Positions 1 to 64,000 of a stretch of 64,000 nucleotides of DNA are shown piece by piece. The notes beneath the pieces are model-generated. The model was not told the DNA's origin, ran no database searches, and was given only the letters and a program-made list of their open reading frames with translations. The DNA lies in the NCBI GenBank assembly GCA_021777035.1, contig JAIQZR010000099.1:1-64000 (forward strand). The letters run 5' to 3'. Both the position numbers and the translations under genes were made by a program. This DNA is from Candidatus Scalindua sp. (GTDB lineage: Bacteria; Planctomycetota; Brocadiia; Brocadiales; Scalinduaceae). Within the stretch, counting starts at the first letter, position 1. Each line of letters begins with the position of its first letter.

Positions 1-2
1 TG

Positions 3-551
3 TTAAGCGAAACTCAAGACCCATCTAAAAAATCAACTTATAGAAACCATAAACGTCGTAGTGGACAGGCCGGTATAGTGAGAGACGGTACCAGACTTTC
101 CTATGGGCCGTATAAATTAAAGTGGAGAAAAACATTTCTAAGGGAACTTCTGTCTGCCCAGAAACAGATCCAGGAAGAAAGGCCAGAGATTGCATTCTCA
201 GCCATATCAATTGATGAGCTGGAAATGATCAGGCAAATCTGGCGTAAAGAAGAACATGACTGGCAGGATTCTGTACCTGTAGTCTATAAAGAAGTAAACG
301 GTGAAGATTATCCAATAACTCATGAAGACGGAGTTGCTTTTACCATGGATGATCATAAATTGCTGGAAAAACATTGTGAGAGTGACATGCAGGTAGACCT
401 AATAGCAAGGCTTATTGATTTAGAGAGAAACATGGAGGGTATGTCACGTCGGGCTGGTATTATCAACAAAATCAACAAAATATTTAATGAAGAATGGCGA
501 CCAGAGAAAGAGATTCAAGAAGAGTTGAAAACCCAGGGAATGAATAAATGA
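3..551 (+). CDS. dndC: DndC, C-terminal part (phosphorothioation sulfurtransferase)
   Basis: The reading frame is already open at position 3, so the gene begins upstream and only the last 182 residues are present. DndC is the PAPS-reductase-like, Fe-S cluster ATP pyrophosphatase that activates the DNA backbone and works with DndD and DndE to insert sulfur from DndA. The visible part has the family tail: a G-x-R-L-S-Y-G segment (about window residues 29-35) followed by R-x-x-x-L-x-x-L-L and helical, charged sequence. The catalytic N-terminal domain is outside the window. The stop overlaps the dndD start (ATGA), showing translational coupling. Identity rests mainly on the match to the DndC C-terminus plus dndD and dndE immediately downstream. 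An internal GTG at 78 could be mistaken for a start, but the frame continues upstream of it. Confidence 0.85.
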   Translation, partial: LSETQDPSKKSTYRNHKRRSGQAGIVRDGTRLSYGPYKLKWRKTFLRELLSAQKQIQEERPEIAFSAISIDELEMIRQIWRKEEHDWQDSVPVVYKEVNGEDYPITHEDGVAFTMDDHKLLEKHCESDMQVDLIARLIDLERNMEGMSRRAGIINKINKIFNEEWRPEKEIQEELKTQGMNK

Positions 552-2563
552 TCATAAATAAAATTATAATAGATAACTATGGTGTTTTCTGCGGTCGACA
601 CGAATTTGTACTTCATTCAGACAAACAAACTAAAAAGCCGAAACCAATAATCCTATTTGGTGGGATGAACGGTGCTGGTAAGACTACTCTGTTTAATGCA
701 ATCAAATTATGCCTCTATGGGGATGAAATTCCCGACCAAAAAAAGAATGGAAACTATAAAGCATTTTTAAAAGACAAAATACACCAATCAGGAGATTTGC
801 TTATACAGTCAAATTATGCGTCTGTTGAAATAGAGTTCCAATATTCAAAGAATGGAAGACTAAACACTTTCGTGGTTGAAAGGCAATGGGAAGGAGACCA
901 AGGTAAAATTATAGAGAACCTTAATGTAAAGCAAGACGGTGAGTGCTTAGATGAGCTAGAGAAGGAGAGCTGGCAGGAGTTTGTAAAAGAACTTATTCCA
1001 GTAGGTTTATCTCAACTGTTTTTCTTTGACGGAGAAAAAATCCAGAAGATGATGTCTGACGACAGTAATAAAGAATTTAAGAAGTCAATTAAAGCGATGT
1101 TTGGCCTGGATCTAGTGGAAAGGTTAAAAGCAGACTTGAAAATATACAGGACTAAATATTTAATGGAAAAGTCTTCAAAACCGCTTGAAATGGAACGGGA
1201 TGAGTTAGAAAACAAATTGCGCTTAATTCAGGCAAATAAGAGGATGTTAGAGGATCAGAAATCGACGTTAACAAACGATGTAAAAAAAACAGAAAACATA
1301 ATAGTAGAATATAAAGACAAAATTACTAGCCAAGGTGGAAACTATCTGGAAAATAGAGAATCCTTGATTTCAATGAAATTAACTCTTGAAAAGGAGATTG
1401 AGGTTGTAAAGGAAAAGCTCAGAGACTTATGTTCCGGCCTTTTGCCTGTATCACTTGCACCAACGCTTGCAAAGAGATTAAGATCACAAATAATAAAGGA
1501 AAATGAATTTAAAGATAATAAGATAGCATCAAAACTACTATCTCAAAAGAGTCGTACCTTCTTAAAGAGAATAAACAGTAAAGTCTTTTTGAGTGATGTA
1601 CTAGATCTGAAGAGTGTAGATTTAAAGAAAATAAAAAAACACCTTGAAGAAGAGATTAAGAACCATTTTGATGGAGAAGACAATCAGGAGAAACTTAAAA
1701 TACTACATGGCATGTCACAACAACAAACCTCTATTATTTCCTACAATATTGATAGTTCATTAAATGGCATACCAGACAAGATTAATAATTTAACCAAAGA
1801 ATACGAAAGAAAATTTCGCAAATTACAAAAAACTCAAGTTGGTATACAAAGAGTACCTGATGATGAATTGGTGAGACCAATGTATGATAGGCTCAATGAG
1901 TTGTATAAAGAGTCTGGAGGGTTAGAAAGTGAAATGAAAGGGCTTGATGAGAAATTGGGACAACTTAATAATGATCAAAATGAGATTGGAAGGAAGATAT
2001 CTCAAGTAGATTCTAAACTGGAAGAAAACAACAAATCCGATATGAAGCTTCTGCTCGTAAAGAAAACGGAAAAAGTGATTGATGCTTACTATAAGGATCT
2101 TGCCAGGCTAAAAAGCCATAACCTTACAAACGAGTTTACTAATATCTTTAACAGCCTTCATAGGAAAAAAGATATGATTCACAGAATCGAGATTAATCCA
2201 GAGACTTTTGATGTATGTTTATATGATATAAATAATAGGGCTATTGACAAGCATAAGCTATCCTCGGGTGAAATGGAAATCTATGCAATGTCAATGGTTT
2301 GGGGTTTGGCAAAAATTTCAGGACAAAATCTTCCGTTCATCATAGATACACCTCTGGGACGTCTAGACTCGCACCATAGAGATAACATCCTGAATATCTT
2401 CTTTCCAAATGCATCACATCAAATGTTAATCTTCTCTACTGATACGGAAGTAGACAGAAAGAACTTCGAGATTCTTAAGCCACATATTTCTTCAGCATTT
2501 CATCTTGAACACAGTGATAAAGAAAAGAATACCAAAGTCAAGAAAGGATATTTCTGGAATTAA
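548..2563 (+). CDS. dndD: DndD, SMC-like ATPase of DNA phosphorothioation
   Basis: This 671-residue ATPase belongs to the Rad50/SMC-like ABC class. The Walker A motif GGMNGAGKT is at residues 39-47, followed by FFFDGEKIQ (158-166), long coiled-coil heptads (about 190-520), the ABC signature LSSGE (about 571) and Walker B FIIDTP (about 597). DndD supplies the ATP-driven DNA handling or nicking needed for sulfur insertion with DndC and DndE. Length and layout fit the family. It overlaps dndC by 4 nt and precedes dndE by only 5 nt, so it is inside one operon. A second DndD-like ATPase on the opposite strand (6668-8638) shares the FDGEKIQ and DTPLGR motifs. Confidence 0.93.
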   Translation: MIINKIIIDNYGVFCGRHEFVLHSDKQTKKPKPIILFGGMNGAGKTTLFNAIKLCLYGDEIPDQKKNGNYKAFLKDKIHQSGDLLIQSNYASVEIEFQYSKNGRLNTFVVERQWEGDQGKIIENLNVKQDGECLDELEKESWQEFVKELIPVGLSQLFFFDGEKIQKMMSDDSNKEFKKSIKAMFGLDLVERLKADLKIYRTKYLMEKSSKPLEMERDELENKLRLIQANKRMLEDQKSTLTNDVKKTENIIVEYKDKITSQGGNYLENRESLISMKLTLEKEIEVVKEKLRDLCSGLLPVSLAPTLAKRLRSQIIKENEFKDNKIASKLLSQKSRTFLKRINSKVFLSDVLDLKSVDLKKIKKHLEEEIKNHFDGEDNQEKLKILHGMSQQQTSIISYNIDSSLNGIPDKINNLTKEYERKFRKLQKTQVGIQRVPDDELVRPMYDRLNELYKESGGLESEMKGLDEKLGQLNNDQNEIGRKISQVDSKLEENNKSDMKLLLVKKTEKVIDAYYKDLARLKSHNLTNEFTNIFNSLHRKKDMIHRIEINPETFDVCLYDINNRAIDKHKLSSGEMEIYAMSMVWGLAKISGQNLPFIIDTPLGRLDSHHRDNILNIFFPNASHQMLIFSTDTEVDRKNFEILKPHISSAFHLEHSDKEKNTKVKKGYFWN

Positions 2564-2568
2564 ATAAT

Positions 2569-2934
2569 ATGGAATTCAAGCGGATAAAACTATCTCAGGA
2601 ATCAACAAACAAATTAAGGACGTTTAAGTCAAGAACTGGCTTGACACCTAACATTTCCTGTAGAATGGCCTTGTCTTTGTCAATGAATGAAAACAACATG
2701 CCATCATTAGAGCTATATAGTGATGATACAGGCCAGGAGATAAATCGTTATACATTTCTGGGAGACCAAGAGCTGATACTTCTGTCTCTGTTTACTCAAT
2801 GGTGCTATGAGAACAATGTGAAAAAGAAAAACTATTACGAGTATCTGCTTGCCCATATTAACCGGGGAGTAGAGATGCTAACAAATAGAGTAAAAGGGCT
2901 TGATGGTCTGCTTGAACTTCTGAAGAATAACTAA
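2569..2934 (+). CDS. dndE: DndE, DNA-binding subunit of phosphorothioation
   Basis: This 121-residue protein begins with the DndE pattern I-K-L-S-Q-x-S-x-x-x-L-x-x-x-K-x-R-T-G-L-T-P-N, in which the lysine-rich helix is the DNA-contact surface, then A-L-S-L-S. Length matches known DndE proteins (about 110-120 residues). DndE binds nicked double-stranded DNA and works with DndC and DndD. It starts 5 nt after dndD and ends 6 nt before the cysteine desulfurase, so the four genes are a single transcription unit. No signal peptide or membrane segment is visible, consistent with a cytoplasmic role on DNA. Confidence 0.9.
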   Translation: MEFKRIKLSQESTNKLRTFKSRTGLTPNISCRMALSLSMNENNMPSLELYSDDTGQEINRYTFLGDQELILLSLFTQWCYENNVKKKNYYEYLLAHINRGVEMLTNRVKGLDGLLELLKNN

Positions 2935-2940
2935 CTTGCC

Positions 2941-4098
2941 ATGACCAAACCAATATACCTCGACCATAACGCTACCACTCCACTGGACAAGAGAGTTCTA
3001 GACAAGATGATCCCATATTTTTCTGAAGTATATGGGAATGCCTCAAGTATTGACCATCTTCATGGTCATCATGCCAAACAAGCCGTTCAACAAGCACGTG
3101 AAGATATTGCGAAGATCTTAGGGTGTCGAAAGAGTAATGAAATTATCTTTACTAGTGGAGCTACCGAATCAAACAATCTTGCTTTGATTGGGGTATTTCG
3201 TAAATATAAAGACAAAGGCAACCATATCATATCTTCTGCCATAGAACACCCATGCGTGCTTGACACATTGGAGTTTCTTAAAGGAGAGGGGGCTGATGTG
3301 ACATTGTTACCGGTAGACAAATATGGATTTGTCAGTACTAAAGATCTGGAGGCCACTATTAAAGATGATACGATACTCATCTCAATAATGTTTGCTAACA
3401 ATGAGATTGGGACTATAGAACCAATTAAGGAAATTGGGGAAATAGCAAAAGCTAACAATATTTTATTCCATACCGATGCGGCTCAAGCTGTTGGTCACAT
3501 AAAAGTAGATGCATATGAAATGAATGTAGATCTGCTTTCATTCAGTGCGCACAAGTTCTATGGGCCTAAAGGTGTTGGTGGCCTTTTTGTCAGAACATAT
3601 TCTCCTTTTATTAAATTGAGTCCAATCTCTTTTGGAGGTGGTCATGAACGCGGAATGAGATCTGGAACACTTAATGTACCTGGAATTATTGGTATGGCAG
3701 AAGCTCTTAATATTGCTTCCAGGGAAATGGACAAGGAAAACAAGAAGAATTGTAAACTGACAAAAAAGATACTAACAAAACTAAAGCAGACTTTTCCTGA
3801 TATAGAGCTTAATGGTGACCAAAAGAAAAGACTGTCACACAATTTGAATATTACAATTCCTGGTGTAGAGAATAAAGCTCTTATTCATATATTAAAAGAC
3901 AAACTGTCTTTTTCTACAGGCTCTGCCTGTACAACAACTAAAGTTAAACCATCTCACGTGATAACAGCACTAGGATACGACGAGGAAAGAGCTTATTCGT
4001 CCATCAGATTCGGGTTAGGAAGATTTACAACAGAAGAAGAGATTGATATCACAATTGATGCTCTTACTAAAGCAGTAATAAAACTAAGAAATATGTAA
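2941..4098 (+). CDS. dndA: DndA-type cysteine desulfurase
   Basis: This is a PLP-dependent class V aminotransferase-fold enzyme of the NifS/IscS family, 385 residues. It opens with P-I-Y-L-D-H-N-A-T-T-P and carries H-T-D-A-A-Q near residue 177. The Schiff-base lysine lies in S-A-H-K (K205) and the persulfide cysteine in G-S-A-C-T (C330). It removes sulfur from L-cysteine and passes it as persulfide to DndC. It lies 6 nt after dndE as the last gene of the + strand operon, so the order is dndC-D-E-A. Many bacteria place dndA divergently or borrow iscS, and the C-D-E-A order is the one reported for archaeal phosphorothioation loci. An unrelated IscS is unlikely given the operon position. Confidence 0.9.
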   Translation: MTKPIYLDHNATTPLDKRVLDKMIPYFSEVYGNASSIDHLHGHHAKQAVQQAREDIAKILGCRKSNEIIFTSGATESNNLALIGVFRKYKDKGNHIISSAIEHPCVLDTLEFLKGEGADVTLLPVDKYGFVSTKDLEATIKDDTILISIMFANNEIGTIEPIKEIGEIAKANNILFHTDAAQAVGHIKVDAYEMNVDLLSFSAHKFYGPKGVGGLFVRTYSPFIKLSPISFGGGHERGMRSGTLNVPGIIGMAEALNIASREMDKENKKNCKLTKKILTKLKQTFPDIELNGDQKKRLSHNLNITIPGVENKALIHILKDKLSFSTGSACTTTKVKPSHVITALGYDEERAYSSIRFGLGRFTTEEEIDITIDALTKAVIKLRNM

Positions 4099-4449
4099 GT
4101 CTATTCTATAAAAATATCAGGAAATAACAGTTATGATGGTATTAGAGCAAACGCAAGAGGTTTCGCATTGAAGAGATTCACACCTCCTGACCTCGTAGTT
4201 CTACAACGAAACTAGTTTTTTTGTAACAGATTGAACGATATAGCGTTATAGCAGTGTCATATCTAGAAAGCAAAAGATGCTTGTGATTACAAATTGAGAC
4301 TGGTTTTTGGTAGTATCAGGACAAGAAAATCAAAATAAAGACGTAACATGTTTTATACAAATGAGTAAGGTAAAATATTTTCTAACTGAACAATGAGACT
4401 GTGGTAATCTGGGCTCTTTGCAAAATCACCGGGGTCAGGAGGTGTGAGA
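4099..4449. other. Convergent spacer between the dnd operon and the opposing defence operon
   Basis: This 351-bp spacer has no credible ORF. It separates the converging + and - strand operons. It contains a long-range 15-bp inverted repeat, annotated separately, and AT-rich sequence between the arms. I see no clear rho-independent terminator for either operon. Confidence 0.6.
4178..4447. repeat. 15-bp inverted repeat bounding a 270-bp segment
   Basis: The left arm TCACACCTCCTGACC (4178-4192) is the exact reverse complement of GGTCAGGAGGTGTGA (4433-4447). The loop of about 240 bp is too long for a terminator hairpin. The arms may be terminal repeats of a non-coding insertion (MITE-like) or a recombination scar. 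The right arm ends just before the stop of the DUF262 gene at 4450. I see no convincing target-site duplication. Confidence 0.6.
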
Positions 4450-6234
4450 TTATAATGGCCAAATAGCTTTCATTAATGAGTTTACATGATGTTGTCCGCT
4501 CATTATTTCCGTCTTCCCCCAAGAAGTTTTGGCGTTATTATGATTATAAAATTCCTTAACCATTTCAAAATCAGTTACTCGTTGAAGGATTTCTAATTTT
4601 TCAGAAATAATTTTTTGTTCCAAAGTGTTATTAGTTTTAATTTTCACTAATAGCAGATTACCTAAACGCCAATAGAGTTCTTCGTGATCTTCACGTGTTA
4701 CACCAAACTTCGACAAATCCTCTGTTCTGACATTTTCTGGTAAAATATGTTCAATACTCAATCGTCTGCCGTAAATTATTGGAACACAACCTTTACTTCT
4801 TCTTATTTCATTCTCAATTTTACTCAAAATGAATCTAATAAGAGGCTTTTTGGCATTCTTGCCAAATCCTGTCAAATACAAGTCAATCTTTGAGTCATTG
4901 ATTTTATGGCGATCTTCTAGCATCTCTGACTTTAAATTATCTAATGTATAGTCAGCAGAATTTCGTACTTTCACTGAAAGGTAGTTTACTATCTTTAATA
5001 ATTGGTCTGGAGAATGGTTGACAATAATCTTATATCTGAAAACAAAACTTTCAACCAATTTTAAGAAAGAAAACTTATCAGAAAGCTCCGTATATACTGA
5101 TAAGCCAGCAAGGATCAAAGGATTAATCCTTTGAATCTTCAGTGTAGCAATATCGGAATATATTCTCTTTAATTCATCATTTGGATCATTATTGATTTCA
5201 TTAGGAAAAAGGATCTCCGAATAGTGAAATGATTCATTATAGAGTGAATCAAAATATGATTGCAAAAGGGAAGATGTAACTCGTTTTTTAACTATCTTAT
5301 ATAATCCATGCTTTACGCTGTCATCTGGTTGGAGAGGATGCCGTGATATGAAGTTATCTTTTATATAGTCAACTATCCTAACTTCACTTACATTTTCTAT
5401 AATTTTGTTCCATTTTTCAAAATTATCTTCAATATCATCTGGGCCTAGACCCTCTAACACATAAACTTTAATCAAATCCGCCTCAGAAAGAGGTTCTGCC
5501 CGACTATTAACCGTTTCAAAAACAACAGCAGCTTTCTCTTCAGAATCAATAGTTATCTGCACAAAATCTAATCCGTCTTTAAGTGTGTAATATAGGATTT
5601 TCAATAATTTCACTTTTTCAATATCGGACTTTCCTTCAATATGGTCAGATACTTTTCCCAACAGGTAAAAAAAACAGTCCCGAATTTTTTCATAAGATTT
5701 TATTTTTCTACTTGCAGAAAAAGAATTCATGTCTGTTTTGATTTTTTCAAGATCTGTTTCCTCTGAAAGGATAAAAGAAGAAAAGAAATTCTTGTCAAAG
5801 AATCCCATTTCTAGTCTATCACCTGTTTTTTTTGCTTCGTCATCAGTAAAGCATAAATAATTTCTGAATATTGTTTTTGAGAGCTCTTTTGCAAATTCTT
5901 CATTAGATTGGTTTAGTAGTTGCCGTATTATTGAGAGAAAGATTAGAATCGTTGAAATACGCTGCTGGCCATCAAAAACTTTTTTTGTAACTCCGTCTTG
6001 AACAAAAATAAACAAGCCCATGAAGTGATTATCTTGAAACTTTAATTCGTTAAAATTCGAATTATGCATTAGCTGGCCTTGGATACTATTGCTATTTATA
6101 CAATCTAGTATGTCTATCCAGAAATTATCCCACTCATCACATTCCCAAGCGTATGGTCTCTGAAGAAGTGGAACAGAAAACATTAAGTTTTCTCCAAATA
6201 AATCCTTTAAAGTAATAAATTGCAAGTTACTCAT
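4450..6234 (-). CDS. DUF262/DUF1524 GmrSD-type nuclease
   Basis: This 594-residue protein has the two-domain layout of GmrSD/SspE-type defence nucleases. The N-terminal DUF262 domain carries V-P-x-x-Q-R-P-Y-A-W (residues 21-30) and the NTPase signature F-D-G-Q-Q-R (87-92). The C-terminal DUF1524 His-Me (HNH) domain carries S-I-E-H-I-L-P-E-N (493-501), then G-N-L-L-L and a trailing N. Relatives hydrolyse NTP and cut modified or invading DNA. SspE, which works with phosphorothioation, is of this general type. It is the last gene of the minus-strand operon, 22 nt after the 133-residue gene. Its position beside dnd genes suggests a PT-responsive effector, which is inference. Confidence 0.85.
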   Translation of the reverse strand: MSNLQFITLKDLFGENLMFSVPLLQRPYAWECDEWDNFWIDILDCINSNSIQGQLMHNSNFNELKFQDNHFMGLFIFVQDGVTKKVFDGQQRISTILIFLSIIRQLLNQSNEEFAKELSKTIFRNYLCFTDDEAKKTGDRLEMGFFDKNFFSSFILSEETDLEKIKTDMNSFSASRKIKSYEKIRDCFFYLLGKVSDHIEGKSDIEKVKLLKILYYTLKDGLDFVQITIDSEEKAAVVFETVNSRAEPLSEADLIKVYVLEGLGPDDIEDNFEKWNKIIENVSEVRIVDYIKDNFISRHPLQPDDSVKHGLYKIVKKRVTSSLLQSYFDSLYNESFHYSEILFPNEINNDPNDELKRIYSDIATLKIQRINPLILAGLSVYTELSDKFSFLKLVESFVFRYKIIVNHSPDQLLKIVNYLSVKVRNSADYTLDNLKSEMLEDRHKINDSKIDLYLTGFGKNAKKPLIRFILSKIENEIRRSKGCVPIIYGRRLSIEHILPENVRTEDLSKFGVTREDHEELYWRLGNLLLVKIKTNNTLEQKIISEKLEILQRVTDFEMVKEFYNHNNAKTSWGKTEIMSGQHHVNSLMKAIWPL

Positions 6235-6256
6235 TTTTGAGTTCTATATCCATTAC

Positions 6257-6658
6257 CTACTTGTCCCAATAATATTTTTTGCAATGATCGATGAGAAGGT
6301 AAATATGATCACCACCTGTCTCGGTCAGTGTGTCATACAAAGTGGAGAAGCCGGAATTTGCTAGTTCATTCACGATGTCTATTATCTTCTCTTCCTTCAA
6401 AAGGATGTATGGATCCTTTGTGTGTGCTAATGCAATGTACTTCATTACATTTTGCTCTTTTTGAGAAAGATTTGAATATCGAATTATTTCATGTTTGTTA
6501 TTAATGCTTTTAGATGTAAGATTCAGCCTTAGTGATATTATTGCTGCAACTAAATGGACACTTTTTTGGGTAGAAAATGCCTTGCGACTTTTTATGCCCT
6601 TAGATATTTCCTTATATCTACTTTCGTTATCTTTGTCAATTATTAGGCCAATAGCCAT
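6257..6658 (-). CDS. Unknown 133-residue protein of the defence operon
   Basis: I do not recognise this protein by sequence. It is 133 residues, mainly helical and charged, with no signal peptide or membrane segment. Its start is well supported: a GAGG ribosome site lies just upstream of ATG at 6658, directly after the TGA of the DndD-like ATPase (9-nt gap). The order DndD-like then small helical protein mirrors dndD-dndE on the other strand. Faint likenesses to DndE (a basic N-terminal helix, an A-x-x-x-S-L segment, and R-Y-x-x-L followed by a hydrophobic helix) make a DndE-like partner conceivable but unproven. Confidence 0.7.
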   Translation of the reverse strand: MAIGLIIDKDNESRYKEISKGIKSRKAFSTQKSVHLVAAIISLRLNLTSKSINNKHEIIRYSNLSQKEQNVMKYIALAHTKDPYILLKEEKIIDIVNELANSGFSTLYDTLTETGGDHIYLLIDHCKKYYWDK

Positions 6659-6667
6659 CTTAAATCC

Positions 6668-8638
6668 TCATTTAATTTGAATAATGTCTGTGCACCCATT
6701 ATCTTCGTTGTATTCCAATTTATATTCTCTACCTACGCTTTTAGAAATAACCTTTTCTGTTTCTTCTCCAGGTCTAACTTCTTCGTAGGTTACAAACAAT
6801 ATAACTTGCTCCAGTAGTTCTGGAAGTGTTTTAAGAATTTGAACTCGTGGGTCAATAAGTTCTCCTGGATCCTTTGATATTCTTCCAAGAGGTGTATCTA
6901 CAATGAAAGGTGCTTCTTTTCCTGTGACACGTGCTAAAGCTATGACAAAAGCTAAACTAAAACACTGCCTTTCGCCAGCAGACAATCCCTCTCTTGCCAA
7001 TCTATCATTTTTGTCATAAATATCTAAGACATAGTTGTCTTGCATGATTACTTGCCTGTAATGATCCTTCTTCCACATGAATTCAGAGAAAACATTTTGT
7101 GTTTCCTTTCTTACTTTCTCTTTTGTTTCTTTCTCATAGATACCATATAACTTATTTAGTTCATCCATAATCAATTTTGTATAAGACTGATATTTTCTCA
7201 ACTCTTCATTTTCTTTTTCGTTTGCCTTCAGCTTATCTGCAGTTTTTTCATATGATTTTAAGTCTTCTTCTAGTTGTTCTCTCTCAACCTCGTTTCTCAT
7301 CTTTTCTCGTACTTCTTCTTGAACTTTCATCTCTACTCTCTTTTTCTCTTCTTCTTTTAGAGCAACAGTTTCTACATCCGAATTTTTAAGGTAATCGCTG
7401 ATTTCTTTTAGTTTTTCACTAATATCATCTATTGATTTTCGAGCCTGATTATCTTCGTCAATCTTTTGGAGTAAATTTGATATTGTATTTCTGGATTCAT
7501 TCTCTAAGTTTGTAATATCTAGAGGGATCTTTGTGACTAAATTATGTAGCTCAGTATTCTGTCTACTGATTAATGCAGTAAGCTCTTGTATCTCGTTGTC
7601 ATTAATGCCCTTCTTTAAAGACCTTTTACATATGCATTCTTCATTTTCTAATATCTTTTTAATAAACTCTGCTCTAATAGGAGCTGGAATTTCGCCTTGT
7701 TCCTCTAGTGAGCTATAAACTTTTGATACTTCATCAAAAATATCATTCATCATGGTTACATATATCTGTTCTGTGTTACTAGACAAGTCCGCCTTTATGC
7801 CTTCACGCTCTGATTTTATTATTTCAAGCTGTTCCTTAAGCTCTTTTTCTCTCTTAACATATTCCTTTACTTTATCTATTGACGCTTGTTCATTTTCTAG
7901 TTTTTGTATTAGTTTCTGCCCTTTTGAGATCTCATCGAGCCTTTTTCTTATATTGAGAGAAAGCTTGCTTATTGCATCCTTTGCACCTTCAACTTTGGCA
8001 ATTATATCTTGCAACTCTTTGCTTTTAGTACATTTGCTAATATCTCTGTTATATTCTGCATCTATTTTTTTTAGTGTTTCGATAGTCTTTTCAATGTCAT
8101 CAAAGCCAAGGAGCCCTTTAATTGCATCTTGTATTTCAATTTCATGTCCACATTTTGAATAGTTTTGGATTTTTTCACCATCAAACATAAAATACTTTCT
8201 TAGTTTCTTAGGCAAAATAGAGTTCATTTCCAATTCTGGTTCATTAATACGTTCGGGATCCCCCACTCCTTCCTCTTTGAGGACTATAAATGTATTTTTG
8301 TTCTCTGTGTTACCATTAAAAGCACTAAATTTACGAGTAAGATGATATTTATTCTGTTCGTGTTCAAAAATAATTTTTACAGAAGTATCAATTGAATTGT
8401 TCTCTTTAGATTCTGTAAAAGCGATAGAATTCATAATATCGCTGTTTGCAGTGCTCACCTCATCATACTCTTCCTCGCCATAGAAGCACCATTGGATGGC
8501 ACTAAATAATTTTGTTTTTCCTGCACCCATTGCACCATGTACAAGTGTTACATTTCCATCTTGTGAAGATGCAAATTCAAGTTCATGAGTGCCATAATAT
8601 GACCGAAAATTATTTAACTGTATTGAAATCAATCTCAT
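6668..8638 (-). CDS. DndD-like SMC/AAA ATPase (second copy type)
   Basis: This 656-residue protein has a RecF/Rad50/SMC-type layout. Walker A GAMGAGKT is at residues 35-42, MFDGEKIQ at 151-158 and coiled coil at about 180-540. A C-I-C-K motif at the coiled-coil turn (around 333-337) resembles a zinc-hook or CxxC-type apex. The ABC signature G-L-S-A-G-E is at 551-556 and Walker B FIVDTPLGR at 578-586. The FDGEKIQ and DTPLGR motifs are shared with the DndD encoded at 548-2563, so this is a DndD-family relative, yet it belongs to a different operon. Its start overlaps the stop of the preceding 52-residue gene (ATGA). It likely acts as an ATP-dependent DNA sensor or loader for the operon's helicase and nuclease, which is inference. 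Confidence 0.88.
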   Translation of the reverse strand: MRLISIQLNNFRSYYGTHELEFASSQDGNVTLVHGAMGAGKTKLFSAIQWCFYGEEEYDEVSTANSDIMNSIAFTESKENNSIDTSVKIIFEHEQNKYHLTRKFSAFNGNTENKNTFIVLKEEGVGDPERINEPELEMNSILPKKLRKYFMFDGEKIQNYSKCGHEIEIQDAIKGLLGFDDIEKTIETLKKIDAEYNRDISKCTKSKELQDIIAKVEGAKDAISKLSLNIRKRLDEISKGQKLIQKLENEQASIDKVKEYVKREKELKEQLEIIKSEREGIKADLSSNTEQIYVTMMNDIFDEVSKVYSSLEEQGEIPAPIRAEFIKKILENEECICKRSLKKGINDNEIQELTALISRQNTELHNLVTKIPLDITNLENESRNTISNLLQKIDEDNQARKSIDDISEKLKEISDYLKNSDVETVALKEEEKKRVEMKVQEEVREKMRNEVEREQLEEDLKSYEKTADKLKANEKENEELRKYQSYTKLIMDELNKLYGIYEKETKEKVRKETQNVFSEFMWKKDHYRQVIMQDNYVLDIYDKNDRLAREGLSAGERQCFSLAFVIALARVTGKEAPFIVDTPLGRISKDPGELIDPRVQILKTLPELLEQVILFVTYEEVRPGEETEKVISKSVGREYKLEYNEDNGCTDIIQIK

Positions 8639-8793
8639 TTTTTACAATCTCTTTCAATAATTTCAATAATCTCTTTTTTTAAATTGTGATCTTTGTGACG
8701 AGCGAAACGAAGTATATTGATTATTGTTGTAGACAATTCCTCCGTTGTACCCAATTTTTTAATTAGAATCTCTTGTATTTCATTTAAATTCAT
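8635..8793 (-). CDS. Small 52-residue protein between helicase and DndD-like ATPase
   Basis: This short frame (52 codons plus stop) begins ATG at 8793 with an N-terminal sequence M-N-L-N-E-I-Q-E-I-L-I and ends in TGA overlapping the ATG of the DndD-like ATPase (ATGA). It lies 14 nt after the helicase stop, so without it there would be an unusual 170-nt hole in an otherwise gapless operon. The product is acidic and helical with no signal peptide. I recognise no family. Its size and coupling to the ATPase suggest a small accessory subunit, by analogy only. Confidence 0.65.
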   Translation of the reverse strand: MNLNEIQEILIKKLGTTEELSTTIINILRFARHKDHNLKKEIIEIIERDCKK

Positions 8794-8807
8794 AATTTAT
8801 TACTCTT

Positions 8808-10895
8808 TTATATATTTGGTATAGTCAAGTATTTATCTAATATCTGATTCAATTCCTTCATTACTGTAAGCCCATTTATTGAGTTCTCGGCAAACAAAAA
8901 TGCTCGATCAATTTCTTTGCGTAGTATTTGCTTGTCGACGTCGGTTATCCTATCACACACCTTTGGTCGAGGCAAAACAATAAAGTCGTGAATTACCGCC
9001 TTGTCTTTACTTCCGTCCTTTAGTTTTCTAAGCACTCTTCCTCTGCGTTGCACATATTCCGTTGGATTAGTACTACTAGAAAGAATGAATGCTTCTCTTA
9101 TAATAGGAACGTCAAGCCCTTCGTTAAAGATATTCATTGATGTCAATATCTGATATATTCCTGTTCTAAAGTTATTTAAGATTTCGTTCTTCTCAGTTTG
9201 ATTTTCCTCTCCGGTAAACCTATGTGAAATTATCCCTGAGCCTTTTAACATACTTGCTACCTTATCAAGTTCCTTTGTGTCTGGTGCACAGAATACAATT
9301 GTATGTTTTATATCCTTTCTTCTCTTCTGGACAATTTCCTTAAATCTAACAACTTTCATTATCGCTGTTTTTAATACTTTTGCTCTTGAATTGAGTAGAC
9401 CACTTAGTTTTTTATTACTCTTTAAGATTGCATCAAAGTTGTCTTTGCTGGAAGGCCTGAACATTTGCTTGATCTTGTTAGTTATTTCCTCATATTTTTC
9501 AGTCTCCTCCTCTGTCAAATATATCTGGTGAATGTAGTATTCATACGGGCATAAGAAACCTTCTTGAATTGCCTTTTTCAGGTCAAATGTGAATATAGTT
9601 GATCCTAGCAATGATTCTACAAATCGAGTACCTTCATCATCAAAGAATCTTGTTGGTGTTGCGCTTAGGCCAAGTGTAAAATCATAATCCCTATAGATGC
9701 TCTCTATTGCACCAGTTGATCCCAAATGATGGCATTCATCTGCAACCAATAAAACCTTTATTTCGTCTCTGTTTATTCTATTTAAGAGTTTTTCAAATGA
9801 GTTGTTTTTCAATGTTTCGTGTGTTGATACAATCGTTAAATACTTTTCTAATTTCAGATTGACCCTTGAGATCCCATCAGAAACCTGTCGCCTCCAACTG
9901 GAGTTCTCTGAGCTGCAAATAATCGGTTTTAGATTAAATTCATGACATTCATCTGCCCACTGATTTACTAACGATTTCGTTGGACACGATATAATGGTAA
10001 CTATGCCATCTACCTGCTTTGCAAGACGACATAATCCAAAAAGTGCAGTCTTGGTTTTTCCAGTTCCAGTTGCCATTTCTAGCACCCCTCGCATCGCATT
10101 ATCAAGCCAAGCTTGAATCGCCTTCTCCTGGTAATGCCAGGGAGTATGTCCTTCACAAGAATGTGGCTTGTCTGAAATTTGTTTTCTCTTTGTTGAAAGC
10201 AAACTGTAAGGTCTAGAAAAATCTCCTTTTAGTGATTTAATGTTCTCCAATGCAATGTCTGGTACATTAATAATCCTCAGATTTCGATCTTTGTTTTCCC
10301 AGATTCGCTGGAAAAGTATTTCCTTTTGTTGAATAATACCCATTGAGCTTTCATCAAAGCTATTGAAGATGGCAAGTTCTTCATAGTTTATGTTTGCATG
10401 TGCGGTGTCATTATAAGAACCCATAAACATTATTTTTGAGTCATCAATATCCTTAAATATTCCAAACTTTACATGAAAATCTCCACCAAATAACTTGTTC
10501 TTGGGAATTGCAATCTTAATATCCATAATGTTGTCTGCAATAAGCCAGGAAAGTGCAACACGAGTATCTTCTCGCAAGTCTGTTTTCAACTGCTCAATAC
10601 TTCTAGACAAGGCCTGATAGATTATTTCATTTTCTTCAGCTTCACTCCCTAATAAAATTGCTTCTAAATCATCCTTATTGAGATAGGGGCTTGTTAACAA
10701 CCTTATCTTCCCCCCTCTTTCAACCAATGGGATGATTGCTTGAGAGATTTCTTTAAGCCACCCAGAAGTAAAATAGCCAACACCACGGTCATATGTTATG
10801 GCCTCAGACAATACTGGAATAAAGAAATCCTTAGCTAAACTATGATTAGAAGAATCTAATATTTTTGGAATGTTTTTCAAATCAGAAAATGTCAT
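8808..10895 (-). CDS. Phospholipase D-like/SF2 helicase fusion protein
   Basis: This 695-residue protein has an N-terminal PLD-like domain. Its H-V-K at 141-143 lies in F-H-V-K-F-G-I-F, followed by the downstream M-G-S-Y-N-D and Y-E-E. A superfamily 2 helicase core follows: ATGTGKT (275-281), a DECH box (386-389), SATPTR (411-416) and Q-R-R-G-R-V-L-R (616-623). Only one HxK half-site is obvious, so the PLD domain may dimerise or bind rather than cut. Similar PLD-helicase proteins occur in restriction and defence loci, where they translocate on and cleave or remodel DNA. Its ATG follows the stop of the upstream 789-residue gene with no gap (TAG-ATG). Classical DndH differs in layout, so this is not simply DndH. 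Confidence 0.88.
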   Translation of the reverse strand: MTFSDLKNIPKILDSSNHSLAKDFFIPVLSEAITYDRGVGYFTSGWLKEISQAIIPLVERGGKIRLLTSPYLNKDDLEAILLGSEAEENEIIYQALSRSIEQLKTDLREDTRVALSWLIADNIMDIKIAIPKNKLFGGDFHVKFGIFKDIDDSKIMFMGSYNDTAHANINYEELAIFNSFDESSMGIIQQKEILFQRIWENKDRNLRIINVPDIALENIKSLKGDFSRPYSLLSTKRKQISDKPHSCEGHTPWHYQEKAIQAWLDNAMRGVLEMATGTGKTKTALFGLCRLAKQVDGIVTIISCPTKSLVNQWADECHEFNLKPIICSSENSSWRRQVSDGISRVNLKLEKYLTIVSTHETLKNNSFEKLLNRINRDEIKVLLVADECHHLGSTGAIESIYRDYDFTLGLSATPTRFFDDEGTRFVESLLGSTIFTFDLKKAIQEGFLCPYEYYIHQIYLTEEETEKYEEITNKIKQMFRPSSKDNFDAILKSNKKLSGLLNSRAKVLKTAIMKVVRFKEIVQKRRKDIKHTIVFCAPDTKELDKVASMLKGSGIISHRFTGEENQTEKNEILNNFRTGIYQILTSMNIFNEGLDVPIIREAFILSSSTNPTEYVQRRGRVLRKLKDGSKDKAVIHDFIVLPRPKVCDRITDVDKQILRKEIDRAFLFAENSINGLTVMKELNQILDKYLTIPNI

Positions 10896-13265
10896 CTATT
10901 GCCCTAACAAATGTCCATATTGCGAAGAGAAGTCGTTTATTCTGTTGATACTAGTAGAAATTTTATTTCTTCTAAGATAAACCTCTAAAGACTCTTTGGT
11001 AAATCTAATACCCGAATTTTTAACTATTTCAAGTATTATGTCATTAATTGTTTTAATATTGTCTGCTGATGGAGGTAATACGGCTATATCAGAAATCACC
11101 CCTAATTCAGAGTGTTTTCTTATAATAGTAGATAGCAAAGATCTATTCCAATGACAGGGGTCGACTGGAGGTAAATCCAAGACCTTCAGTAAATTATGTA
11201 AAAGAACATACTTTTTACCGTTTATTTCCTTGCATATTTCAAGCAATAACTCCTTTACTGCCTTGTCTGTTAACTTAATTACTTTCCTATGTATCCATCT
11301 CCCAGCACCAACCTTGTATATATTCAAAGACCTCGCAATCACGTTCGATATCTGATAATAAACTAATCCTCTCTTGTTAATAAAATAAGCTTCTATGTCC
11401 TGCCAAAAAAGCTCTTTATCAGCTTTAAGAAAATAATTATCTACTTCGTCATTTAATTGTAGCCTTTCTTTTGACAAATTCTCTGTACTTTCAATATCAG
11501 GATATTTTCTGTAAACATATAAATCATTGTTATGAATCCTCAGGCAACTATAAAGTGCATATTGGTTTGGAATTCCAAGATAGTCCATTAACGCTTTATT
11601 ATTTTTATAAATATGCTGTACAGAAGTTTTTCTGCTTAGGTTGTCTACGGCTCCATCAATTTTTTCATACACTCTATCGAATTCATCAAAGTTTATATTG
11701 ATATTATCGGTGTGAATATAAGTTCCTCTTCCCCACATTACCGCATTCATAACCCTGTCAATAGATCTTGGCGAATTACTAGGTTTACCGTTACAAAATC
11801 GGTTACAATAAAGTTCTGTAAGCTCGCTTTGATGCAATCCATGTATATGTGATCTAATAAGATACTCTAGGTTTAATAATATTTTGTTTTTAATACCTAC
11901 TAATATACTATCTTCAAATAGACCTTCTCTGCTGAGGAATAAATCTATACAAATATCCTCGACATTCTGATCATATGTTATATCCAATTTCAAATATTCG
12001 CGTATTTGACTTTTATCTAGCCCAAGTAGATTTCCACTTTCATCAATTAGGTCATTATAAGCATTGCTAATATCCTTGTCTCTGTATAATGAAAGAAAAG
12101 ACTCCCCATCTAGTGAAACTCGGTATATTTTTCTTTCCGACAAACATAGATAGAATTCAATCATTAACTCATAAATATCCTTTTCCAGGAAAACGTCATT
12201 TGTTAATGTTAAATTATAGAAATCGTTAGATGTTATAACCCCCTTATTCCTAAACAGTTCATCAAGGTGTAGTTCAAAATATGTCATTAGGTTTTCTTTA
12301 AATGGATATAAGTGAATTTTTTTCTCATAATCCCTGCATAATTGCCTCACTCTTTCTCTAGTAATACTTTCTCGTTTGCCTGTTTCCTCTAATGTCATTG
12401 GTTGACCGCCAACTCCATGTCTCAATTTGAATATCTTTAATCCTCTAGGCTCAAGAATTTTAAAAATTATTTTTAACGCTTTAACTTGTGTTTGTGTCAT
12501 ATCTTCTATCTGATCATTCTGAACACAAAGGAAATCTCTTATGCCTTTTAATTCTGTACTTGTCAAATTCAGTCCTACTAACTTCTTTTTTATTTCACCT
12601 CTTTCTAAATCAATTTTAGATTTAGATGTAATTATTAAACCTCTTAACAAATGAAAACAACTTATACCTCCTGAAATATTTTCTGAAACAACACCTTCTC
12701 GTCTGTCTAATAATTCAATACTATCTAATGTATCCACGAGAGATTTTTCTCCAAAATTCTTTTCTGTAAGCAAATCGGATATGGATGTTTCAAGTAAGTC
12801 TCCAATATTAGATATATTTAATTTGTTTAGACAATCCTTAGTTCTTGCAGGAAAACTAACAGATGCAATAGGTATTTTTAGAGTAGACTCATTAATAATC
12901 TTAATTCTTTGTTTAAGCAATACAGTTTCATTAGTAAAATTATAATCAACATTTAAACTGATATCTTCAGTCGTAAAATGTGCTTCTATATTGTTAATTA
13001 CATTTTTCACTTCATCCAAACACGTAGCCCCAAAATTCCTAATCTCCTTAAGGTCTTCTAGATCTTCTAGTTCTAGAAGTTGTCCTATCGTTTTGAACCC
13101 CTCTTCAAGTAAACAATTTGTCGTTCTTCTGGAAAACATTTCTTCAGTTATTTTAATATTATTATAATCGCAAGCATTATCATCATCATTTTTGTTTGAA
13201 GATTCTGACTCCTCTTTTTTATAGCCACTAATTCCTGAATATATTTTTCTAAGCAAATTTAACAT
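10896..13265 (-). CDS. Large protein with RNAP alpha-CTD-like and sigma region 4-like domains
   Basis: This 789-residue protein is unusual. Residues 44-91 and 138-186 are each like the RNA polymerase alpha-CTD helix-hairpin-helix fold, with I-G-x-L-L then a N-F-G-x-x-x-L-x-x-x motif. Residues 276-317 look like sigma-70 region 4, with L-R-H-G-x-x-x-x-P-M-T-L-E-E-T-G, then I-T-R-E-R-V-R-Q-L. The remaining 470 residues are helical and I recognise no catalytic motif. It is the first gene of the defence operon and abuts the helicase gene. The architecture suggests DNA binding or contact with RNA polymerase or promoters. The start is uncertain: a TATAAT overlaps the ATG (TATAATG) and no ribosome site is visible. 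The next in-frame Met is residue 43, just before the first domain. Confidence 0.82.
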   Translation of the reverse strand: MLNLLRKIYSGISGYKKEESESSNKNDDDNACDYNNIKITEEMFSRRTTNCLLEEGFKTIGQLLELEDLEDLKEIRNFGATCLDEVKNVINNIEAHFTTEDISLNVDYNFTNETVLLKQRIKIINESTLKIPIASVSFPARTKDCLNKLNISNIGDLLETSISDLLTEKNFGEKSLVDTLDSIELLDRREGVVSENISGGISCFHLLRGLIITSKSKIDLERGEIKKKLVGLNLTSTELKGIRDFLCVQNDQIEDMTQTQVKALKIIFKILEPRGLKIFKLRHGVGGQPMTLEETGKRESITRERVRQLCRDYEKKIHLYPFKENLMTYFELHLDELFRNKGVITSNDFYNLTLTNDVFLEKDIYELMIEFYLCLSERKIYRVSLDGESFLSLYRDKDISNAYNDLIDESGNLLGLDKSQIREYLKLDITYDQNVEDICIDLFLSREGLFEDSILVGIKNKILLNLEYLIRSHIHGLHQSELTELYCNRFCNGKPSNSPRSIDRVMNAVMWGRGTYIHTDNININFDEFDRVYEKIDGAVDNLSRKTSVQHIYKNNKALMDYLGIPNQYALYSCLRIHNNDLYVYRKYPDIESTENLSKERLQLNDEVDNYFLKADKELFWQDIEAYFINKRGLVYYQISNVIARSLNIYKVGAGRWIHRKVIKLTDKAVKELLLEICKEINGKKYVLLHNLLKVLDLPPVDPCHWNRSLLSTIIRKHSELGVISDIAVLPPSADNIKTINDIILEIVKNSGIRFTKESLEVYLRRNKISTSINRINDFSSQYGHLLGQ

Positions 13266-13300
13266 TATATGTTTTGTATATATCGTGCAGTCAATTCAGT
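13266..13300 (-). promoter_or_regulatory. Possible promoter of the minus-strand defence operon
   Basis: On the minus strand TTGACT (about 13290-13295) is followed after about 19 bp by TATAAT (13264-13269), which runs into the annotated ATG. If this is the true -10 box, the transcript would begin inside the first codons and translation would use a later start or be leaderless. The spacing is longer than ideal, so this is tentative. Confidence 0.3.
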
Positions 13301-13301
13301 T

Positions 13302-13508
13302 TTAATTCCAGTATTTACCTTTCGGAGGGACAACAAATCTTATCCCACATTTAGGATCTGAAAGATCATTGTGATAACGAGGAATCACATGAAAATGAAG
13401 TTGTTCAATAGTTTGTCCAGCAGCCACACCATCTATTCCGGAATTAAATCCATCAGGCTTTGCATTATGGGATATGATTCGTGTGTTATGAGTACCTCTT
13501 ATTACATG
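13302..13508 (-). pseudogene. HIT-family protein, C-terminal remnant
   Basis: The minus-strand frame ending at 13302 encodes 68 residues with the histidine-triad core. It shows K-P-D-G-F-N, then A-A-G-Q-T-I-x-Q-L-H-F-H-V-I-P-R-Y and a normal-looking end. HIT proteins are about 110-150 residues, and here the frame is cut upstream by a TAG at 13509. Just beyond it, a different frame reads Y-Y-T-A-T-V-E-E-L-V-S-M, which could be the displaced preceding segment. The gene therefore appears decayed by frameshift and N-terminal loss. HIT proteins are nucleotide hydrolases, but this one should be non-functional. It sits at the degraded edge of the defence island. Confidence 0.75.
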
Positions 13509-13509
13509 C

Positions 13510-14179
13510 TAACAAGTTCTTCTACGGTTGCTGTATAGTAACGAATTTTATAGTAAATCTGAGTTGTTTCAAGTGTATTCTCAATAGTCATATGGCTGTA
13601 TAGTATCTTCCATGTAAAGTTATCCTGATCGATTAATCATAGGGATGCATGGTTAGAGGGGTTAAATACTTTTCATAACCAGATTTGGTCAGCAATAGAA
13701 CCTTTTTGTTTTGCAAGTTAGTTTACTTCAATATCATAAAGCATGTTCCATATCCAAGGTTTAAACCAAATCATTTTGTGAAGTGTTTTTCTTGTTAATA
13801 GCTGTAAATAGTCTCGCAATATCACAAATAAATTAATCACACAATAAACGAAATCAATACTATCAAGCAAATTGAGGAAAAATGATACTCAACGTCTGGC
13901 TGAAATCAAGAGGCAAACTATACTCCCATCAACTTTTTCTAACATTGTAGAAAATTATTTGATGACTGTTCGGAAGATCTTATATGTAGGAAAGATGGAA
14001 TGTTGATACTTTTACTTTGAAACACAATTTAGCGAAAGAATCCGGTGTCCATATAGTGTCTATTGAAGAGCTAAATTGAGGTAAAATCACCTAACAGAAT
14101 CTATACAGAAACAATAGATAATGTTAGGTGGTTAAAGGACTTGTGTGTGATATCAACGACTTAGGGAAATATACTGAAT
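13510..14179. other. Degraded non-coding stretch at the island edge
   Basis: I see no intact gene here. Short frames occur (for example + strand around 13850-14010) but none has a recognisable domain or start signal. Base composition is strongly AT-rich. The stretch lies between the HIT remnant and the half-tRNA and reads like decayed accessory DNA. Confidence 0.5.
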
Positions 14180-14222
14180 CAGATTAGAAATCTGATGCTC
14201 TATCCGGCTGAGCTACTGGCGC
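14180..14222 (-). pseudogene. 5' half of tRNA-Arg(TCT)
   Basis: The reverse complement begins GCGCCAGTAGCTCAGCCGGA, a good tRNA acceptor 5' strand and D-arm. It continues with the anticodon arm CAGATTTCTAATCTG, whose anticodon TCT reads Arg. The similarity stops immediately after the anticodon stem: no variable loop, T-arm (GGTTCGA) or acceptor 3' strand follows. It is a truncated tRNA gene, as often left where an integrative element used the tRNA as attachment site. The defence island lies on the truncated side. Confidence 0.75.
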
Positions 14223-14567
14223 TTAGTTCGCAAACCCCTTATTGTACAAATACTTACACAAACAATATCTCTTGTGAAAACTCATTGAGATCCTTCAAAA
14301 CAGCCGATATCATTGTACTTTTCACCGAAAGTGTAACAATCTTAAGGTTATTATTCTGAAATGACTACACAGACAGCCAAAACTGAACAATAACTTTGAG
14401 CATCCTATATTAGTTAAAAATTTAAATAATACAACTAAAAAAACTTGTATAGAGCATGCCAACCAAACAGCGACTTTTTTATTGACCTATAAACTTTATA
14501 CTAATAAATAGCTGAGAATGGAATCTATAATATGCCAATTTTAGTTTTGTGATATTGTTGGCTTACA
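14223..14567. other. Intergenic stretch without a gene
   Basis: This 345-bp AT-rich stretch lies between the half-tRNA and the aldolase gene. I see no ORF, clear terminator or repeat in it. Confidence 0.5.
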
Positions 14568-15356
14568 TTACCCATTCTTTGTCTCGTTGAAGATATCGTT
14601 CGCTTCTTGAGGTGTCGCATTCTTATGAATAATGGCATGCAGAGACTTTGCCATGGCAACTGGGTGTTTATGCTGCCAGATGTTCCTTCCCAGGTTTATC
14701 CCTATCGCCCCTTTAGTCATACCGTCGTGGACAAACTCAAACACAGGAAGTTCCGTATCGAACTTTGGCCCGCCTGCTATAACTATTGGCACTGGACAGC
14801 CTTCAGTAACTTTTTCAAACTCTTCACACCAGTAGGTCTTTACTACCTTGGCACCCAGTTCTGCGGCGATGCGGCAGCACAACGATAAATACCTGGCATC
14901 ACGCTTTTCCAACTCTTTTCCAACAGCCGTGACTGCCATCACAGGTATGCCATACTCTTCACACTCATCTACGAGTTTTCCCAGATTGAGTAGTGTTTGA
15001 CGCTCGTATTTACTACCTACAAAAACTGACAGACCTACCCCAGCGACGTTTAGTCTGAGTGCGTCTTTTATTGAAGTGGTGAGTCCCTCATTTGCAAGAT
15101 CTCCCCCGACTACACTTGTACCTCCGGATACTCTGAGGATGACCGGTTTACTATCATCCGGATTTATAGCAGCTCGTAATACTCCTCTTGTAACAAAAAG
15201 TGCGTCACAATATTCAATAATCGGTTTAATTGTTTCACCCGGTTTTTCCAGGTTGCTTGTTGCTCCTAAAAAATACCCATGATCTATCGGCATGAACATA
15301 CATTTACCGTCAGATCCCATCAGCGAAGAGAGTCGATTCTGCATTCCCCAATCCAT
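14568..15356 (-). CDS. LsrF/DhnA-type class I aldolase family protein
   Basis: This 262-residue TIM-barrel protein is of the DhnA class I aldolase family. Motifs include M-P-I-D-H-G-Y (residues 22-28), G-G-T-S near residue 80, and the Schiff-base region V-V-K-T-Y-W-C (about 169-175). I-V-I-A-G-G-P-K phosphate-binding residues follow, then G-A-I-G-I-N-L-G-R-N. Relatives include LsrF (autoinducer-2 phosphate thiolase), fructose-bisphosphate aldolase class I and 2-amino-3,7-dideoxy-D-threo-hept-6-ulosonate synthase. No lsr genes are nearby, so AI-2 processing is not implied. A GGAGGTG ribosome site sits 6 nt before the ATG at 15356. It is cytoplasmic and monocistronic. Confidence 0.85.
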   Translation of the reverse strand: MDWGMQNRLSSLMGSDGKCMFMPIDHGYFLGATSNLEKPGETIKPIIEYCDALFVTRGVLRAAINPDDSKPVILRVSGGTSVVGGDLANEGLTTSIKDALRLNVAGVGLSVFVGSKYERQTLLNLGKLVDECEEYGIPVMAVTAVGKELEKRDARYLSLCCRIAAELGAKVVKTYWCEEFEKVTEGCPVPIVIAGGPKFDTELPVFEFVHDGMTKGAIGINLGRNIWQHKHPVAMAKSLHAIIHKNATPQEANDIFNETKNG

Positions 15357-15739
15357 TACTGCACCTCCATTATTAAAATGTTATTTTATATATTATTAAT
15401 TTCTTGATTTTACTTCAGAGAAATTTTCCTTTTTCATTATGGCTGGAGAAATAGCATAGAAAATTCAATTTATTATGTCAACGGAAATGTCAATATGCGA
15501 ATAATAATATAGTCTTATCACGTTTGTCCCGGCAATCTCAACAGATAGAATTCTCAGGGCTTGGGCGATTAGCCAGAGCGGATAATCAGATTACGGAAAA
15601 ACAGGCTTTCCTGAAGAGTAATCAACGCGAACAAATCCTTGTAATCAAAACTGTTAAATGTATAATTGCCATAGGTAAAATTGATAACACACTTTTTATA
15701 TATTTAGACTGCCAACGATAACCTCTTAATAGATATAGT
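15357..15739. other. Divergent intergenic region
   Basis: This region separates the divergent aldolase and DUF1566 genes and should hold both promoters. It is AT-rich with several TATAAT-like tracts, none clear enough to assign. I see no repeat and no convincing small gene. Confidence 0.5.
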
Positions 15740-17953
15740 ATGAAAAAGAGATTATTCATATCTGCATTAGTCGTAATATTGGTTTCTCTTTCTTCTCCTG
15801 TTATACAGGCAGCAGGAAAGGATCGCATCAACTTACGTTCATCTTATGCGGAATTACCCACTTCTCAAGTACAGCAATTACCTCACAAATCAATACGAAA
15901 AGAGAAGAAATGGGGGTTCTACGGTCACAGTACGATTAGTCATATTTACGAAAAAGGAACTATAGATGGAGATGTGGTTGTAGTGGACAACTCTACCGAC
16001 CTAACGTGGCACCAGTCTGGCTCTGAAAAGCATATGGGATGGAAAAACGTGGAGGCATGGTTAAAGGACTTGAATGAAGAAGGCTATGCCGGATGTAACG
16101 ACTGGAGATTGCCTACTGTGGAAGAAGCGTTAACGTTATTAGAGTCTACTAAGAATACGGATGGCCTATACATAAATTCTGTATTTAATAAGAGACAAGA
16201 CCTGATTTGGACTGGCGATAGTTTCAAATCCAGTGCTGAAGACAGGTGGGAGATAGGTGTCCTGAGTGGTATATGGGAGATAAACTTCCGTAAAGGTAGC
16301 GTTGGATGGATGAACACTTTTCTCAACTTTCGTTTTGTTCGACCTGTGCGTTCGGGTATTACACATATGCCTGATGAGGAGAAGGTCTCTTCTGTAATAC
16401 CACAAAAAGAGAAGCCTGTTCCTGTTGTTGAAGATTTAAAAGGCCCTTCTGTAACCGCACTGAAACAACAGAGAAAAACTGATAGTCATGAGGCTAAGGC
16501 ATCAAGCGTACAGCTTCGTTCGACTTATACGGAATTACCTACTTCTCAAGTGCAGCAATTACCTCATAAATCAATACGAAAAAAGAAGAAATGGGGTTTC
16601 TACGGTCACAGTACAATTAGTCACGCTTACGAAAAAGAGACTGTGGATGGAGATGAGGTTGTGGTGGATTATTCTACCGGCCTAACGTGGCACCAGTCTG
16701 GTTCTGAAAAGCAAATGGGATGGAAAACAGTAGAGACATGGTTAAAGGACTTAAATAAAAAAGGCTATGCCGGAAGTAACGACTGGAGATTGCCTACTGT
16801 AGAAGAAGCTTTAACATTATTAGAGTCGACCAAAAATGTGGATGGCCTATACATAAATTCTATATTTGATAAGAGACAAGACCTGATTTGGACTGGCGAC
16901 AGTTTCAAATCCAGCGATGGAGACAAGTGGGAGATAAGTTTCCGTAAAGGTAGTGTTAGATGGATGAATACTTTTCTCAATTTTCGTTCTGTTCGTCCAT
17001 TGCATTCAGGTGTTACGCAGCTACGAAAAGAAAAGTTAGGACTTATTATTGAAGATATTGAAGATCCTCCTGTAGCGACCCCTAAACAAAAGAGAACGGT
17101 TGATGACATTGAGGCTAAGGTGTCAGGCGTAGAACTTCGTTCATCTTATTCTGATTTGTCGGTGTCACAGGTGCAGTCTATGCCAAATATTTTAATTCGT
17201 AGTAAAGAAAAATGGGGGTTTTACGGCCATAGTACAGTTGACCATAAATATGAAAAAATCCTCATAAATGGCAGTAGTGTGGTAAAAGATAACGCAACCG
17301 GTTTAATGTGGCACCAGTCTGGTTCAGATAAATATATGGGATGGGCGGAAGCAAGGAAATGGACAGAGAGGCTAAACAATAAAAAGTATGCTGGATATAA
17401 CGACTGGCGGCTGCCCACTTTAGAAGAAGCTGTATCCCTAATAGACCCTGACGAGAAGAGTGATGGATTACACATAGATACCGCTTTCGATACCAACCAA
17501 AGTTGGATTTGGACAGGTGATAGTTGTGGCTCGGATGGTGCGTGGGACGTGGAGTTCGGTAACGGAAGTGTGCACTGGAGCGATATCAGCCGTGATATAA
17601 ATTACTATGTTGTTCGTCCGGTACGCACAATGGAACGTTTACGGACATTGGGAAGTGACGAATCTAAAGAAAAAAGCGGAAAGTATTCTACAAGCATAAA
17701 GAAAGATGTCACCTCGGAAAGGCATTCCACACACACACACAAAGAAGTCGCTTTGGGATACCATTCTACACACATCAAAAAAGAGATTACTTTAGAAAAG
17801 AGTTCTTATAGAGTGTATACTCGCGAAGACTCCAATGTGTATCACAAAGAGGACTGTTCTATGCTATACTCTACAAAAAACTTAATAAAATACAATTCGT
17901 CACAGGAAGCAGGAAAAGCGGGCGGCTTGCCTTGTAACTATTGTAATCCGTAA
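15740..17953 (+). CDS. Exported protein with three DUF1566 (Lcl-type) modules
   Basis: This 737-residue protein has a signal peptide (residues 1-24, cut near I-Q-A-A). Three tandem modules of about 190-220 residues follow, each starting with an R-S-S-Y/T-Y lead and containing W-G-F-Y-G-H-S-T. Each also has the DUF1566 core L-T/M-W-H-Q-S-G-S, N-D-W-R-L-P-T, W-T-G-D-S and V-R-P. DUF1566 domains are lectin-like surface or adhesion modules of unclear ligand. The C-terminus ends with a separate cysteine-containing motif (C-S-M-L-Y-S to P-C-N-Y-C-N-P), probably metal-binding. Modules 1 and 2 are nearly identical at DNA level, indicating a recent duplication, while module 3 is divergent. It likely acts in the periplasm or at the surface. 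Confidence 0.82.
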   Translation: MKKRLFISALVVILVSLSSPVIQAAGKDRINLRSSYAELPTSQVQQLPHKSIRKEKKWGFYGHSTISHIYEKGTIDGDVVVVDNSTDLTWHQSGSEKHMGWKNVEAWLKDLNEEGYAGCNDWRLPTVEEALTLLESTKNTDGLYINSVFNKRQDLIWTGDSFKSSAEDRWEIGVLSGIWEINFRKGSVGWMNTFLNFRFVRPVRSGITHMPDEEKVSSVIPQKEKPVPVVEDLKGPSVTALKQQRKTDSHEAKASSVQLRSTYTELPTSQVQQLPHKSIRKKKKWGFYGHSTISHAYEKETVDGDEVVVDYSTGLTWHQSGSEKQMGWKTVETWLKDLNKKGYAGSNDWRLPTVEEALTLLESTKNVDGLYINSIFDKRQDLIWTGDSFKSSDGDKWEISFRKGSVRWMNTFLNFRSVRPLHSGVTQLRKEKLGLIIEDIEDPPVATPKQKRTVDDIEAKVSGVELRSSYSDLSVSQVQSMPNILIRSKEKWGFYGHSTVDHKYEKILINGSSVVKDNATGLMWHQSGSDKYMGWAEARKWTERLNNKKYAGYNDWRLPTLEEAVSLIDPDEKSDGLHIDTAFDTNQSWIWTGDSCGSDGAWDVEFGNGSVHWSDISRDINYYVVRPVRTMERLRTLGSDESKEKSGKYSTSIKKDVTSERHSTHTHKEVALGYHSTHIKKEITLEKSSYRVYTREDSNVYHKEDCSMLYSTKNLIKYNSSQEAGKAGGLPCNYCNP

Positions 17954-18031
17954 ATCTCTTTTGGTGTAACCAAGATCACAGTGTTTGACAATAGTCTCTC
18001 TAATAGCTGTCCTCGGCTACTGATCCGAAAC

Positions 18032-18805
18032 TTAAGGGCCATAATCCAGCTCTTTAAGTTTGATGGTATATTCAATGGCCTCTCTGGCATTACGCCTCAA
18101 TGATTGTCCGATCTCAGACTCTGCATTGACGTTTTCCGTAGTTTTTTGAATAGCCATTGTCAGCGCATATTCAAGCGCCTCTTTGGTATTTTCTCTCAGA
18201 GCTTGAGCAAAGTCTGTCTGCGTGGAGAGCATTTCTTTAGATTCGTTAACGGCGGTCTCCGCAACGTATTCAATACCTTCTCGCAAATTCCTACGTACAA
18301 CTTGCAATAATTCTTCATTGTCAATTGTTGTATTTGCTACTTCGTCTACTACTTCACTTAGTGCAAAATCAACAGCGTCTCTCAGGTTTCTTCTTAGTAT
18401 TTGTGCAAAATCTGAATCAGTTGAACCGGAGAGGGTTTCTTTGGATTTGCTAATAGTGGTGTCCGCAACATACTCGATTCCGTTACGAGTGTTTCGGCGT
18501 ATTCTCTTAAACAGTTCACCATCGGCAACGGTCTCTTTAGATTTGCTGATAGCTGTATCGGCAACATACTCGATTCCGTTACGTGCATTCCTGCGTATCC
18601 TCTTAAATATTTCACCATCGTTAATTGCTGTATCTTTTACCTTAGCAATTGTATTTTCCAGCTCTGAGACGGTAGGTTTGATTGCTTTGGAGTAAATCAG
18701 TGTAGATGCTATACAAATAACAACAATTAACATTATGCCCCACGGTATTACTCTTCCGAAAGCATCAATCATATTCCTGAAAAAACCTGTCGTATTGTCA
18801 GCCAT
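18032..18805 (-). CDS. Membrane-anchored protein with six helical repeats
   Basis: I recognise no family. The start is set at 18805 because AAGGAG lies 6 nt before this ATG, which trims 8 residues from a longer in-frame option (18829) and leaves 257. One transmembrane helix (about residues 24-44) is followed by six repeats of the form R-R-N-x-R-x-x-I-E-Y-x-x, mostly preceded by acidic and F-A-Q or F-K-R-I turns. Units 1 and 2 are nearly identical and units 3-6 are diverged. The long cytoplasmic or periplasmic part is likely all helical with regular Arg-rich faces. It is convergent with the DUF1566 gene and has no obvious operon partner. Confidence 0.75.
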   Translation of the reverse strand: MADNTTGFFRNMIDAFGRVIPWGIMLIVVICIASTLIYSKAIKPTVSELENTIAKVKDTAINDGEIFKRIRRNARNGIEYVADTAISKSKETVADGELFKRIRRNTRNGIEYVADTTISKSKETLSGSTDSDFAQILRRNLRDAVDFALSEVVDEVANTTIDNEELLQVVRRNLREGIEYVAETAVNESKEMLSTQTDFAQALRENTKEALEYALTMAIQKTTENVNAESEIGQSLRRNAREAIEYTIKLKELDYGP

Positions 18806-18980
18806 CTTGATCTCCTTATTATTGATCAATTAAAATTACAAAGCTTTGCTTTGAAAGTTGACTCTAAAGTGGCTTGATATTAATGTCAAGTAAAAAATAA
18901 GGGGGATGGACTACAATTAGGACAAGAAAACCGGTATGGTTAAGTGTGTTGTTTGTTAAAAACTAGACAGTAAATTTTTA

Positions 18981-19919
18981 CTAGTATACTGACGGTAATC
19001 TATCGGATTGGCATAAAGATAAATTATCCCGGTTGATTGAATGAAAGAATCTTCTACGTTCATTTCTATTTTTCGGTGGCGAAGACTGAGTAGGAATATA
19101 TTGTCTTAGTGGTTCGTCACACCGCTGGCAGACGGAAAAAGGCATCGAACTTCCCAGGATATTCTGCTTTCTTTCGGCGATTACAGAGACACTATCATTA
19201 ATCAGATTTCCGATTCTTGTATCACCGGTCAGGTCGTGACAACATGCCAACACTTCTGCTTCCCACGTTACAAAAGCATGGAATTGAAACAGGCCACACC
19301 TTCCTGACTCCAGCCCAAAAGTTTTCGGCCGATATATGTCCGGATTCCATAAGTTGCCACCCCGTCCGTGGCATGCCGTCACATTAGATCTGACATCCAG
19401 CTTCTTCCAGAAGCTGACATATTCTTCCGATCCGTCACTATTTATCTCCGTCCTTATACCTGCCATCCTCAAACCTATATTTCCACGAGATAGATTGACC
19501 AACTCCTGTGTCCGTTTCAAGCCGTCTTCAAAAGACATTGTTGGGCAGAGCCTTTCAAATACCTCTTTTTGTATGCTGGGAAATGAGATGGTAATGGAAT
19601 TTGGCCGAGACTCAATAAGCCTTTGTGAAATTCCTTCGTGTAATGATGCAGGATTTATTACGATTCCCACATCACAATTCTTATTGCGGATGCCAGATAT
19701 CCATTCAAAAACTTTCGGATGTGACAGTGGGTCACCCATTCCTGAAAACGTAATAAGGCTGCCTTCTCTAATAAGTTTTTCTGAAACTGTCTTGAATACC
19801 TCTTCCGACATCATACCTTTCGATCTCGTAATACTATCGCGCGGACACATGAGGCATTCGCTGCCGCATTGATTGGTAATCTCCATGTCTACAGATACAA
19901 ACGCCCAGTCAGAAGGCAT
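18981..19919 (-). CDS. Radical SAM/SPASM domain enzyme
   Basis: This is a radical SAM protein of 312 residues using the ATG at 19919. Its cluster motif is C-G-S-E-C-L-M-C (about residues 17-24), followed by F-S-G-M-G-D-P-L. A C-terminal SPASM-type cysteine set follows: C-G-L-F near residue 218, C-C-H-D, then C-Q-R-C-D near the end. SPASM proteins usually modify peptides or sugars using extra Fe-S clusters. A longer in-frame start (20069) would run about 160 bp into the upstream gene. The 19919 start gives only an 11-bp overlap with the stop of the WbsX-like gene, and it places the cluster motif near the N-terminus as usual. The pair is translationally coupled, suggesting a surface-glycan or modified-peptide pathway. 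Confidence 0.82.
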   Translation of the reverse strand: MPSDWAFVSVDMEITNQCGSECLMCPRDSITRSKGMMSEEVFKTVSEKLIREGSLITFSGMGDPLSHPKVFEWISGIRNKNCDVGIVINPASLHEGISQRLIESRPNSITISFPSIQKEVFERLCPTMSFEDGLKRTQELVNLSRGNIGLRMAGIRTEINSDGSEEYVSFWKKLDVRSNVTACHGRGGNLWNPDIYRPKTFGLESGRCGLFQFHAFVTWEAEVLACCHDLTGDTRIGNLINDSVSVIAERKQNILGSSMPFSVCQRCDEPLRQYIPTQSSPPKNRNERRRFFHSINRDNLSLCQSDRLPSVY

Positions 19920-21018
19920 CCTGCTTCGCCTTTCTGACTGCCTCAAGCCACGCGCTGCCGAAGCGTTTGTCAGGTTCCAGATAGTGGCCTTCACTCCACT
20001 CGTTCCATGACGCAATGAAGGAGAGTTGGGGTTTATTGAATTCCTTGGTGTAGCTGATTGCACGGCCAAGAAAATCGGAAAAGAGCGCGGGATCTTCGTT
20101 TATCACAACAGGCCACCATGGATAACGTTCAGTCATATGGTACCCTTTTACTGCGGCTCGTGGTGTTGCATCCCATCCGGGTGATACTGATGGGTAGTAT
20201 GTAAGCCCCGATTTGCCAGCAAAACCTTTCCATTCGTTGCTACGCTTCTTTACCAACTCGCCATAATCCTGCTGGTACTTACCCTTCCAGTCGGGAAGCC
20301 AGACATAGTGGCTTACACTGTCAAACCCTGCTTTTTTGAATTCATGAATAATGGCTGGTGCCGGATTAATGGCTATCAGATGAAGGCCGGGATATCCTTT
20401 TTTTCTCATATAGTCCTTTGCCTTATGGATTGCCAGAGAAGCAAGCCCTTCACCCAACTGACGAAGAAAAAAAGTGCTATCGAAGATGGAGAGCATTGGC
20501 ATATCGTTTACACAAAAATAATTTGATCTCGAAAAATACCTCTCCTCAATGAATTTTATGAACTCTACAAAATCATCCGGATCGGTGTAAACAAGCCTGC
20601 CCGGGCCAATGTTATTATGTGACCTCTGTTTTACCGGCAGGATCCCTCGTGGCATCCGATTCGCCCACATCAGGGCGAATGGAAAGTCATCGCCACCATC
20701 CGTGCCTAGAAATCCCTTGTCCAGTGCTGCCTCAAAGACCCTTTTTCCCCGAGACCAGAAAAAGCCATACACAAAGAAATCCACTCCATAGTTACGGGCA
20801 AGCTCGACCTGCTTCTGAGCGGTAGCAGGAGAGGAATCATCATAAGGCCCATCAGCAGGTAGTCTCGGTTGGCTGTGGTCGGGAAATCGTATTGGTGCAT
20901 TCAGCACAAGATCCCACTCACTCCAACCCGCTGGGAATTTACTGTCCCGTTCAGCACACACATGCCAGCCTGGATATACATACGCACCGATTTTTATATT
21001 ATTGTCCGAATCATTCAC
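19909..21018 (-). CDS. WbsX-like glycan protein (GH99-like)
   Basis: This 369-residue protein opens with I-K-I-G-A-Y-V-Y-P-G-W-H and contains V-D-F-F-V-Y-G-F-F-W. It ends with S-W-N-E-W-S-E-G-H-Y-L-E-P-D, the hallmark of the WbsX/GH99-like family found in O-antigen and capsule loci. Such proteins have an endo-alpha-mannosidase-like barrel and act on, or associate with, cell-surface glycans. No signal peptide is visible, so a cytoplasmic role is likely. It is the first gene of a two-gene unit with the radical SAM protein. Upstream lies repeat-rich intergenic sequence. Confidence 0.82.
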   Translation of the reverse strand: MNDSDNNIKIGAYVYPGWHVCAERDSKFPAGWSEWDLVLNAPIRFPDHSQPRLPADGPYDDSSPATAQKQVELARNYGVDFFVYGFFWSRGKRVFEAALDKGFLGTDGGDDFPFALMWANRMPRGILPVKQRSHNNIGPGRLVYTDPDDFVEFIKFIEERYFSRSNYFCVNDMPMLSIFDSTFFLRQLGEGLASLAIHKAKDYMRKKGYPGLHLIAINPAPAIIHEFKKAGFDSVSHYVWLPDWKGKYQQDYGELVKKRSNEWKGFAGKSGLTYYPSVSPGWDATPRAAVKGYHMTERYPWWPVVINEDPALFSDFLGRAISYTKEFNKPQLSFIASWNEWSEGHYLEPDKRFGSAWLEAVRKAKQDAF

Positions 21019-21125
21019 TATTTTTCCCCTACCAGACTAAAATGTAACGTCAAATATCATTTTTGCAAGTGAAAGTATAATATTCATATAACTCGATGTA
21101 TAGGGATTTAAATATTGATAACACT

Positions 21126-21195
21126 TCGACTCCGCTCAGTGTGACGTCATTTGGGACTATCAGCGTGATGTCATCCTGAGCGGAGTCGAAGGATA
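21126..21195. repeat. CTTCGACTCCGCTCAG palindromic dispersed repeat, copy 1
   Basis: CTTCGACTCCGCTCAG is followed about 45 bp later by its complement CTGAGCGGAGTCGAAG, with spacer GTGTGACGTCATTTGGGACT and more. It is a foldback repeat, probably a REP/MITE-like unit. Related copies are at 21961-22008 and, degenerate, at 62125-62172. Confidence 0.75.
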
Positions 21196-21257
21196 GCTTT
21201 TGCTGCGAGAAGACTTAACTTGATAGATAGGACAAACAAAATTTTTTGATTCTGTGT

Positions 21258-21342
21258 GGTGGCACGGACAAACTTTGTTTGTCCGTGTTTTCAGTATATT
21301 GCAATGCTTTGCATGGACAAACGAGTTTGTCCATGCAACTTT
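21258..21342. repeat. GGACAAAC inverted repeat cluster
   Basis: The stretch has ACGGACAAACTTTGTTTGTC with its complement, then ATGGACAAACGAGTTTGTCC, making two adjacent foldbacks. A third copy (43634-43665) precedes the tRNA-Leu gene. No transposase is associated. Confidence 0.7.
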
Positions 21343-21408
21343 GTAAGTTAGCAAAAAAGTTGTGTGAAGATCAAATGTGATAGAAATTGTGTTTCGCTAT
21401 TTAAGAAT

Positions 21409-21912
21409 TTATCCTTTTTTTTTCATCGTGATCTTGAAGAAGACCTCTGTTAATCCCCTGATACGCTGAAAACCTCTTTCGGGGTCGTTGAACTCGTTTT
21501 GTGTGTCGAGAGTTACAGAGACCATATAGACCAAGAGTAACCCATTCGTTTCGTCCTGTCTCGCGTACTGGCTAAGCCATTGGATCCCCTGTATGGACAT
21601 CAGCCTGAGCTTGGCGTAACGAGGCACCTTAAAGTCCATATTATCCATCAGTCTGGTCTTATTAAAGAGATCTTCGCTTATATGCTCTCTCATTCCGGGA
21701 TTGTTCCACTCTTCAACAAATTCGTTGACAATCTTTGTAATAGTTTGGCGTGGCAACATCGGTATCTCAACATCCATAAGCACAATGTCGTCTGGCATGA
21801 CCATCTTTTCAGCTTCCGGCGTAGCTATAACCTCGAAGTTACGGAACTCCTGCGCTTCAACAGAAGCAGACAAGGTCATAACAGTTATGAGTAGTAGTAG
21901 TCTTAATTTCAT
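21409..21912 (-). CDS. Secreted protein of unknown function (167 residues)
   Basis: I do not recognise the family. A signal peptide (residues 1-20, ending A-S-V-E-A) precedes a 147-residue mature domain. That domain carries alternating charged and hydrophobic sequence and an F-x-R-I-R-G-L-T-E-V-F-F-K-I-T-M-K-K-K end. No cysteines or metal motifs stand out in the mature part. It stands alone in the minus direction between repeat-rich intergenic regions. Translation seems to start at ATG 21912, although no strong ribosome site is visible. Confidence 0.7.
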   Translation of the reverse strand: MKLRLLLLITVMTLSASVEAQEFRNFEVIATPEAEKMVMPDDIVLMDVEIPMLPRQTITKIVNEFVEEWNNPGMREHISEDLFNKTRLMDNMDFKVPRYAKLRLMSIQGIQWLSQYARQDETNGLLLVYMVSVTLDTQNEFNDPERGFQRIRGLTEVFFKITMKKKG

Positions 21913-21960
21913 TGTGTTATATCGTTAAACAAGTTAAGTCGCTTCGCTATAAATGACTAT

Positions 21961-22008
21961 CCTTCGACTCCGCTCAGGATGATGTCACACTGAGCGGAGT
22001 CGAAGTGT
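21961..22008. repeat. CTTCGACTCCGCTCAG palindromic dispersed repeat, copy 2
   Basis: CCTTCGACTCCGCTCAG, then GATGATGTCACA, then CTGAGCGGAGTCGAAG forms a nearly perfect 46-bp foldback of the same family as copy 1. A stem of about 16 bp with a short loop could form in either strand. Confidence 0.8.
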
Positions 22009-22166
22009 TATCAACTTCTAATTTCCTATTGCATAAATTTACCTTAACGCAGCAGTCGCCAGGAAAAAAGATTTTGCATAATTGCCTTACTGTCCTACAC
22101 AGTTGAACACTCGCACTGCGAACAATCAATTATTATCACACTCTGCTGGTAACGGCCCGATTTCGT

Positions 22167-22727
22167 CTATCCTGAGACATCCACGCTCCAAGAGCCGCCC
22201 GCATCCCGGAGCTTTCCTTTACCATTATTCAGCGTTCCCCATAGTGTATTCCAGGTATCACCCGGGCCTGGTATAATAGTAGCTCCCTCCAAAACGTAGG
22301 ATGTGTAGATGATTGTCAACACCCCGCTTCTTGCGTTGTAAGTCCAACTTCCACTACTACTAAATGGAAGAGCGCCACCACCCGTACCGCGTTGAGTAAA
22401 CATTCCGTTTGTATCAAACACAATAGCTCCGGTAGTTATTCTGCCATCTGACCAGTTCTGAGTAAAAGTCCCACGTCCGGGAGGAAAAGCACCTTTTCCC
22501 GGGTTTAAAGGATCCCAGGGGTTTTGTCCTGTTAATGAAGTTACCTTAACCGCTTCCCAGAAAAATAACTCAAAATCATCTAGATCAATTTCCTTCTTTA
22601 CCACTGCTTCAAGCGGGAAGTACTCTGTCTTGCTCGAAATTACCCTGTCGGCGCCATAAGAGGCCCCGGCAGTAATAAATAACAGGAAGAACGTCAAAGC
22701 CAATAATAGAGGACTACTTTTCATCAC
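22167..22727 (-). CDS. Secreted protein of unknown function (186 residues)
   Basis: I do not recognise the family. A signal peptide of about 25 residues (ending S-Y-G-A) precedes a mature part rich in Gly, Thr, Ser and aromatic residues. It has W-N-T-L-W-G-T-L-N and a sandwich-like beta pattern, as in small secreted beta-barrel proteins. The start overlaps the stop of the large repeat protein upstream (ATGA), so it is coupled to that gene and probably functions with it outside the cytoplasm. Confidence 0.72.
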   Translation of the reverse strand: MMKSSPLLLALTFFLLFITAGASYGADRVISSKTEYFPLEAVVKKEIDLDDFELFFWEAVKVTSLTGQNPWDPLNPGKGAFPPGRGTFTQNWSDGRITTGAIVFDTNGMFTQRGTGGGALPFSSSGSWTYNARSGVLTIIYTSYVLEGATIIPGPGDTWNTLWGTLNNGKGKLRDAGGSWSVDVSG

Positions 22728-25357
22728 TGTTCCTCCCTATCTTCTTTTTCGATAAGTTTTATGTTAATACCTACATTTACACCAACATCTACCAATGTTT
22801 TAGCGGTATCACTGACACGGAATTTATTTCGTACAATAAACTTACCACTTTCTATAATTATAGGACTTCTCTCTGATTCCAGGCTTCCTGCTAACGGTGG
22901 ATTTGCCATCCAGATAGCCTCGTATCTCTTGTTTAGTTCGGCTTCAGAAATCGAAGTGTTCAAATTGTCTATCTCGGCAAAGACAGTGACATCTTTTCCC
23001 GGTAAAAATGGGCTGTCAGCGGTTATCTCCCTGATAGAAGGAGGTTTTGTCGTATGGAGCACAACTTCGGCTTTTGCTGTAAGCTTCCCTCCATTTACGA
23101 ACAGGCCAGCTTTTTCATCGGTCTCAATTGTTGCTGTAAATATTGCAGTGCCTTCCTCACCCTCTTTCAGATCATAGTAACCATCCGGTATAGAATCTCC
23201 CACTTTATATCTAGAGTGATGGTCCAGTGGAGGGTGCCAGTGACTTGGGGAAAGACCCTTGCCATGCATGCCTACTCCCTTGCTGCCGCTTCTGTTATAC
23301 TCGATATATTTCTCCAGAGGGGAATCCCTTAGCATTTTCGCGTAGTCACCGGAATTACCAAGATAGGAGCGTGCAACGATTCCCTTCTCCGTCCCATTCT
23401 TAAATTTCACAGTAAGGACGAGAGGTTGAACAAGCGCGGTAACCTGGAGCTGCTCCATAGGAAAGTTGAGAGTCTGGTTCTCCGGGCTGAAACTGATCTC
23501 CTCCACCACCGGCCAGGTCGGATCAAGAGTATGTTGAAATTGGTATCTATAATTAAGGTAAGTGAGTCTGCCCTGACCGCTTGCCCTTACAAGCTGGGCA
23601 GTCATTGTTACAGGTGACTGAGTTCCGTAATCACCGGTGAAAACGACTCTCTTCTCGGATACCAACCCGTTATCGTCCGTGAATTTGAATGGCGTAACGC
23701 TGCCGTCAGACCACTTAACATTATATTTAACCATCTTCACACCGCCTTCGGCCTTGACCCGATACACGACAACATCGCCTGCGGGAAGGTAATATTGTCC
23801 TGATATCTTTTTACCGTCATCCCATTGTTGATATATCGGTTTCTCTTTAAAGGAACCAAGGAACTCATAGTCACTGTCAAATTTCTCAACATGGAATTTT
23901 ATCAATTTCTGAAAGCGCACTACTCCCTTTTCGTCCTTCAGCGTAAGAGTCAGTCTGGCATTTGTTGTTTTAACCGCATTTACTATTACCATACCACCTT
24001 TGTCTTTGTCGGTAGCGCTGACCGCATCTCCATTGACCTTTACCTCAAGGCCGCTAAATCCGGATGTACTTCCCTTCTCATCTCCCACACGATAATGCAC
24101 CACCGGCCTCAGCATCATTTTGCTGCCGAGCAGCATATCATAAGATGTGCCGTCTTTCACAGTACGCTCCGCAGGAGCATCTACAGTAGTCGGAACTTCA
24201 ATGACTTCCAATCCTTCCACGTTTACCACCGCGTATCCTGGCCCGGTAACGTGAATCTTGCCCATCTTTATTTTACCGTCATCTTTAAATCCGGTAATAC
24301 CATTCGCGGTAATGGAGGTGCCAAGCATCTTTGCACTCTTTTTTGCAAAAATCCGGTGCTTTTCTTTGTCCACCCTGCCGCCACTTGCCTTAGGTACAAG
24401 CCCCCTCGACAGCTTCTTAGCTGTAGATAGGTCAACTCCACCCACAATTCTACCATCCTGCACAAGAACATAATTCGTATACACTCTGTATTCAACAAAT
24501 AGAGGAGAGCCCAGCACGGAAGCAGCTAAGGTATCGCCAGCAATTGGCCCTTCACTAGGATGATTGGCGCTAAGCCCTATTGCCTTAAGAAGTGGCTTCT
24601 CCGGATTGTCTTTGGGTTTTTCAGGCTCTTTACGCTCTTTACGCGTGACAACGACCTCCAGCACGCCCGGTTCCTCACCTCCGGCCTTCTCACGTGTAAT
24701 CGTCAACGTCATCTCATTGTCTGCCTTGGCTTTCTCGCGGATGATCGTCAACGTCATCTCGTTGTCAGCAGTTTTGGCCTTCTCGCGGGTGATCGTCAGC
24801 GTCATCTCATTGTCAGCAGTTTTGGCTTTCTCACGTGTGATCGTCAACGTCATCTCATTGTCAGCAGCCGCCTTGGCTTCCTCACGGATGATTGTCAGTA
24901 TCATTTCGTTATCAGTAGCAGCCTTCTCCTTCTCTCGAGTAATCGTCAACGTCATCTCGTTGCCAGCAGCCGCCTTGGCTTCCTCACGGGTGATTGTCAG
25001 TGTCATTTCGTTATCAGTGGCAGTCTCAGCTTTTTCACGGGTGATAGTCAACATCATTTCATTGTCAGTAGCAGCCTTCTCCTTCTCACGAGTAATCGTC
25101 AGTGTCATCTCAGCGCCTTCGTCAGTGCCCTCATCGTCACCCTTTACGCGCTTGATGATGACCTTCATCTCCTTGGCATCTTCAGTACCCTTTACCCGCT
25201 TGATAGTGACCTTCATCTCCTTGGCGTCTTCAGTACCCTTTACGCGCTTGATGGTGACCTTCATCTCTTTGGAGTCACCATAGCCTGCTTCTGCAATCAG
25301 CAGAGTAAACAGGAGCGGTAAAATCAAAAAAAGAACCAGGATGTTTTTGCTTTTCAA
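22724..25357 (-). CDS. Large secreted protein with tandem-repeat N-terminus (877 residues)
   Basis: The protein has a signal peptide (1-28) and then three copies of K-E-M-K-V-T-I-K-R-V-K-G (about residues 30-75). Nine copies of M-T-L-T-I-T-R-E-K follow (about 84-228). The repeats are of period 17, then 16, then 15 residues, with the last copy ending at G-G-E-E-P-G. The following 640 residues are beta-rich, with V-Y-R-V, Y-L-P-A-G-D and F-T-A-T-I-E-T-D segments of unrecognised domain type. No catalytic motif is visible. It is followed by an overlapping 186-residue secreted partner. The repeat is highly conserved at DNA level, suggesting gene conversion or slippage. Confidence 0.78.
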   Translation of the reverse strand: MKSKNILVLFLILPLLFTLLIAEAGYGDSKEMKVTIKRVKGTEDAKEMKVTIKRVKGTEDAKEMKVIIKRVKGDDEGTDEGAEMTLTITREKEKAATDNEMMLTITREKAETATDNEMTLTITREEAKAAAGNEMTLTITREKEKAATDNEMILTIIREEAKAAADNEMTLTITREKAKTADNEMTLTITREKAKTADNEMTLTIIREKAKADNEMTLTITREKAGGEEPGVLEVVVTRKERKEPEKPKDNPEKPLLKAIGLSANHPSEGPIAGDTLAASVLGSPLFVEYRVYTNYVLVQDGRIVGGVDLSTAKKLSRGLVPKASGGRVDKEKHRIFAKKSAKMLGTSITANGITGFKDDGKIKMGKIHVTGPGYAVVNVEGLEVIEVPTTVDAPAERTVKDGTSYDMLLGSKMMLRPVVHYRVGDEKGSTSGFSGLEVKVNGDAVSATDKDKGGMVIVNAVKTTNARLTLTLKDEKGVVRFQKLIKFHVEKFDSDYEFLGSFKEKPIYQQWDDGKKISGQYYLPAGDVVVYRVKAEGGVKMVKYNVKWSDGSVTPFKFTDDNGLVSEKRVVFTGDYGTQSPVTMTAQLVRASGQGRLTYLNYRYQFQHTLDPTWPVVEEISFSPENQTLNFPMEQLQVTALVQPLVLTVKFKNGTEKGIVARSYLGNSGDYAKMLRDSPLEKYIEYNRSGSKGVGMHGKGLSPSHWHPPLDHHSRYKVGDSIPDGYYDLKEGEEGTAIFTATIETDEKAGLFVNGGKLTAKAEVVLHTTKPPSIREITADSPFLPGKDVTVFAEIDNLNTSISEAELNKRYEAIWMANPPLAGSLESERSPIIIESGKFIVRNKFRVSDTAKTLVDVGVNVGINIKLIEKEDREEQ
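24675..25270 (-). repeat. In-frame tandem coding repeats
   Basis: About twelve short units lie within the 877-residue gene. First come three 48-nt units coding for the K-E-M-K-V-T-I-K type. Nine units of 51, then 48, then 45 nt coding for M-x-L-T-I-x-R-E follow. All are in frame, and third positions vary little. Confidence 0.8.
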
Positions 25358-25421
25358 TTTATTCTTTCAAAAGATAAGCAGGAGTTGATAAAAACATAGG
25401 GTTTAGTATTGCCATTCATTG

Positions 25422-25784
25422 TTATGGTTTGTGACCTTTATTGATACACAAAAATCGCTCCGTTTGAATCCCACCAACTTCTAAGTCACCAAATCCAACA
25501 CTCGTTAGATCCTTCCCTGTCTCAGACAAAAGTGTCCATCCTTGACTCCAATAATATAATTCTCTTCCATCTTTACATTGAACATCAATATCAACACTAT
25601 CAATTCCATCTCCATCTTTCACCTCTACTTCAATGTCCCCACCTGTTTCCGTAAGATTAACCAACTTAGGATCCGCATAAGCCAGCTCTCCAGATCCAAA
25701 GGCCACAGCCACGAGCAAAATAAGACCGCCTACAATTAGATTCTCTCTACAGGATAATACTTTACACAAAATATTTATTTTCAT
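25422..25784 (-). CDS. Small secreted paralogue A (120 residues)
   Basis: This small exported protein has a signal peptide ending near A-F-G-S-G-E-L-A-Y-A (residue 36). Its mature part carries V-K-D-G-D-G-I-D-S-V-D-I-D-V-Q-C-K-D-G and an F-L-C-I-N end, giving two cysteines likely to form a disulfide. It is clearly paralogous to the 139-residue gene at 26518-26937: the signal peptides align and the AGGAGGGAGTAAA leader before ATG is shared. I know no function. It is probably periplasmic or on the surface. Confidence 0.72.
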   Translation of the reverse strand: MKINILCKVLSCRENLIVGGLILLVAVAFGSGELAYADPKLVNLTETGGDIEVEVKDGDGIDSVDIDVQCKDGRELYYWSQGWTLLSETGKDLTSVGFGDLEVGGIQTERFLCINKGHKP

Positions 25785-26065
25785 TTTACTCCCTCCTAAT
25801 TAAGAAAAGTTAATATGTTATAAAAATGCTTTAGACACGAATTACCCCAGTACAATCGTTCCTCCTTACGGGGCAGGCACGAAATATATATCCTTCCAAA
25901 CTGTTTATGATCCGCGTGATGCATCTACTACAATTTTCCATATTTCATTTTTGTTCATTTCGTCTTCCGCTTTTCTCCGTGCCTCTGCGCCTTTGTGTGA
26001 GTCTATGTTTTTGTTTTTTCTCACACGCCAACTTGCCTACCGGTAGACAGGGATGCTAAAACCAC
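25785..26065. other. Repeat-containing intergenic region
   Basis: It holds a TTTAGACACGAATTA motif (also at 26990-27010), a CCTCTGCGCCTTTGTGTGA fragment of the CACAAAGGCACGAAG family, and a CCTACCGGTAGACAGG palindrome near 26037. There is no gene. Confidence 0.6.
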
Positions 26066-26437
26066 TCAATTCAGGTCAAGGTCTTCTTCCAACTCCTTCT
26101 CCTCTTCCTTGTCATCATCGGTCATAGGAACGCACTTGAAGGTATACTTTACCGGCTTGCCGTCGGCTGGCGCCTCAGCGTCAAAGCCGAGTTCCGTCAA
26201 ATCGGCGTTCTTGGCCGCGTCACTCACGGGCTCTGGTTTGAAGCCATCGTTACAAAGCACATCAATACTGGGAGCTTTCTCATCGGCGGAGAGGCCGATG
26301 GTCAGCTTTCTCTTGCCTTCGCTGTCCTCCACTTGGGTCGGGCCGCTATAGTCTGCATTTACAATCCCGGCAAAGCCTAATATCATTGAAACCATTATAA
26401 TGTATACCAAATGGGTAGATGTCCTGTCTCTTTTCAT
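26066..26437 (-). CDS. Small secreted paralogue B (123 residues)
   Basis: The start is placed at 26437 because AAAGGAGG lies 7 nt upstream of it. An upstream ATG (26506) would add 23 residues without a ribosome site and before the signal peptide. The signal peptide (to about residue 26, ending G-I-V-N-A) leads to a Lys/Asp-rich mature domain with C-N-D-G-F-K-P-E-P and a second cysteine in the C-terminal F-K-C-V-P-M-T-D-D. It ends in an acidic D-K-E-E-E-K-E-L-E-E-D-L tail. It is likely a diverged member of the same family as the neighbours. Confidence 0.7.
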   Translation of the reverse strand: MKRDRTSTHLVYIIMVSMILGFAGIVNADYSGPTQVEDSEGKRKLTIGLSADEKAPSIDVLCNDGFKPEPVSDAAKNADLTELGFDAEAPADGKPVKYTFKCVPMTDDDKEEEKELEEDLDLN

Positions 26438-26517
26438 TGTAAATCCTCCTTTGTCATTCTTCTTTCCATACACATAATCCCTAACGAGTCGGAACATGTA
26501 GGGCAATCCTTCTGAAT

Positions 26518-26937
26518 TCAGCGAGGTAAATCATCCCATTCGCCTTCGTCGGAATCTTCTTTAACACACCTATATTTAAACTTCCTAGTTACATTAGCCG
26601 GTAAGCCAACGCCTGATGTTTCATAATCATCACCATCCTCATCGACACCTATGAGATGGCTACTATGAGATTGAGGTATCCAACCGCCTTCGTCAGCGTC
26701 ATAACGTTGAAAGACCTTTCCCTCTTTACAAAGAATGCTCACATCTACAAGTGTAATTCCATCGCCCTCTTTCAATGTTAATGTCTGGGACTTTCCTTCC
26801 CACACATCGATCTTTTTAGTCTTCTCACCCGCATAAATGCCCTCAAACCCAAAGGCAAAACTCACAAGCAGCACCAAGGCACCAGCAAATAGATTCCTTC
26901 TACAGAATAAAGCTTTATGCAAAAATCCCATTATCAT
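26518..26937 (-). CDS. Small secreted paralogue C (139 residues)
   Basis: It has a signal peptide of about 35 residues (ending A-F-G-F-E-G-I-Y-A) and a mature domain with L-K-E-G-D-G-I-T-L-V-D-V-S-I-L-C-K-E-G. It ends in F-K-Y-R-C-V-K-E-D. Cysteines and spacing match paralogue A (25422-25784), and the AAGGAGGGAGTAAA leader is nearly the same. The three small genes and the 877/186-residue pair form a minus-strand block of exported proteins of unknown role. Confidence 0.72.
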   Translation of the reverse strand: MIMGFLHKALFCRRNLFAGALVLLVSFAFGFEGIYAGEKTKKIDVWEGKSQTLTLKEGDGITLVDVSILCKEGKVFQRYDADEGGWIPQSHSSHLIGVDEDGDDYETSGVGLPANVTRKFKYRCVKEDSDEGEWDDLPR

Positions 26938-27580
26938 TTTACTCCCTCCTTATTAAAAGTAGGTTAAAGTTAAAGTATCAAAAAGTTGTTGAAAATGCTT
27001 TAGACACGAATTTACACGAATATATATCTAAAAAAGCCGCCTTCAGTGCTACATCATTAAGCCTCTGCGTTCTTTGCTCCTTTGCGGTGATATATTACCT
27101 TAAATCTAAAATCGTAATCCGTAAATTTTGGTTGCTATTCTTATAAGCTGGATATTAGAACAAATTCTTAATGAATTTCAACTGTTTTTTTTATTGACTT
27201 TTTAATATGAAAGATTAATATCCGTATTTCTGTAACATACGCGTGACGATCAAGTTAACAAAAATAATAATCACACAAAGGCACGGAGTTACAAAGGATA
27301 GCGACGAAAAAAAGAGGCGTTTTCACCAAAGAACGCAAGGGGTGGAGAGCATCAGGATTATTCTTCCTCTTAGCTAATTTCGCGGCTACTTGCCAGACAT
27401 GTTGTTGTTTGGTGGATGCGTAAAAACTTAGCAACTTAGTAATTTAAGAATTCAGGAATTCCTGAATCTCTCAAATGTTTTTAATACTTTATAATCTGCG
27501 GTTACCAGCCCGCTTGCCCGTCAAATTTGTTCGGACGGGAAAGACTTGTTCTGGCGGGTTTGCATCAAAAAAGGGAAATA
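26938..27580. other. Repeat-rich intergenic region upstream of the outer-membrane protein
   Basis: This 640-bp region has no supported gene. It contains a TTTAGACACGAATTT motif, CCTCTGCGTTCTTTGCTCC and CACAAAGGCACGGAG fragments, and a GC-rich palindrome near 27508-27562. The latter resembles copies at 57085, 59211 and 63240. Confidence 0.6.
27508..27562. repeat. GC-rich palindromic repeat near gene start
   Basis: The sequence runs ACCAGCCCGCTTGCCCGTC, then TTCGGACGGGAAAGACTTG, then TTCTGGCGGG. It shares TTGTTCTGGCGGG with the reverse complement of the element at 63240-63298 (CCCGCCAGAACAA). GC-rich inverted segments stand out in the AT-rich surroundings. Confidence 0.65.
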
Positions 27581-29821
27581 TTGAAATACATACACCTGAT
27601 AATCTGTATATGCTTCCTGTCTATGAGCCTCACTTTAAACCCATCGACAGCCTGGTCTGATGAGGGTGAAGGCATTCAAACACTAGACTACAACGGTCTT
27701 GACTTTGCGTTGTCAGGCAGCAACACACTCCGCTTTGAGCATTATAACACTTCAGGTGATGAAGCTTCGAGTAATTACCAGTTCGAAGGTCCTCAGACAT
27801 ATGACCAGTTCGGATTAAACTTTGATACGCTGATGAACCCGTACAGCAAAGTTCGTGGGCAGATTTCAGGAGTGATAAATGAATCGGACTACCGCAACCG
27901 GGATCGGGGCTTCGTCCCCGAACGCCTGAACCTGATGCATGAAAAGGGTGATATATTTTTGCCGTATCGTTTAGAGGCCGGTGATTATTATAACTTCTTC
28001 AGTCAGCGTACTGAACAGAGATCCTTAAAGGGTATGAGGCTTGAACTACAGCCAAAGCTAGGTATGGAGAAAGGCCGCCATATCTCACTACAGTTAACGG
28101 CAGGTGCTAACCAGGACACATGGAAGGATTTCAGGATATCTGAGGACTTTTCCAAAGGCACGTCCCTGTTGTTTGCAGACCCCATATTTGGACAATGGAA
28201 TTTAAATTATATTCGCAATACCAGGAAAGGAGTACGGTCAGATGGCACTCTGCATCGTACGCAGGACGTGCTCGGCCTTGCGGCGAACAAAACGCTATCA
28301 ATTGGTAATCAAAAAGTAAGTATGGAAGCGGAGTTCGATTACTTCAGGGGTGATCACGATGGTGTTGAGACTATCTCCAGTGGAAAAGACCGAGATGACA
28401 GCGCTCTTTTTTTTGAAATAAGCGGCAAGAGCGATCTGCCTCTTACCTACAGGCTACGCTTTGAGGACTATGGTCAGGATTATCGTCCGAATGGGGTGGT
28501 TATTTCACCGGACAGGCTTTCCAGAGAGGCGCACGCAGGCTGGCAGTTTGCATCGGGGACTAGAGTACAGGGGCGTTTTCAGCATTTTAAGGATGGAGTT
28601 GAGACCTCAAACCCTAATGATACGTATACAACAGGCGTTACAATCAGCGGCCCGTTGCTTAAGGGCATTGTCAATGACCTCAGCGGAAACATTAACGCAT
28701 ACGTCCAGGATGTGGAAAACCGCAGTAAGACCAGTAACTCTACAACCCAGACAGTGACCGCCAATTTTTCAAAGCCTCTTTTTGCAGGTTGGAATGGTAA
28801 TGTTGATATTTTTTATCAGGACGTTGACAACCATTCTCAAGAAGCCAATGACACCGTTACCCGGCAGGTCAGATTAGGCGTGGATCACGCGTTGGGGTTT
28901 TATGGAATACAAGGCAGTGTAAGGCCGGGTGTTATGTTACGGCAGGTAGATAATATCAACAGCGGGAGAGATGACATCTTTCCCACACTGGCAGTAAATC
29001 TTCAAAAAGGTAATCATAGCTTTGGCTATGATATGGGATATAACATTCAGAACGTACGGCTTGTGACAAGCACTGATGTTAAAACACTGAACCAGAACTT
29101 CGTTTATAGTTATGCAAAAGAGAATAATACATTCGGTGTAGAGTTTAACACTACAGACAGAAATCCCGATCCGGGACGGGTCTCTAAATCAGCCCGTGCC
29201 GCCGTTTACTGGACGCACAGTTTCAGGAAGAATTTCAACTTTAAAAGACGGGCAGGCAGGCGCGCTATTCAAGGAGCCGGGGCCGTTGCATTGCCCTATC
29301 CTTCACGAAGTGGGATGGTTGATTTGACAGAACTTATCCCATATGCCGATATCAACAAAATCAAAGAGAGACTGGTAATAGCCAAAATCAGGGGTGGTAT
29401 CGAAAGGTACAATCTTATTGTATATGAGACAAGTCTGTTAAGTGGGATCGATCAGAGGCAGAGACTGGCACTGGTTCATGAAGACGGCATATTGCAAAAA
29501 GCAGCACTGATTATTGAATTTGATAATGTGGGTAATTTAGACAACATGATGCAGACCTATGAGCGTGTGCGAAAGAAATTAATGGACAGATACGGCAGCC
29601 CTTCCTCCTTTTACGAGAGGGGAGATTTCAGTGAAAACATTGTCACAGATGTTAATAACGGCCAATTCATAAGGAGTGTTGAGTGGAGAAGGCCGGAAGG
29701 GATCATAAGGTATGGAATACCCAGGCGCCTGGACGGCAGGCTTCGAATGGAAGTACAGATATCCACAGGCTTTACGGCTATAGAGGGTAATTCTTTGTGG
29801 AGTGTTGAGGGAGTGAAGTAG
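27581..29821 (+). CDS. Outer-membrane-type beta-barrel protein
   Basis: The product is large (about 746 residues). The TTG at 27581 is preferred: it has AAGGGA 5 nt upstream and begins M-K-Y-I-H-L-I-I-C-I-C-F-L, a clean signal peptide ending near T-A-W-S. A longer TTG frame from 27527 would start within a dispersed palindrome. The mature protein has many amphipathic strands with aromatic and Gly residues (Y-R-L-R-F-E-D-Y-G, V-S-M-E-A-E-F-D-Y-F), typical of a barrel. The final 170 residues are more globular (M-V-D-L-T-E-L-I-P-Y-A-D-I-N). I cannot assign a transport role. No TonB box or plug domain is apparent. Confidence 0.75.
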   Translation: MKYIHLIICICFLSMSLTLNPSTAWSDEGEGIQTLDYNGLDFALSGSNTLRFEHYNTSGDEASSNYQFEGPQTYDQFGLNFDTLMNPYSKVRGQISGVINESDYRNRDRGFVPERLNLMHEKGDIFLPYRLEAGDYYNFFSQRTEQRSLKGMRLELQPKLGMEKGRHISLQLTAGANQDTWKDFRISEDFSKGTSLLFADPIFGQWNLNYIRNTRKGVRSDGTLHRTQDVLGLAANKTLSIGNQKVSMEAEFDYFRGDHDGVETISSGKDRDDSALFFEISGKSDLPLTYRLRFEDYGQDYRPNGVVISPDRLSREAHAGWQFASGTRVQGRFQHFKDGVETSNPNDTYTTGVTISGPLLKGIVNDLSGNINAYVQDVENRSKTSNSTTQTVTANFSKPLFAGWNGNVDIFYQDVDNHSQEANDTVTRQVRLGVDHALGFYGIQGSVRPGVMLRQVDNINSGRDDIFPTLAVNLQKGNHSFGYDMGYNIQNVRLVTSTDVKTLNQNFVYSYAKENNTFGVEFNTTDRNPDPGRVSKSARAAVYWTHSFRKNFNFKRRAGRRAIQGAGAVALPYPSRSGMVDLTELIPYADINKIKERLVIAKIRGGIERYNLIVYETSLLSGIDQRQRLALVHEDGILQKAALIIEFDNVGNLDNMMQTYERVRKKLMDRYGSPSSFYERGDFSENIVTDVNNGQFIRSVEWRRPEGIIRYGIPRRLDGRLRMEVQISTGFTAIEGNSLWSVEGVK

Positions 29822-30024
29822 ACCGCCGGATTTTAGATTTCGGCCTGCCCTGGTGCGATCCGCTTTACGGTCTGGGCCAGGGATTTCGGATTTACTAATT
29901 TGAGGATACAGCAATGCAAATTCATCAAATTTTTCTGCACATGACAGACATCCCTTTCGGGAGGAATCCAGTGCTGGGCTCTTCCCGAAAGGGATGGAAT
30001 ATCTATCAAGTCTAAAAAGGAGTC
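29822..30024. other. Intergenic region with foldback repeat
   Basis: The region between two convergent genes contains a 14-bp inverted repeat at 29949-29996. It also holds GC-rich sequence at its left. Confidence 0.6.
29949..29996. repeat. CATCCCTTTCGGGA foldback repeat
   Basis: CATCCCTTTCGGGA (29949-29962) is exactly complementary to TCCCGAAAGGGATG (29983-29996), with a loop containing GGAATCCAG. A second copy of the same layout is at 48741-48786. It may work as a bidirectional terminator between the converging genes. Confidence 0.8.
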
Positions 30025-30306
30025 TCAGGTTACGGGCATTACACGGATATCAGTAGCGTGTTGCCGCACATTCCAAAGGTCAAAAGATGCCTGCTGGCGC
30101 AACCAGGATTCTGCGGAAGGTTTGAACAGTAACGACAGTCGATATGCAATTTCCGGCGTGACAGCACTATTCCCGTCAAGTACTTTAGAAAGTGTTTGCT
30201 TGCTAATTCCTAAATGACGTGCTGCCTTGGATACTGAAAGTCCCAGTGGATATAAAATTTCTTCACGAACCACCTCACCTGGATGTGGCGGATTGTGCAT
30301 AACCAT
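30025..30306 (-). CDS. higA: HigA-type antitoxin
   Basis: This 93-residue XRE-family antitoxin starts M-V-M-H-N-P-P-H-P-G-E-V-V-R-E-E-I-L-Y-P-L-G-L-S, the classic HigA N-terminus. A helix-turn-helix (A-A-R-H-L-G-I-S-K-Q-T-L-S-K-V-L-D-G) and A-Y-R-L-S-L-L-F-K-P follow. It neutralises the HigB toxin encoded 10 nt upstream and normally represses the operon by binding its promoter. A strong AAGGAGGT lies before the ATG at 30306. The toxin-first gene order is typical of higBA. Confidence 0.92.
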   Translation of the reverse strand: MVMHNPPHPGEVVREEILYPLGLSVSKAARHLGISKQTLSKVLDGNSAVTPEIAYRLSLLFKPSAESWLRQQASFDLWNVRQHATDIRVMPVT

Positions 30307-30316
30307 AACTACCTCC

Positions 30317-30595
30317 TTAATGATAGTCCTCGTAATTAACTAATTCAACATCTTGTTTTACAAAGTGGAAAGTTACTCTCCAGTTAGCTTGAATTGTCAC
30401 TGCCAAAGTGCCTTTACGGTTGCCTTTCAACTCATGCATACGGAAACCGGGTATATCCATATCAACCGGATTGGCCGCTACATCGAGTCTGACAAGAACA
30501 CGTCGCAATTTCTCGCCGTGTTCAGGCTGAATCCCGGCCTTACTTCCAGTGTGGTAGAAACGTTCCAACCCTTTGTGGGAGAAACTCTTAATCAT
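30317..30595 (-). CDS. higB: HigB/RelE-type toxin
   Basis: This 92-residue RelE-superfamily ribosome-dependent mRNA interferase of the HigB branch begins I-K-S-F-S-H-K-G-L-E-R-F-Y. It carries the family's R-x-x-L-x-x-L-D-x-A region and ends N-Y-E-D-Y-H. Expression would stop translation by cleaving mRNA on the ribosome unless HigA is present. It is first in the two-gene minus-strand operon with higA. The sequence looks intact with no frameshift, so an active pair is plausible. Confidence 0.92.
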   Translation of the reverse strand: MIKSFSHKGLERFYHTGSKAGIQPEHGEKLRRVLVRLDVAANPVDMDIPGFRMHELKGNRKGTLAVTIQANWRVTFHFVKQDVELVNYEDYH

Positions 30596-30639
30596 TGGGA
30601 TATTGTAATCTTTTGAGCACGCTACGACAACAAAAAAAA

Positions 30640-32157
30640 TTAGTCATTTGATGCATCCTGGACAGACTCGGGAATGTATAGATCTATAATACGCTGAAGC
30701 TGTTTCGCCCTGGGAAGTCCCTCAATGAAATGGCCGTTAAAGAAGAGAGCTGGGGTAAAATTGATGCCAAATCCCAACCCTTCGGCGACATCAGCATCTA
30801 CTATTTCTTTTCCCTGTCCGGATTTCATACATTGTTCAAATTGTTCCATATCCAAACCAACCTGCTCCGCATAATCATATAGTTTTGAGTTTTCCAATTC
30901 TTCTTGATTATTAAACAGCAAATCGGCGTAAGGCCAAAACTTCCCTTGTAAGTGAGCACAAGCAGCGGCATAAGCAGCAGTATGTGCGTTTTTATGCATA
31001 TCAAGGGGGAAATGGCGAAAAATAATGCGCACATCTTGAGGGTTACGTTTATGTAAGCCTTTAACCTGGTTGTAGGCTTTGTCACAATATGGACATTCAA
31101 AGTCTGTAAAGATAACGACAGTGAGGGCGGCATCAGCAGGCCCTTTTTCCGGCCCTTCCCGTGGGTTACTATCTACGGTTAAAGGTAATGGTTTTGGCAA
31201 AGTGAAACCTGCATTATACTGTTTTTTTAACTGAGCTATGTATTCTTGCCGTCTCAATCTCTTTTTTTTAGTTTTTAGTAAATCGGCAATCCGTTCTTTC
31301 ACTTTTTCATATGGAACAGTTGCCAACTGCCCACTTTGATTATCATCATACACCTTCTGTATCTCTTCTTCCGAAACACTTATGACATCGTCGATATTAT
31401 TCTCCTTCAGATCGTCCTCTGACAAGCCCTGTCGTTCTGCTTCCATTGACAGAAGTCTGTTCTCAAGCCACACCAGTCTTAATTCATAACGTTGCCACTC
31501 AATTTGATTGAGGCCCAGGCGCACACCATGATCAACTTCTCCCAGCGTGATTGTCTTTTCTCCAATACGTGCCACTACCGGACTATCTGGTATGACTGTG
31601 TCATCTGAAAAAACCCCAATGGATTGCTCCATCCCAAGAAAAATAGCAGAGGGCAAGATTAGTAGTGCCAACATCGGTTTGGCCCCAAGACTCCAATCCG
31701 GAGTTTTTAACAGGGCCGTAAAGCCTTTATCCTTCACGACACGATGCCACAGGCTTAAGATGAAAATACTAAACATTAGTGAAGCAGAAAAAAGGCAGAA
31801 ATAGCACCAGTGCTGAATAATGAATGCCTGTAGATAGAGAAGACAGATGGCCAATAAGCTTCCTGTTAATGAGACATAGAAAAGCCATCGAACCACATCG
31901 ATCTTTCGTTGGGCGTCTCTAGCACATAAGGCCAGAAAAGCCAGGCATAAGTAAACCCCCAGACCAAGAGTGGAAACAGGCACCCCGAAGATTCGAGAAT
32001 AGGGACTTGATAGTACATATGAACATCCTGACCATGCACCACATACCTGCTTTCCAAACAGATGTGCATAAGATAAATAACCGGCGTCGAATACACCTAA
32101 AGAGGCCAGAATGAAGACCACGACTATTGTTGCATTTTTTTTATACATTGCAGCCAT
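30640..32157 (-). CDS. VKOR/SurA-like/DsbA fusion thiol oxidoreductase
   Basis: This is a fused disulfide-forming protein. The N-terminus has a vitamin K epoxide reductase domain with four or five transmembrane helices, C-G-A-W-S-G-C (a loop cysteine pair) and the active C-Y-F-C. A middle periplasmic part of about 150 residues resembles the SurA/PPIase N-terminal helix bundle (A-R-I-G-E-K-T-I-T-L-G-E-V-D). The C-terminal DsbA-like thioredoxin domain has F-E-C-P-Y-C and a cis-Pro region (F-T-P-A-L-F). VKOR reoxidises the DsbA domain using quinone. The start is uncertain: the ATG at 32157 (505 residues) is used because upstream residues are not membrane-like. An upstream ATG at 32277 would add 40. 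Confidence 0.85.
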   Translation of the reverse strand: MAAMYKKNATIVVVFILASLGVFDAGYLSYAHLFGKQVCGAWSGCSYVLSSPYSRIFGVPVSTLGLGVYLCLAFLALCARDAQRKIDVVRWLFYVSLTGSLLAICLLYLQAFIIQHWCYFCLFSASLMFSIFILSLWHRVVKDKGFTALLKTPDWSLGAKPMLALLILPSAIFLGMEQSIGVFSDDTVIPDSPVVARIGEKTITLGEVDHGVRLGLNQIEWQRYELRLVWLENRLLSMEAERQGLSEDDLKENNIDDVISVSEEEIQKVYDDNQSGQLATVPYEKVKERIADLLKTKKKRLRRQEYIAQLKKQYNAGFTLPKPLPLTVDSNPREGPEKGPADAALTVVIFTDFECPYCDKAYNQVKGLHKRNPQDVRIIFRHFPLDMHKNAHTAAYAAACAHLQGKFWPYADLLFNNQEELENSKLYDYAEQVGLDMEQFEQCMKSGQGKEIVDADVAEGLGFGINFTPALFFNGHFIEGLPRAKQLQRIIDLYIPESVQDASND

Positions 32158-32912
32158 GTTGATTTTGCAGCTAATCTGCGCCACGCTAATAATGATGCAC
32201 CTCATTACGGTTAAAGGCGTTTTTTCTCTACATATATGTAGCCACCCTCTTTGATGTGAGTATTGAAACCGGCACATTGCCTCTCTTATCTATGCCGACT
32301 TGTACGTTATAGAATATTTCTCGTATTTGTGCAAGTTTACTTCTTTTCACCTTTTGTGGGTCTAAACGTGTAGCAATAGACGGTAGCGTTATATTTTAGC
32401 CACCTTCGCAGATGCGCTTGTATCGTTAGTTTTGTTAAAACCACGTTGCAATCGCTTCCGGCAAACCATAAACTCATTTAGTGGCCTCACCAAAATATGC
32501 AAAACGCTACACATATTACATCTTAAATTTGGGAGATTGGATAAACTATGGATGATGGAATATTTTCATGGTTGACAAACGTATAGGTAGCAAATAGAAT
32601 AAAAGTCTGCAAAAGGGATCAATACTTTATTTTAAATGCATGATTTTTGGTAGAATCCATGTCTCTTTTTTGTTGATTCTTGAATGTTAACATTGATTGC
32701 TTAATATAATGGGGTGTTGGTGTCGGGGAAAAGCCTTGACAGTAAATTACCCAGTTTTGGGCTTATCTGGGTAGCTTCGCCACCTAACACCCCTTTTTTA
32801 GTTCTCTTGAAAATAAGTTTTCAACACATTTGTATATTGCCAACTCTTTAACTCTTCTTTCTGACAGGTACTGCCTTGATGAACGTTGCTTCACCTCTTG
32901 TAGATACTTCTT
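32158..32912. other. Intergenic region upstream of truA
   Basis: This 755-bp region has no supported gene. Its main structure is a strong hairpin at 32711-32799. The rest is AT-rich and would hold promoters for the VKOR fusion (minus) and truA (plus). Confidence 0.55.
32711..32799 (+). ncRNA. Structured hairpin with terminal T run (candidate small RNA or leader)
   Basis: GGGGTGTTGGTG (32711-32722) pairs with CACCTAACACCCC (32781-32793), leaving one bulge. An inner helix joins ACCCAG (32749-32754) to CTGGGT (32767-32772), and six Ts follow (32794-32799). It looks like a folded RNA ending in a rho-independent terminator. No + strand gene lies upstream, so it may be a small RNA or a leader attenuator for truA. 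It does not match any riboswitch consensus I know. Confidence 0.45.
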
Positions 32913-33644
32913 GTGAATAACATAAAACTTGTTGTAGAGTATGACGGTACAAATTATGCCGGTTGGCAGCAGCAAAAAAATGGGATCACCGTCCATGAGA
33001 TGCTTAGAAAGGCCATAGAGAGGGTTGTTAATGAAGACGTGACTCTTCATGGTTCTGGTCGGACGGATGCCGGTACTCATGCAGCCGGTCAGGTTGCTAA
33101 TTTTAAGACGAATTCAAATATTCCTATCTATAATTTAGTGCAGGCAATAAATTCATATCTTCCTAAAGATATAGTCGTAAAATCTGCAAAAAGTGTCCCT
33201 GAGAAGTTCCATTCCAGATATAGTGCAAAATCCAAGACCTACCGCTACACTATTTTAAATAGCAATATTAGAGATGCAATCGGCAGGGATTATTGCCTCC
33301 ATTACAGTACGTATCTAGATATTGAAAAAATGCGGAAGGCGTCAAAGGCCCTGATGGGCAAACACGATTTCAGCACGTTTAAATCAAAATCAGATGTTAT
33401 CAGTAGTGTAAGGACTATAATGAAACTGGATATTAAAAAGAGGGGTAGATTTTTGATATTTACTATAGAGGCAGATGGTTTTTTGTATAAAATGGTCAGG
33501 TCGATTGTTGGAACATTACTTGAGGTTGGTAAGGGGAAGATGACAATAGCAGAGTTTAAGAAGATAGTAAAATCCGGGGCCAGGGCAAAGGCCGGAAATA
33601 CAGTTGCGGCAAATGGTTTATGCCTTTTAAAGGTCAAATACTGA
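32913..33644 (+). CDS. truA: tRNA pseudouridine synthase A
   Basis: This 243-residue TruA makes pseudouridine at positions 38-40 of tRNA anticodon arms. It opens N-N-I-K-L-V-V-E-Y-D-G-T-N-Y-A-G-W-Q. The catalytic Asp is in G-S-G-R-T-D-A-G-T-H-A (about residues 47-57) and F-L-Y-K-M-V-R is near the C-terminus. The start is GTG at 32913, with no strong ribosome site visible. It is followed by translation and RNA-modification genes (tRNA-binding protein, RluB), so a general RNA-processing group is likely. The protein is cytoplasmic. Confidence 0.93.
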   Translation: MNNIKLVVEYDGTNYAGWQQQKNGITVHEMLRKAIERVVNEDVTLHGSGRTDAGTHAAGQVANFKTNSNIPIYNLVQAINSYLPKDIVVKSAKSVPEKFHSRYSAKSKTYRYTILNSNIRDAIGRDYCLHYSTYLDIEKMRKASKALMGKHDFSTFKSKSDVISSVRTIMKLDIKKRGRFLIFTIEADGFLYKMVRSIVGTLLEVGKGKMTIAEFKKIVKSGARAKAGNTVAANGLCLLKVKY

Positions 33645-33739
33645 CCGTACAGTTTTAGCTTGCTAATCAAGAAAGACATCTGTTAAAATCGAAAATCGAG
33701 AAAAAGGTGGACTTTAATTACGATGTAGAGAGGTTAAAT

Positions 33740-34063
33740 ATGACAATAAGTATTCAAGATTTTTCTGAAATAGACTTAAGGGTTGCGGTAATAAAATCCG
33801 TTGAGGAGCACCCGGATGCAGATAAACTGCTGGTATTAAAAATTGACGCTGGAGATGGAGAGAAGCAACTGGTGGCAGGCATAAAGGGCCATTATAGTGT
33901 GGATGAGCTCGTTGGCAAGAAAATCGTTGTTGTAAACAATCTTGCCCCGGCTGTTTTAAGAGGTGTGGAAAGTCAGGGCATGCTTCTCGCCGCAAGGGAT
34001 GGCGATCAAGTAGTATTGCTTACCACAGAGAAAGACGTTGGGCCCGGTTCTCGGATCCAGTAA
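33740..34063 (+). CDS. tRNA-binding domain protein (CsaA/MetG C-terminal-like)
   Basis: This single EMAP/Trbp111-type OB-fold protein has 107 residues. It shows D-L-R-V-A-V-I, H-P-D-A-D-K-L-L-V-L, Q-L-V-A-G-I and S-Q-G-M-L-L-A. It is similar to the C-terminal dimerising part of methionyl-tRNA synthetase or to CsaA. It may bind tRNA and act as a synthetase accessory. The ATG at 33740 with AGAGAGG upstream is used rather than the longer start at 33707. It lies between truA and rluB and is probably co-transcribed with them. Confidence 0.85.
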   Translation: MTISIQDFSEIDLRVAVIKSVEEHPDADKLLVLKIDAGDGEKQLVAGIKGHYSVDELVGKKIVVVNNLAPAVLRGVESQGMLLAARDGDQVVLLTTEKDVGPGSRIQ

Positions 34064-34112
34064 TAACAGTTAGAATAGAGCGAATTCCCCTTTATTTTCT
34101 ATATAACAAGCC

Positions 34113-34835
34113 ATGGAAAGACTCCACAAATTTCTAGCTGAAGCAGGTCTGGGATCCAGACGTAAATGTGAAAGCCTAATAGAATCAGGACGTATATCAG
34201 TTAACGGTAAGCGTGTAACTAAGCTGGGCCAAATGATAGACTCGGCCAGGGATCGCGTTTGTTGTGACGGAGAATCTATAAAAAAACAGAAAAAGATATA
34301 TTTTCTTCTCAATAAACCCAGAGGGTATGTTTGTACTAATGTTGCACACTCTAAGGATCCCAGGGCCATTGATTTATTAAACCATATAGAGCAGCGAGTA
34401 TATACCGTAGGCAGGCTGGATAAAGATAGTGAAGGACTTATTATAATAACGAATGATGGTGAACTGGCAAACCTGCTTTCTCATCCCAGGTACGGGATAG
34501 AAAAAACATATTTGGCAGTAGTCAAAGGAAGAGTTTCAGATCCGGCTATACGGATTCTTAGACGGGGAGTCTGGATATCAGAGGGCAAGGCATCGCCTGC
34601 CAGAGTTAAAATTATTTCCAGAAGACACAAACACAGCGCCATAGAGATTGTACTCAGAGAAGGCAAGAACAGGGAGATCAGACGTATTCTTGCTAAAATT
34701 GAACATCCGGTTATTTCACTGAAAAGAGTTGCAATCGGACCTCTGAAAACACATTATAGCCTAAGGGTCGGGAAATACAGGGCACTAAGCAAGGAAGAGG
34801 TCGAGAGTCTGTACGCACTTGCGGTTTCCTGTTAA
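34113..34835 (+). CDS. rluB: rRNA pseudouridine synthase (RluB/RsuA family)
   Basis: This 240-residue enzyme has an N-terminal S4 domain (L-H-K-F-L-A-E-A-G-L-G-S-R-R, residues 4-17) and a catalytic RsuA/RluB/E/F domain. The catalytic Asp lies in V-G-R-L-D-K-D-S-E-G-L (about 97-107), and L-S-H-P-R-Y-G-I-E-K-T-Y and G-K-N-R-E-I-R-R-I follow. It modifies a uridine of 23S or 16S rRNA, and RluB (23S position 2605) is the most likely member. It is preceded by the tRNA-binding gene and followed by thiC. Confidence 0.85.
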   Translation: MERLHKFLAEAGLGSRRKCESLIESGRISVNGKRVTKLGQMIDSARDRVCCDGESIKKQKKIYFLLNKPRGYVCTNVAHSKDPRAIDLLNHIEQRVYTVGRLDKDSEGLIIITNDGELANLLSHPRYGIEKTYLAVVKGRVSDPAIRILRRGVWISEGKASPARVKIISRRHKHSAIEIVLREGKNREIRRILAKIEHPVISLKRVAIGPLKTHYSLRVGKYRALSKEEVESLYALAVSC

Positions 34836-34878
34836 TATTTTGATACATTACGAAAAAACGAAAGATGGAGTGATATAA

Positions 34879-36162
34879 ATGACGCAGTTAAAACAGGCAA
34901 GGTTAAACAAAATAACACCTGAGATGGAGCGGGTTGCACAGCTTGAGGACTGCGATGTTGAAACTTTAAGGTCAAACATGGCTGAAGGAAAGGCCGTAAT
35001 TCCATGCAATAAGAAGCATTCGATAAAGAAAATTTGTGGTATAGGCAAGGATCTCAGAACCAAAGTCAACGCAAACATTGGTACGTCTGCTGACTATCAT
35101 GGAGTGGAAGAAGAGCTGGAAAAACTTCGTGCTGCTGAAGATGCGCAGGCAGACACTGTGATGGATCTCAGCACGGGGGGAGACCTTCGCGAAGTGAGGT
35201 TGAAGATAATGGAGAACTGTTCGATTACCATTGGCAGTGTACCTATCTATGAAGCGGCAGTTGACGCCGTTACGCATAAACATTCTGTAAGAGATATGAC
35301 GGCCACAAGTATGATTGACGCGATAAAGCGTCATTGCGAGGATGGGATCGATTATATCACTGTACACTGCGGTGCAACACATGGCGTATTGAAGCATCTG
35401 GTTAATCAGAAAAGGGTATGTGGCGTCGTCAGCAGGGGTGGCTCTTTTCTTGTAGACTGGATGTCTTTTCACAACAAAGAGAACCCTCTTTATGAGCAGT
35501 TTGATGAGATATTATCAATTGCACATGAGCATGATGTAACTTTGAGTCTGGGTGATGCGTTGAGACCGGGCGCATTAGTGGATGCTTGTGACAGGGCGCA
35601 GATTTATGAATTGAATGTACTGGCAGAGCTAACTCAAAGAGCGTGGGACGCAGATGTACAGGTAATAGTTGAGGGCCCGGGACATGTTCCTCTTAATCAG
35701 ATACAGTCACAGATCCAGTTACAGAAGGAGCTTTGCAAAGGTGCGCCTTTTTACGTTCTTGGTCCAATCGTAACAGATATTGCTCCAGGATACGATCATA
35801 TTACCTCTGCAATAGGAGGTGCGATCGCGGCATCCGCAGGGGCTGATTTTCTCTGTTATGTTACGCCGACAGAACATCTGGGCCTGCCGAAACCTCAGGA
35901 TGTGCATGATGGCGTCATTGCGGTACGTATTGCAGCTCATGCTGCTGATATTGCAAAAGGTATAAAATCGGCCTGGGAATGGGACAAAACTATGTCTCAA
36001 CTCAGACGAAAGCGTGACTGGGAAGGACAGTTCTCAACGTGTATAGATCCGGCGCACGCTAGAAAAATCAGAGGGAATAGTACGCCACAGAATGCAGACG
36101 TTTGCTCAATGTGTGCTGAATTCTGTGTTTTTAAGGTGGCTGATGACAGTACAGATAATTAA
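34879..36162 (+). CDS. thiC: Phosphomethylpyrimidine synthase ThiC
   Basis: This 427-residue radical SAM-type enzyme converts aminoimidazole ribotide into the HMP-P pyrimidine of thiamine. Motifs are N-A-N-I-G-T-S (about 63-69), M-D-L-S-T-G-G-D-L, G-P-G-H-V-P-L-N and E-H-L-G-L-P. The C-terminal cluster-binding C-S-M-C-A-E-F-C is present. Length is normal for the short ThiC form. I looked for a TPP riboswitch in the 43-nt gap upstream and it is too short to hold one. The 3' end overlaps the glutamine amidotransferase start. Confidence 0.95.
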   Translation: MTQLKQARLNKITPEMERVAQLEDCDVETLRSNMAEGKAVIPCNKKHSIKKICGIGKDLRTKVNANIGTSADYHGVEEELEKLRAAEDAQADTVMDLSTGGDLREVRLKIMENCSITIGSVPIYEAAVDAVTHKHSVRDMTATSMIDAIKRHCEDGIDYITVHCGATHGVLKHLVNQKRVCGVVSRGGSFLVDWMSFHNKENPLYEQFDEILSIAHEHDVTLSLGDALRPGALVDACDRAQIYELNVLAELTQRAWDADVQVIVEGPGHVPLNQIQSQIQLQKELCKGAPFYVLGPIVTDIAPGYDHITSAIGGAIAASAGADFLCYVTPTEHLGLPKPQDVHDGVIAVRIAAHAADIAKGIKSAWEWDKTMSQLRRKRDWEGQFSTCIDPAHARKIRGNSTPQNADVCSMCAEFCVFKVADDSTDN

Positions 36163-36844
36163 ACATATTGATATTGAAGGGCCGGGCACAATAGGAGATT
36201 TTCTAAATGATGACGGCATCTCTTACGATGTAATAGACGTCTTCAACGGAATGCCACTGCCAAGTTCCCTTTCTGATACATCTGCCGTCATTGTACTCGG
36301 TGGGCCGATGAACGTGTATGAAGAGGATAAACATCCTTTTCTTAAACAAGAAGATGAATTTATAAAAAAGGTTATAGACAAGGGGTTACCGACATTGGGT
36401 TTCTGCCTTGGTGCTCAGTTGATTGCAAAAGCCAAAGGGGCATCAGTAAAAAAGAATCCTCAAAAAGAGATCGGATGGTTTAACGTATCTGTGACCGAAG
36501 ACGGCTCCAGTGATCCCCTGTTTCAAGGATTTCAGGGAGAGTTTGACGTGTTTCAGTGGCACGGGGACACGTTTGATATTCCTGAAGGGGCTGTTAGACT
36601 TGCCGAATCAGAACTTTGTCTAAATCAGGCGTTCAGAGTAGATCATAACATTTATGGCCTGCAGTTCCATGTTGAGGTTACAGACGAAATGATCTATCAA
36701 TGGATTGATGCTTATAGAGATGAGGTTGATTCTCTTAAAGGCATAGTAGACCCTGACCAGATTATTGCTGATACTAAAACCAAAACAGAGAGCTACAGAG
36801 CACAGGCAAGACTGTTTTGCTCAAACTTTGTTAAGCTGATTTAG
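36143..36844 (+). CDS. Class I glutamine amidotransferase
   Basis: This 233-residue amidotransferase is of the GMP-synthase-like or stand-alone class. It has the nucleophile in G-F-C-L-G-A-Q (about residues 93-99), a triad His in G-L-Q-F-H-V-E and V-L-G-G-P-M-N-V-Y. The ATG at 36143, overlapping the thiC end by 20 nt with AAGGTGG upstream, fits better than an upstream in-frame ATG at 36092 that lies inside thiC. Such free-standing domains supply ammonia or act as gamma-glutamyl hydrolases, and the partner is not evident. Confidence 0.85.
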   Translation: MTVQIIKHIDIEGPGTIGDFLNDDGISYDVIDVFNGMPLPSSLSDTSAVIVLGGPMNVYEEDKHPFLKQEDEFIKKVIDKGLPTLGFCLGAQLIAKAKGASVKKNPQKEIGWFNVSVTEDGSSDPLFQGFQGEFDVFQWHGDTFDIPEGAVRLAESELCLNQAFRVDHNIYGLQFHVEVTDEMIYQWIDAYRDEVDSLKGIVDPDQIIADTKTKTESYRAQARLFCSNFVKLI

Positions 36845-37286
36845 GAATTGAAAAAATTAGCATCTTCGGCACAAATACGCAGGCAGGAGCCAACTCCGGT
36901 TGGCGACCGAATCATTGCATTTGAACGCTTACGATCGCCGTCAAGAGACGACTCCTACCAAGATGTTGAAATTCCTATGCATTAAATCCGGACACGAATG
37001 TCCAGGACACCAGAAATTACCAAACTTGTTCCTAAAGAAAAAAGGGTCTTATTGTAGTCGTTAACGGTAACCGAAGTTAATGAGATTAAGCATGCCTACA
37101 GAAAAGAAATTGAACCTCAGCCCGGAATTGATTACTAACAGAGAATGAAACAATACCGAAAAAATTTCGGGTTATAGCTATTTTCTCCTTGATTTTAATA
37201 TTTTACATTCCTAGTATAAACCCTCTATATCTACTGTTATAACATTTTGTTAATTTTAATAGTGATAAAACAAGGAATAGCTATTT
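36845..37286. other. Intergenic region with dispersed repeat
   Basis: It contains a 122-bp dispersed element at 36864-36985 and AT-rich sequence beyond it. No gene is visible. Confidence 0.6.
36864..36985. repeat. Dispersed REP-like element, copy 1
   Basis: The sequence runs from CTTCGGCACAAATACGC to ATTCCTATGCATTAA and includes CAGGAGCCAACTCC and GACGACTCCTACC. It is about 80 percent alike to 57048-57205, judged by eye, apart from a nested insertion in that copy. Complementary GGAGCC and GGCTCC arms suggest a foldback. Confidence 0.75.
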
Positions 37287-38462
37287 ATGGAAGCCATACG
37301 GAAAACAATCTTGAAATGTTTGGACGATTTTTCTTTTGATGATAATAAACTTATCTCTGAACTTGATTGTATTATTGAGAAAGAGGGCGACAAGGCGTGT
37401 CAGGTTATTTTCAGCGTCTTAATACATCTTGATTTATCATCTGATAAGGCAGAAAGCTATTGGAAGCAGATTGTCTCTCATAGAGATGATATGGGTGAAT
37501 CATTGGGCAGGAGTGTCAATTTGAGAACGGCAATATGTGACTACTTTTGCACAATCAATAAGTTCATGATTAACCCCACAATAATTGAGATCCGTGCCCT
37601 GGAAGATGCACTCTATTCTTTGAGTTACGACAGCCTTACAGGACTTTACTCTAGACGTGCTTTTGATGAAATATTTTTACGAGAAACAGAACGTGCTAAT
37701 CGCTATGGCAAGGAATTGTCTGTTTTGTTTTTTGACATCGATGATTTTAAAATGACAAATGATACGTTCGGCCATTTGGCAGGTGATGATGCCCTTGAGC
37801 ATGTTGCCTCGATAGTTTTGGAGGGAGTAAGGGCGATAGATATTGCGTCACGGTATGGGGGCGAAGAGATTGTGGTTATACTTCCTGAAACGGGAAAAAC
37901 TGAGGCTTTTCTGGTAGGAGAGAGGATTCGTGAAAATGTGGAAGATTTAAAACTTGGCTACAAAGAAGAAATAATCAGCTTAACTATTAGTGGAGGTTTA
38001 GCGACCTTACCAACAGATGCTACTGATACAAGAGGTTTGATAAGATGTTCTGATATTGCTGTTTATAGAGCCAAAGAAGCAGGAAAAAATAATATTGTAA
38101 TTTTCTCTGATTATTCTGAGAACAAACGAAGCTATGTTCGAGTAGATTTTGCTGCTGATATTTGTGTCAAGGAGGCTTATTCCGGGGAGAAAATTGGTAC
38201 TTTGGAATCAAAAAGTAAAGACCTGGGTATGGGAGGACTTCTTTTTGAATGTGATCATCCGATTGATATAGATACGAAAGTGCAGATTCAGATACCTACT
38301 GGTATTGCAAATAAGCCACTGATGGTTTTCGGGATTGTTGTTCGTGTTGAAAAAATTGGCACCAACCAGTTTGACATTGGTATCTCATTTATTAAAGCAG
38401 ATAATGCTGCAAGAAATGAACTTTCAGAATGTATTAAAAAGTGTTTAACTGAAAAGAAGTAG
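37287..38462 (+). CDS. GGDEF-PilZ diguanylate cyclase
   Basis: This 391-residue signalling protein has a poorly characterised helical N-terminal part (1-110). A GGDEF domain (about 113-280) follows, with D-S-L-T-G-L-Y-S-R, F-F-D-I-D-D-F-K and an active G-G-E-E signature (about 194-197). A C-terminal PilZ domain carries R-S-Y-V-R and D-L-G-M-G-G (Ser of the usual D-x-S-x-x-G replaced by Gly). It should make c-di-GMP and sense it via PilZ. No transmembrane segment is visible. It stands alone, flanked by repeats. An HD-GYP phosphodiesterase is encoded at 53843. Confidence 0.88.
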   Translation: MEAIRKTILKCLDDFSFDDNKLISELDCIIEKEGDKACQVIFSVLIHLDLSSDKAESYWKQIVSHRDDMGESLGRSVNLRTAICDYFCTINKFMINPTIIEIRALEDALYSLSYDSLTGLYSRRAFDEIFLRETERANRYGKELSVLFFDIDDFKMTNDTFGHLAGDDALEHVASIVLEGVRAIDIASRYGGEEIVVILPETGKTEAFLVGERIRENVEDLKLGYKEEIISLTISGGLATLPTDATDTRGLIRCSDIAVYRAKEAGKNNIVIFSDYSENKRSYVRVDFAADICVKEAYSGEKIGTLESKSKDLGMGGLLFECDHPIDIDTKVQIQIPTGIANKPLMVFGIVVRVEKIGTNQFDIGISFIKADNAARNELSECIKKCLTEKK

Positions 38463-38688
38463 CGACTTAGCATACCGTGTGTTTGAGCAATCCAAACTTA
38501 TCACATCCAGGCAAATTCGCCTTGGCGAACACTGTTGCCGTTACTAAACAATATATGCCCAGATTAATGAACGCCTTTGTTGAGGGTTGTCCCGATCCGT
38601 GATAGACAAAGGCAATGATGCTCTTTTGTTGTATGCGTAAGGGTTCGCGAAATTATAATTTTGTAATTAAGTTTAGATAGAAGGCTAC

Positions 38689-40080
38689 ATGATTAGCAAA
38701 CCAAAGACATTGAAAGACAATTCACCGAAGGTGTACATCAAAACTTTTGGTTGCCAGATGAATAAGCTGGATACCGAGCTGTCGGTAGGTTCTCTTTCAA
38801 AAAAAGGTTACTCGTTTGCCGACAACGAAAACGATGCGGACGTTATCCTCTTGAATACTTGTAGTGTGCGTGACAAGGCGGAACATAAAGTGTATTCACA
38901 ACTCGGCAGTTTGAGAGACCAAAAGGGGAAAAACCCGAAATTAATTCTTGGCGTCCTTGGCTGTATGGCACAAAACGAGGGAGACAAGATATTCAAGCGG
39001 ATGCCTCATGTTGACCTCGTTTGTGGAACAAGAATGTTTTCTAAGCTCCCCGAGTTACTTGAAGAAATTAGTGGAAGTAATAAACGCATTCTGGCTATTG
39101 ATGAAGATGGAGAAGTAAATTTTGACAGGATAGTCACTCAGAGACAAAACCGATACAACGCCTTTGTCTCCATTATGAGGGGATGCGATAATTACTGTTC
39201 TTACTGTATTGTACCGTATGTCAGGGGACGAGAATTCAGCAGGGCGGTTACGGACATAGCTGATGAGGTCAAGAAACTTGCAGATGATGGATGCAAGGAG
39301 GTTACGCTATTAGGCCAGAATGTAAATTCTTACGGAAAAGGCCTGGCAGGGAAAGTTACTTTGGCCACCTTACTGAGAACGCTTGATCCGATTAAAGGAA
39401 TAGAAAGAATCCATTTTCTTACTTCCCATCCAAAAGATATGAATAAGGAGATTTTAGAGGCTATTGGAGAGTTATCCGGAGTATGTGAATATTTGCACAT
39501 GCCGGCACAATCAGGCTCAGACAAAATATTGAAGAAAATGAGACGGCAGTATACTTCAGCACATTATAGAGAACTTATTGAGATGGCCAAATCAATAGTC
39601 CCAGGTATTAAAGTTGCGAGTGACTTTATTGTCGGTTTTCCGGGTGAAACAGAAGAAGACTTTGAAGACACAGTGGGCCTGTTGAAAGAGATTCGCTGTC
39701 AAAATAGTTTTATATTTAAATACTCACCACGCACGGGAACATCAGCCATAGAATTAGTTGATGATGTTATAGAAGAGACAAAAAAGAGTAGAAATCATAC
39801 ATTGTTAGAGCTACAGAAAAAAATAAGCAGTGAGGAGAACAGGAAAGTGCATGGGAAATCTGTCGAAGTCTTAGTAGAAGGTGAAAGCAAAACCAGTGCT
39901 GTCAGGCTAATCGGAAGGACACGGCAAAACCAGATTGTTGCGTTTGACCAGCCAGAAGGAATTAATCAAGCTGATGTATCTTCTTCCATGCCGGGTAGTC
40001 TCGTCAGTATTAAGATTACAGATTCGACAGATTTAACACTTTTTGGTGATTATGAGGGAATATTGCCTTTAAGGAAATGA
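38689..40080 (+). CDS. miaB: tRNA-2-methylthio-N6-isopentenyladenosine synthase MiaB
   Basis: This 463-residue MiaB has the N-terminal UPF0004 domain with three cluster cysteines (F-G-C-Q-M-N, L-N-T-C-S-V and L-G-C-M-A-Q). The radical SAM motif C-D-N-Y-C-S-Y-C (about residues 166-173) and a C-terminal TRAM domain with R-L-I-G-R-T-R follow. It adds a methylthio group to i6A at tRNA position 37. It is full length for the family. Its 3' end overlaps by 31 nt with the convergent phosphoglycerate mutase gene, so their transcripts are antisense there. Confidence 0.95.
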   Translation: MISKPKTLKDNSPKVYIKTFGCQMNKLDTELSVGSLSKKGYSFADNENDADVILLNTCSVRDKAEHKVYSQLGSLRDQKGKNPKLILGVLGCMAQNEGDKIFKRMPHVDLVCGTRMFSKLPELLEEISGSNKRILAIDEDGEVNFDRIVTQRQNRYNAFVSIMRGCDNYCSYCIVPYVRGREFSRAVTDIADEVKKLADDGCKEVTLLGQNVNSYGKGLAGKVTLATLLRTLDPIKGIERIHFLTSHPKDMNKEILEAIGELSGVCEYLHMPAQSGSDKILKKMRRQYTSAHYRELIEMAKSIVPGIKVASDFIVGFPGETEEDFEDTVGLLKEIRCQNSFIFKYSPRTGTSAIELVDDVIEETKKSRNHTLLELQKKISSEENRKVHGKSVEVLVEGESKTSAVRLIGRTRQNQIVAFDQPEGINQADVSSSMPGSLVSIKITDSTDLTLFGDYEGILPLRK

Positions 40081-41249
40081 CCCATCAGTTGATACCCCTT
40101 TTTTACTCTCAAGCCTGTTTGTTCCGCATTTGACTCCGAGAACGTCAGTTTGCTTTTATCTCCTGAAACCGTACCATATATGGCAAAAGGTACAGGTTCC
40201 GAAGTATGAGTTCTTTTGCTTATAGGTGTATAATGGTCTGGAAGGACAAGAATACGAAAATCATCATACTTTTTCAGCGCATCAAAGACAGGGCCAACAA
40301 TTTTCTTATCAATATTTTCAATAGCTCGGACTTTTTCGTGAACATTTCCTTCGTGGCCTGCTTCATCCGGCGCTTCAATATGTACCAGAACCAGGTCATG
40401 TGTCTCTATCGCATCAATCGCGTATTGCGCTTTCGCATCATAATCCGTGTCTAAATAGGCAGTAGCACCGGGGACTTCAATAATATCCCAGCCAATATAA
40501 GTTGCCATGCCTCTCAATAAATCAACACCTGTTATGACCGCGCCTGAAATGCCATACAACTCCTCAAAAGATTTTAATGCGGGCCGTTTCCCCTGCCCCC
40601 ACAACCAGATCATATTTGCCGGGTTCTCGCCAAGGTCTACTCTTACCTTATTTATCTCGTGACTTTCAAGCAAATTGTGCGAATCCCGCATTAAGTCAAA
40701 TAATATTTCACTACCCTTTCCTTTAGGTAAATTTTTTGTAATCGACTTGCCTATGATATCGTGAGGTGGGGTACAATCAGCTTCAATTGCAACATCTCCG
40801 TCGTAAATCATTATATTACGATAACTCTTTCCCGCATAAAACCTTACATTCCTGCCAGCTAATTTTTCATTCAATATTGACATGATTAGCGTTGCTTCTT
40901 TATCTGATATATGACCTGCGCTGAAGTCTTCTAGAATGCCATCATTTGCTGTAATAAGATTACAACGAACAGCCCAATCGTTTTCTCCCAGTTCAATACC
41001 TAAGCTCGCCGATTCAAGCGGTGCTCTTCCTGTATAATAGTCTTCCGGGTTATAACCCAATACAGAAAGGCATGCAATATCACTCCCAGGTTTAAATTTT
41101 TTCGGTACGGTGTTGACGAGCCCCAATATCCCATTAGATGATATGTTATCCATATTTGGTGTCCTGGCCGCCTCCAGAGGAGTTCTTCCTCTTAATTTCT
41201 CCAATTTATAATCGGCCATTCCATCAGGGATAATAATACAAAATTTCAT
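40050..41249 (-). CDS. apgM: Cofactor-independent phosphoglycerate mutase (archaeal type)
   Basis: This 399-residue ApgM interconverts 2- and 3-phosphoglycerate with a di-metal alkaline phosphatase-like fold. Motifs are I-I-P-D-G-M-A-D (residues 6-13, metal site) and P-G-S-D-I-A (catalytic Ser near 54). H-D-I-I-G, H-I-E-A-P-D-E-A-G-H and P-D-H-Y-T-P also appear. The archaeal-type family is shorter than bacterial GpmI (about 510 residues) and occurs in several bacteria. It is convergent with miaB. Confidence 0.92.
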   Translation of the reverse strand: MKFCIIIPDGMADYKLEKLRGRTPLEAARTPNMDNISSNGILGLVNTVPKKFKPGSDIACLSVLGYNPEDYYTGRAPLESASLGIELGENDWAVRCNLITANDGILEDFSAGHISDKEATLIMSILNEKLAGRNVRFYAGKSYRNIMIYDGDVAIEADCTPPHDIIGKSITKNLPKGKGSEILFDLMRDSHNLLESHEINKVRVDLGENPANMIWLWGQGKRPALKSFEELYGISGAVITGVDLLRGMATYIGWDIIEVPGATAYLDTDYDAKAQYAIDAIETHDLVLVHIEAPDEAGHEGNVHEKVRAIENIDKKIVGPVFDALKKYDDFRILVLPDHYTPISKRTHTSEPVPFAIYGTVSGDKSKLTFSESNAEQTGLRVKKGYQLMGHFLKGNIPS

Positions 41250-41537
41250 TCAATTAAACCTTTCTGCTTCTGTGATATTTTTAGATTTGATTTTTTCGTC
41301 TATAGACAAGTACATTGTCGCTTATATCGTAAGTTGCCTTTTTTGTGACTAAAAATCTAGGATTTTTAAGCAAATTCAATATAACAGACGCCTGTGACTA
41401 TATCAATATAATTTGAGTGTAAACGTCTATAAAAACACTACTTGTCATTACCATTCCATATGTTTTTTTCTTGTCATGTTAAATCCACTTTGATACTATC
41501 ATGTGTTAATTATAAACTGACAGGTTAATGCCGAAGA

Positions 41538-42464
41538 ATGATAAGCTTAAAAGACAAAGATATAATCTCCATTTTAGACTTTACAAAAGAAGAGATATTA
41601 TATGTTTTGGAAATGTCAGGGGAGATGGAAAAAGGAGAATGCTATGATGTTTTAAGAGGAAAGATACTTGCAAACCTGTTTTTTGAACCTTCCACCAGGA
41701 CCAGATTAAGCTTTGATGCGGCGATGAAGAGGCTGGGTGGCGAGGTCATAGGGTTTGATGAATTGGGTACCACGTCTACCGTAAAAGGTGAATCGTTAAG
41801 AGATTCTGTTAAAATTATTGAGGGTTATTGTGATATTATTGTATTAAGGCATTTTCTTGAAGGTGCTTCACGGCTTACGGCAGATTCGGTAGAGATACCA
41901 GTTATTAATGCCGGCGATGGGGCAAGTCAACATCCGACGCAGACATTCGTTGACCTTTATACCATAAAGAAGGTTAAAGGTGAAATTGAGAATTTGTCGA
42001 TTGGCTTTCTAGGTGATCTGAAATATGGCAGAACTGCCCACTCGCTTGCGTATGCTCTTGCTCATTTTAATGCGGAGATGTACTTCGTTTCACCTCCAAG
42101 CCTTAGAATGCCTAAAGATTATCTAGAGGAATTGGCATCTAAAAATGTTTCATATCATGAAGTTGATTCCATTGCTGAAGTCAGTAATAAGCTTGATATC
42201 CTTTATTGTACAAGGATACAGAAAGAGCGATTTGCTGAGCCTGTGGAGTATGAGAAGGTAAGAGGGCTTTATAAGCTCAGTAAATCAATTATGGACGAGC
42301 TTGAGGTTAAAGATGATCTTAAAATACTCCATCCACTGCCGCGAGTGGATGAGATGGATGAAAGCCTGGATGCAACAGAATATGCAGTGTATTTCCAACA
42401 GGCCCATAGCGGTATTCCGGTAAGAAAAGCGCTTTTGGCTTCAGTACTAGGTGTCATACAATGA
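41538..42464 (+). CDS. pyrB: Aspartate carbamoyltransferase catalytic subunit
   Basis: This 308-residue catalytic chain makes carbamoyl-L-aspartate in pyrimidine synthesis. It carries the carbamoyl-phosphate motif F-E-P-S-T-R-T-R-L-S-F (about 49-59), G-D-G-A-S-Q-H-P-T-Q, and H-P-L-P-R-V-D-E-M near the end. It overlaps pyrI by 4 nt (ATGA), so both chains are translated together, as needed for the c6r6 holoenzyme. Length fits the type paired with a regulatory chain. Confidence 0.95.
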   Translation: MISLKDKDIISILDFTKEEILYVLEMSGEMEKGECYDVLRGKILANLFFEPSTRTRLSFDAAMKRLGGEVIGFDELGTTSTVKGESLRDSVKIIEGYCDIIVLRHFLEGASRLTADSVEIPVINAGDGASQHPTQTFVDLYTIKKVKGEIENLSIGFLGDLKYGRTAHSLAYALAHFNAEMYFVSPPSLRMPKDYLEELASKNVSYHEVDSIAEVSNKLDILYCTRIQKERFAEPVEYEKVRGLYKLSKSIMDELEVKDDLKILHPLPRVDEMDESLDATEYAVYFQQAHSGIPVRKALLASVLGVIQ

Positions 42465-42910
42465 AAAAACTTGAGGTGTCTGCAATTGAAGAGGGTACTG
42501 TTATTGACCAGATTGCAAATAAAAGCACATTCAAGGTTGCTAACATATTGAACACCCAAAATATAGAGCAAGTGGTACTGATTGGTTTTAATTTATCCAG
42601 TAAAAAGTTAGGTAAAAAAGGTATTATAAAAATCGGTGGTAAACTCCTTACACAGGAGGAAGTAAATAAGATTTCGTTGATAGCACCGGATGCCACGGTG
42701 AATATTATCAAGGATTCAGAAGTTGTAAAAAAATTCACAGTTGATATTCCGGACTCTATAGAAGAGTTTATGAAATGTTTTAATCCAAATTGTGTAAGTA
42801 ATCATCAAAATATCCTGAGCAGATTTCATGTAATAAATAAGAATCCTATAAGAATAAGATGTCACTATTGTGAACGCCACATGGGTGTAGATGATATTGA
42901 GTTGGTTTAA
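42461..42910 (+). CDS. pyrI: Aspartate carbamoyltransferase regulatory subunit
   Basis: This 149-residue regulatory chain binds CTP or ATP and passes allosteric control to PyrB. It carries K-L-E-V-S-A-I-E-E-G-T-V-I-D at the N-terminus and the zinc-binding cysteines C-F-N-P-N-C (about residues 105-110) and C-H-Y-C (about 134-137). It follows pyrB with an ATGA overlap. PyrI is best known from enteric bacteria and archaea, so its presence indicates allosteric pyrimidine control here. Confidence 0.93.
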   Translation: MKKLEVSAIEEGTVIDQIANKSTFKVANILNTQNIEQVVLIGFNLSSKKLGKKGIIKIGGKLLTQEEVNKISLIAPDATVNIIKDSEVVKKFTVDIPDSIEEFMKCFNPNCVSNHQNILSRFHVINKNPIRIRCHYCERHMGVDDIELV

Positions 42911-42987
42911 ATAATTAACCCGACTTTCGTACAAGGCAGAAGAAAAGTTAGAAATTAAAATTGGTTTTTGAGAATGGAGAAAAAGAG

Positions 42988-43611
42988 ATGGCAGAAACAA
43001 CTATTGAGAAAAAAATTAAGAGTGATATTCTTGAAAAGAATACATTAAGAAATGAAATTGAGAAATGTGCCGGGTCTGTTTCCCAATGGAGAGACAAGCT
43101 TGTCAATCTGAAAGATTTTCAAGGACAGGCGAAATATGCAGCTTCAATTAAACGCTACGTTACCAAAATAGAGGGCCTTCGTATAGAGCTTAATCAAATG
43201 AACGAAGAAGTGGATAAAAATATCCGTGAGGTAGGAGCCTTTTCTGATGCAGAAGTAAAGGAGTTTTCTTCTCAGCTGGAGCAGGCGGTTAATGGCATTA
43301 TGGAAGCCGATAAAGAATCAAAGCAGAAAAAAGTATCTAAAAAAGCGGCTAAGGTACGAGTAAATCCTGCTCAGGCAAAGAAGAAGTCAAAGGCAAATTC
43401 AAAGGGAACAGGAAAAGGAGTGGGTAACTTACTGCAGAAGATAGAAAAAGCCCAGGGAAGAGTAAATGAAGAGTTGGAAGCAGCGGAACGTGTTGCAGGG
43501 AAAATAATAACATTGAATAGAAACTTAAAGAAGGTTGATGGATCGGCTTCAGGAGATCTTTATACTCAGGAACTCAAGCGTATCGCACGTGAAAACGCCA
43601 TTTATAGCTAG
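42988..43611 (+). CDS. Coiled-coil protein of unknown function (207 residues)
   Basis: The start ATG at 42988 is chosen because GGAG lies 8-10 nt before it. An upstream TTG at 42961 would add 9 residues. The protein is predicted coiled coil over most of residues 1-130, then Lys-rich (about 120-150, K-K-V-S-K-K-A-A-K, A-K-K-K-S-K-A-N-S-K), then helical again. Neither signal peptide nor transmembrane segment is present. The basic stretch could contact nucleic acid. I recognise no family. It is downstream of pyrBI but may be independent. Confidence 0.7.
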   Translation: MAETTIEKKIKSDILEKNTLRNEIEKCAGSVSQWRDKLVNLKDFQGQAKYAASIKRYVTKIEGLRIELNQMNEEVDKNIREVGAFSDAEVKEFSSQLEQAVNGIMEADKESKQKKVSKKAAKVRVNPAQAKKKSKANSKGTGKGVGNLLQKIEKAQGRVNEELEAAERVAGKIITLNRNLKKVDGSASGDLYTQELKRIARENAIYS

Positions 43612-43633
43612 TCTTTTAGCTGGAGATTAAAGG

Positions 43634-43665
43634 GTGGCATGGACAAACTTGTTTGTTTGTCCGTG
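43634..43665. repeat. GGACAAAC foldback repeat, third copy
   Basis: ATGGACAAACTTGTTTGTTTGTCC resembles the inverted repeats at 21258-21342. It lies between the coiled-coil gene and tRNA-Leu. Confidence 0.6.
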
Positions 43666-43697
43666 CTATTCACTGAATTTACGATATCCTATTCAAT

Positions 43698-43783
43698 TGG
43701 TGGGCGGAGAGGGAGTCGAACCCTCACCTCCTTGCGGAGAAGGGATTTTAAGTCCCTCGTGTCTGCCATTCCACCACCCGCCC
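43698..43783 (-). tRNA. tRNA-Leu (anticodon TAA)
   Basis: The minus strand begins GGGCGGGTGGTGGAATGGCA, with acceptor GGGCGGG pairing to the 3' strand TCCGCCC, then discriminator A and CCA. The anticodon loop CTTAAAA carries TAA for Leu. The long variable arm CTTCTCCGCAAGGAGG is typical of class II tRNA, and the T-arm is GGGTTCGACTCCC. The 3' CCA is genome-encoded. Confidence 0.95.
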
Positions 43784-43805
43784 ATCCAAATACAAATACA
43801 AAAAA

Positions 43806-43881
43806 TGGAGGCGGCACAGGGATTCGAACCCTGGATAACGGATTTGCAATCCGCTGCCTTAGTCCACTTGGCCATGCCGCC
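43806..43881 (-). tRNA. tRNA-Cys (anticodon GCA)
   Basis: The minus strand begins GGCGGCATGGCCAAGTGGAC. The acceptor GGCGGCA pairs to TGCCGCC, followed by discriminator T and encoded CCA. The anticodon loop TTGCAAA has GCA (Cys) on the stem GCGGA/TCCGT, and the T-arm is CAGGGTTCGAATCCCTG. It lies 22 bp from tRNA-Leu, in the same orientation, so the two are probably one transcript. Confidence 0.95.
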
Positions 43882-44491
43882 TCATATACCGACAACTCTT
43901 TAAATTGTTCCAACAACTGCAGTTACACAATTCCTAAATACGTTTTCTCTCAACTTTTTATCTCTCAAGAACTGCGTTATTACTATAATAATATCGAGAA
44001 CCTGACAGTTTATTTTACGTTAATTTCAAACACGCGATTATATATCTAAATGCACAAATTGCAAGGGGAATAATGGATTCGAACTTAATCCAGGTATATG
44101 TATGGATCTAGTAATTTCTTAATATCGCTTACAGCGTAATTTTGTTTTGCCGTAATTTGAATTAATGGCAATTCTGCAATATCGCATACTTCGGTGAGAA
44201 ATCTATCTCTCTGTTTTCTTTTGTCTGATAGGCAAGATTTATCGTTTAATTCGATGGCACAAATGGCAGATTGTACCTCTTCTAAAACCCAACTATCCAC
44301 ATCATCATTAAATTATAACGAATTATCTTCCATCAAAACATCAACCTCAAATGATGAGCTGCATTTCTTTCTGCTAAGCTGGTAGACAAGCACATTCCTT
44401 TCTGATATAGTTTACTCGATTGAAACTTCGTTTCCTTTGCGTCCTCTGCGACATTGCGGTGAATTCTTTTCAACAATGAGGCAAAAAAGAT
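43882..44491. other. Intergenic region upstream of the tRNA pair and the SbcD-like gene
   Basis: This 610-bp region contains a DUF2726-like gene remnant (44085-44300, minus) and a TTTGCGTCCTCTGCG fragment of the dispersed repeat family near 44433. I see no other gene. Confidence 0.5.
44085..44300 (-). pseudogene. DUF2726-like remnant
   Basis: The 71-residue frame contains A-I-C-A-I-E-L-N-D-K-S, then R-D-R-F-L-T-E-V-C-D-I-A-E-L-P-L-I-Q-I-T. This matches the distal half of DUF2726 (restriction-endonuclease-like fold, usually over 110 residues). The N-terminal part is missing and no in-frame extension was found. It is likely the leftover of an accessory gene integrated next to the tRNAs. Confidence 0.55.
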
Positions 44492-45760
44492 TTGACGGCA
44501 AAAATCAAATTCATACACTGTGCCGACCTGCACCTGGACAGCCCTTTTCAGGGCTTGACCACAAAGGAGCCTTCATTAGCAGATCGATTCAAACATTCCA
44601 CTAACGAAGCATTCGTTAAAATAATAGACCTGTGTCTGGCAGAAAAAGTTGATTTCCTTACCATCGGAGGTGATACTTTTGATGGCGCTGACAGAAGCCT
44701 GAGCGCTCAGATCCTACTGAGAGATCAACTTGAGAGACTACAAAAGGCAAATATACCAGTTATCATCGTTACAGGAAATCACGACCCTTTATCAGACTGG
44801 TTGACAGAGATAAAATTCCCGAAAAACGTACACCTGCTTCGAAGCGACAAGGTTGATAAAGTCCCAATTGAAAAAGACGGCAAGACCATTACTACGATAT
44901 TTGGAATTAGTTACAAAATAAGTAACGTAACAGAAAATCTCTCTTTAAAATTCCAAGCCAGGGAAATGGACGCTGTTTCTATCGGCCTGCTCCATGCAAA
45001 CGTGGGTTCAAGAAAGGAACATGCTGTCTATGCTCCCTGTACAATTAATGACCTGAAGTCAGGCAATATGGACATATGGCTGCTTGGCCACATTCACACT
45101 CCGGAGGTTATTTGTGAGAAGCCGCTCATACTATATCCCGGAAATATTCAGGGCAGACATGTAAACGAAGATGGGCCAAGGGGCTGCTATATCATAACGA
45201 TAGATCCTGATCGTAAAATTTCATATGAATTTAAGCCCGTCCAAACCATTCTGTGGAAACAGGAAGAGATAAACATAAGGAATATCACGTCAGTGATTGA
45301 GTTGGCAGATTTACTGTCAGACAAATGCGAAGAAGAACTTTCAAATCTTTCCGATAACGAAAAGGGAATTGTTATAAGGTGGAAACTCACCGGCCCTTCT
45401 CCGCTTTATCATGAGTTAACCATGACGGACAGGATAGAAGAGACAAAGGAGATACTGGTTGGACGTTTTTTCAACCAGACTCCGTTTGCCTTTCCGGAAT
45501 CAATACGTTTGTCAATTAAGCCAGAAAGAAAAAAGGAAGATTATCTAGACCAGGAAAATTTCATTGGAGACTTCCTGAGGCTTGCAGGAAAAACAGAAAA
45601 TGATGATCAAATGAAAAATGAGTTACTACAAATGTTAAATCAGCCATTCTCAAACAGAACAATTAAGAAATATCTTGAAGAGTTAAATGAGAAAGAGTTG
45701 TTAACCATCCTGGAGGATTCGGTTAATATGGGCATGGATCTGCTGTCGGGAGATAAGTAA
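44492..45760 (+). CDS. SbcD/YhaO-like DNA repair exonuclease
   Basis: This 422-residue calcineurin-like phosphoesterase is of the Mre11/SbcD (YhaO) family. Metal-site motifs are H-C-A-D-L-H-L-D (residues 9-16), G-G-D-T-F-D-G, G-N-H-D-P (about 95-99) and L-L-G-H-I-H. The start is TTG at 44492, preceded by AGG at good distance. The nuclease works with an SMC-type ATPase, encoded next at 45869. It would process DNA ends in repair or restriction of foreign DNA. Length is near family norm. Confidence 0.9.
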   Translation: MTAKIKFIHCADLHLDSPFQGLTTKEPSLADRFKHSTNEAFVKIIDLCLAEKVDFLTIGGDTFDGADRSLSAQILLRDQLERLQKANIPVIIVTGNHDPLSDWLTEIKFPKNVHLLRSDKVDKVPIEKDGKTITTIFGISYKISNVTENLSLKFQAREMDAVSIGLLHANVGSRKEHAVYAPCTINDLKSGNMDIWLLGHIHTPEVICEKPLILYPGNIQGRHVNEDGPRGCYIITIDPDRKISYEFKPVQTILWKQEEINIRNITSVIELADLLSDKCEEELSNLSDNEKGIVIRWKLTGPSPLYHELTMTDRIEETKEILVGRFFNQTPFAFPESIRLSIKPERKKEDYLDQENFIGDFLRLAGKTENDDQMKNELLQMLNQPFSNRTIKKYLEELNEKELLTILEDSVNMGMDLLSGDK

Positions 45761-45868
45761 AAGGTCTTAATAAACAACTCAGAACCACCCCCCCCCTCCT
45801 TCGTAAGGATAGAAAATGGGAGAAAGAGGACTTACATACTCTCAACAACTGAAATAGAAACAGAATAA

Positions 45869-48673
45869 ATGAAATTCATAAAAGCATACATAGACGGATA
45901 TGGAAAGTTTCACCACCTGGACTCTGTTTTTGAGCCGGGATTCAACCTCTTCTTTGGCCCCAACGAGGCGGGCAAGACAACAATGATGTCATTTCTCCGA
46001 ACAGTATTTTTCGGTTTTCCAGGAAAAAAGAACGCCGCCGACCGTTATGAACCTCTGGCAGGAGGTGTCCATGGTGGAACGCTGGATTTGGAAACAACGG
46101 ATAAAAAAAAATTCTCCGTATCCATTAAACCAGGACGGAAACTTACCGGTGAAATTATTATTCTAAACGGAGACGGAACAGAGTTGTCCGGAGAAAGAGC
46201 AAGGAAAAGCTTGCAAGTAGCCCTGCATGGCATCAGCGAGAATATATACAAAAATGTATTTGCCTTCAGTTTGACAGAACTGCAGAGGCTGGACTCGCTG
46301 GAAAATGATGAAATAAATTCACATATTTATTCAGCAGGTACAGGCGTTGGAGATATTACCCTGCCGGACATATTGAAAACGGTTGAAGCGGAGAAAAACA
46401 AGCTATATAAACATGGTGGGACAGCTCAAATAGTACCAAAAATCACAAAAGAGCTTGAGGTAATCAGAGGCAAAATATCCGATATTAAAAAAGACCGTGA
46501 ACGATATAAAGCAACAATCTCAGAAATTGAGGGCCTGAAACAGAAGCAAACGGAACTGACCCATATCATTGACAATAAAAGGAGAGAAAAAGAGAAAGCC
46601 TCAAGGCTGAGAGCTGGCAGAGAAAATGTCAATGAGTTGAACGAGATAGAAAAGCAAATTTCTTCTTTGCCGTTTGTAATTGAAAATTTTCCTCTGAATG
46701 GAACAGAAAGAGTGGAGAAGCTTGAAGAAAAATTAACAGAGAGAAAAGAAGAGCTACAGGAGTGCAGAAACAAGATCAAAACCTTTATCACACAAGCAGA
46801 CTCAATTCGAGTTGATAATAGGATTTTTGAGTCTGAAGCCCTTATTATCTCTTTGGTTGAAGCCCGCTCTGCAGAAACTGAAAACTTAAAAAGAGAAGAT
46901 GAAATCAGAACAAACGTAAGCTCGCTCAAGGGTGATGTCGCGAACGCAATCAATGACATTGGTACAGATTGGGACGAAGATCGAACAACAGCAATAGATG
47001 TAGGGAACGAATCTCTTCAGAGTATAAGGGCATTGACTGAAGAGCTGTCAAATGCCAGGGTCAATGTTGAGAAAGCGAATAACGCCCTCGCACATGAGAG
47101 GAAAAACAAGGAAGAATCCACTAAAGAGTTTCAAATCTTCTCTAAAAAACTGGAAAAAGCCGAACCGGTAATTCAATTCAAATTCTTAATGATTTTTGGA
47201 ATTCTCTTAGCAATAGGGCTTGGAGCATTTTGCTGGATAACCTTTATGCCTGTTTCCGGAATCATGGCAACAGTTTTAGGGTTATTGGCCATTGCCGCTC
47301 TTTACTACGTTTATTATAAATCTGCAAGTGAAGCGTTAGATGACTCAAAAGAGCAACTGTCAAATATCATGAAATCAAAGACGCGTTCTATTGAGATAGC
47401 AGAAAAAATGCTATCTGAAGTGAAGGACGACTACCTGCGAGTACACAAGAAGTGGCAAGACTGGCTTCAAAGCAGCGGGTTTAGTATAGAACTGGACAGA
47501 GACGGAATATCCGCCCTGATTGAATCTATCAGGAAGATTAAGGATCTGATAAGAAAAAAGGAGGATGAGGAAAAAGCGCTGCAACATGTCAAGGCGAGAA
47601 CTCGTACGTACCTTGACCGTATTAATGAAGTAATGAAACGATGTAACCTGAAAGCAACATCACGAGACAACAGTTCTCAGTCAATCCATTTATTAGATGA
47701 TTTATTAAAAAAGCAGAAAGCGCTTAAAGAAAAAAAAGAGCAACTTGAAGAGAGAATAATGGAGATCAAAACCCGGGAGAAGACGATACAGGATATTATT
47801 GCTGGCATAGAAAATGATACTCACAAACTTATAGTTGAAGGTGGTGCCAAGAATGTCGAGGAATTCAGGAAACACTCAATGATTATGCAGAAAAGAGAGC
47901 GTTTTCTGGAGAGGAAGAACAACCTTGAAATTCAGCTTGCAAGGCTGATTGGCAGTGCAAATGAAATTGAGAAGTTTAGGGAAGAGGTCTCTACGGAATC
48001 TGATCCGTTGGCAACTGACCACTCTATTGAGGAACTTGAGGACGAAATAACACAAGGGGAACGCAAGCACTCCGATATCATGCAAGAGATGGGTGCAAAA
48101 ACAAATCAAATATCCGAACTGGAAAAGGATGAGAGTCTGGGAGAACTAAGACTAGAAGAAGAAAATCTAAAAGCAAGATTGCGACAAGCCCTTTCAGAAT
48201 GGTCTGTAAACGCCGTGTGCCATACACTATTAAGCAAGGCGATGACAATATACGAAAGAGAAAGGCAGCCATTTGTCTTAAAACATGCAGGACGATATCT
48301 TGATAAAATTACTGGAAGACGATATATTCGCGTAATCAAGAAAAGTGATGGCAATCGGCTGGTAGTTGAAACACCGGAAGGATTACAAAAAAACGTATCT
48401 GCTCTGAGCAGAGGAACGGCAGAACAGCTTTACCTCTCAATGAGATTGGCGTTTATCAAAGAATATGCAAATAGAGTGGGTACGTTGCCCCTGATAGTTG
48501 ACGACATACTTGTAAACTTTGACCCCCAAAGGGCGAAGACAACAATCCGGCTACTGAATGAGGTGTCTAAAGAAAACCAGATCATTATGTTCACCTGCCA
48601 TCCCAACACCGTAGAACTGTGCAAAAAAGAGATAAAAAACTTTAATGGCCCGGTTAGGATAGATACTCAATAA
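45869..48673 (+). CDS. YhaN-like SMC/AAA ATPase
   Basis: This 934-residue ATPase is the Rad50-like partner of the preceding nuclease. The N-terminus has Walker A G-P-N-E-A-G-K-T-T (residues about 30-38), then long coiled coils interrupted near residues 430-475 by two adjacent hydrophobic helices (F-L-M-I-F-G-I-L-L-A, V-L-G-L-L-A-I-A-A). The C-terminal head has L-S-R-G-T-A-E-Q-L-Y-L and L-I-V-D-D-I-L-V-N-F-D. The paired membrane helices in the apex are known for YhaN and suggest a membrane-tethered SMC. It follows the nuclease by about 108 nt. Confidence 0.88.
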   Translation: MKFIKAYIDGYGKFHHLDSVFEPGFNLFFGPNEAGKTTMMSFLRTVFFGFPGKKNAADRYEPLAGGVHGGTLDLETTDKKKFSVSIKPGRKLTGEIIILNGDGTELSGERARKSLQVALHGISENIYKNVFAFSLTELQRLDSLENDEINSHIYSAGTGVGDITLPDILKTVEAEKNKLYKHGGTAQIVPKITKELEVIRGKISDIKKDRERYKATISEIEGLKQKQTELTHIIDNKRREKEKASRLRAGRENVNELNEIEKQISSLPFVIENFPLNGTERVEKLEEKLTERKEELQECRNKIKTFITQADSIRVDNRIFESEALIISLVEARSAETENLKREDEIRTNVSSLKGDVANAINDIGTDWDEDRTTAIDVGNESLQSIRALTEELSNARVNVEKANNALAHERKNKEESTKEFQIFSKKLEKAEPVIQFKFLMIFGILLAIGLGAFCWITFMPVSGIMATVLGLLAIAALYYVYYKSASEALDDSKEQLSNIMKSKTRSIEIAEKMLSEVKDDYLRVHKKWQDWLQSSGFSIELDRDGISALIESIRKIKDLIRKKEDEEKALQHVKARTRTYLDRINEVMKRCNLKATSRDNSSQSIHLLDDLLKKQKALKEKKEQLEERIMEIKTREKTIQDIIAGIENDTHKLIVEGGAKNVEEFRKHSMIMQKRERFLERKNNLEIQLARLIGSANEIEKFREEVSTESDPLATDHSIEELEDEITQGERKHSDIMQEMGAKTNQISELEKDESLGELRLEEENLKARLRQALSEWSVNAVCHTLLSKAMTIYERERQPFVLKHAGRYLDKITGRRYIRVIKKSDGNRLVVETPEGLQKNVSALSRGTAEQLYLSMRLAFIKEYANRVGTLPLIVDDILVNFDPQRAKTTIRLLNEVSKENQIIMFTCHPNTVELCKKEIKNFNGPVRIDTQ

Positions 48674-48945
48674 TCCATTTAACTCGTATCGCACTCTCAG
48701 ACGCTAATATAAAAAATCCACAAAAGGGTTCTAAGCAGAGCTCTCTTTCGAGAGGAATCCAGAATTGTATTCCTCCCGAAAGAGAGGCTGGTCATGCTTA
48801 TGCAACGAATATTGATAACGGTAAGGGAAATTGGTAACGTTTATTTACTATCAAGAATATTTTAATATATTTGAACATTTTTACGAAAAACTATGTTGTA
48901 ATGGGTAACGTACTACTTTTTAATAATTTTAGAAGGAGATTTTGA
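48674..48945. other. Intergenic region with foldback repeat
   Basis: It contains a second CTTTCGGGAGG-type repeat (48741-48786). Sequence near 48885-48905 could act as a promoter for the secreted protein gene. No other gene is seen. Confidence 0.55.
48741..48786. repeat. CTCTCTTTCGAGAGG foldback repeat
   Basis: CTCTCTTTCGAGAGG (48741-48755) and CCTCCCGAAAGAGAG (48772-48786) are complementary apart from one base. The loop starts AATCCAG, like the copy at 29949-29996, so the two are the same element family. Confidence 0.75.
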
Positions 48946-49383
48946 ATGATAGGAAAATGTAAATCGCTAGTCATGTTTGTTGCAGTAGTAGGAGTTGCAT
49001 GTATAGCACTTAATTCTGCCGGAATGAACACACAGGCTTACGCACAGGATGCCGCAACTACCAAATCGGCTGATTGCCCGTTAGATAAAGGTGGTAAATG
49101 CTCAAGTGACACTGGCAGTAAACAAAAGAGTAAGTGTAATAAGAGTGGATGTCACAAGATTAAGGAAATGATGAATCTTGTCCAATGCGCAAAAAAGGAG
49201 CTATTGAAGGAGAAGATTAAGGCGAATCTCGAGAAGAAAATAGGATCAAAATTGGATAAAATTGCTGATCTTCTTGTTGATGCAATGCTTGACGAATGCA
49301 GATCTGAAATGAAAAGCAAGGTACGTAGTTCCGCACTGGAAAATAGAATAAGAGAGGTATTCACCGGAAAAGAAGAGCAGTAA
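48946..49383 (+). CDS. Secreted helical cysteine-containing protein (145 residues)
   Basis: I know no family. A signal peptide (1-34, ending A-Y-A-Q) precedes a Cys/Lys-rich segment (C-P-L-D-K-G-G-K-C-S, then C-N-K-S-G-C-H-K, about 43-70). A helical C-terminal part (about 75-145) with K-E-K-I-K-A-N-L-E-K-K and R-S-S-A-L-E-N-R-I-R-E-V follows. An AGAAGGAG ribosome site is 7 nt before ATG. Five or more cysteines suggest disulfides or metal in the periplasm. It is not obviously linked to the genes around it. Confidence 0.7.
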   Translation: MIGKCKSLVMFVAVVGVACIALNSAGMNTQAYAQDAATTKSADCPLDKGGKCSSDTGSKQKSKCNKSGCHKIKEMMNLVQCAKKELLKEKIKANLEKKIGSKLDKIADLLVDAMLDECRSEMKSKVRSSALENRIREVFTGKEEQ

Positions 49384-49524
49384 CATTCAATATACGCATG
49401 TTAGCCTCCAATCTGCCACTCCGGAGGGTTTGGCTATCTATCGAAGCAGATTTTCAAAAAGCGTGGCCAGGCATCATGATTGCATAAAGAATGGTTTTCA
49501 GGACGCCACTATAAACCAGGTCAC

Positions 49525-49556
49525 CTGCCTGTACGTTTGTTAGGTACGGGCAGGTT
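49525..49556. repeat. GC-rich palindrome
   Basis: CCTGCCTGTAC pairs with GTACGGGCAGG, with a short spacer. It resembles the GC-rich elements at 27508, 57082, 59211 and 63240 and may be another degenerate member. Confidence 0.5.
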
Positions 49557-49622
49557 GACTGCCAGCCCGAGGGCCTCCTTCTTCAGTGACCGCGAAACTT
49601 TCTAAGATTCCTGACACGCATA

Positions 49623-49658
49623 AAAAAGCCCCCAATACTCTTCTAAGAATATTGGGGA
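49623..49658 (-). terminator. Rho-independent terminator of cspA
   Basis: On the minus strand CCCCAATATTCTT pairs with AAGAGTATTGGGG (one mismatch), with a small loop, followed by GCTTTTTTA. It lies about 110 bp beyond the cspA stop and reads in the same direction. Confidence 0.75.
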
Positions 49659-49765
49659 CTTCATATCACAATTATATTTTTTTTACAACTACTCTATACT
49701 TTTACATACAACTCACTTCAATAGTTTATACAGTAAAATATATGAGCACTTTTCACAAAATATAC

Positions 49766-49966
49766 TTATAATTTGACAACGTTTGCTGCCTTGCTACCCT
49801 TTTCACCTTCTTCGATATCAAACTCTACCTGGTCTCCTTCTGAAAGGCTTTTAAAACCTTCAGATTGGATTGCGGTATGGTGAACAAAGACATCGTCTCC
49901 ATTTTCCGGTGTGATAAAGCCAAAACCCTTTGAGTCGTTAAACCACTTAACTGTTCCAGTCGCCAT
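49766..49966 (-). CDS. cspA: Cold shock protein
   Basis: This 66-residue cold shock domain protein begins [20 protein letters not shown] (RNP1 K-G-F-G-F-I) and carries V-F-V-H-H (RNP2). It binds single-stranded RNA and melts structure. A longer in-frame start (50077) runs through a leader hairpin and poly-Lys codons, so ATG 49966 with GGGAG upstream is used. The leader contains a strong hairpin with a T run (50001-50038), and the gene ends in a terminator, which makes a compact self-contained unit. Confidence 0.95.
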
Positions 49967-50000
49967 AATAAAAATTACTCCCTTCAATAAAAAAAAACTA

Positions 50001-50038
50001 AAAAAAAAGGCGGCAAGATTGGAAAACCTTGCCGCCTT
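50001..50038 (-). promoter_or_regulatory. Terminator-like hairpin in the cspA leader
   Basis: AAGGCGGCAAG (50028-50038 on the reverse strand) pairs with CTTGCCGCCTT (50007-50017) and is followed on the minus strand by about eight Ts, then an A-rich stretch before the ribosome site. It lies between promoter and ATG of cspA, so it is a candidate attenuator or mRNA-stability hairpin, consistent with the RNA-level control common for cold-shock genes. Confidence 0.6.
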
Positions 50039-50048
50039 ACTTATATTT

Positions 50049-50077
50049 ATAACATATAATCTGACGCTACAGTACAA
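50049..50077 (-). promoter_or_regulatory. Possible cspA promoter
   Basis: On the minus strand TTGTAC (50072-50077) is followed after 17 bp by TGTTAT (50049-50054). The layout fits a sigma-70 type promoter placed just before the leader hairpin. Several AT-rich alternatives exist nearby. Confidence 0.35.
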
Positions 50078-50399
50078 CCAATTCTACCTGCAATTCTGAA
50101 TTAGACACAAAGGTATCAAACATTATTTATAAAAGCAAGTAAAAATATAATTATTACAATAATCATTTTTTTTCTGATTTACTGATTAGGACTTCATACT
50201 TGAATTGAGTGGCATTTTTCCTGTTGATTTTGCCAAATAACATCATTATCATTTACCTGGAATCTTTGCATGCTTTAGAATTGACATAAGACCAGATAAA
50301 ATAAGGGCGTATTTTACTCTACAGTTGCATTGTTTTTTATCTTTAAATACGGAGCCCTGTCTCTAGAATTTTTGCAATTTTAAGTAAAGGATTTTTGAT

Positions 50400-50825
50400 A
50401 TGAATATTTTGGTTGCTATCGATTTATCCAGCGCCTCACAGGTAATATTAGATAAAGCAAAAACCCTCGCGTTGGCATTGTCTGCCAAAGTATGTTTGCT
50501 ACATGTTGTTGAAGGTGACCCTGGCTTCCCGGATGATGAGCCGGACATGCTGGACATACAAGAATTCCCCATGGAATACAAGGGCCTGCAAAAAGAGGTA
50601 GATTGGCTCAGGCAATCAAAGATAGACACAAAAGGGCTTCTCTCACAAGGCCAAATTGTCGACGTTATTCTTCAGAAATCAAAACAACTGGAGATTGACA
50701 TAATTATTGTTGGCACCCACGGACACGGAGGTGTTCATCATATGATATTTGGCAGCGTCAGTGAAGGGGTATTGCGAAGTACTTCCTGTCCTGTTCTTGT
50801 AATACCCACACACGACAAAAAATAA
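50400..50825 (+). CDS. Universal stress protein (UspA family)
   Basis: This 141-residue UspA domain protein has M-N-I-L-V-A-I-D-L-S at the N-terminus and the ATP-binding G-T-H-G-H-G-G and F-G-S-V-S motif near residues 109-125. It ends C-P-V-L-V-I-P. Such proteins bind ATP and help survival under stress. It is followed 36 nt later by a 145-residue gene that may be in the same unit. The start ATG at 50400 is preceded by a weak AAAGGA, and the domain begins at the first residue. Confidence 0.88.
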   Translation: MNILVAIDLSSASQVILDKAKTLALALSAKVCLLHVVEGDPGFPDDEPDMLDIQEFPMEYKGLQKEVDWLRQSKIDTKGLLSQGQIVDVILQKSKQLEIDIIIVGTHGHGGVHHMIFGSVSEGVLRSTSCPVLVIPTHDKK

Positions 50826-50861
50826 TTACTCATCTGCTCGTCCGATCCGGAAACCATAACT

Positions 50862-51299
50862 ATGGAAATAACTCCATTTCAAAAATTCATACTGGTAAAT
50901 CTTTATAATCTCTGGAAAGAGTACGGCACCAGTAAAGTAAAATTCCTTGAAGCACTGGTAGAAGAATACGATTATAAAGAAAAGAATATCAGAAAGCCTA
51001 TGAAAGCCCTTATCTCGGCGGGACTCGTAGATTCTGATTCGTACAGTGCATGGTTGACTAAAAAGGGTATTAGTCAAATGGAAGCTGCCAGTCGTCTCAA
51101 CGATACCAATGTTGTCCAAGAGCGCAAAAACCCGGTGAATATCTCAATGGATTTTCTCAAGAATTTCGAACAAGCAATCAACAAATCCGAACTCCAGTCA
51201 CCCGAGAGGGAAATGTGGCTGCACGGCATAACACAGATCAACCAAAACCCCATACTCCTTAAAACATTAGAAACAGCCCTCAAAGCAACAATAAAATGA
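50862..51299 (+). CDS. Unknown 145-residue protein, winged-helix-like N-terminus
   Basis: I do not recognise the family. Residues 1-75 have helices followed by I-R-K-P-M-K-A-L-I-S-A-G-L-V-D-S-D-S-Y and L-T-K-K-G-I, as in winged-helix DNA-binding domains. The C-terminal part (about 80-145) is helical with W-L-H-G-I-T-Q-I-N. No signal peptide is present. It lies downstream of uspA in the same direction, and may be a stress-linked regulator, by inference only. Confidence 0.65.
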   Translation: MEITPFQKFILVNLYNLWKEYGTSKVKFLEALVEEYDYKEKNIRKPMKALISAGLVDSDSYSAWLTKKGISQMEAASRLNDTNVVQERKNPVNISMDFLKNFEQAINKSELQSPEREMWLHGITQINQNPILLKTLETALKATIK

Positions 51300-51649
51300 T
51301 TTGCCAGGAAACTAATCGTGAACACAACAGAAATCCGCTTATTACCTACCGGAACAGTCCATGATAATAGAGGGCCATAATTACTAAAATCAAAGAATTA
51401 GTGAGTGGTTTTTGCGAGAAGCATTTGAATGATGAATTAAGTGGCTATGCTTTAAAGCTATGCACACTTGGCAGAAGAGAGAGGATTGACCTTATGGGAT
51501 TCATGCTTTTTTAATATAGAATAAATATCAAAGTTTATAAAATCTAATATTTCCCATGTTCCTTGACCTTTTCTGTTTTACGGGAATATCTCTTGTTTAT
51601 AATTTGTCTTAATAGAAGAACGGAGTTTTCTTATTCGGAATGATAAAAT
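51300..51649. other. Intergenic region upstream of the ECF sigma factor
   Basis: It contains a DUF6398-like remnant at 51371-51514 and AT-rich sequence that may hold the sigma-factor promoter. No intact gene is seen. Confidence 0.5.
51371..51514 (+). pseudogene. DUF6398-like N-terminal remnant
   Basis: An open frame of 47 residues contains I-K-E-L-V-S-G-F-C-E-K-H-L-N-D-E-L, then L-C-T-L-G-R-R-E-R-I-D, like the beginning of the DUF6398 domain (F-C-x-x-H-L-N-x-E). No convincing start codon is present and the frame closes after the first helices, where the full domain would continue. It is best read as a decayed gene. Confidence 0.45.
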
Positions 51650-52192
51650 ATGAGCCAAAAAGAACATCTTCTTATACACATAGACGCCTTATACAGGTCA
51701 GCACGGTATCTTGCGAAGAATGATAACAACGCAGATGATCTGATCCAGGAAACGTACTTGAAAGCATTTAAGTTCTTACAGGATGATAAAGAGATCAGGA
51801 ATGTAAAGGCTTGGTTATTCAGGATATTAATGAATACCTTCATCAATAAATATCGTAAAGACAAACGGGAACCTTCTCTGGTCGATTTTGATAGCGTCGA
51901 AGCATTTCATGAATCGATACAGGAAGAGGTCATAGCGCCTTCAATTCTGGATGATGAGTCGGCACTTGATAACCTTATGGATGACAATATAAAAGAAGCG
52001 CTGGAAGCGTTGCCAGATGACTTCCGCATGGTAGTATTGCTTTCTATTGTTGAGGGTTTTTCTTACAAGGAGATTTCAAAAATAGTCGATTGCCCCGTTG
52101 GCACGGTAATGTCCAGGATATACAGGGGGCGAAAGATGTTAAAGGAAAAACTGACCGGTTATGCAAAAAAATATGGCTACGAAAAAGAGTAA
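51650..52192 (+). CDS. ECF-type RNA polymerase sigma factor
   Basis: This 180-residue extracytoplasmic-function sigma factor has region 2 (about residues 15-80, D-A-D-D-L-I-Q-E-T-Y-L-K-A-F-like with N-A-D-D-L-I-Q-E-T) and W-L-F-R-I-L-M-N-T-F-I-N. Region 4 (about 115-170) has E-A-L-P-D-D-F-R, F-S-Y-K-E-I-S-K-I-V-D-C-P-V-G-T-V-M-S-R and R-G-R-K-M-L. It directs RNA polymerase to a stress regulon and is likely held by the anti-sigma factor encoded at 52399. It is cytoplasmic, and no -10/-35 site is identifiable here. Confidence 0.92.
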   Translation: MSQKEHLLIHIDALYRSARYLAKNDNNADDLIQETYLKAFKFLQDDKEIRNVKAWLFRILMNTFINKYRKDKREPSLVDFDSVEAFHESIQEEVIAPSILDDESALDNLMDDNIKEALEALPDDFRMVVLLSIVEGFSYKEISKIVDCPVGTVMSRIYRGRKMLKEKLTGYAKKYGYEKE

Positions 52193-52279
52193 AAAAAATT
52201 AGACAGAATAACAGGATGAACATGATCCATGCCCAGTTAATCAAAAACCGTTATAAGGTTGAAAATTACATGCAGATCC

Positions 52280-52335
52280 AATCATCTTGATTGAACCTAA
52301 ACGTTTCGGTTCAGGCTACAAGCCAGAACCCACCA
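52280..52335. repeat. TTGATTGAACCTAAAC dispersed repeat
   Basis: The sequence TTGATTGAACCTAAACGTTT, then GGTTCAGGCTACAAGCC, occurs in inverted orientation at 62053-62107 with few changes. It includes a GGTTCAGGCTNNAAGCC palindrome and lies between the sigma factor and the anti-sigma gene. Confidence 0.7.
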
Positions 52336-52398
52336 GATAGTCTACTTTGCTCTTAACGACTTTTGCGGTGAAAAATTTAGTGTTAATCCTATCAAAAA

Positions 52399-53217
52399 AT
52401 GAGAGAAAAAATGAATTGTAACGACGTAAGAAAATATTTTTATGCCTTTCTTGATGATGAACTCGATGTTGAGAGAAACATTAAGGTATTAGCACATGCT
52501 GACATGTGTTGTGAATGCGGTCAGAGAATGGAGAAAGAACGATTGCTCCAGAAAAGGGTGAGGGAAACTGTTTGTGCGGTGAAGGCCCCTACCTATCTAA
52601 CGGAAAGTATTTTGCAAAAAACAGAAGAGCAGCCAAATTACTTTGTTCTATTGGCAAAGAATTTACTATCCGGAAGGTATCTGGTACCTGTTGTGGGCAT
52701 TGCGGCTGCGATAATGATAATAGTTTATTTTTTTGTGATACCGAGTTCTTCTAAGAAGGACGATCTCCTATACCTTGCAGAATCTAAATATCATAACTAC
52801 ATGATGCAGCAACTCAATCTGGACATCCGTTCTCAGGATCCTGAAGCAGTTGTGAAATACCTTCGAGGGCAAACTGATTCAAAAGTAGTTTTGCCTGAAA
52901 TTGGAGACGGTGCAACGCTGGTCGGCGCGGCATTGTCTGAAATTGATGGCGTGAAGGTGTCTCAGGTTTTTTATATGCGCGGAGAAACTCCGGTTTCATT
53001 TATGATAATTTGTGATCCTAGCTCAGGATCTAGAGATAGTAGAAATATTGATTTTTCTGAGATGAAGGAAATATTCGTAGATGAGAAGGTAGTTTATTCT
53101 GATAAAGGGTATTGTGGCCATTGTCAAATCATGAGATGGGAAGATGCCGGGAACCAGTATGTTGTTGTCTCAATGTTAAATAGTGACGAAATTTTAAGAA
53201 TGTTGAATAAAACTTGA
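52399..53217 (+). CDS. Membrane anti-sigma factor with zinc motif
   Basis: This 272-residue protein has a ZAS-type zinc motif H-A-D-M-C-C-E-C (about residues 34-41) in its cytoplasmic N-terminal domain. One transmembrane helix (about 95-117, P-V-V-G-I-A-A-A-I-M-I-I-V-Y-F-F) and a periplasmic C-terminal domain with C-G-H-C (about 243-246) follow. Such proteins bind and inhibit the cognate ECF sigma factor until signalling causes release, and the upstream sigma gene (51650) is the obvious partner. The C-G-H-C pair may sense redox. Two closely spaced ATGs (52399, 52411) are possible starts. Confidence 0.85.
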   Translation: MREKMNCNDVRKYFYAFLDDELDVERNIKVLAHADMCCECGQRMEKERLLQKRVRETVCAVKAPTYLTESILQKTEEQPNYFVLLAKNLLSGRYLVPVVGIAAAIMIIVYFFVIPSSSKKDDLLYLAESKYHNYMMQQLNLDIRSQDPEAVVKYLRGQTDSKVVLPEIGDGATLVGAALSEIDGVKVSQVFYMRGETPVSFMIICDPSSGSRDSRNIDFSEMKEIFVDEKVVYSDKGYCGHCQIMRWEDAGNQYVVVSMLNSDEILRMLNKT

Positions 53218-53251
53218 AGTGTAAAATTGGAAAGAGGATTGGAGGTTGAAG

Positions 53252-53770
53252 ATGAACAGTGCAATGAAAATATTTACAGTTTTTTTATTAAGTGCGTTTG
53301 TGATGTGTGTTTCAGTATCCAGTACAAATATAGTATTTGCCGGCATAGCAACAGGTGTTGGCATAGGGCAGAAGGCGGCCCCATTTATGTTGTTGTCTGT
53401 TGAAGGAAAGAAGATAGCGCTGGAATCATTTGCGAAAGATAAGGTTACGTTGCTAGTTTTTGGTACCACCTGGTGTCCCGCATGCAGACATGAAGTACCG
53501 GCCCTTAAGGGATATTACAACGATCTTAAAGATAATGGACTTATGGTGTTGGGTATTGATGTTCAGGAAAGTAAAAAAAAGGTCAACTCTTTTATTGAGA
53601 AAAACCGGATAGATTATCCAGTTGTGCTTGATTCTAATGCTGATGTCGCAAGGTTGTACCAAGTTGTAGGCATACCTTTAAACATAATCCTGGATAAGAA
53701 TGGTGTGATACGTTACAAGGACAACCGGCCTCCGAGCAAAGAGGTTTTGGAGAAATTATTGTTAAATTAG
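53252..53770 (+). CDS. TlpA-like thioredoxin-fold protein
   Basis: This exported thioredoxin-like protein has a signal peptide or N-terminal anchor (residues 1-30) and a redox motif W-C-P-A-C (about 74-78). It also carries V-V-L-D-S-N and a cis-Pro at G-I-P-L-N. It would reduce periplasmic disulfides, for example in cytochrome c maturation. ATG 53252 is chosen because GGAGG lies 6 nt upstream. An earlier in-frame TTG at 53246 lacks spacing. It follows the anti-sigma gene in the same direction and may be its target or partner. Confidence 0.85.
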   Translation: MNSAMKIFTVFLLSAFVMCVSVSSTNIVFAGIATGVGIGQKAAPFMLLSVEGKKIALESFAKDKVTLLVFGTTWCPACRHEVPALKGYYNDLKDNGLMVLGIDVQESKKKVNSFIEKNRIDYPVVLDSNADVARLYQVVGIPLNIILDKNGVIRYKDNRPPSKEVLEKLLLN

Positions 53771-53842
53771 TATCTGTTGTAATAAAGGTGTTACTTGTGC
53801 TTGTGAAATGGATAACATAAATTTTTTGTATTACGGTTAGTC

Positions 53843-55297
53843 ATGAGAAAAGAGTCTTCTTTTTTAATCTTTGGAACGACTTTATCAATCATTGCTTTAA
53901 TAGGCCTTAGGATAGGCCATTTTTATACGCATGGATTGTGTAACTGCCTTTCAGGTAAATTATTAGAATACATTATTCCTGTCTCAGGGTTGACAATCGT
54001 TGTTCTTCTAACGAACAGGCATGTCATAAAATTGATAAAACAGAGAGAAGCTGAGTCTGAAAATGTGAAGAAAGCGTATGAAACAATAGATGGAATCACA
54101 AGGATAAGTGATTCGATGCTTTTTGACTTTCAATTGAGTAGATTAGGAAGAAATGAAAATTATCTAAAGATCATAGGGGTAATTATAGGAACAGAAGGTG
54201 TGATGTTGAGAAATAAGGCAACCGCATGTTTTTTGGCGTTACTCAATAGGCAGAATAATACCCTTGAAGGAAATATTATCTATAAGAGGAATGGGGATTT
54301 GGCGGTTGATAGTGAAACAATCAAAATCCGCTTAGACTCCAAAGTGGCGATAACAAAGGGATCAAATGATGTGAAATTTTCTAATTGGGATGATAAGATA
54401 GGTTCAATAGGAAAATACCAGGAGCATTTCAATGATGACGTAAGACAAAAAGTTGGAATCATAAGGAATTTTGTCACGTACAGGATTAAGGGAATTGAGA
54501 ACGGATCTCTGATATTTTTTAATTATGAAAATGATGTTGATCAATATGACGCGGATATAATAAGGCATCTTGCGGGACACTTTGCTTCTTTATATTCTTT
54601 CTCTTTAAAACAGAAAGAAAATCTAAGACTCCAATATCTTGTGATAAAGAAGCTTGCAGACCTTGCTGAAAAGAGGGATCCAGAAACGGGGGAGCATTTA
54701 TTCAGGATACAAAATTATTGCTGTTTCATTGCTAAAAAACTTTCAAAACAGGAAAAATATAAAGATATAATTAACCAGCCATTTCTTAAAGATATCTATT
54801 ATTCAAGCCCGCTTCATGATATAGGAAAAGTTGGGATCAAAGACGGGATCCTTTTAAAACCCGGAAAACTTACACCAGATGAGATGGCAATAATGAAAAC
54901 CCATACTTTAATTGGAGCTGAAATTATTGAAGGACCCGCTTTTTTGAAAATGGGGCGGGATATTGCCCATTATCATCATGAAAAATGGGATGGGACAGGG
55001 TATCCTGATGGTCTTAAAGGTGAAAAAATCCCACTTTCGGCAAGGATTATGGCTCTTGCCGATGTCTACGACGCATTAACATCAAAAAGAGTTTATAAAG
55101 AAGCGTTTACTCATGACGTGGCGGAATCGATTATAAAGGAAGGGATCGGTTCTCATTTTGACCCTGATGTTGGTTTTGTTTTTATTGAAAATAAAGACAA
55201 ATTCAAAGACATTATGAAAGCTCAAGAACACCGATTTAAAGCAGATAGGATGGTAGGTGTAGATCAAATGTGTTTGAAAGGTCCTGAACTAAATTAA
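53843..55297 (+). CDS. HD-GYP c-di-GMP phosphodiesterase
   Basis: This 484-residue membrane protein has two N-terminal transmembrane helices (about 7-25 and 37-55), a sensory region (about 70-265) and an HD-GYP domain (about 270-470). The latter has H-D-I-G-K (325-329), H-H-E-K-W-D-G-T-G-Y-P and D-V-Y-D-A-L-T-S. It would degrade c-di-GMP, opposing the GGDEF-PilZ protein at 37287. All hallmark residues are intact. The upstream neighbours are the TlpA-like gene and the sigma/anti-sigma pair, all in the same direction. Confidence 0.9.
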   Translation: MRKESSFLIFGTTLSIIALIGLRIGHFYTHGLCNCLSGKLLEYIIPVSGLTIVVLLTNRHVIKLIKQREAESENVKKAYETIDGITRISDSMLFDFQLSRLGRNENYLKIIGVIIGTEGVMLRNKATACFLALLNRQNNTLEGNIIYKRNGDLAVDSETIKIRLDSKVAITKGSNDVKFSNWDDKIGSIGKYQEHFNDDVRQKVGIIRNFVTYRIKGIENGSLIFFNYENDVDQYDADIIRHLAGHFASLYSFSLKQKENLRLQYLVIKKLADLAEKRDPETGEHLFRIQNYCCFIAKKLSKQEKYKDIINQPFLKDIYYSSPLHDIGKVGIKDGILLKPGKLTPDEMAIMKTHTLIGAEIIEGPAFLKMGRDIAHYHHEKWDGTGYPDGLKGEKIPLSARIMALADVYDALTSKRVYKEAFTHDVAESIIKEGIGSHFDPDVGFVFIENKDKFKDIMKAQEHRFKADRMVGVDQMCLKGPELN

Positions 55298-55428
55298 GAA
55301 CTTTCGGTTTGAGAGCCGTGTATACCAATATGTTAAAAGACCCTGACACGAATTCAGGGTAACAATTTGTTGTTTTCCGCTTAGTATAATTAATGGATCT
55401 ATTAATATTAAGAAAGGAGGGTTTTTAA

Positions 55429-56034
55429 ATGACCAGTCTGAGTGAAATAAATAATGACCTTTTAGGAATACTTAACCACACAAAGGGGATGCTTGAAATA
55501 TTGTCTAACGCATTTAATAAGCATAACCTGGATTCTCTGGGAAAAGTAGAGGCACTTGAGGAAAACCTTTATAAAGATTCAGAGAGGTTGCTTAAGTTAC
55601 TCCTTGATGAGAAGGCCGAAGAGGGTACCAGACATTTTATTCCCATTCCCGAACATTTTAACAGGATAGGAAATGGATTGAGGAAGATGCTTAACGCGAT
55701 AGATAAGAAGGTCACAAGAAGTGTATTGTTTTCTGACAAATCTGTAACAGAGGCATACAAATTATTTGATGAGTTGCAGGAACTGTTGACTTGCCTGGGT
55801 GACTGTATCAATACGTGCAATAGAGTGCTGGTTGATAATATCTGTGGCCGTGTGAAAGGCTTGTGTGAACAGGCAGATGAATATGCGATCTTTCATGAAG
55901 ACAGGTTAATATCCGGTGTGTGTACACCATTGAATGCTCCTATTTATCTTGATATTCTTGATTCTTTCAAAACCATAGCCTGGCATACCGGTGAGATAAC
56001 CAGAAATATTGCGAAAGGGTGCAGTGAAAATTAG
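55429..56034 (+). CDS. PhoU/DUF47-like protein
   Basis: This 201-residue all-helical protein resembles the PhoU/DUF47 family, made of repeated three-helix bundles, often encoded beside Pit phosphate transporters. Here a Pit transporter lies 2 kb downstream (57964). A strong AGAAAGGAGG ribosome site 8 nt before ATG supports the start. The C-terminal half has C-L-G-D-C-I-N-T-C and C-E-Q. It may regulate phosphate uptake by binding metal or phosphate, but identity is from pattern and context and is moderate. Confidence 0.65.
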   Translation: MTSLSEINNDLLGILNHTKGMLEILSNAFNKHNLDSLGKVEALEENLYKDSERLLKLLLDEKAEEGTRHFIPIPEHFNRIGNGLRKMLNAIDKKVTRSVLFSDKSVTEAYKLFDELQELLTCLGDCINTCNRVLVDNICGRVKGLCEQADEYAIFHEDRLISGVCTPLNAPIYLDILDSFKTIAWHTGEITRNIAKGCSEN

Positions 56035-56054
56035 AAAAAGTATTCCGAGGACTA

Positions 56055-56351
56055 ATGAGTATGAGTAGAGTAATAGGAGTTGCAGGACTTTTTGTAATTA
56101 TGCCCTTACTCACCCTGTCTTCAGGGCAGGCACAGGCTCAACATGATGGACGGTACTCTTTTGAATATCCCGGTGATTTTTCCGATGACAAAGGCGAAGA
56201 GGTTATTTCTCTTTTAATTTGGCCTTCCTTACGTTTGGTCTCATTTTTATTGATTGCCGAAAATTGGTCATTGCTCCTGGAAAGTTTTCTGCATGGATTG
56301 GATATTGATATAAGCGGTAAAACACCTATAATCAGTGTTCGATTCTATTGA
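56055..56351 (+). CDS. Small exported protein (98 residues)
   Basis: A signal peptide (1-28, ending Q-A-Q-A) is followed by an acidic segment D-G-R-Y-S-F-E-Y-P-G-D-F. A second hydrophobic stretch (about 49-62, L-L-I-W-P-S-L-R-L-V-S-F-L-L) may be a transmembrane helix. I recognise no family. It follows the PhoU-like gene by 20 nt and its 3' end lies 25 nt before the flavodoxin-like gene. No conserved motif supports a function. Confidence 0.55.
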   Translation: MSMSRVIGVAGLFVIMPLLTLSSGQAQAQHDGRYSFEYPGDFSDDKGEEVISLLIWPSLRLVSFLLIAENWSLLLESFLHGLDIDISGKTPIISVRFY

Positions 56352-56376
56352 TAAATCATATGGGAGAAATGACGAA

Positions 56377-57045
56377 ATGAAAGTACTTGGCATTAGTGGC
56401 AGTCCGAGAAAGAGCCACACTACAGAGGAATTAGTTAAGACGATATTGGATGCAACCGGCCTGGAAACAGAGTTAATATCCTTGCACAACATGTCAATTA
56501 ATGGGTGCATATGCTGTCTGGGCTGTATTGATGATAATGTGTGTAAAGTTCGGGATGATTATATTCCTTTGATGCAAAAGGTATTAGAAGCCGATGCTAT
56601 TGTTATTGGTGCTCCTAATTACTTTGGGAGACTTAACGCCCTCACACACGCATTTCTTGAGCGACTTTACTGTTTCCGGCACGACAAAGATGGACATGGA
56701 GGTATGAAACTTTCCGGTAAAATAGGGGCGATTGCATCAGTAGGTGGCGGTGGGGAGTGGGAGATGCCTGGAAGAGACATAAAAATGTATGATATTGCAG
56801 GCGATGATATCAAGGGGTTCTTTGATTATAACGAGATTGAATGTGTAGGTGTCGTAGCAGCGCACGGTGCGGTTGCATGCTTTTCATGTGGCTATGGTGA
56901 AGTTTGCCGTGTAAGTGGCGTTAAGAAGTTTTTCGGCGAGAATGCGAAGATTTCACCTGAAATCATGCCGAGTCTGGAAAAACAGCCGGAAGCAATAGAT
57001 AAGGCAAAACGACTTGGGAATGCATTGCGGGAAAGATTGAATTAA
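56377..57045 (+). CDS. Flavodoxin/NADPH-dependent FMN reductase-like iron-sulfur flavoprotein
   Basis: This 222-residue protein has a flavodoxin-type start K-V-L-G-I-S-G-S-P-R (FMN phosphate loop). A cysteine-rich C-I-C-C-L-G-C (about residues 46-52) with C-K-V-R-D-D-Y-I-P-L-M follows, then A-D-A-I-V-I-G-A-P-N-Y-F-G. That layout is typical of iron-sulfur flavoproteins and multimeric flavodoxins. A further C-F-S-C-G-Y-G-E-V-C occurs near residue 165. The start at ATG 56377 with GGGAG upstream is preferred to 56335. It likely handles redox reactions in the cytoplasm. Confidence 0.85.
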   Translation: MKVLGISGSPRKSHTTEELVKTILDATGLETELISLHNMSINGCICCLGCIDDNVCKVRDDYIPLMQKVLEADAIVIGAPNYFGRLNALTHAFLERLYCFRHDKDGHGGMKLSGKIGAIASVGGGGEWEMPGRDIKMYDIAGDDIKGFFDYNEIECVGVVAAHGAVACFSCGYGEVCRVSGVKKFFGENAKISPEIMPSLEKQPEAIDKAKRLGNALRERLN

Positions 57046-57047
57046 GC

Positions 57048-57205
57048 CTTCGGCATAAATACCGCAGGTAGGAGCCAACTCCCGCCCGCCCGTACCGAAC
57101 AGTACGTTCGGGCTGGTTGGCGCAATCTAATTATTGCATTTAAACGCTTACGATCGCCGTCAGGAGACGGCTCCTACCAATACATTGAAATTCCTATGTA
57201 TTGAA
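57048..57205. repeat. Dispersed REP-like element, copy 2 with nested insertion
   Basis: It matches 36864-36985 (GGAGCCAACTCC and ACGATCGCCGTC common) but carries about 30 extra bases, near 57082-57112, with CCCGCCCGTACC, GAACAGTAC and GTTCGGGC. That insert looks like a member of the GC-rich palindrome family. The element ends in ATTCCTATG. Confidence 0.75.
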
Positions 57206-57282
57206 TTAAAATTATGATGAATACGCGTAGATTCTCAACTCATTGAGAACTTACGTATATTTCCAAATGAAGAGAGTGCATA

Positions 57283-57840
57283 ATGGGTTGTAATTTTTGG
57301 TCCAAAAAGCTATTAATTGTAGGTATTATTTTGAACGTGGCTGTCCTTTTGGCAGGAAAAACGGAAGCAAATCCTTCTGAGAATCAGGCGTCGGAGTGGG
57401 TGATATCTGAGTGGATCAATAGTAACGGGCTTACGCTTGAGGGCCTACGTGGAAAAGTTGTCATAATAGATTTCTTTCAATTGTGGTGTCCCGGATGTAA
57501 CAGATTCTCAGGACCACTCATGGAGAAATGGTACCGGCACTATGAAGACCGCCATGATATTCAACTGGTTGGCATCCATACCGTTTTTGAAGGGCACTCT
57601 CAACAAACCCCGAAACTACTACGACAATATGTTAGAGAGAAGAACATAATCTATCCGGTAGGGGTTGACGCTCATGTCTCTAATCAGAGATTGCCGGAGA
57701 CTATGATTCGTTATCACACCCATGGAACTCCTGAGATTGTAATTATTGATAAGAAGGGGGAAATCCGCTTTCAACATTTTGGGAGTTTTAATCCCAGCGT
57801 CGCAGAAAAACTCATAAATACTCTTTTAAACGAATGGTAA
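57283..57840 (+). CDS. TlpA-like thioredoxin-fold protein with C-P-G-C site
   Basis: This exported thioredoxin-fold protein of 185 residues has an N-terminal signal peptide (1-30, ending K-T-E-A). The redox site W-C-P-G-C (about residues 69-73) and a T-P-E-I-V-I-I-D region with cis-Pro follow. It probably acts as a periplasmic disulfide reductase or thiol transfer protein. A second such protein is encoded at 53252, and the VKOR-DsbA fusion at 30640 does the opposite reaction, so thiol redox is well represented. It stands alone before the Pit gene. Confidence 0.85.
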   Translation: MGCNFWSKKLLIVGIILNVAVLLAGKTEANPSENQASEWVISEWINSNGLTLEGLRGKVVIIDFFQLWCPGCNRFSGPLMEKWYRHYEDRHDIQLVGIHTVFEGHSQQTPKLLRQYVREKNIIYPVGVDAHVSNQRLPETMIRYHTHGTPEIVIIDKKGEIRFQHFGSFNPSVAEKLINTLLNEW

Positions 57841-57963
57841 GGTCGTGTAAAAACAGGCCAGAAGGGCTGCTCATACAGCAGTACTCGAGTCAATTGGTCT
57901 AATGGAACTCTTTACTGCGTTTAATAAATTTCTGGATTCCTTGAATGTGGAGATTGATTTTTA

Positions 57964-59091
57964 ATGACAATCTTAATAATCCTTTTTCTTGCCACGTGTT
58001 TTCTCGCGTATTCAAACGGTGCTAATGATAATTTTAAAGGAGTTGCTACACTCTTTGGAAGCAAGACCACTAATTACAAAGGTGCAATCTGGTTAGCAAC
58101 GGTTACAACATTTGCAGGTTCGGTATGTTCAATATTTTTTGCTCAGATGATTGTAAAAACTTTTTCCGGAAAAGGTCTAGTCCCTGATGCTGTTTCAGCC
58201 TCTCCTGAATTTCTTACTGCAGTGGCGATTGGTTCTGCTATTACCGTTATCATTGCAACGTTTACGGGGTTCCCCATATCCACAACTCACAGTTTGACAG
58301 GCGCGCTTGTTGGCGCCGGTTTTATTGCGGTAGGTACTCAGGTTAATTTTGCTGTTTTAGGTCGGGCTTTTTTCTTTCCACTTTTAATTGCCCCTGTTAT
58401 TGCAGTCGCTTTTGGCAGTATCCTGTATACTATATTCAGAAATATGAGAATTCGTTCTGGAATAACCAAGGAGTGGTGTCTTTGTGTTGGCGGGAAGAAA
58501 ACATTGGTGCCATCTATGCAGTCGGCTGCTACTCTTATGGCACAATGCGGTAGCTCCATCGAAGCGACAATTGACAAACGGGAAAATTGTGTGGAAATAT
58601 ATAAAGGACATTTTCTGGGCATGAACTGCCAGAAACTATTAGACTATTTCCATTTCTGTTCTGCTGGTGTTGTGAGTTTTGCTCGCGGCCTGAATGATAC
58701 CCCAAAGATTGTAGCCCTTTTACTTTTAATCAAGGGATTATCCATACACTGGGGGATGGCCGCTGTGGCCGTTGGCATGGCAGTAGGAGGGCTTCTGAAT
58801 GCCAAAAAAGTGGCGGAAACAATGAGCAACAAAATTACAAAATTAAACCACGGTCAGGGCTTTACGGCAAATCTTGTTACCGGTTTACTCGTTATCTTTG
58901 CCAGCAGATTTGGGGTGCCTGTTTCTACGACACACGTATCGGTAGGGTCTATTTTTGGCATAGGCCTGGCATCAAAGCGTTTAAACACTGGCATTATGCA
59001 GGGAATAATACTATCATGGCTAGTCACTCTGCCAATTGCCGCCGCCTTTAGTGCTGGCACTTATTGGATACTAGTTCGGTTTGTACATTAA
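57964..59091 (+). CDS. Pit-family inorganic phosphate transporter
   Basis: This 375-residue membrane protein is of the PiT family, with the signature G-A-N-D (Y-S-N-G-A-N-D-N, about residues 17-24) near the N-terminus. The repeat-like R-G-L-N-D-T occurs later, with P-I-S-T-T-H-S and P-V-S-T-T-H-V inside the two homologous halves. It would move phosphate with H+ or Na+. About ten hydrophobic helices are visible. The central loop carries C-L-C-V-G-G-K-K. A GGAG site precedes the ATG. A PhoU-like gene lies 2 kb upstream in the same direction. Confidence 0.92.
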   Translation: MTILIILFLATCFLAYSNGANDNFKGVATLFGSKTTNYKGAIWLATVTTFAGSVCSIFFAQMIVKTFSGKGLVPDAVSASPEFLTAVAIGSAITVIIATFTGFPISTTHSLTGALVGAGFIAVGTQVNFAVLGRAFFFPLLIAPVIAVAFGSILYTIFRNMRIRSGITKEWCLCVGGKKTLVPSMQSAATLMAQCGSSIEATIDKRENCVEIYKGHFLGMNCQKLLDYFHFCSAGVVSFARGLNDTPKIVALLLLIKGLSIHWGMAAVAVGMAVGGLLNAKKVAETMSNKITKLNHGQGFTANLVTGLLVIFASRFGVPVSTTHVSVGSIFGIGLASKRLNTGIMQGIILSWLVTLPIAAAFSAGTYWILVRFVH

Positions 59092-59210
59092 TACATTTGA
59101 AAGAACATACAAGGCTTTTTGTAAGCGACCATTATGTAAAGTGATATACTCTGTCATTCCCGCAGTATGTTGAGCGGAATTCTAGCTCGTCTAATTTCTT
59201 GACACCCCAT

Positions 59211-59246
59211 TTTCCCGTCCGAACGGATTCATCCGGGCGGGCATAG
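59211..59246. repeat. GC-rich palindromic repeat
   Basis: CCCGTCCGAACGG, then ATTCATCCGGGCGGGC forms a foldback with a short loop. It shares CCCGTCCGAAC with neighbouring members. It is in the spacer before the CESA-type glycosyltransferase gene. Confidence 0.65.
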
Positions 59247-59307
59247 AAATGACAAAGCCACTCAATAATTGCTAAATTTAGGTTGAAAACAAGGTAAGTA
59301 ACAATTT

Positions 59308-60825
59308 ATGGATAAAATATTATTAATACTACTTCTTATTTTTTATTGCCCGGCAGCTTTATGGCTGTTTCTTTATGGCATGAACAACTATTACATGATT
59401 TATCTTTTTCTGAGGAAATTCAAAAAAGAGACTTCCGGAAATCAAAAGTTTCTGGAACAGTTCTGGTCAAATCACGGCAGAGATAATCTGCCAAAAGTCA
59501 CCACGCAATTACCCGTTTATAATGAAAGGCATGTAGTAGCACGTTTAATTAAGGCAGTAGTAAACATTGATTACCCGAAAGAGCTGCATGAAATACAGGT
59601 TCTGGACGATTCTAATGATGAGACAATGGAAATGGTTTTCGGACTGGTTAATCAATACCGTGATAAAGGGTTCAACATAAAGCATATTGTTAGGGAAAAC
59701 AGAGATGGGTTTAAGGCAGGAGCATTAAATCTTGGCATGGAAAAGGCGGCAGGTGAGTTTTTAGCAATCTTTGATGCCGATTTTGTACCTGATAAAAATT
59801 TTCTTTATGACACGATTCCATTCTTTTATGAAAAGCCAGAGGTCGCTATAGTCCAAACGCGATGGGGACACATAAATCGAAATTACTCTCTTCTCACGAT
59901 AGCACAGAGCATTGGTATGGACGGTCATTTTATTATCGAACAGGGTGCCAGAACCTGGAACGGATTGTATATGAATTTTAATGGAACTGCCGGGGTCTGG
60001 AGACGGGAGGCAATCATTGACTCAGGAGGATGGCATTTTGATACTCTGACTGAAGACCTGGATCTGTCATACAGGGCTCAATTAAAAGGGTGGAGGGCTA
60101 AATTTCTGTTCGATGTTGTTGCGCCGTCAGAATTGCCGGTTGATATTAATGCATACAAATCACAACAGCATAGATGGGCAAAGGGTTCAATACAGACAGC
60201 AAAAAAACTTTTACCTCAGGTATTCAAGACAAACGACAGCTTGATCAAGAAGGTAGAGGCCTTTGTTCACTTGAACCAGTATATGGTGCACCCAATGATG
60301 ATTATACTTGCCCTGTTGTCCTTTCCACTCATAGTCTTGTTAAAAGTACAGATAAGTAGTATGTCCGTCTCCTTAACAATGATAGTTATGATGGCGTTAA
60401 TATCTATGGGGGCATTTGCACCTACATTTCTTTATGTCATTTCTCAAAAAAAGGGTTATAAGGATTGGTGGAAAAGATGCTTGTTCATCCCTGCTCTAAT
60501 GGTTATAGGGTGTGGCATTGCCATTAATAACACAAAGGCGGTACTCGAAGCGCTGTTTAATATCAAGAGTGATTTTATCAGAACACCCAAGTATGGTGTG
60601 ATCAAGCGAGGCAGAAATATACTGGTAAAAAACTACTCATTGCCATTGCAAGTGTTCTTCATTAGCGAAATACTCTTAAGTGCCTATTGCTTTATAGGGT
60701 TTATGCAGTATACAAGTAATAAGAAATTTGTATTTGGACCTTTTCTACTGATATATGCAATCGGGTTTCTTTACGTCGGAGTGCTTTCGCTCCTTCAGAA
60801 GTTTACGGAGACAATAAAATGCTGA
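59308..60825 (+). CDS. Glycosyltransferase family 2, cellulose synthase-like
   Basis: This 505-residue processive glycosyltransferase has one N-terminal transmembrane helix. The GT-2 core contains D-D-S-N-D-E, D-A-D-F-V-P-D, T-E-D-L-D-L-S-Y-R-A and Q-Q-H-R-W (a QxxRW-type catalytic site). Several C-terminal helices form the export channel (about 340-500). It would polymerise and export a beta-linked polysaccharide. The next gene overlaps it by 7 nt (DUF3179), then another glycosyltransferase, suggesting a cell-envelope polysaccharide locus. Confidence 0.9.
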   Translation: MDKILLILLLIFYCPAALWLFLYGMNNYYMIYLFLRKFKKETSGNQKFLEQFWSNHGRDNLPKVTTQLPVYNERHVVARLIKAVVNIDYPKELHEIQVLDDSNDETMEMVFGLVNQYRDKGFNIKHIVRENRDGFKAGALNLGMEKAAGEFLAIFDADFVPDKNFLYDTIPFFYEKPEVAIVQTRWGHINRNYSLLTIAQSIGMDGHFIIEQGARTWNGLYMNFNGTAGVWRREAIIDSGGWHFDTLTEDLDLSYRAQLKGWRAKFLFDVVAPSELPVDINAYKSQQHRWAKGSIQTAKKLLPQVFKTNDSLIKKVEAFVHLNQYMVHPMMIILALLSFPLIVLLKVQISSMSVSLTMIVMMALISMGAFAPTFLYVISQKKGYKDWWKRCLFIPALMVIGCGIAINNTKAVLEALFNIKSDFIRTPKYGVIKRGRNILVKNYSLPLQVFFISEILLSAYCFIGFMQYTSNKKFVFGPFLLIYAIGFLYVGVLSLLQKFTETIKC

Positions 60826-60831
60826 TTAAAG

Positions 60832-60963
60832 AAATATGGGGACACATCCAGTTTACCTACTATCTCCTTATTTCCAAAACTTCGTTTAGTAGTTATTTAT
60901 GCAAGAGAAACATTGCTAAGCATCTGCGTTTTGTGAAGATAAATGGGATGTGTCCCCATATTT
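60832..60963. repeat. 132-bp element with 18-bp terminal inverted repeats
   Basis: AAATATGGGGACACATCC (60832-60849) is a perfect complement of GGATGTGTCCCCATATTT (60946-60963). It lies at the 5' end of the DUF3179 gene. It has the look of a MITE or REP-type element. No coding capacity of its own is seen. Confidence 0.85.
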
Positions 60964-61967
60964 TAATTGTGTTGTCCGTATTAGTCACCAGTATCAATTT
61001 GTGCTGGGCAGGCACTGATATTTTACAAAAAAGAGGTGAGATACAGTACGTACTTCCCCGTGATGCGATACCTTCTATAAAGGCCCCCGAGTTTATTCCT
61101 GCAGATAAAGCCGGACTTGATGACAATGAACCTGTTGTTGGTATCACGATTAATGGTGAGAGCCATGCTTATTCGGTATATCTCCTTAACCATCATGAAA
61201 TTGTAAATGATAGAATTGGGAACATGGCTTTTGCCGTTGCCTGGTGTCCGCTTGCAAATCTTGCCGCTGTATATAACCGAGAAATTAATGGGCAAGAATA
61301 TACTTTTGGGGTTTCCGGCAAATTGCTCAAAAATGCACTGGTCATGTTTGATTACGAAACGGAATCACTCTGGCCAATCGTTTACGGTAAGGCAATAGAT
61401 GGTGAGTTGACAGGAAGAGCGTTGAAGAATATCCCTGGATGCCAAAAGGTATCGTGGGGAGCGTGGAAAAAATTGCACCCGGATACTCTTGTATTATCTT
61501 ATCACGGTTCAAGGACGATTGGATATGATGTTTACGGAAACTATCATAAGAGTGAAGAGACCGGTATTTATCCTGCCAGAAACACAGATGCAAGACTAGC
61601 TACTAAGACAAACATTATTGGGATAGAAGTAAATAATAAACAGAAAGCCTATCCATTTTATCTATTTAACAAAACGGCAATAATAATTGATAAGTTTCAA
61701 GGTATCAATCTGCTGGTATATAGAAATAACGATACCGGCATTATTAAGGTATATGATAGACAGATTGAGGGAGTGGTGATTGATTTTAGGGAAAATAGGA
61801 GTGATACAACAGACAGCACAACAAATACCACCTGGGATCTGGAAAACGGAATTGGCACAAAAGGAAGCAAGAAGGGTAAAGCACTCCATCCCGTACACTT
61901 TCTGACTGCTTACTGGTTTGTCTGGTCAGACTACTATCCTGGAACAGAAGTATTTGATATTGAGTAA
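60948..61967 (+). CDS. DUF3179 domain secreted protein
   Basis: This 339-residue protein is typical of DUF3179, with W-C-P-L-A-N-L-A-A-V-Y and V-S-W-G-A-W near the middle and H-P-V-H-F-L-T-A-Y-W-F-V-W near the end. The start at 60948 gives M-C-P-H-I-L-I-V-L-S-V-L-V-T-S, a clean signal peptide, although the codons lie within the right arm of an inverted-repeat element. An alternative start at 60819 (382 residues) overlaps the preceding gene and encodes the whole element in frame. I prefer 60948. The function is unknown. DUF3179 proteins are exported and often linked to envelope or polysaccharide genes. Confidence 0.8.
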   Translation: MCPHILIVLSVLVTSINLCWAGTDILQKRGEIQYVLPRDAIPSIKAPEFIPADKAGLDDNEPVVGITINGESHAYSVYLLNHHEIVNDRIGNMAFAVAWCPLANLAAVYNREINGQEYTFGVSGKLLKNALVMFDYETESLWPIVYGKAIDGELTGRALKNIPGCQKVSWGAWKKLHPDTLVLSYHGSRTIGYDVYGNYHKSEETGIYPARNTDARLATKTNIIGIEVNNKQKAYPFYLFNKTAIIIDKFQGINLLVYRNNDTGIIKVYDRQIEGVVIDFRENRSDTTDSTTNTTWDLENGIGTKGSKKGKALHPVHFLTAYWFVWSDYYPGTEVFDIE

Positions 61968-62052
61968 TTTACTGAGAAGTCAAGCAATACCTTCGGAGAA
62001 TTTTTTTGCCACTAAGACACAAAATCACAAAGAAAACCTTAGTGCCTTCGCT

Positions 62053-62107
62053 GGTTCAGGCTTGCAGCCTGAATCTAAATGTTTAGGTTCAATCAACATG
62101 ATTGAAC
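62053..62107. repeat. TTGATTGAACCTAAAC repeat, inverted copy
   Basis: It is the reverse-complement match of the repeat at 52280-52335. The GGTTCAGGCTTGCAGCCTGA palindrome lies inside. It is in the region between DUF3179 and the last glycosyltransferase. Confidence 0.7.
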
Positions 62108-62183
62108 CCGCCAAGGAGATAATGTCACACTGAGCACTCGCATGCTCAGTGTAAACTCAGTCGAAGTGTTATCCGCATTAAAA

Positions 62184-63662
62184 ATGAACAGAAAATTAAG
62201 GACTATTATAATAACAGGATTCGTTATTGAAATCCTTTGCATTGCAATTGCTTACAATGGGGATATAAAAAAGAATATTCCCTGTTTTGCTATCTTCTAT
62301 ATCTCCTCCTTTATCGCATACATCTTTGCTGTATTTTATATCTCAAAAAATGAAGGGACTATTGAACAGGATAATAAGAGTTCGGCAACGATTCTCTGGG
62401 CAATTATCATTTTTGCACTGATATTTCGACTAACACTTTTACCGGCGACCCCTTCAGACGACATATATCGTTACTTATGGGAAGGGAAATTACAACTGAA
62501 CGGAATAAACCCTTACTCTTACCCACCGGAATCTTCCAATTTGAAACATCTCAGGGATAGTTTCTTTTCCGGTATTAATCATAAGCATCTGCCTACTATT
62601 TATCCTCCGCTTACGCTTATGATGTTTACAATAGCCGATTATGTTTCACATACAATAATATCAATGAAGTCTGTTTTCCTGATTTTTGATGTATTGTCCA
62701 TTTTTCTGTTATTGAGATTTTTAAAAGTAATGGGAAAAGACCCACAAAATGTGTTGACGTACGCGTGGAGCCCATTAATCCTTATCAGTTTTGCTGCAAG
62801 AGGCCATTGTGATTCCCTTCAGATATTCCTTGTTATACTTGCGTTGTATCTCTGCGCAGTGAAAAAAACATTGAGAACGGTAGTTTCTATTGGCCTGGCG
62901 GTAATGTCTAAATTTGTATTCATCATTATTGCACCTTTTCTGGTTCAGGACAAAAAACTTAAATCTGCGGTAGCACTGTTTGCTGTTATTACCATTTTGT
63001 ATTTACCATATGTGGGTGCCGGTAGAGGGTTGTTTTCAACCCTATTCCATTTTGGGACTCAGTATCATTTTAATGATTCCGCTCATTTTCTGATTTTCTG
63101 TTTATGTATTGGCTCTCCTCTGGCATCCAAAATAGTAACGGGACTGATCTTCGGATCGGTACTTCTGTTTTTATACAAAAAATATTTAAGTGCATGTATT
63201 ACAGATAGCAATGAAAATCCCACTCTCCTCAACTTCTCTGCTCGTCCCCGCCAGAACAACCTTGTCGGGCTGCCAAACGGCTTGGCCGGGCGGGAAAAGG
63301 AAGGCGAAAAAAGAGGGAATATAGAGGAGAATAATTCTGTCTTAAATTATGCCTTTATGGCTATTGGGGCTTTTTTAATACTGACCCCAACATTACATCC
63401 ATGGTATCTGACATGGATCATCCCCTTTCTCTGTTTTAATAAAAACCGGGCGTGGCTTCTTCTGACCGGAACGGTAATTTGTTATTATTTCATGAACCAT
63501 GAATTTTTTTCTAAAATGATATGGTATAACGACGAATGGGTATGGAAGGAAGTGCACTGGCTTAAGCTGCCGGAATATCTCCCTTTTTATAGCCTGCTAA
63601 TTTATGGGTGGTTAAGGACCTGTCTTGCCACTAAGGCGCAAAGACACGAAGAAAAAGCATGA
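62184..63662 (+). CDS. Multi-spanning GT-C-like glycosyltransferase
   Basis: This polytopic membrane protein (492 residues from ATG 62184, 506 from an upstream in-frame ATG at 62142) has 10 or more hydrophobic helices. The catalytic-like acidic motif S-D-D-I-Y-R-Y-L-W-E-G is about 90 residues in, with L-N-G-I-N-P-Y-S-Y-P-P after it. This is the typical GT-C/mannosyltransferase (GT87-like) arrangement with a DD loop after the first helices. It uses lipid-linked sugars. Two dispersed repeats are inside it: a GC-rich palindrome at 63240-63298, in frame, and the C-terminal C-L-A-T-K-A-Q-R-H-E-E-K-A from a CACTAAGGCGCAAAGACAC repeat. Confidence 0.82.
   Translation: MNRKLRTIIITGFVIEILCIAIAYNGDIKKNIPCFAIFYISSFIAYIFAVFYISKNEGTIEQDNKSSATILWAIIIFALIFRLTLLPATPSDDIYRYLWEGKLQLNGINPYSYPPESSNLKHLRDSFFSGINHKHLPTIYPPLTLMMFTIADYVSHTIISMKSVFLIFDVLSIFLLLRFLKVMGKDPQNVLTYAWSPLILISFAARGHCDSLQIFLVILALYLCAVKKTLRTVVSIGLAVMSKFVFIIIAPFLVQDKKLKSAVALFAVITILYLPYVGAGRGLFSTLFHFGTQYHFNDSAHFLIFCLCIGSPLASKIVTGLIFGSVLLFLYKKYLSACITDSNENPTLLNFSARPRQNNLVGLPNGLAGREKEGEKRGNIEENNSVLNYAFMAIGAFLILTPTLHPWYLTWIIPFLCFNKNRAWLLLTGTVICYYFMNHEFFSKMIWYNDEWVWKEVHWLKLPEYLPFYSLLIYGWLRTCLATKAQRHEEKA
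63239..63298. repeat. GC-rich palindrome in frame inside the glycosyltransferase
   Basis: CTCGTCCCCGCCAGAACAAC is followed by CTTGTCGGGCTGCC and GGCTTGGCCGGGCGGGAAA. It encodes R-P-R-Q-N-N-L-V-G-L-P-N-G-L-A-G-R, hydrophilic and in frame, in a loop of the protein. GC content is far above the surroundings. Confidence 0.7.
63627..63660. repeat. ACTAAGGCGCAAAGACACGAAG dispersed repeat at a gene end
   Basis: CCACTAAGGCGCAAAGACAC and GAAGAAAAA encode the last codons of the glycosyltransferase before TGA. Related copies are at 62009-62035 and 63789-63812 (reverse), with fragments near 25985, 27061, 27271 and 44435. Confidence 0.7.
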
Positions 63663-63860
63663 AATATAGTAATGTTTAATCGAGAGAATTTGTCATCAAC
63701 AATAATCACCTTTTCTATCATGTGAACATGCAGAGAGGAAAGGATGATGGAATACAACGAATCTGTTTATTTAAAATAAGTATTAACTTAGTGTCTTTCT
63801 GCCTTAGTGGCTCAGTTTTTCTTTTTTTTACAAAATGTTTTATTGGAGGTAGAAGTCAAA

Positions 63861-64000
63861 ATGGAAATAAATGAAAAATCGGTATTTTATGTTCCGGATT
63901 ATTATCATATAGAACAAGACTCGCTTCATCTATTTTTAGACCCTGAAATGCCTAACTGGATTATTACTGATAAAAGAGGTGGGCAGATTATAGATGATAT
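63861..64000 (+). CDS. Start of a truncated protein, PqqD-like or radical SAM-associated
   Basis: The frame opens at ATG 63861 with GGAGG 9 nt upstream and runs off the window. The visible 46 residues start M-E-I-N-E-K-S-V-F-Y-V-P-D-Y-Y and include L-F-L-D-P-E-M-P-N-W-I-I-T-D-K-R-G. The D-P-E-x-x-x-W-I-I-T-x-x-R-G pattern resembles PqqD-like N-termini of radical SAM proteins. It is too short for a firm assignment. Confidence 0.6.
   Translation, partial: MEINEKSVFYVPDYYHIEQDSLHLFLDPEMPNWIITDKRGGQIIDD

What the first reader, a model, noticed from the sequence alone, without database searches (positions are those of the whole stretch)
10896..13265. Defence protein combining two alpha-CTD-like HhH domains and a sigma region 4-like HTH
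Residues 44-91 and 138-186 each carry the I-G-x-L-L and N-F-G pattern of alpha-CTD, and residues 276-317 carry P-M-T-L-E-E-T-G plus T-R-E-R-V-R-Q, the sigma region 4 promoter-binding helix pattern. All are in one 789-residue protein whose remaining 470 residues are unknown. Transcription-machinery mimicry in an anti-phage operon suggests detection of promoters, hijacking of polymerase, or use of these folds as plain DNA binders beside a helicase. I know no described member with this exact layout.
Basis: partly seen in the sequence, partly recalled or inferred. Interest (0 to 1): 0.78.

Follow-up and report, generated by a model that had tools for sequence, protein, structure and literature searches.

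The report
Polymerase-derived DNA reader beside PbeA nuclease-helicase
A bacterial anti-virus gene cluster carries an undescribed but widespread extra protein that strings together the parts of RNA polymerase that recognise promoters with a row of other DNA-binding modules, and it is probably the part that tells the neighbouring DNA-attacking enzyme where to land.

Summary
The 789-residue protein X (10896-13265, minus strand) has two alphaCTD domains (Pfam E=2e-23) and a sigma70 region 4 (E=5e-7). All ten -35-DNA residues checked are kept. The "unknown" C-terminus is modelled as four tandem winged helices (wHTH), preceded by a poorly modelled stretch (about 330-459). X is not a one-off. It is the first gene of X-pbeA-pbeB-pbeC-pbeD-GmrSD, a PbeABCD (CxC ABC-ATPase) operon facing dndCDEA. 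In a PbeA-anchored genome scan, 39 of 71 scorable loci carry an X relative immediately 5' of pbeA, usually with a 1- or 4-bp overlap, in Alphaproteobacteria, Verrucomicrobia, Desulfuromonadales, Bacilli and Actinobacteria. The sample favours X-linked PbeA. X co-varies with PbeA/PbeC rather than DndD. The front end varies (alphaCTD+sigma4, HhH arrays, or an Lsr2-type DNA-binding domain); the wHTH end is shared. Best explanation: an uncatalogued fifth, DNA-targeting subunit of bacterial Pbe systems that reads promoter-like or AT-rich DNA for the PbeA HKD-helicase. It cannot be a sigma factor or alpha subunit (no sigma2, no alphaNTD). Function is inferred; no experiment exists. Novelty: new component of a known system.

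The parts
10896..13265 (-). X: 789-aa alphaCTD-alphaCTD-sigma4-(wHTH)4 protein, first gene of the operon
12981..13160 (-). alphaCTD-like HhH domain 1 (res 36-95); keeps E. coli R265, N268, C269, N294, G296, E302
   Evidence: Pfam; alignment; AF2; Foldseek
12696..12890 (-). alphaCTD-like HhH domain 2 (res 126-190); keeps R265, C269, N294, G296, K298, S299
12291..12482 (-). sigma70 region 4.1-4.2-like domain (res 262-325)
   Evidence: Pfam; PDB phmmer to 1tty E 5e-6; AF2
12342..12362 (-). -35 recognition-helix motif TRERVRQ (res 302-308 = E. coli sigma70 T583-Q589); most conserved columns of the family
11712..11885 (-). winged-helix domain 1 (res 461-518)
   Evidence: AF2 secondary structure
11487..11690 (-). 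winged-helix domain 2 (res 526-593)
11289..11486 (-). winged-helix domain 3 (res 594-659)
11079..11267 (-). winged-helix domain 4 (res 667-729)
   Evidence: tandem array resembles the SelB C-terminal wHTHs
8808..10895 (-). pbeA: HKD/PLD nuclease + SF2 helicase (TIGR04095-like), abutting X with no gap
   Evidence: PADLOC PbeA E 7e-208
8635..8793 (-). pbeB: 52-aa small protein, by position; homologous to a small ORF in L048
   Evidence: no PADLOC match
6668..8638 (-). pbeC: CxC-type ABC ATPase (EECICKR hook)
   Evidence: PADLOC PbeC E 2e-96; sequence
6257..6658 (-). pbeD: 133-aa second DndE-like gene, by position; homologous to ORFs in L053 and L056
   Evidence: no PADLOC match
4450..6234 (-). 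GmrSD-type (DUF262 + HNH) effector, last gene of the operon
   Evidence: Pfam GmrSD_N 2.6e-26 and GmrSD_C 1.2e-10; PADLOC HEC-06/Orf5
78..551 (+). dndC, C-terminal part (contig begins at window base 1)
   Evidence: PADLOC DndC 1e-39
548..2563 (+). dndD
   Evidence: TIGR03185 2.8e-152, above cut-off
2569..2934 (+). dndE
   Evidence: PADLOC DndE 5e-33
2941..4098 (+). dndA/IscS-type cysteine desulfurase
   Evidence: PADLOC DndA 2e-161

Best explanation
X is a fifth subunit of a bacterial PbeABCD-type (CxC ABC-ATPase) defence complex and acts as its DNA-targeting subunit. Shown by sequence: it is encoded immediately upstream of pbeA, is co-inherited with PbeA/PbeC, and is a string of DNA-binding modules. 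Inferred: the N-terminal front end (two alphaCTD-like domains plus a sigma4 that keeps the -35-reading residues) docks on promoter-like or AT-rich DNA, much as RNA polymerase reads an UP element plus -35 box. Inferred: the C-terminal winged-helix array, the part shared with short versions that lack the front end, contacts more DNA and/or couples to PbeA/PbeC. PbeA (helicase + HKD nuclease) is thereby loaded at such sites, and the attack proceeds only where the host mark (PT from DndCDEA, or cytosine methylation in other loci) is absent. The front end is exchangeable (alphaCTD+sigma4, HhH arrays, Lsr2 DNA-binding domain), as expected of a target-recognition module. X is not a sigma factor or an alpha subunit.
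For: Domains and folds. Gene order and coupling: 39 of 71 scorable PbeA loci have an X relative directly 5' of pbeA, and 37 of those 39 spacings lie within 10 bp, mostly 1- or 4-bp overlaps. With an HMM from only three sequences, 17 of 20 new hits in the scan lie directly upstream of pbeA. From the X side in Rhodobacterales, 3 of 3 X hits among 344 genomes sit next to pbeA. Co-variation: X-PbeA r=0.91, 0 of 2000 permutations; partial X-PbeA given DndD 0.72 versus X-DndD given PbeA -0.19. DNA reading: R584, R586 and Q589 equivalents are invariant, and R562, L573, E585 and R588 equivalents at least 90%, over 21 diverse members; these are among the ten most conserved columns of the whole protein. 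The alphaCTD 265-determinant is largely kept while the 261/287 protein-contact positions are not. The Lsr2 DNA-binding domain substitutes for alphaCTD/sigma4 in L095, L099 and L117, and is a separate gene in L085 and L074. Short pbeA-adjacent relatives keep only the C-terminal wHTH part.
Against: Archaeal PbeABCD works with four genes and no X (PMC6459918), and many bacterial PbeA loci here have none (32 of 71), so X is not universally needed. Conserved sigma4 residues are also what a promoter-bound regulator or an RNA polymerase binder would keep. Some members have lost the motif (L071, L120) or the whole sigma4 (Streptomyces forms). Sigma4+wHTH relatives also occur beside a UvrD-like helicase and a methyltransferase, not Pbe. 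No physical interaction or activity was tested. The X prevalence comes from a scan seeded with three X-linked PbeA sequences and is biased upward.
Confidence: 0.55

Rival explanations
1. X is a transcriptional regulator of its own operon: a repressor or sensor that occupies the -35/UP region of the pbe (or dnd) promoter and is released on infection.
For: It is the first gene of the operon, it is made only of DNA-binding domains, and sigma4 plus alphaCTD are the natural fit for a promoter upstream region.
Against: It is very large for an autoregulator. It is translationally coupled to pbeA in almost all loci. In L128 a separate WYL regulator precedes an X-like gene and pbeA. Short versions without a front end stay locked to pbeA, and in Actinobacteria an Lsr2 domain replaces the front end.
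Confidence: 0.22
2. X targets RNA polymerase or promoter complexes: sigma4/alphaCTD mimicry lets the system sense or sabotage phage transcription, for example by binding the beta flap or occluding phage promoters.
For: The sigma4 is of the primary-sigma type (matches SigA/RpoD) and includes region 4.1; transcription-machinery origin of two domains.
Against: alphaCTD positions that contact sigma (261) and activators (287) are not kept. Family-wide conservation concentrates on DNA-contacting residues. HhH arrays or an Lsr2 domain replace alphaCTD in relatives. Beta-flap surface residues were not scored.
Confidence: 0.13
3. The C-terminal wHTH/HARE-like array reads the DNA mark (PT or modified base), as proposed for DndG/SspB and HARE-HTH domains, and X is mainly the self/non-self discriminator; the RNA polymerase-derived part is a generic DNA anchor.
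For: Four to five tandem wHTHs; weak HARE-HTH matches in 6 of 34 members; the triple-wHTH DndG/SspB precedent (PMC10853773).
Against: HARE-HTH matches are below Pfam's cut-off in the tables I saw, and the window protein has none. X occurs in PT-linked loci, in a locus with a C5 methylase (L069) and in loci with no dnd genes nearby, so a PT-specific reader is unlikely across the family. The wHTHs lack an identified sulfur pocket.
Confidence: 0.1

Closest known systems
PbeABCD / CxC ABC-ATPase-DndE system (Xiong et al. 2019, PMC6459918; reappraised in PMC10853773)
   Same: The window has pbeA (HKD+SF2 helicase), a small ORF, a CxC ABC-ATPase, a small DndE-position gene and convergent dndCDEA.
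   Different: X is not among the four described genes, I found no mention of it in the readable text of either paper, and the archaeal system works without it. A GmrSD-type gene is added at the end.
PglW of type 2 BREX (PMC12839542)
   Same: An RNA polymerase alphaCTD-like domain followed by several wHTH modules in a defence protein; one of 34 X-like members hits PADLOC PglW.
   Different: PglW has kinase/NERD and STAND-like parts and no sigma4 as described; X has no enzymatic domain.
MzaA (MZA system 'sigma factor')
   Same: Sigma70 region 4 in a defence protein; PADLOC/NCBIfam cross-match.
   Different: The match is confined to sigma4 (profile 601-657 of 683) and far below the NCBIfam cut-off (36 vs 800 bits); the operon differs.
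DndG / SspB triple-wHTH DNA-recognition subunits and the sigma-HTH insert in gammaproteobacterial DndH (PMC10853773)
   Same: Tandem wHTH subunits of PT-linked restriction complexes; a sigma-type HTH precedent inside a Dnd restriction protein.
   Different: No sequence match to DptG/SspB models among the hits shown; X adds alphaCTD and sigma4 and belongs to the Pbe branch.
SelB C-terminal fragment (1lva), UFL1 (8b9x)
   Same: Foldseek's best matches for the tandem wHTH array.
   Different: RNA- or protein-binding roles in translation/ufmylation; about 11-14% identity and weak E, so an architectural resemblance only.

Membership tests
PbeABCD (CxC ABC-ATPase) operon | PbeA: HKD/PLD nuclease fused to an SF2 helicase | tested here: met
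   PADLOC PbeA E 7e-208; ResIII, Helicase_C and PLDc_2 domains
PbeABCD (CxC ABC-ATPase) operon | PbeC: DndD-like ABC ATPase with a CxC hook | tested here: met
   PADLOC PbeC E 2e-96...NEECICKRSL... in the sequence
PbeABCD (CxC ABC-ATPase) operon | Small PbeB and DndE-like PbeD between and after pbeA/pbeC | tested here: inconclusive
   52-aa and 133-aa ORFs in the right places, homologous to ORFs of other Pbe loci, but no PADLOC match
PbeABCD (CxC ABC-ATPase) operon | X as a described component | tested here: not met
   Not named in the readable text of PMC6459918 or PMC10853773; no PADLOC/NCBIfam/Pfam full-length model. Figures and supplements not readable
Sigma70 factor | Region 4 with -35-contact residues | tested here: met
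Sigma70 factor | Region 2 (core binding, -10 melting) | tested here: not met
   No region 2/3 match in Pfam or NCBIfam
RNA polymerase alpha subunit | alphaNTD for core assembly | tested here: not met
   NCBIfam rpoA models match only their C-terminal part
MzaA | Full-length match above the curated cut-off | tested here: not met
   36 bits vs cut-off 800; only sigma4 aligned
PglW | Kinase/NERD plus alphaCTD plus wHTH architecture | tested here: not met
   E 0.049 on the alphaCTD only; no kinase domain
HARE-HTH proteins | PF05066 domain above the gathering score | tested here: not met
   Window X: none. Six of 34 relatives at E<=0.01, best 1.3e-4; matches shown lie below the 25.9-bit cut-off
Anti-phage defence protein | Measured protection against phage | not testable with these tools
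   No experiment available; inferred from operon context

The most novel reading that the evidence does not exclude
Bacterial Pbe systems use a captured copy of RNA polymerase's upstream promoter-recognition set (two alphaCTDs and one sigma4 in one chain, in the order in which they lie on a promoter) to load a nuclease-helicase onto promoters. The defence would then attack any DNA that carries a usable promoter but lacks the host's backbone or base mark, so escape mutants of the target site would also lose transcription.
Probability: 0.25. Interest if true: 0.85.

Novelty: new variant of a known kind. Interest (0 to 1): 0.58.

Why it matters
How PbeABCD chooses its target and stops the virus is unknown: no cleavage was seen in the archaeal system, while a later analysis argues for it (PMC6459918, PMC10853773). 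X gives the bacterial systems a conserved, modular DNA-recognition subunit that was missing from the four-gene picture. Its front end is recognisable enough to predict the DNA it binds (-35/UP-like or AT-rich). That makes target choice directly testable, and suggests that a laboratory reconstruction of bacterial pbeABCD alone could lack a subunit.

Tried and rejected
Direct relatives of X: none in plasmids or phages by tblastn with the full protein, and only rpoA/sigma cross-matches in 392 genomes of the phylum, so the search was re-anchored on PbeA. The C-terminal 465 residues alone found nothing in ten genomes. PbeA loci fetched from the order of L048's genome gave no X-HMM hit. X as a real sigma factor or alpha subunit: rejected (no sigma2, no alphaNTD). 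X as MzaA or PglW: rejected (domain-only matches). X as part of the Dnd modification module: rejected by co-variation and by X+ loci without dnd genes in the stretch held. X as a PT-only reader across the family: unlikely (L069 has a C5 methylase upstream). Foldseek E-values never passed 0.001, so folds rest on Pfam plus local superposition. The viral fold library gave mainly sigma-factor-like or low-quality hits. The 2012 HARE-HTH paper (PMC3272235) is not held; I recall that it discusses bacterial HARE-HTH fusions and could not check whether this architecture is mentioned there.

Full report
What is there. The ORF at 10896-13265 on the minus strand encodes 789 residues. Pfam finds RNA_pol_A_CTD twice (E 2.1e-23) and Sigma70_r4 once (E 5.1e-7), above the curated cut-offs. 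Alignment to E. coli K-12 RpoA and RpoD gives scores of 69 and 78 (alphaCTD1, 2) and 82 (sigma4), against shuffled maxima of 42, 53 and 57. An AlphaFold2 model from 21 homologues (mean pLDDT 62.6) is locally confident at both alphaCTDs, at sigma4 and at four C-terminal winged helices (about 461-518, 526-593, 594-659, 667-729), and poor at about 321-459 and the N-terminal 32 residues. Foldseek superposes the front end on alphaCTD and sigmaA region 4 structures at 1.3-1.6 A, and the array on the SelB tandem wHTH fragment, though no E-value passes 0.001. A relative from Roseovarius (L065) models better (pLDDT 71.7), with HhH domains, sigma4 and five wHTHs mostly at 80-92.

Where it lies. X is the first gene of a minus-strand operon X-pbeA-pbeB-pbeC-pbeD-GmrSD, with pbeA abutting X (10895/10896). 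The operon converges on dndC'-dndD-dndE-dndA. dndC is cut by the start of the contig. PbeA and PbeC match PADLOC PbeA/PbeC strongly, and PbeC has the CxC hook. The operon has 33% G+C (X alone 31%) against 41% for the rest of the window, as expected of an acquired island.

It is a family. Direct searches with X failed, so I searched with PbeA. Two plasmids (Ruegeria sp. THAF33 and Pontibrevibacter) have dndCDEA, then a 1017-1026-aa 'sigma factor-like helix-turn-helix DNA-binding protein', then pbeABCD; this protein has HhH/alphaCTD, sigma4 and wHTHs and aligns with X. A genome scan with the three PbeA sequences gave 80 loci. An HMM from only three X sequences found 20 new relatives there, 17 of them directly upstream of pbeA. 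A wider HMM found an X relative immediately 5' of pbeA in 39 of 71 scorable loci, with 37 of 39 spacings within 10 bp and mostly 4- or 1-bp overlaps. About half of these, mainly Streptomyces forms, match only weakly (E 1e-4 to 1e-11) and lack alphaCTD/sigma4. The scan was seeded with X-linked PbeA sequences and keeps only the best 80 matches, so the fraction is an overestimate. Searching from the X side, 3 of 3 Rhodobacterales hits (344 genomes) and 4 of 8 Streptosporangiales hits (299 genomes) sit beside pbeA; the others sit beside a UvrD-like helicase, a methyltransferase and a large unknown protein.

X belongs to the Pbe module. Pairwise distances of X and PbeA correlate at r=0.91 (35 loci, 0 of 2000 permutations). 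In 25 loci that also carry dndD, the partial correlation X-PbeA given DndD is 0.72 while X-DndD given PbeA is -0.19. Common descent inflates such correlations; the contrast between PbeA and DndD is the informative part. Ten of the 39 X+ loci show no dnd genes in the stretch held (some stretches are truncated), and L069 has a C5 cytosine methylase upstream.

What is conserved. Over 21 diverse members the equivalents of E. coli sigma70 R584, R586 and Q589 are invariant, and R562, L573, E585 and R588 are at least 90%; seven of the ten most conserved columns of the whole protein are these sigma4 positions. That such residues contact -35 DNA is established knowledge of sigma region 4. The alphaCTDs keep most of the 265 DNA-binding determinant between them and have lost the 261 and 287 protein-contact positions. 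Of 34 aligned members, 22 have Pfam Sigma70_r4 and 15 RNA_pol_A_CTD. Bacilli carry HhH arrays instead of clear alphaCTDs. L095, L099 and L117 have an Lsr2 DNA-binding domain, which L085 and L074 carry as a separate gene. L076, L086 and L091 have a 229-248-aa gene upstream of pbeA equivalent to only the C-terminal wHTH part of X. So the front end is exchangeable and the wHTH end is the constant part. alphaCTD and the Lsr2 DNA-binding domain both read AT-rich minor grooves (general knowledge), which hints at a common target type.

How it most likely works. X lacks alphaNTD and sigma2, so it cannot take part in transcription as an alpha or sigma subunit. The simplest reading is a DNA-targeting subunit that brings the PbeA HKD-helicase and the CxC ATPase to promoter-like or AT-rich DNA, with the host mark protecting self. 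The steps shown are the domain content, the gene coupling, the co-variation and the residue conservation. DNA binding, partner binding and mark gating are inferred. The main rival is an autoregulator; a separate WYL regulator upstream of an X-like gene and pbeA in the viral contig L128, the strict coupling to pbeA and the minimal versions speak against it. Polymerase sabotage is possible but has no positive support.

What is known. PbeABCD was described in archaea with four genes, all needed (pbeA only partly), and no X (PMC6459918). The 2024 reappraisal equates it with the CxC ABC-ATPase-DndE system and does not mention X in its text, though it reports a sigma-type HTH in some DndH and triple-wHTH subunits in DndG/SspB (PMC10853773). 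PglW of BREX combines alphaCTD and wHTHs (PMC12839542). The idea of transcription-derived DNA binders in defence is therefore not new. A conserved five-gene bacterial Pbe module with this subunit appears undescribed, within the limits of an open-access library without figures or supplements.

Noticed in passing
window 4450-6234 (-): A DUF262+HNH (GmrSD/HEC-06/Orf5, distantly SspE-like) gene closes the X-pbeABCD operon: a likely modification-sensing nuclease added to a Pbe system.
   Followed up: partly
window about 13330-14230 (-): Upstream of X lie what looks like a HIT-family protein remnant (..LHFHVIPRYHNDLSDPK..) and a 5' tRNA-like fragment (gcgccagtagctcagccggatagagca...tctaatctgat) that ARAGORN does not call: possibly an island insertion scar.
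   Followed up: no
L235-L239 (Streptosporangiales): A second group of about 614-633-aa sigma4+wHTH/HARE-like proteins; in four genomes it lies beside a UvrD-like helicase or large unknown protein and a SAM methyltransferase rather than Pbe: possibly another uncatalogued system.
   Followed up: partly
L003 (own genome C190): A 464-aa frame with several RpoA-CTD-like repeats, distinct from the RpoA-like L007: a multi-alphaCTD protein, and many genomes of the phylum have matches to both alphaCTDs in frames of about 450 aa.
   Followed up: no
L128:5531-11917 (IMG/VR contig): WYL regulator, X-like protein (alphaCTD+sigma4, 1133 aa), PbeA and an ABC-ATPase-like ORF on a contig classed as viral: a phage-borne Pbe-like system.
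   Followed up: partly
L060:7269-10001: The Geothermobacter X relative carries N-terminal Sel1 repeats, a further exchangeable front-end module.
   Followed up: no
L102:12130-14712 (-): In Sphingomonadaceae the X relative is on the opposite strand 3' of pbeA, where the order is pbeC-(pbeD)-pbeA.
   Followed up: no
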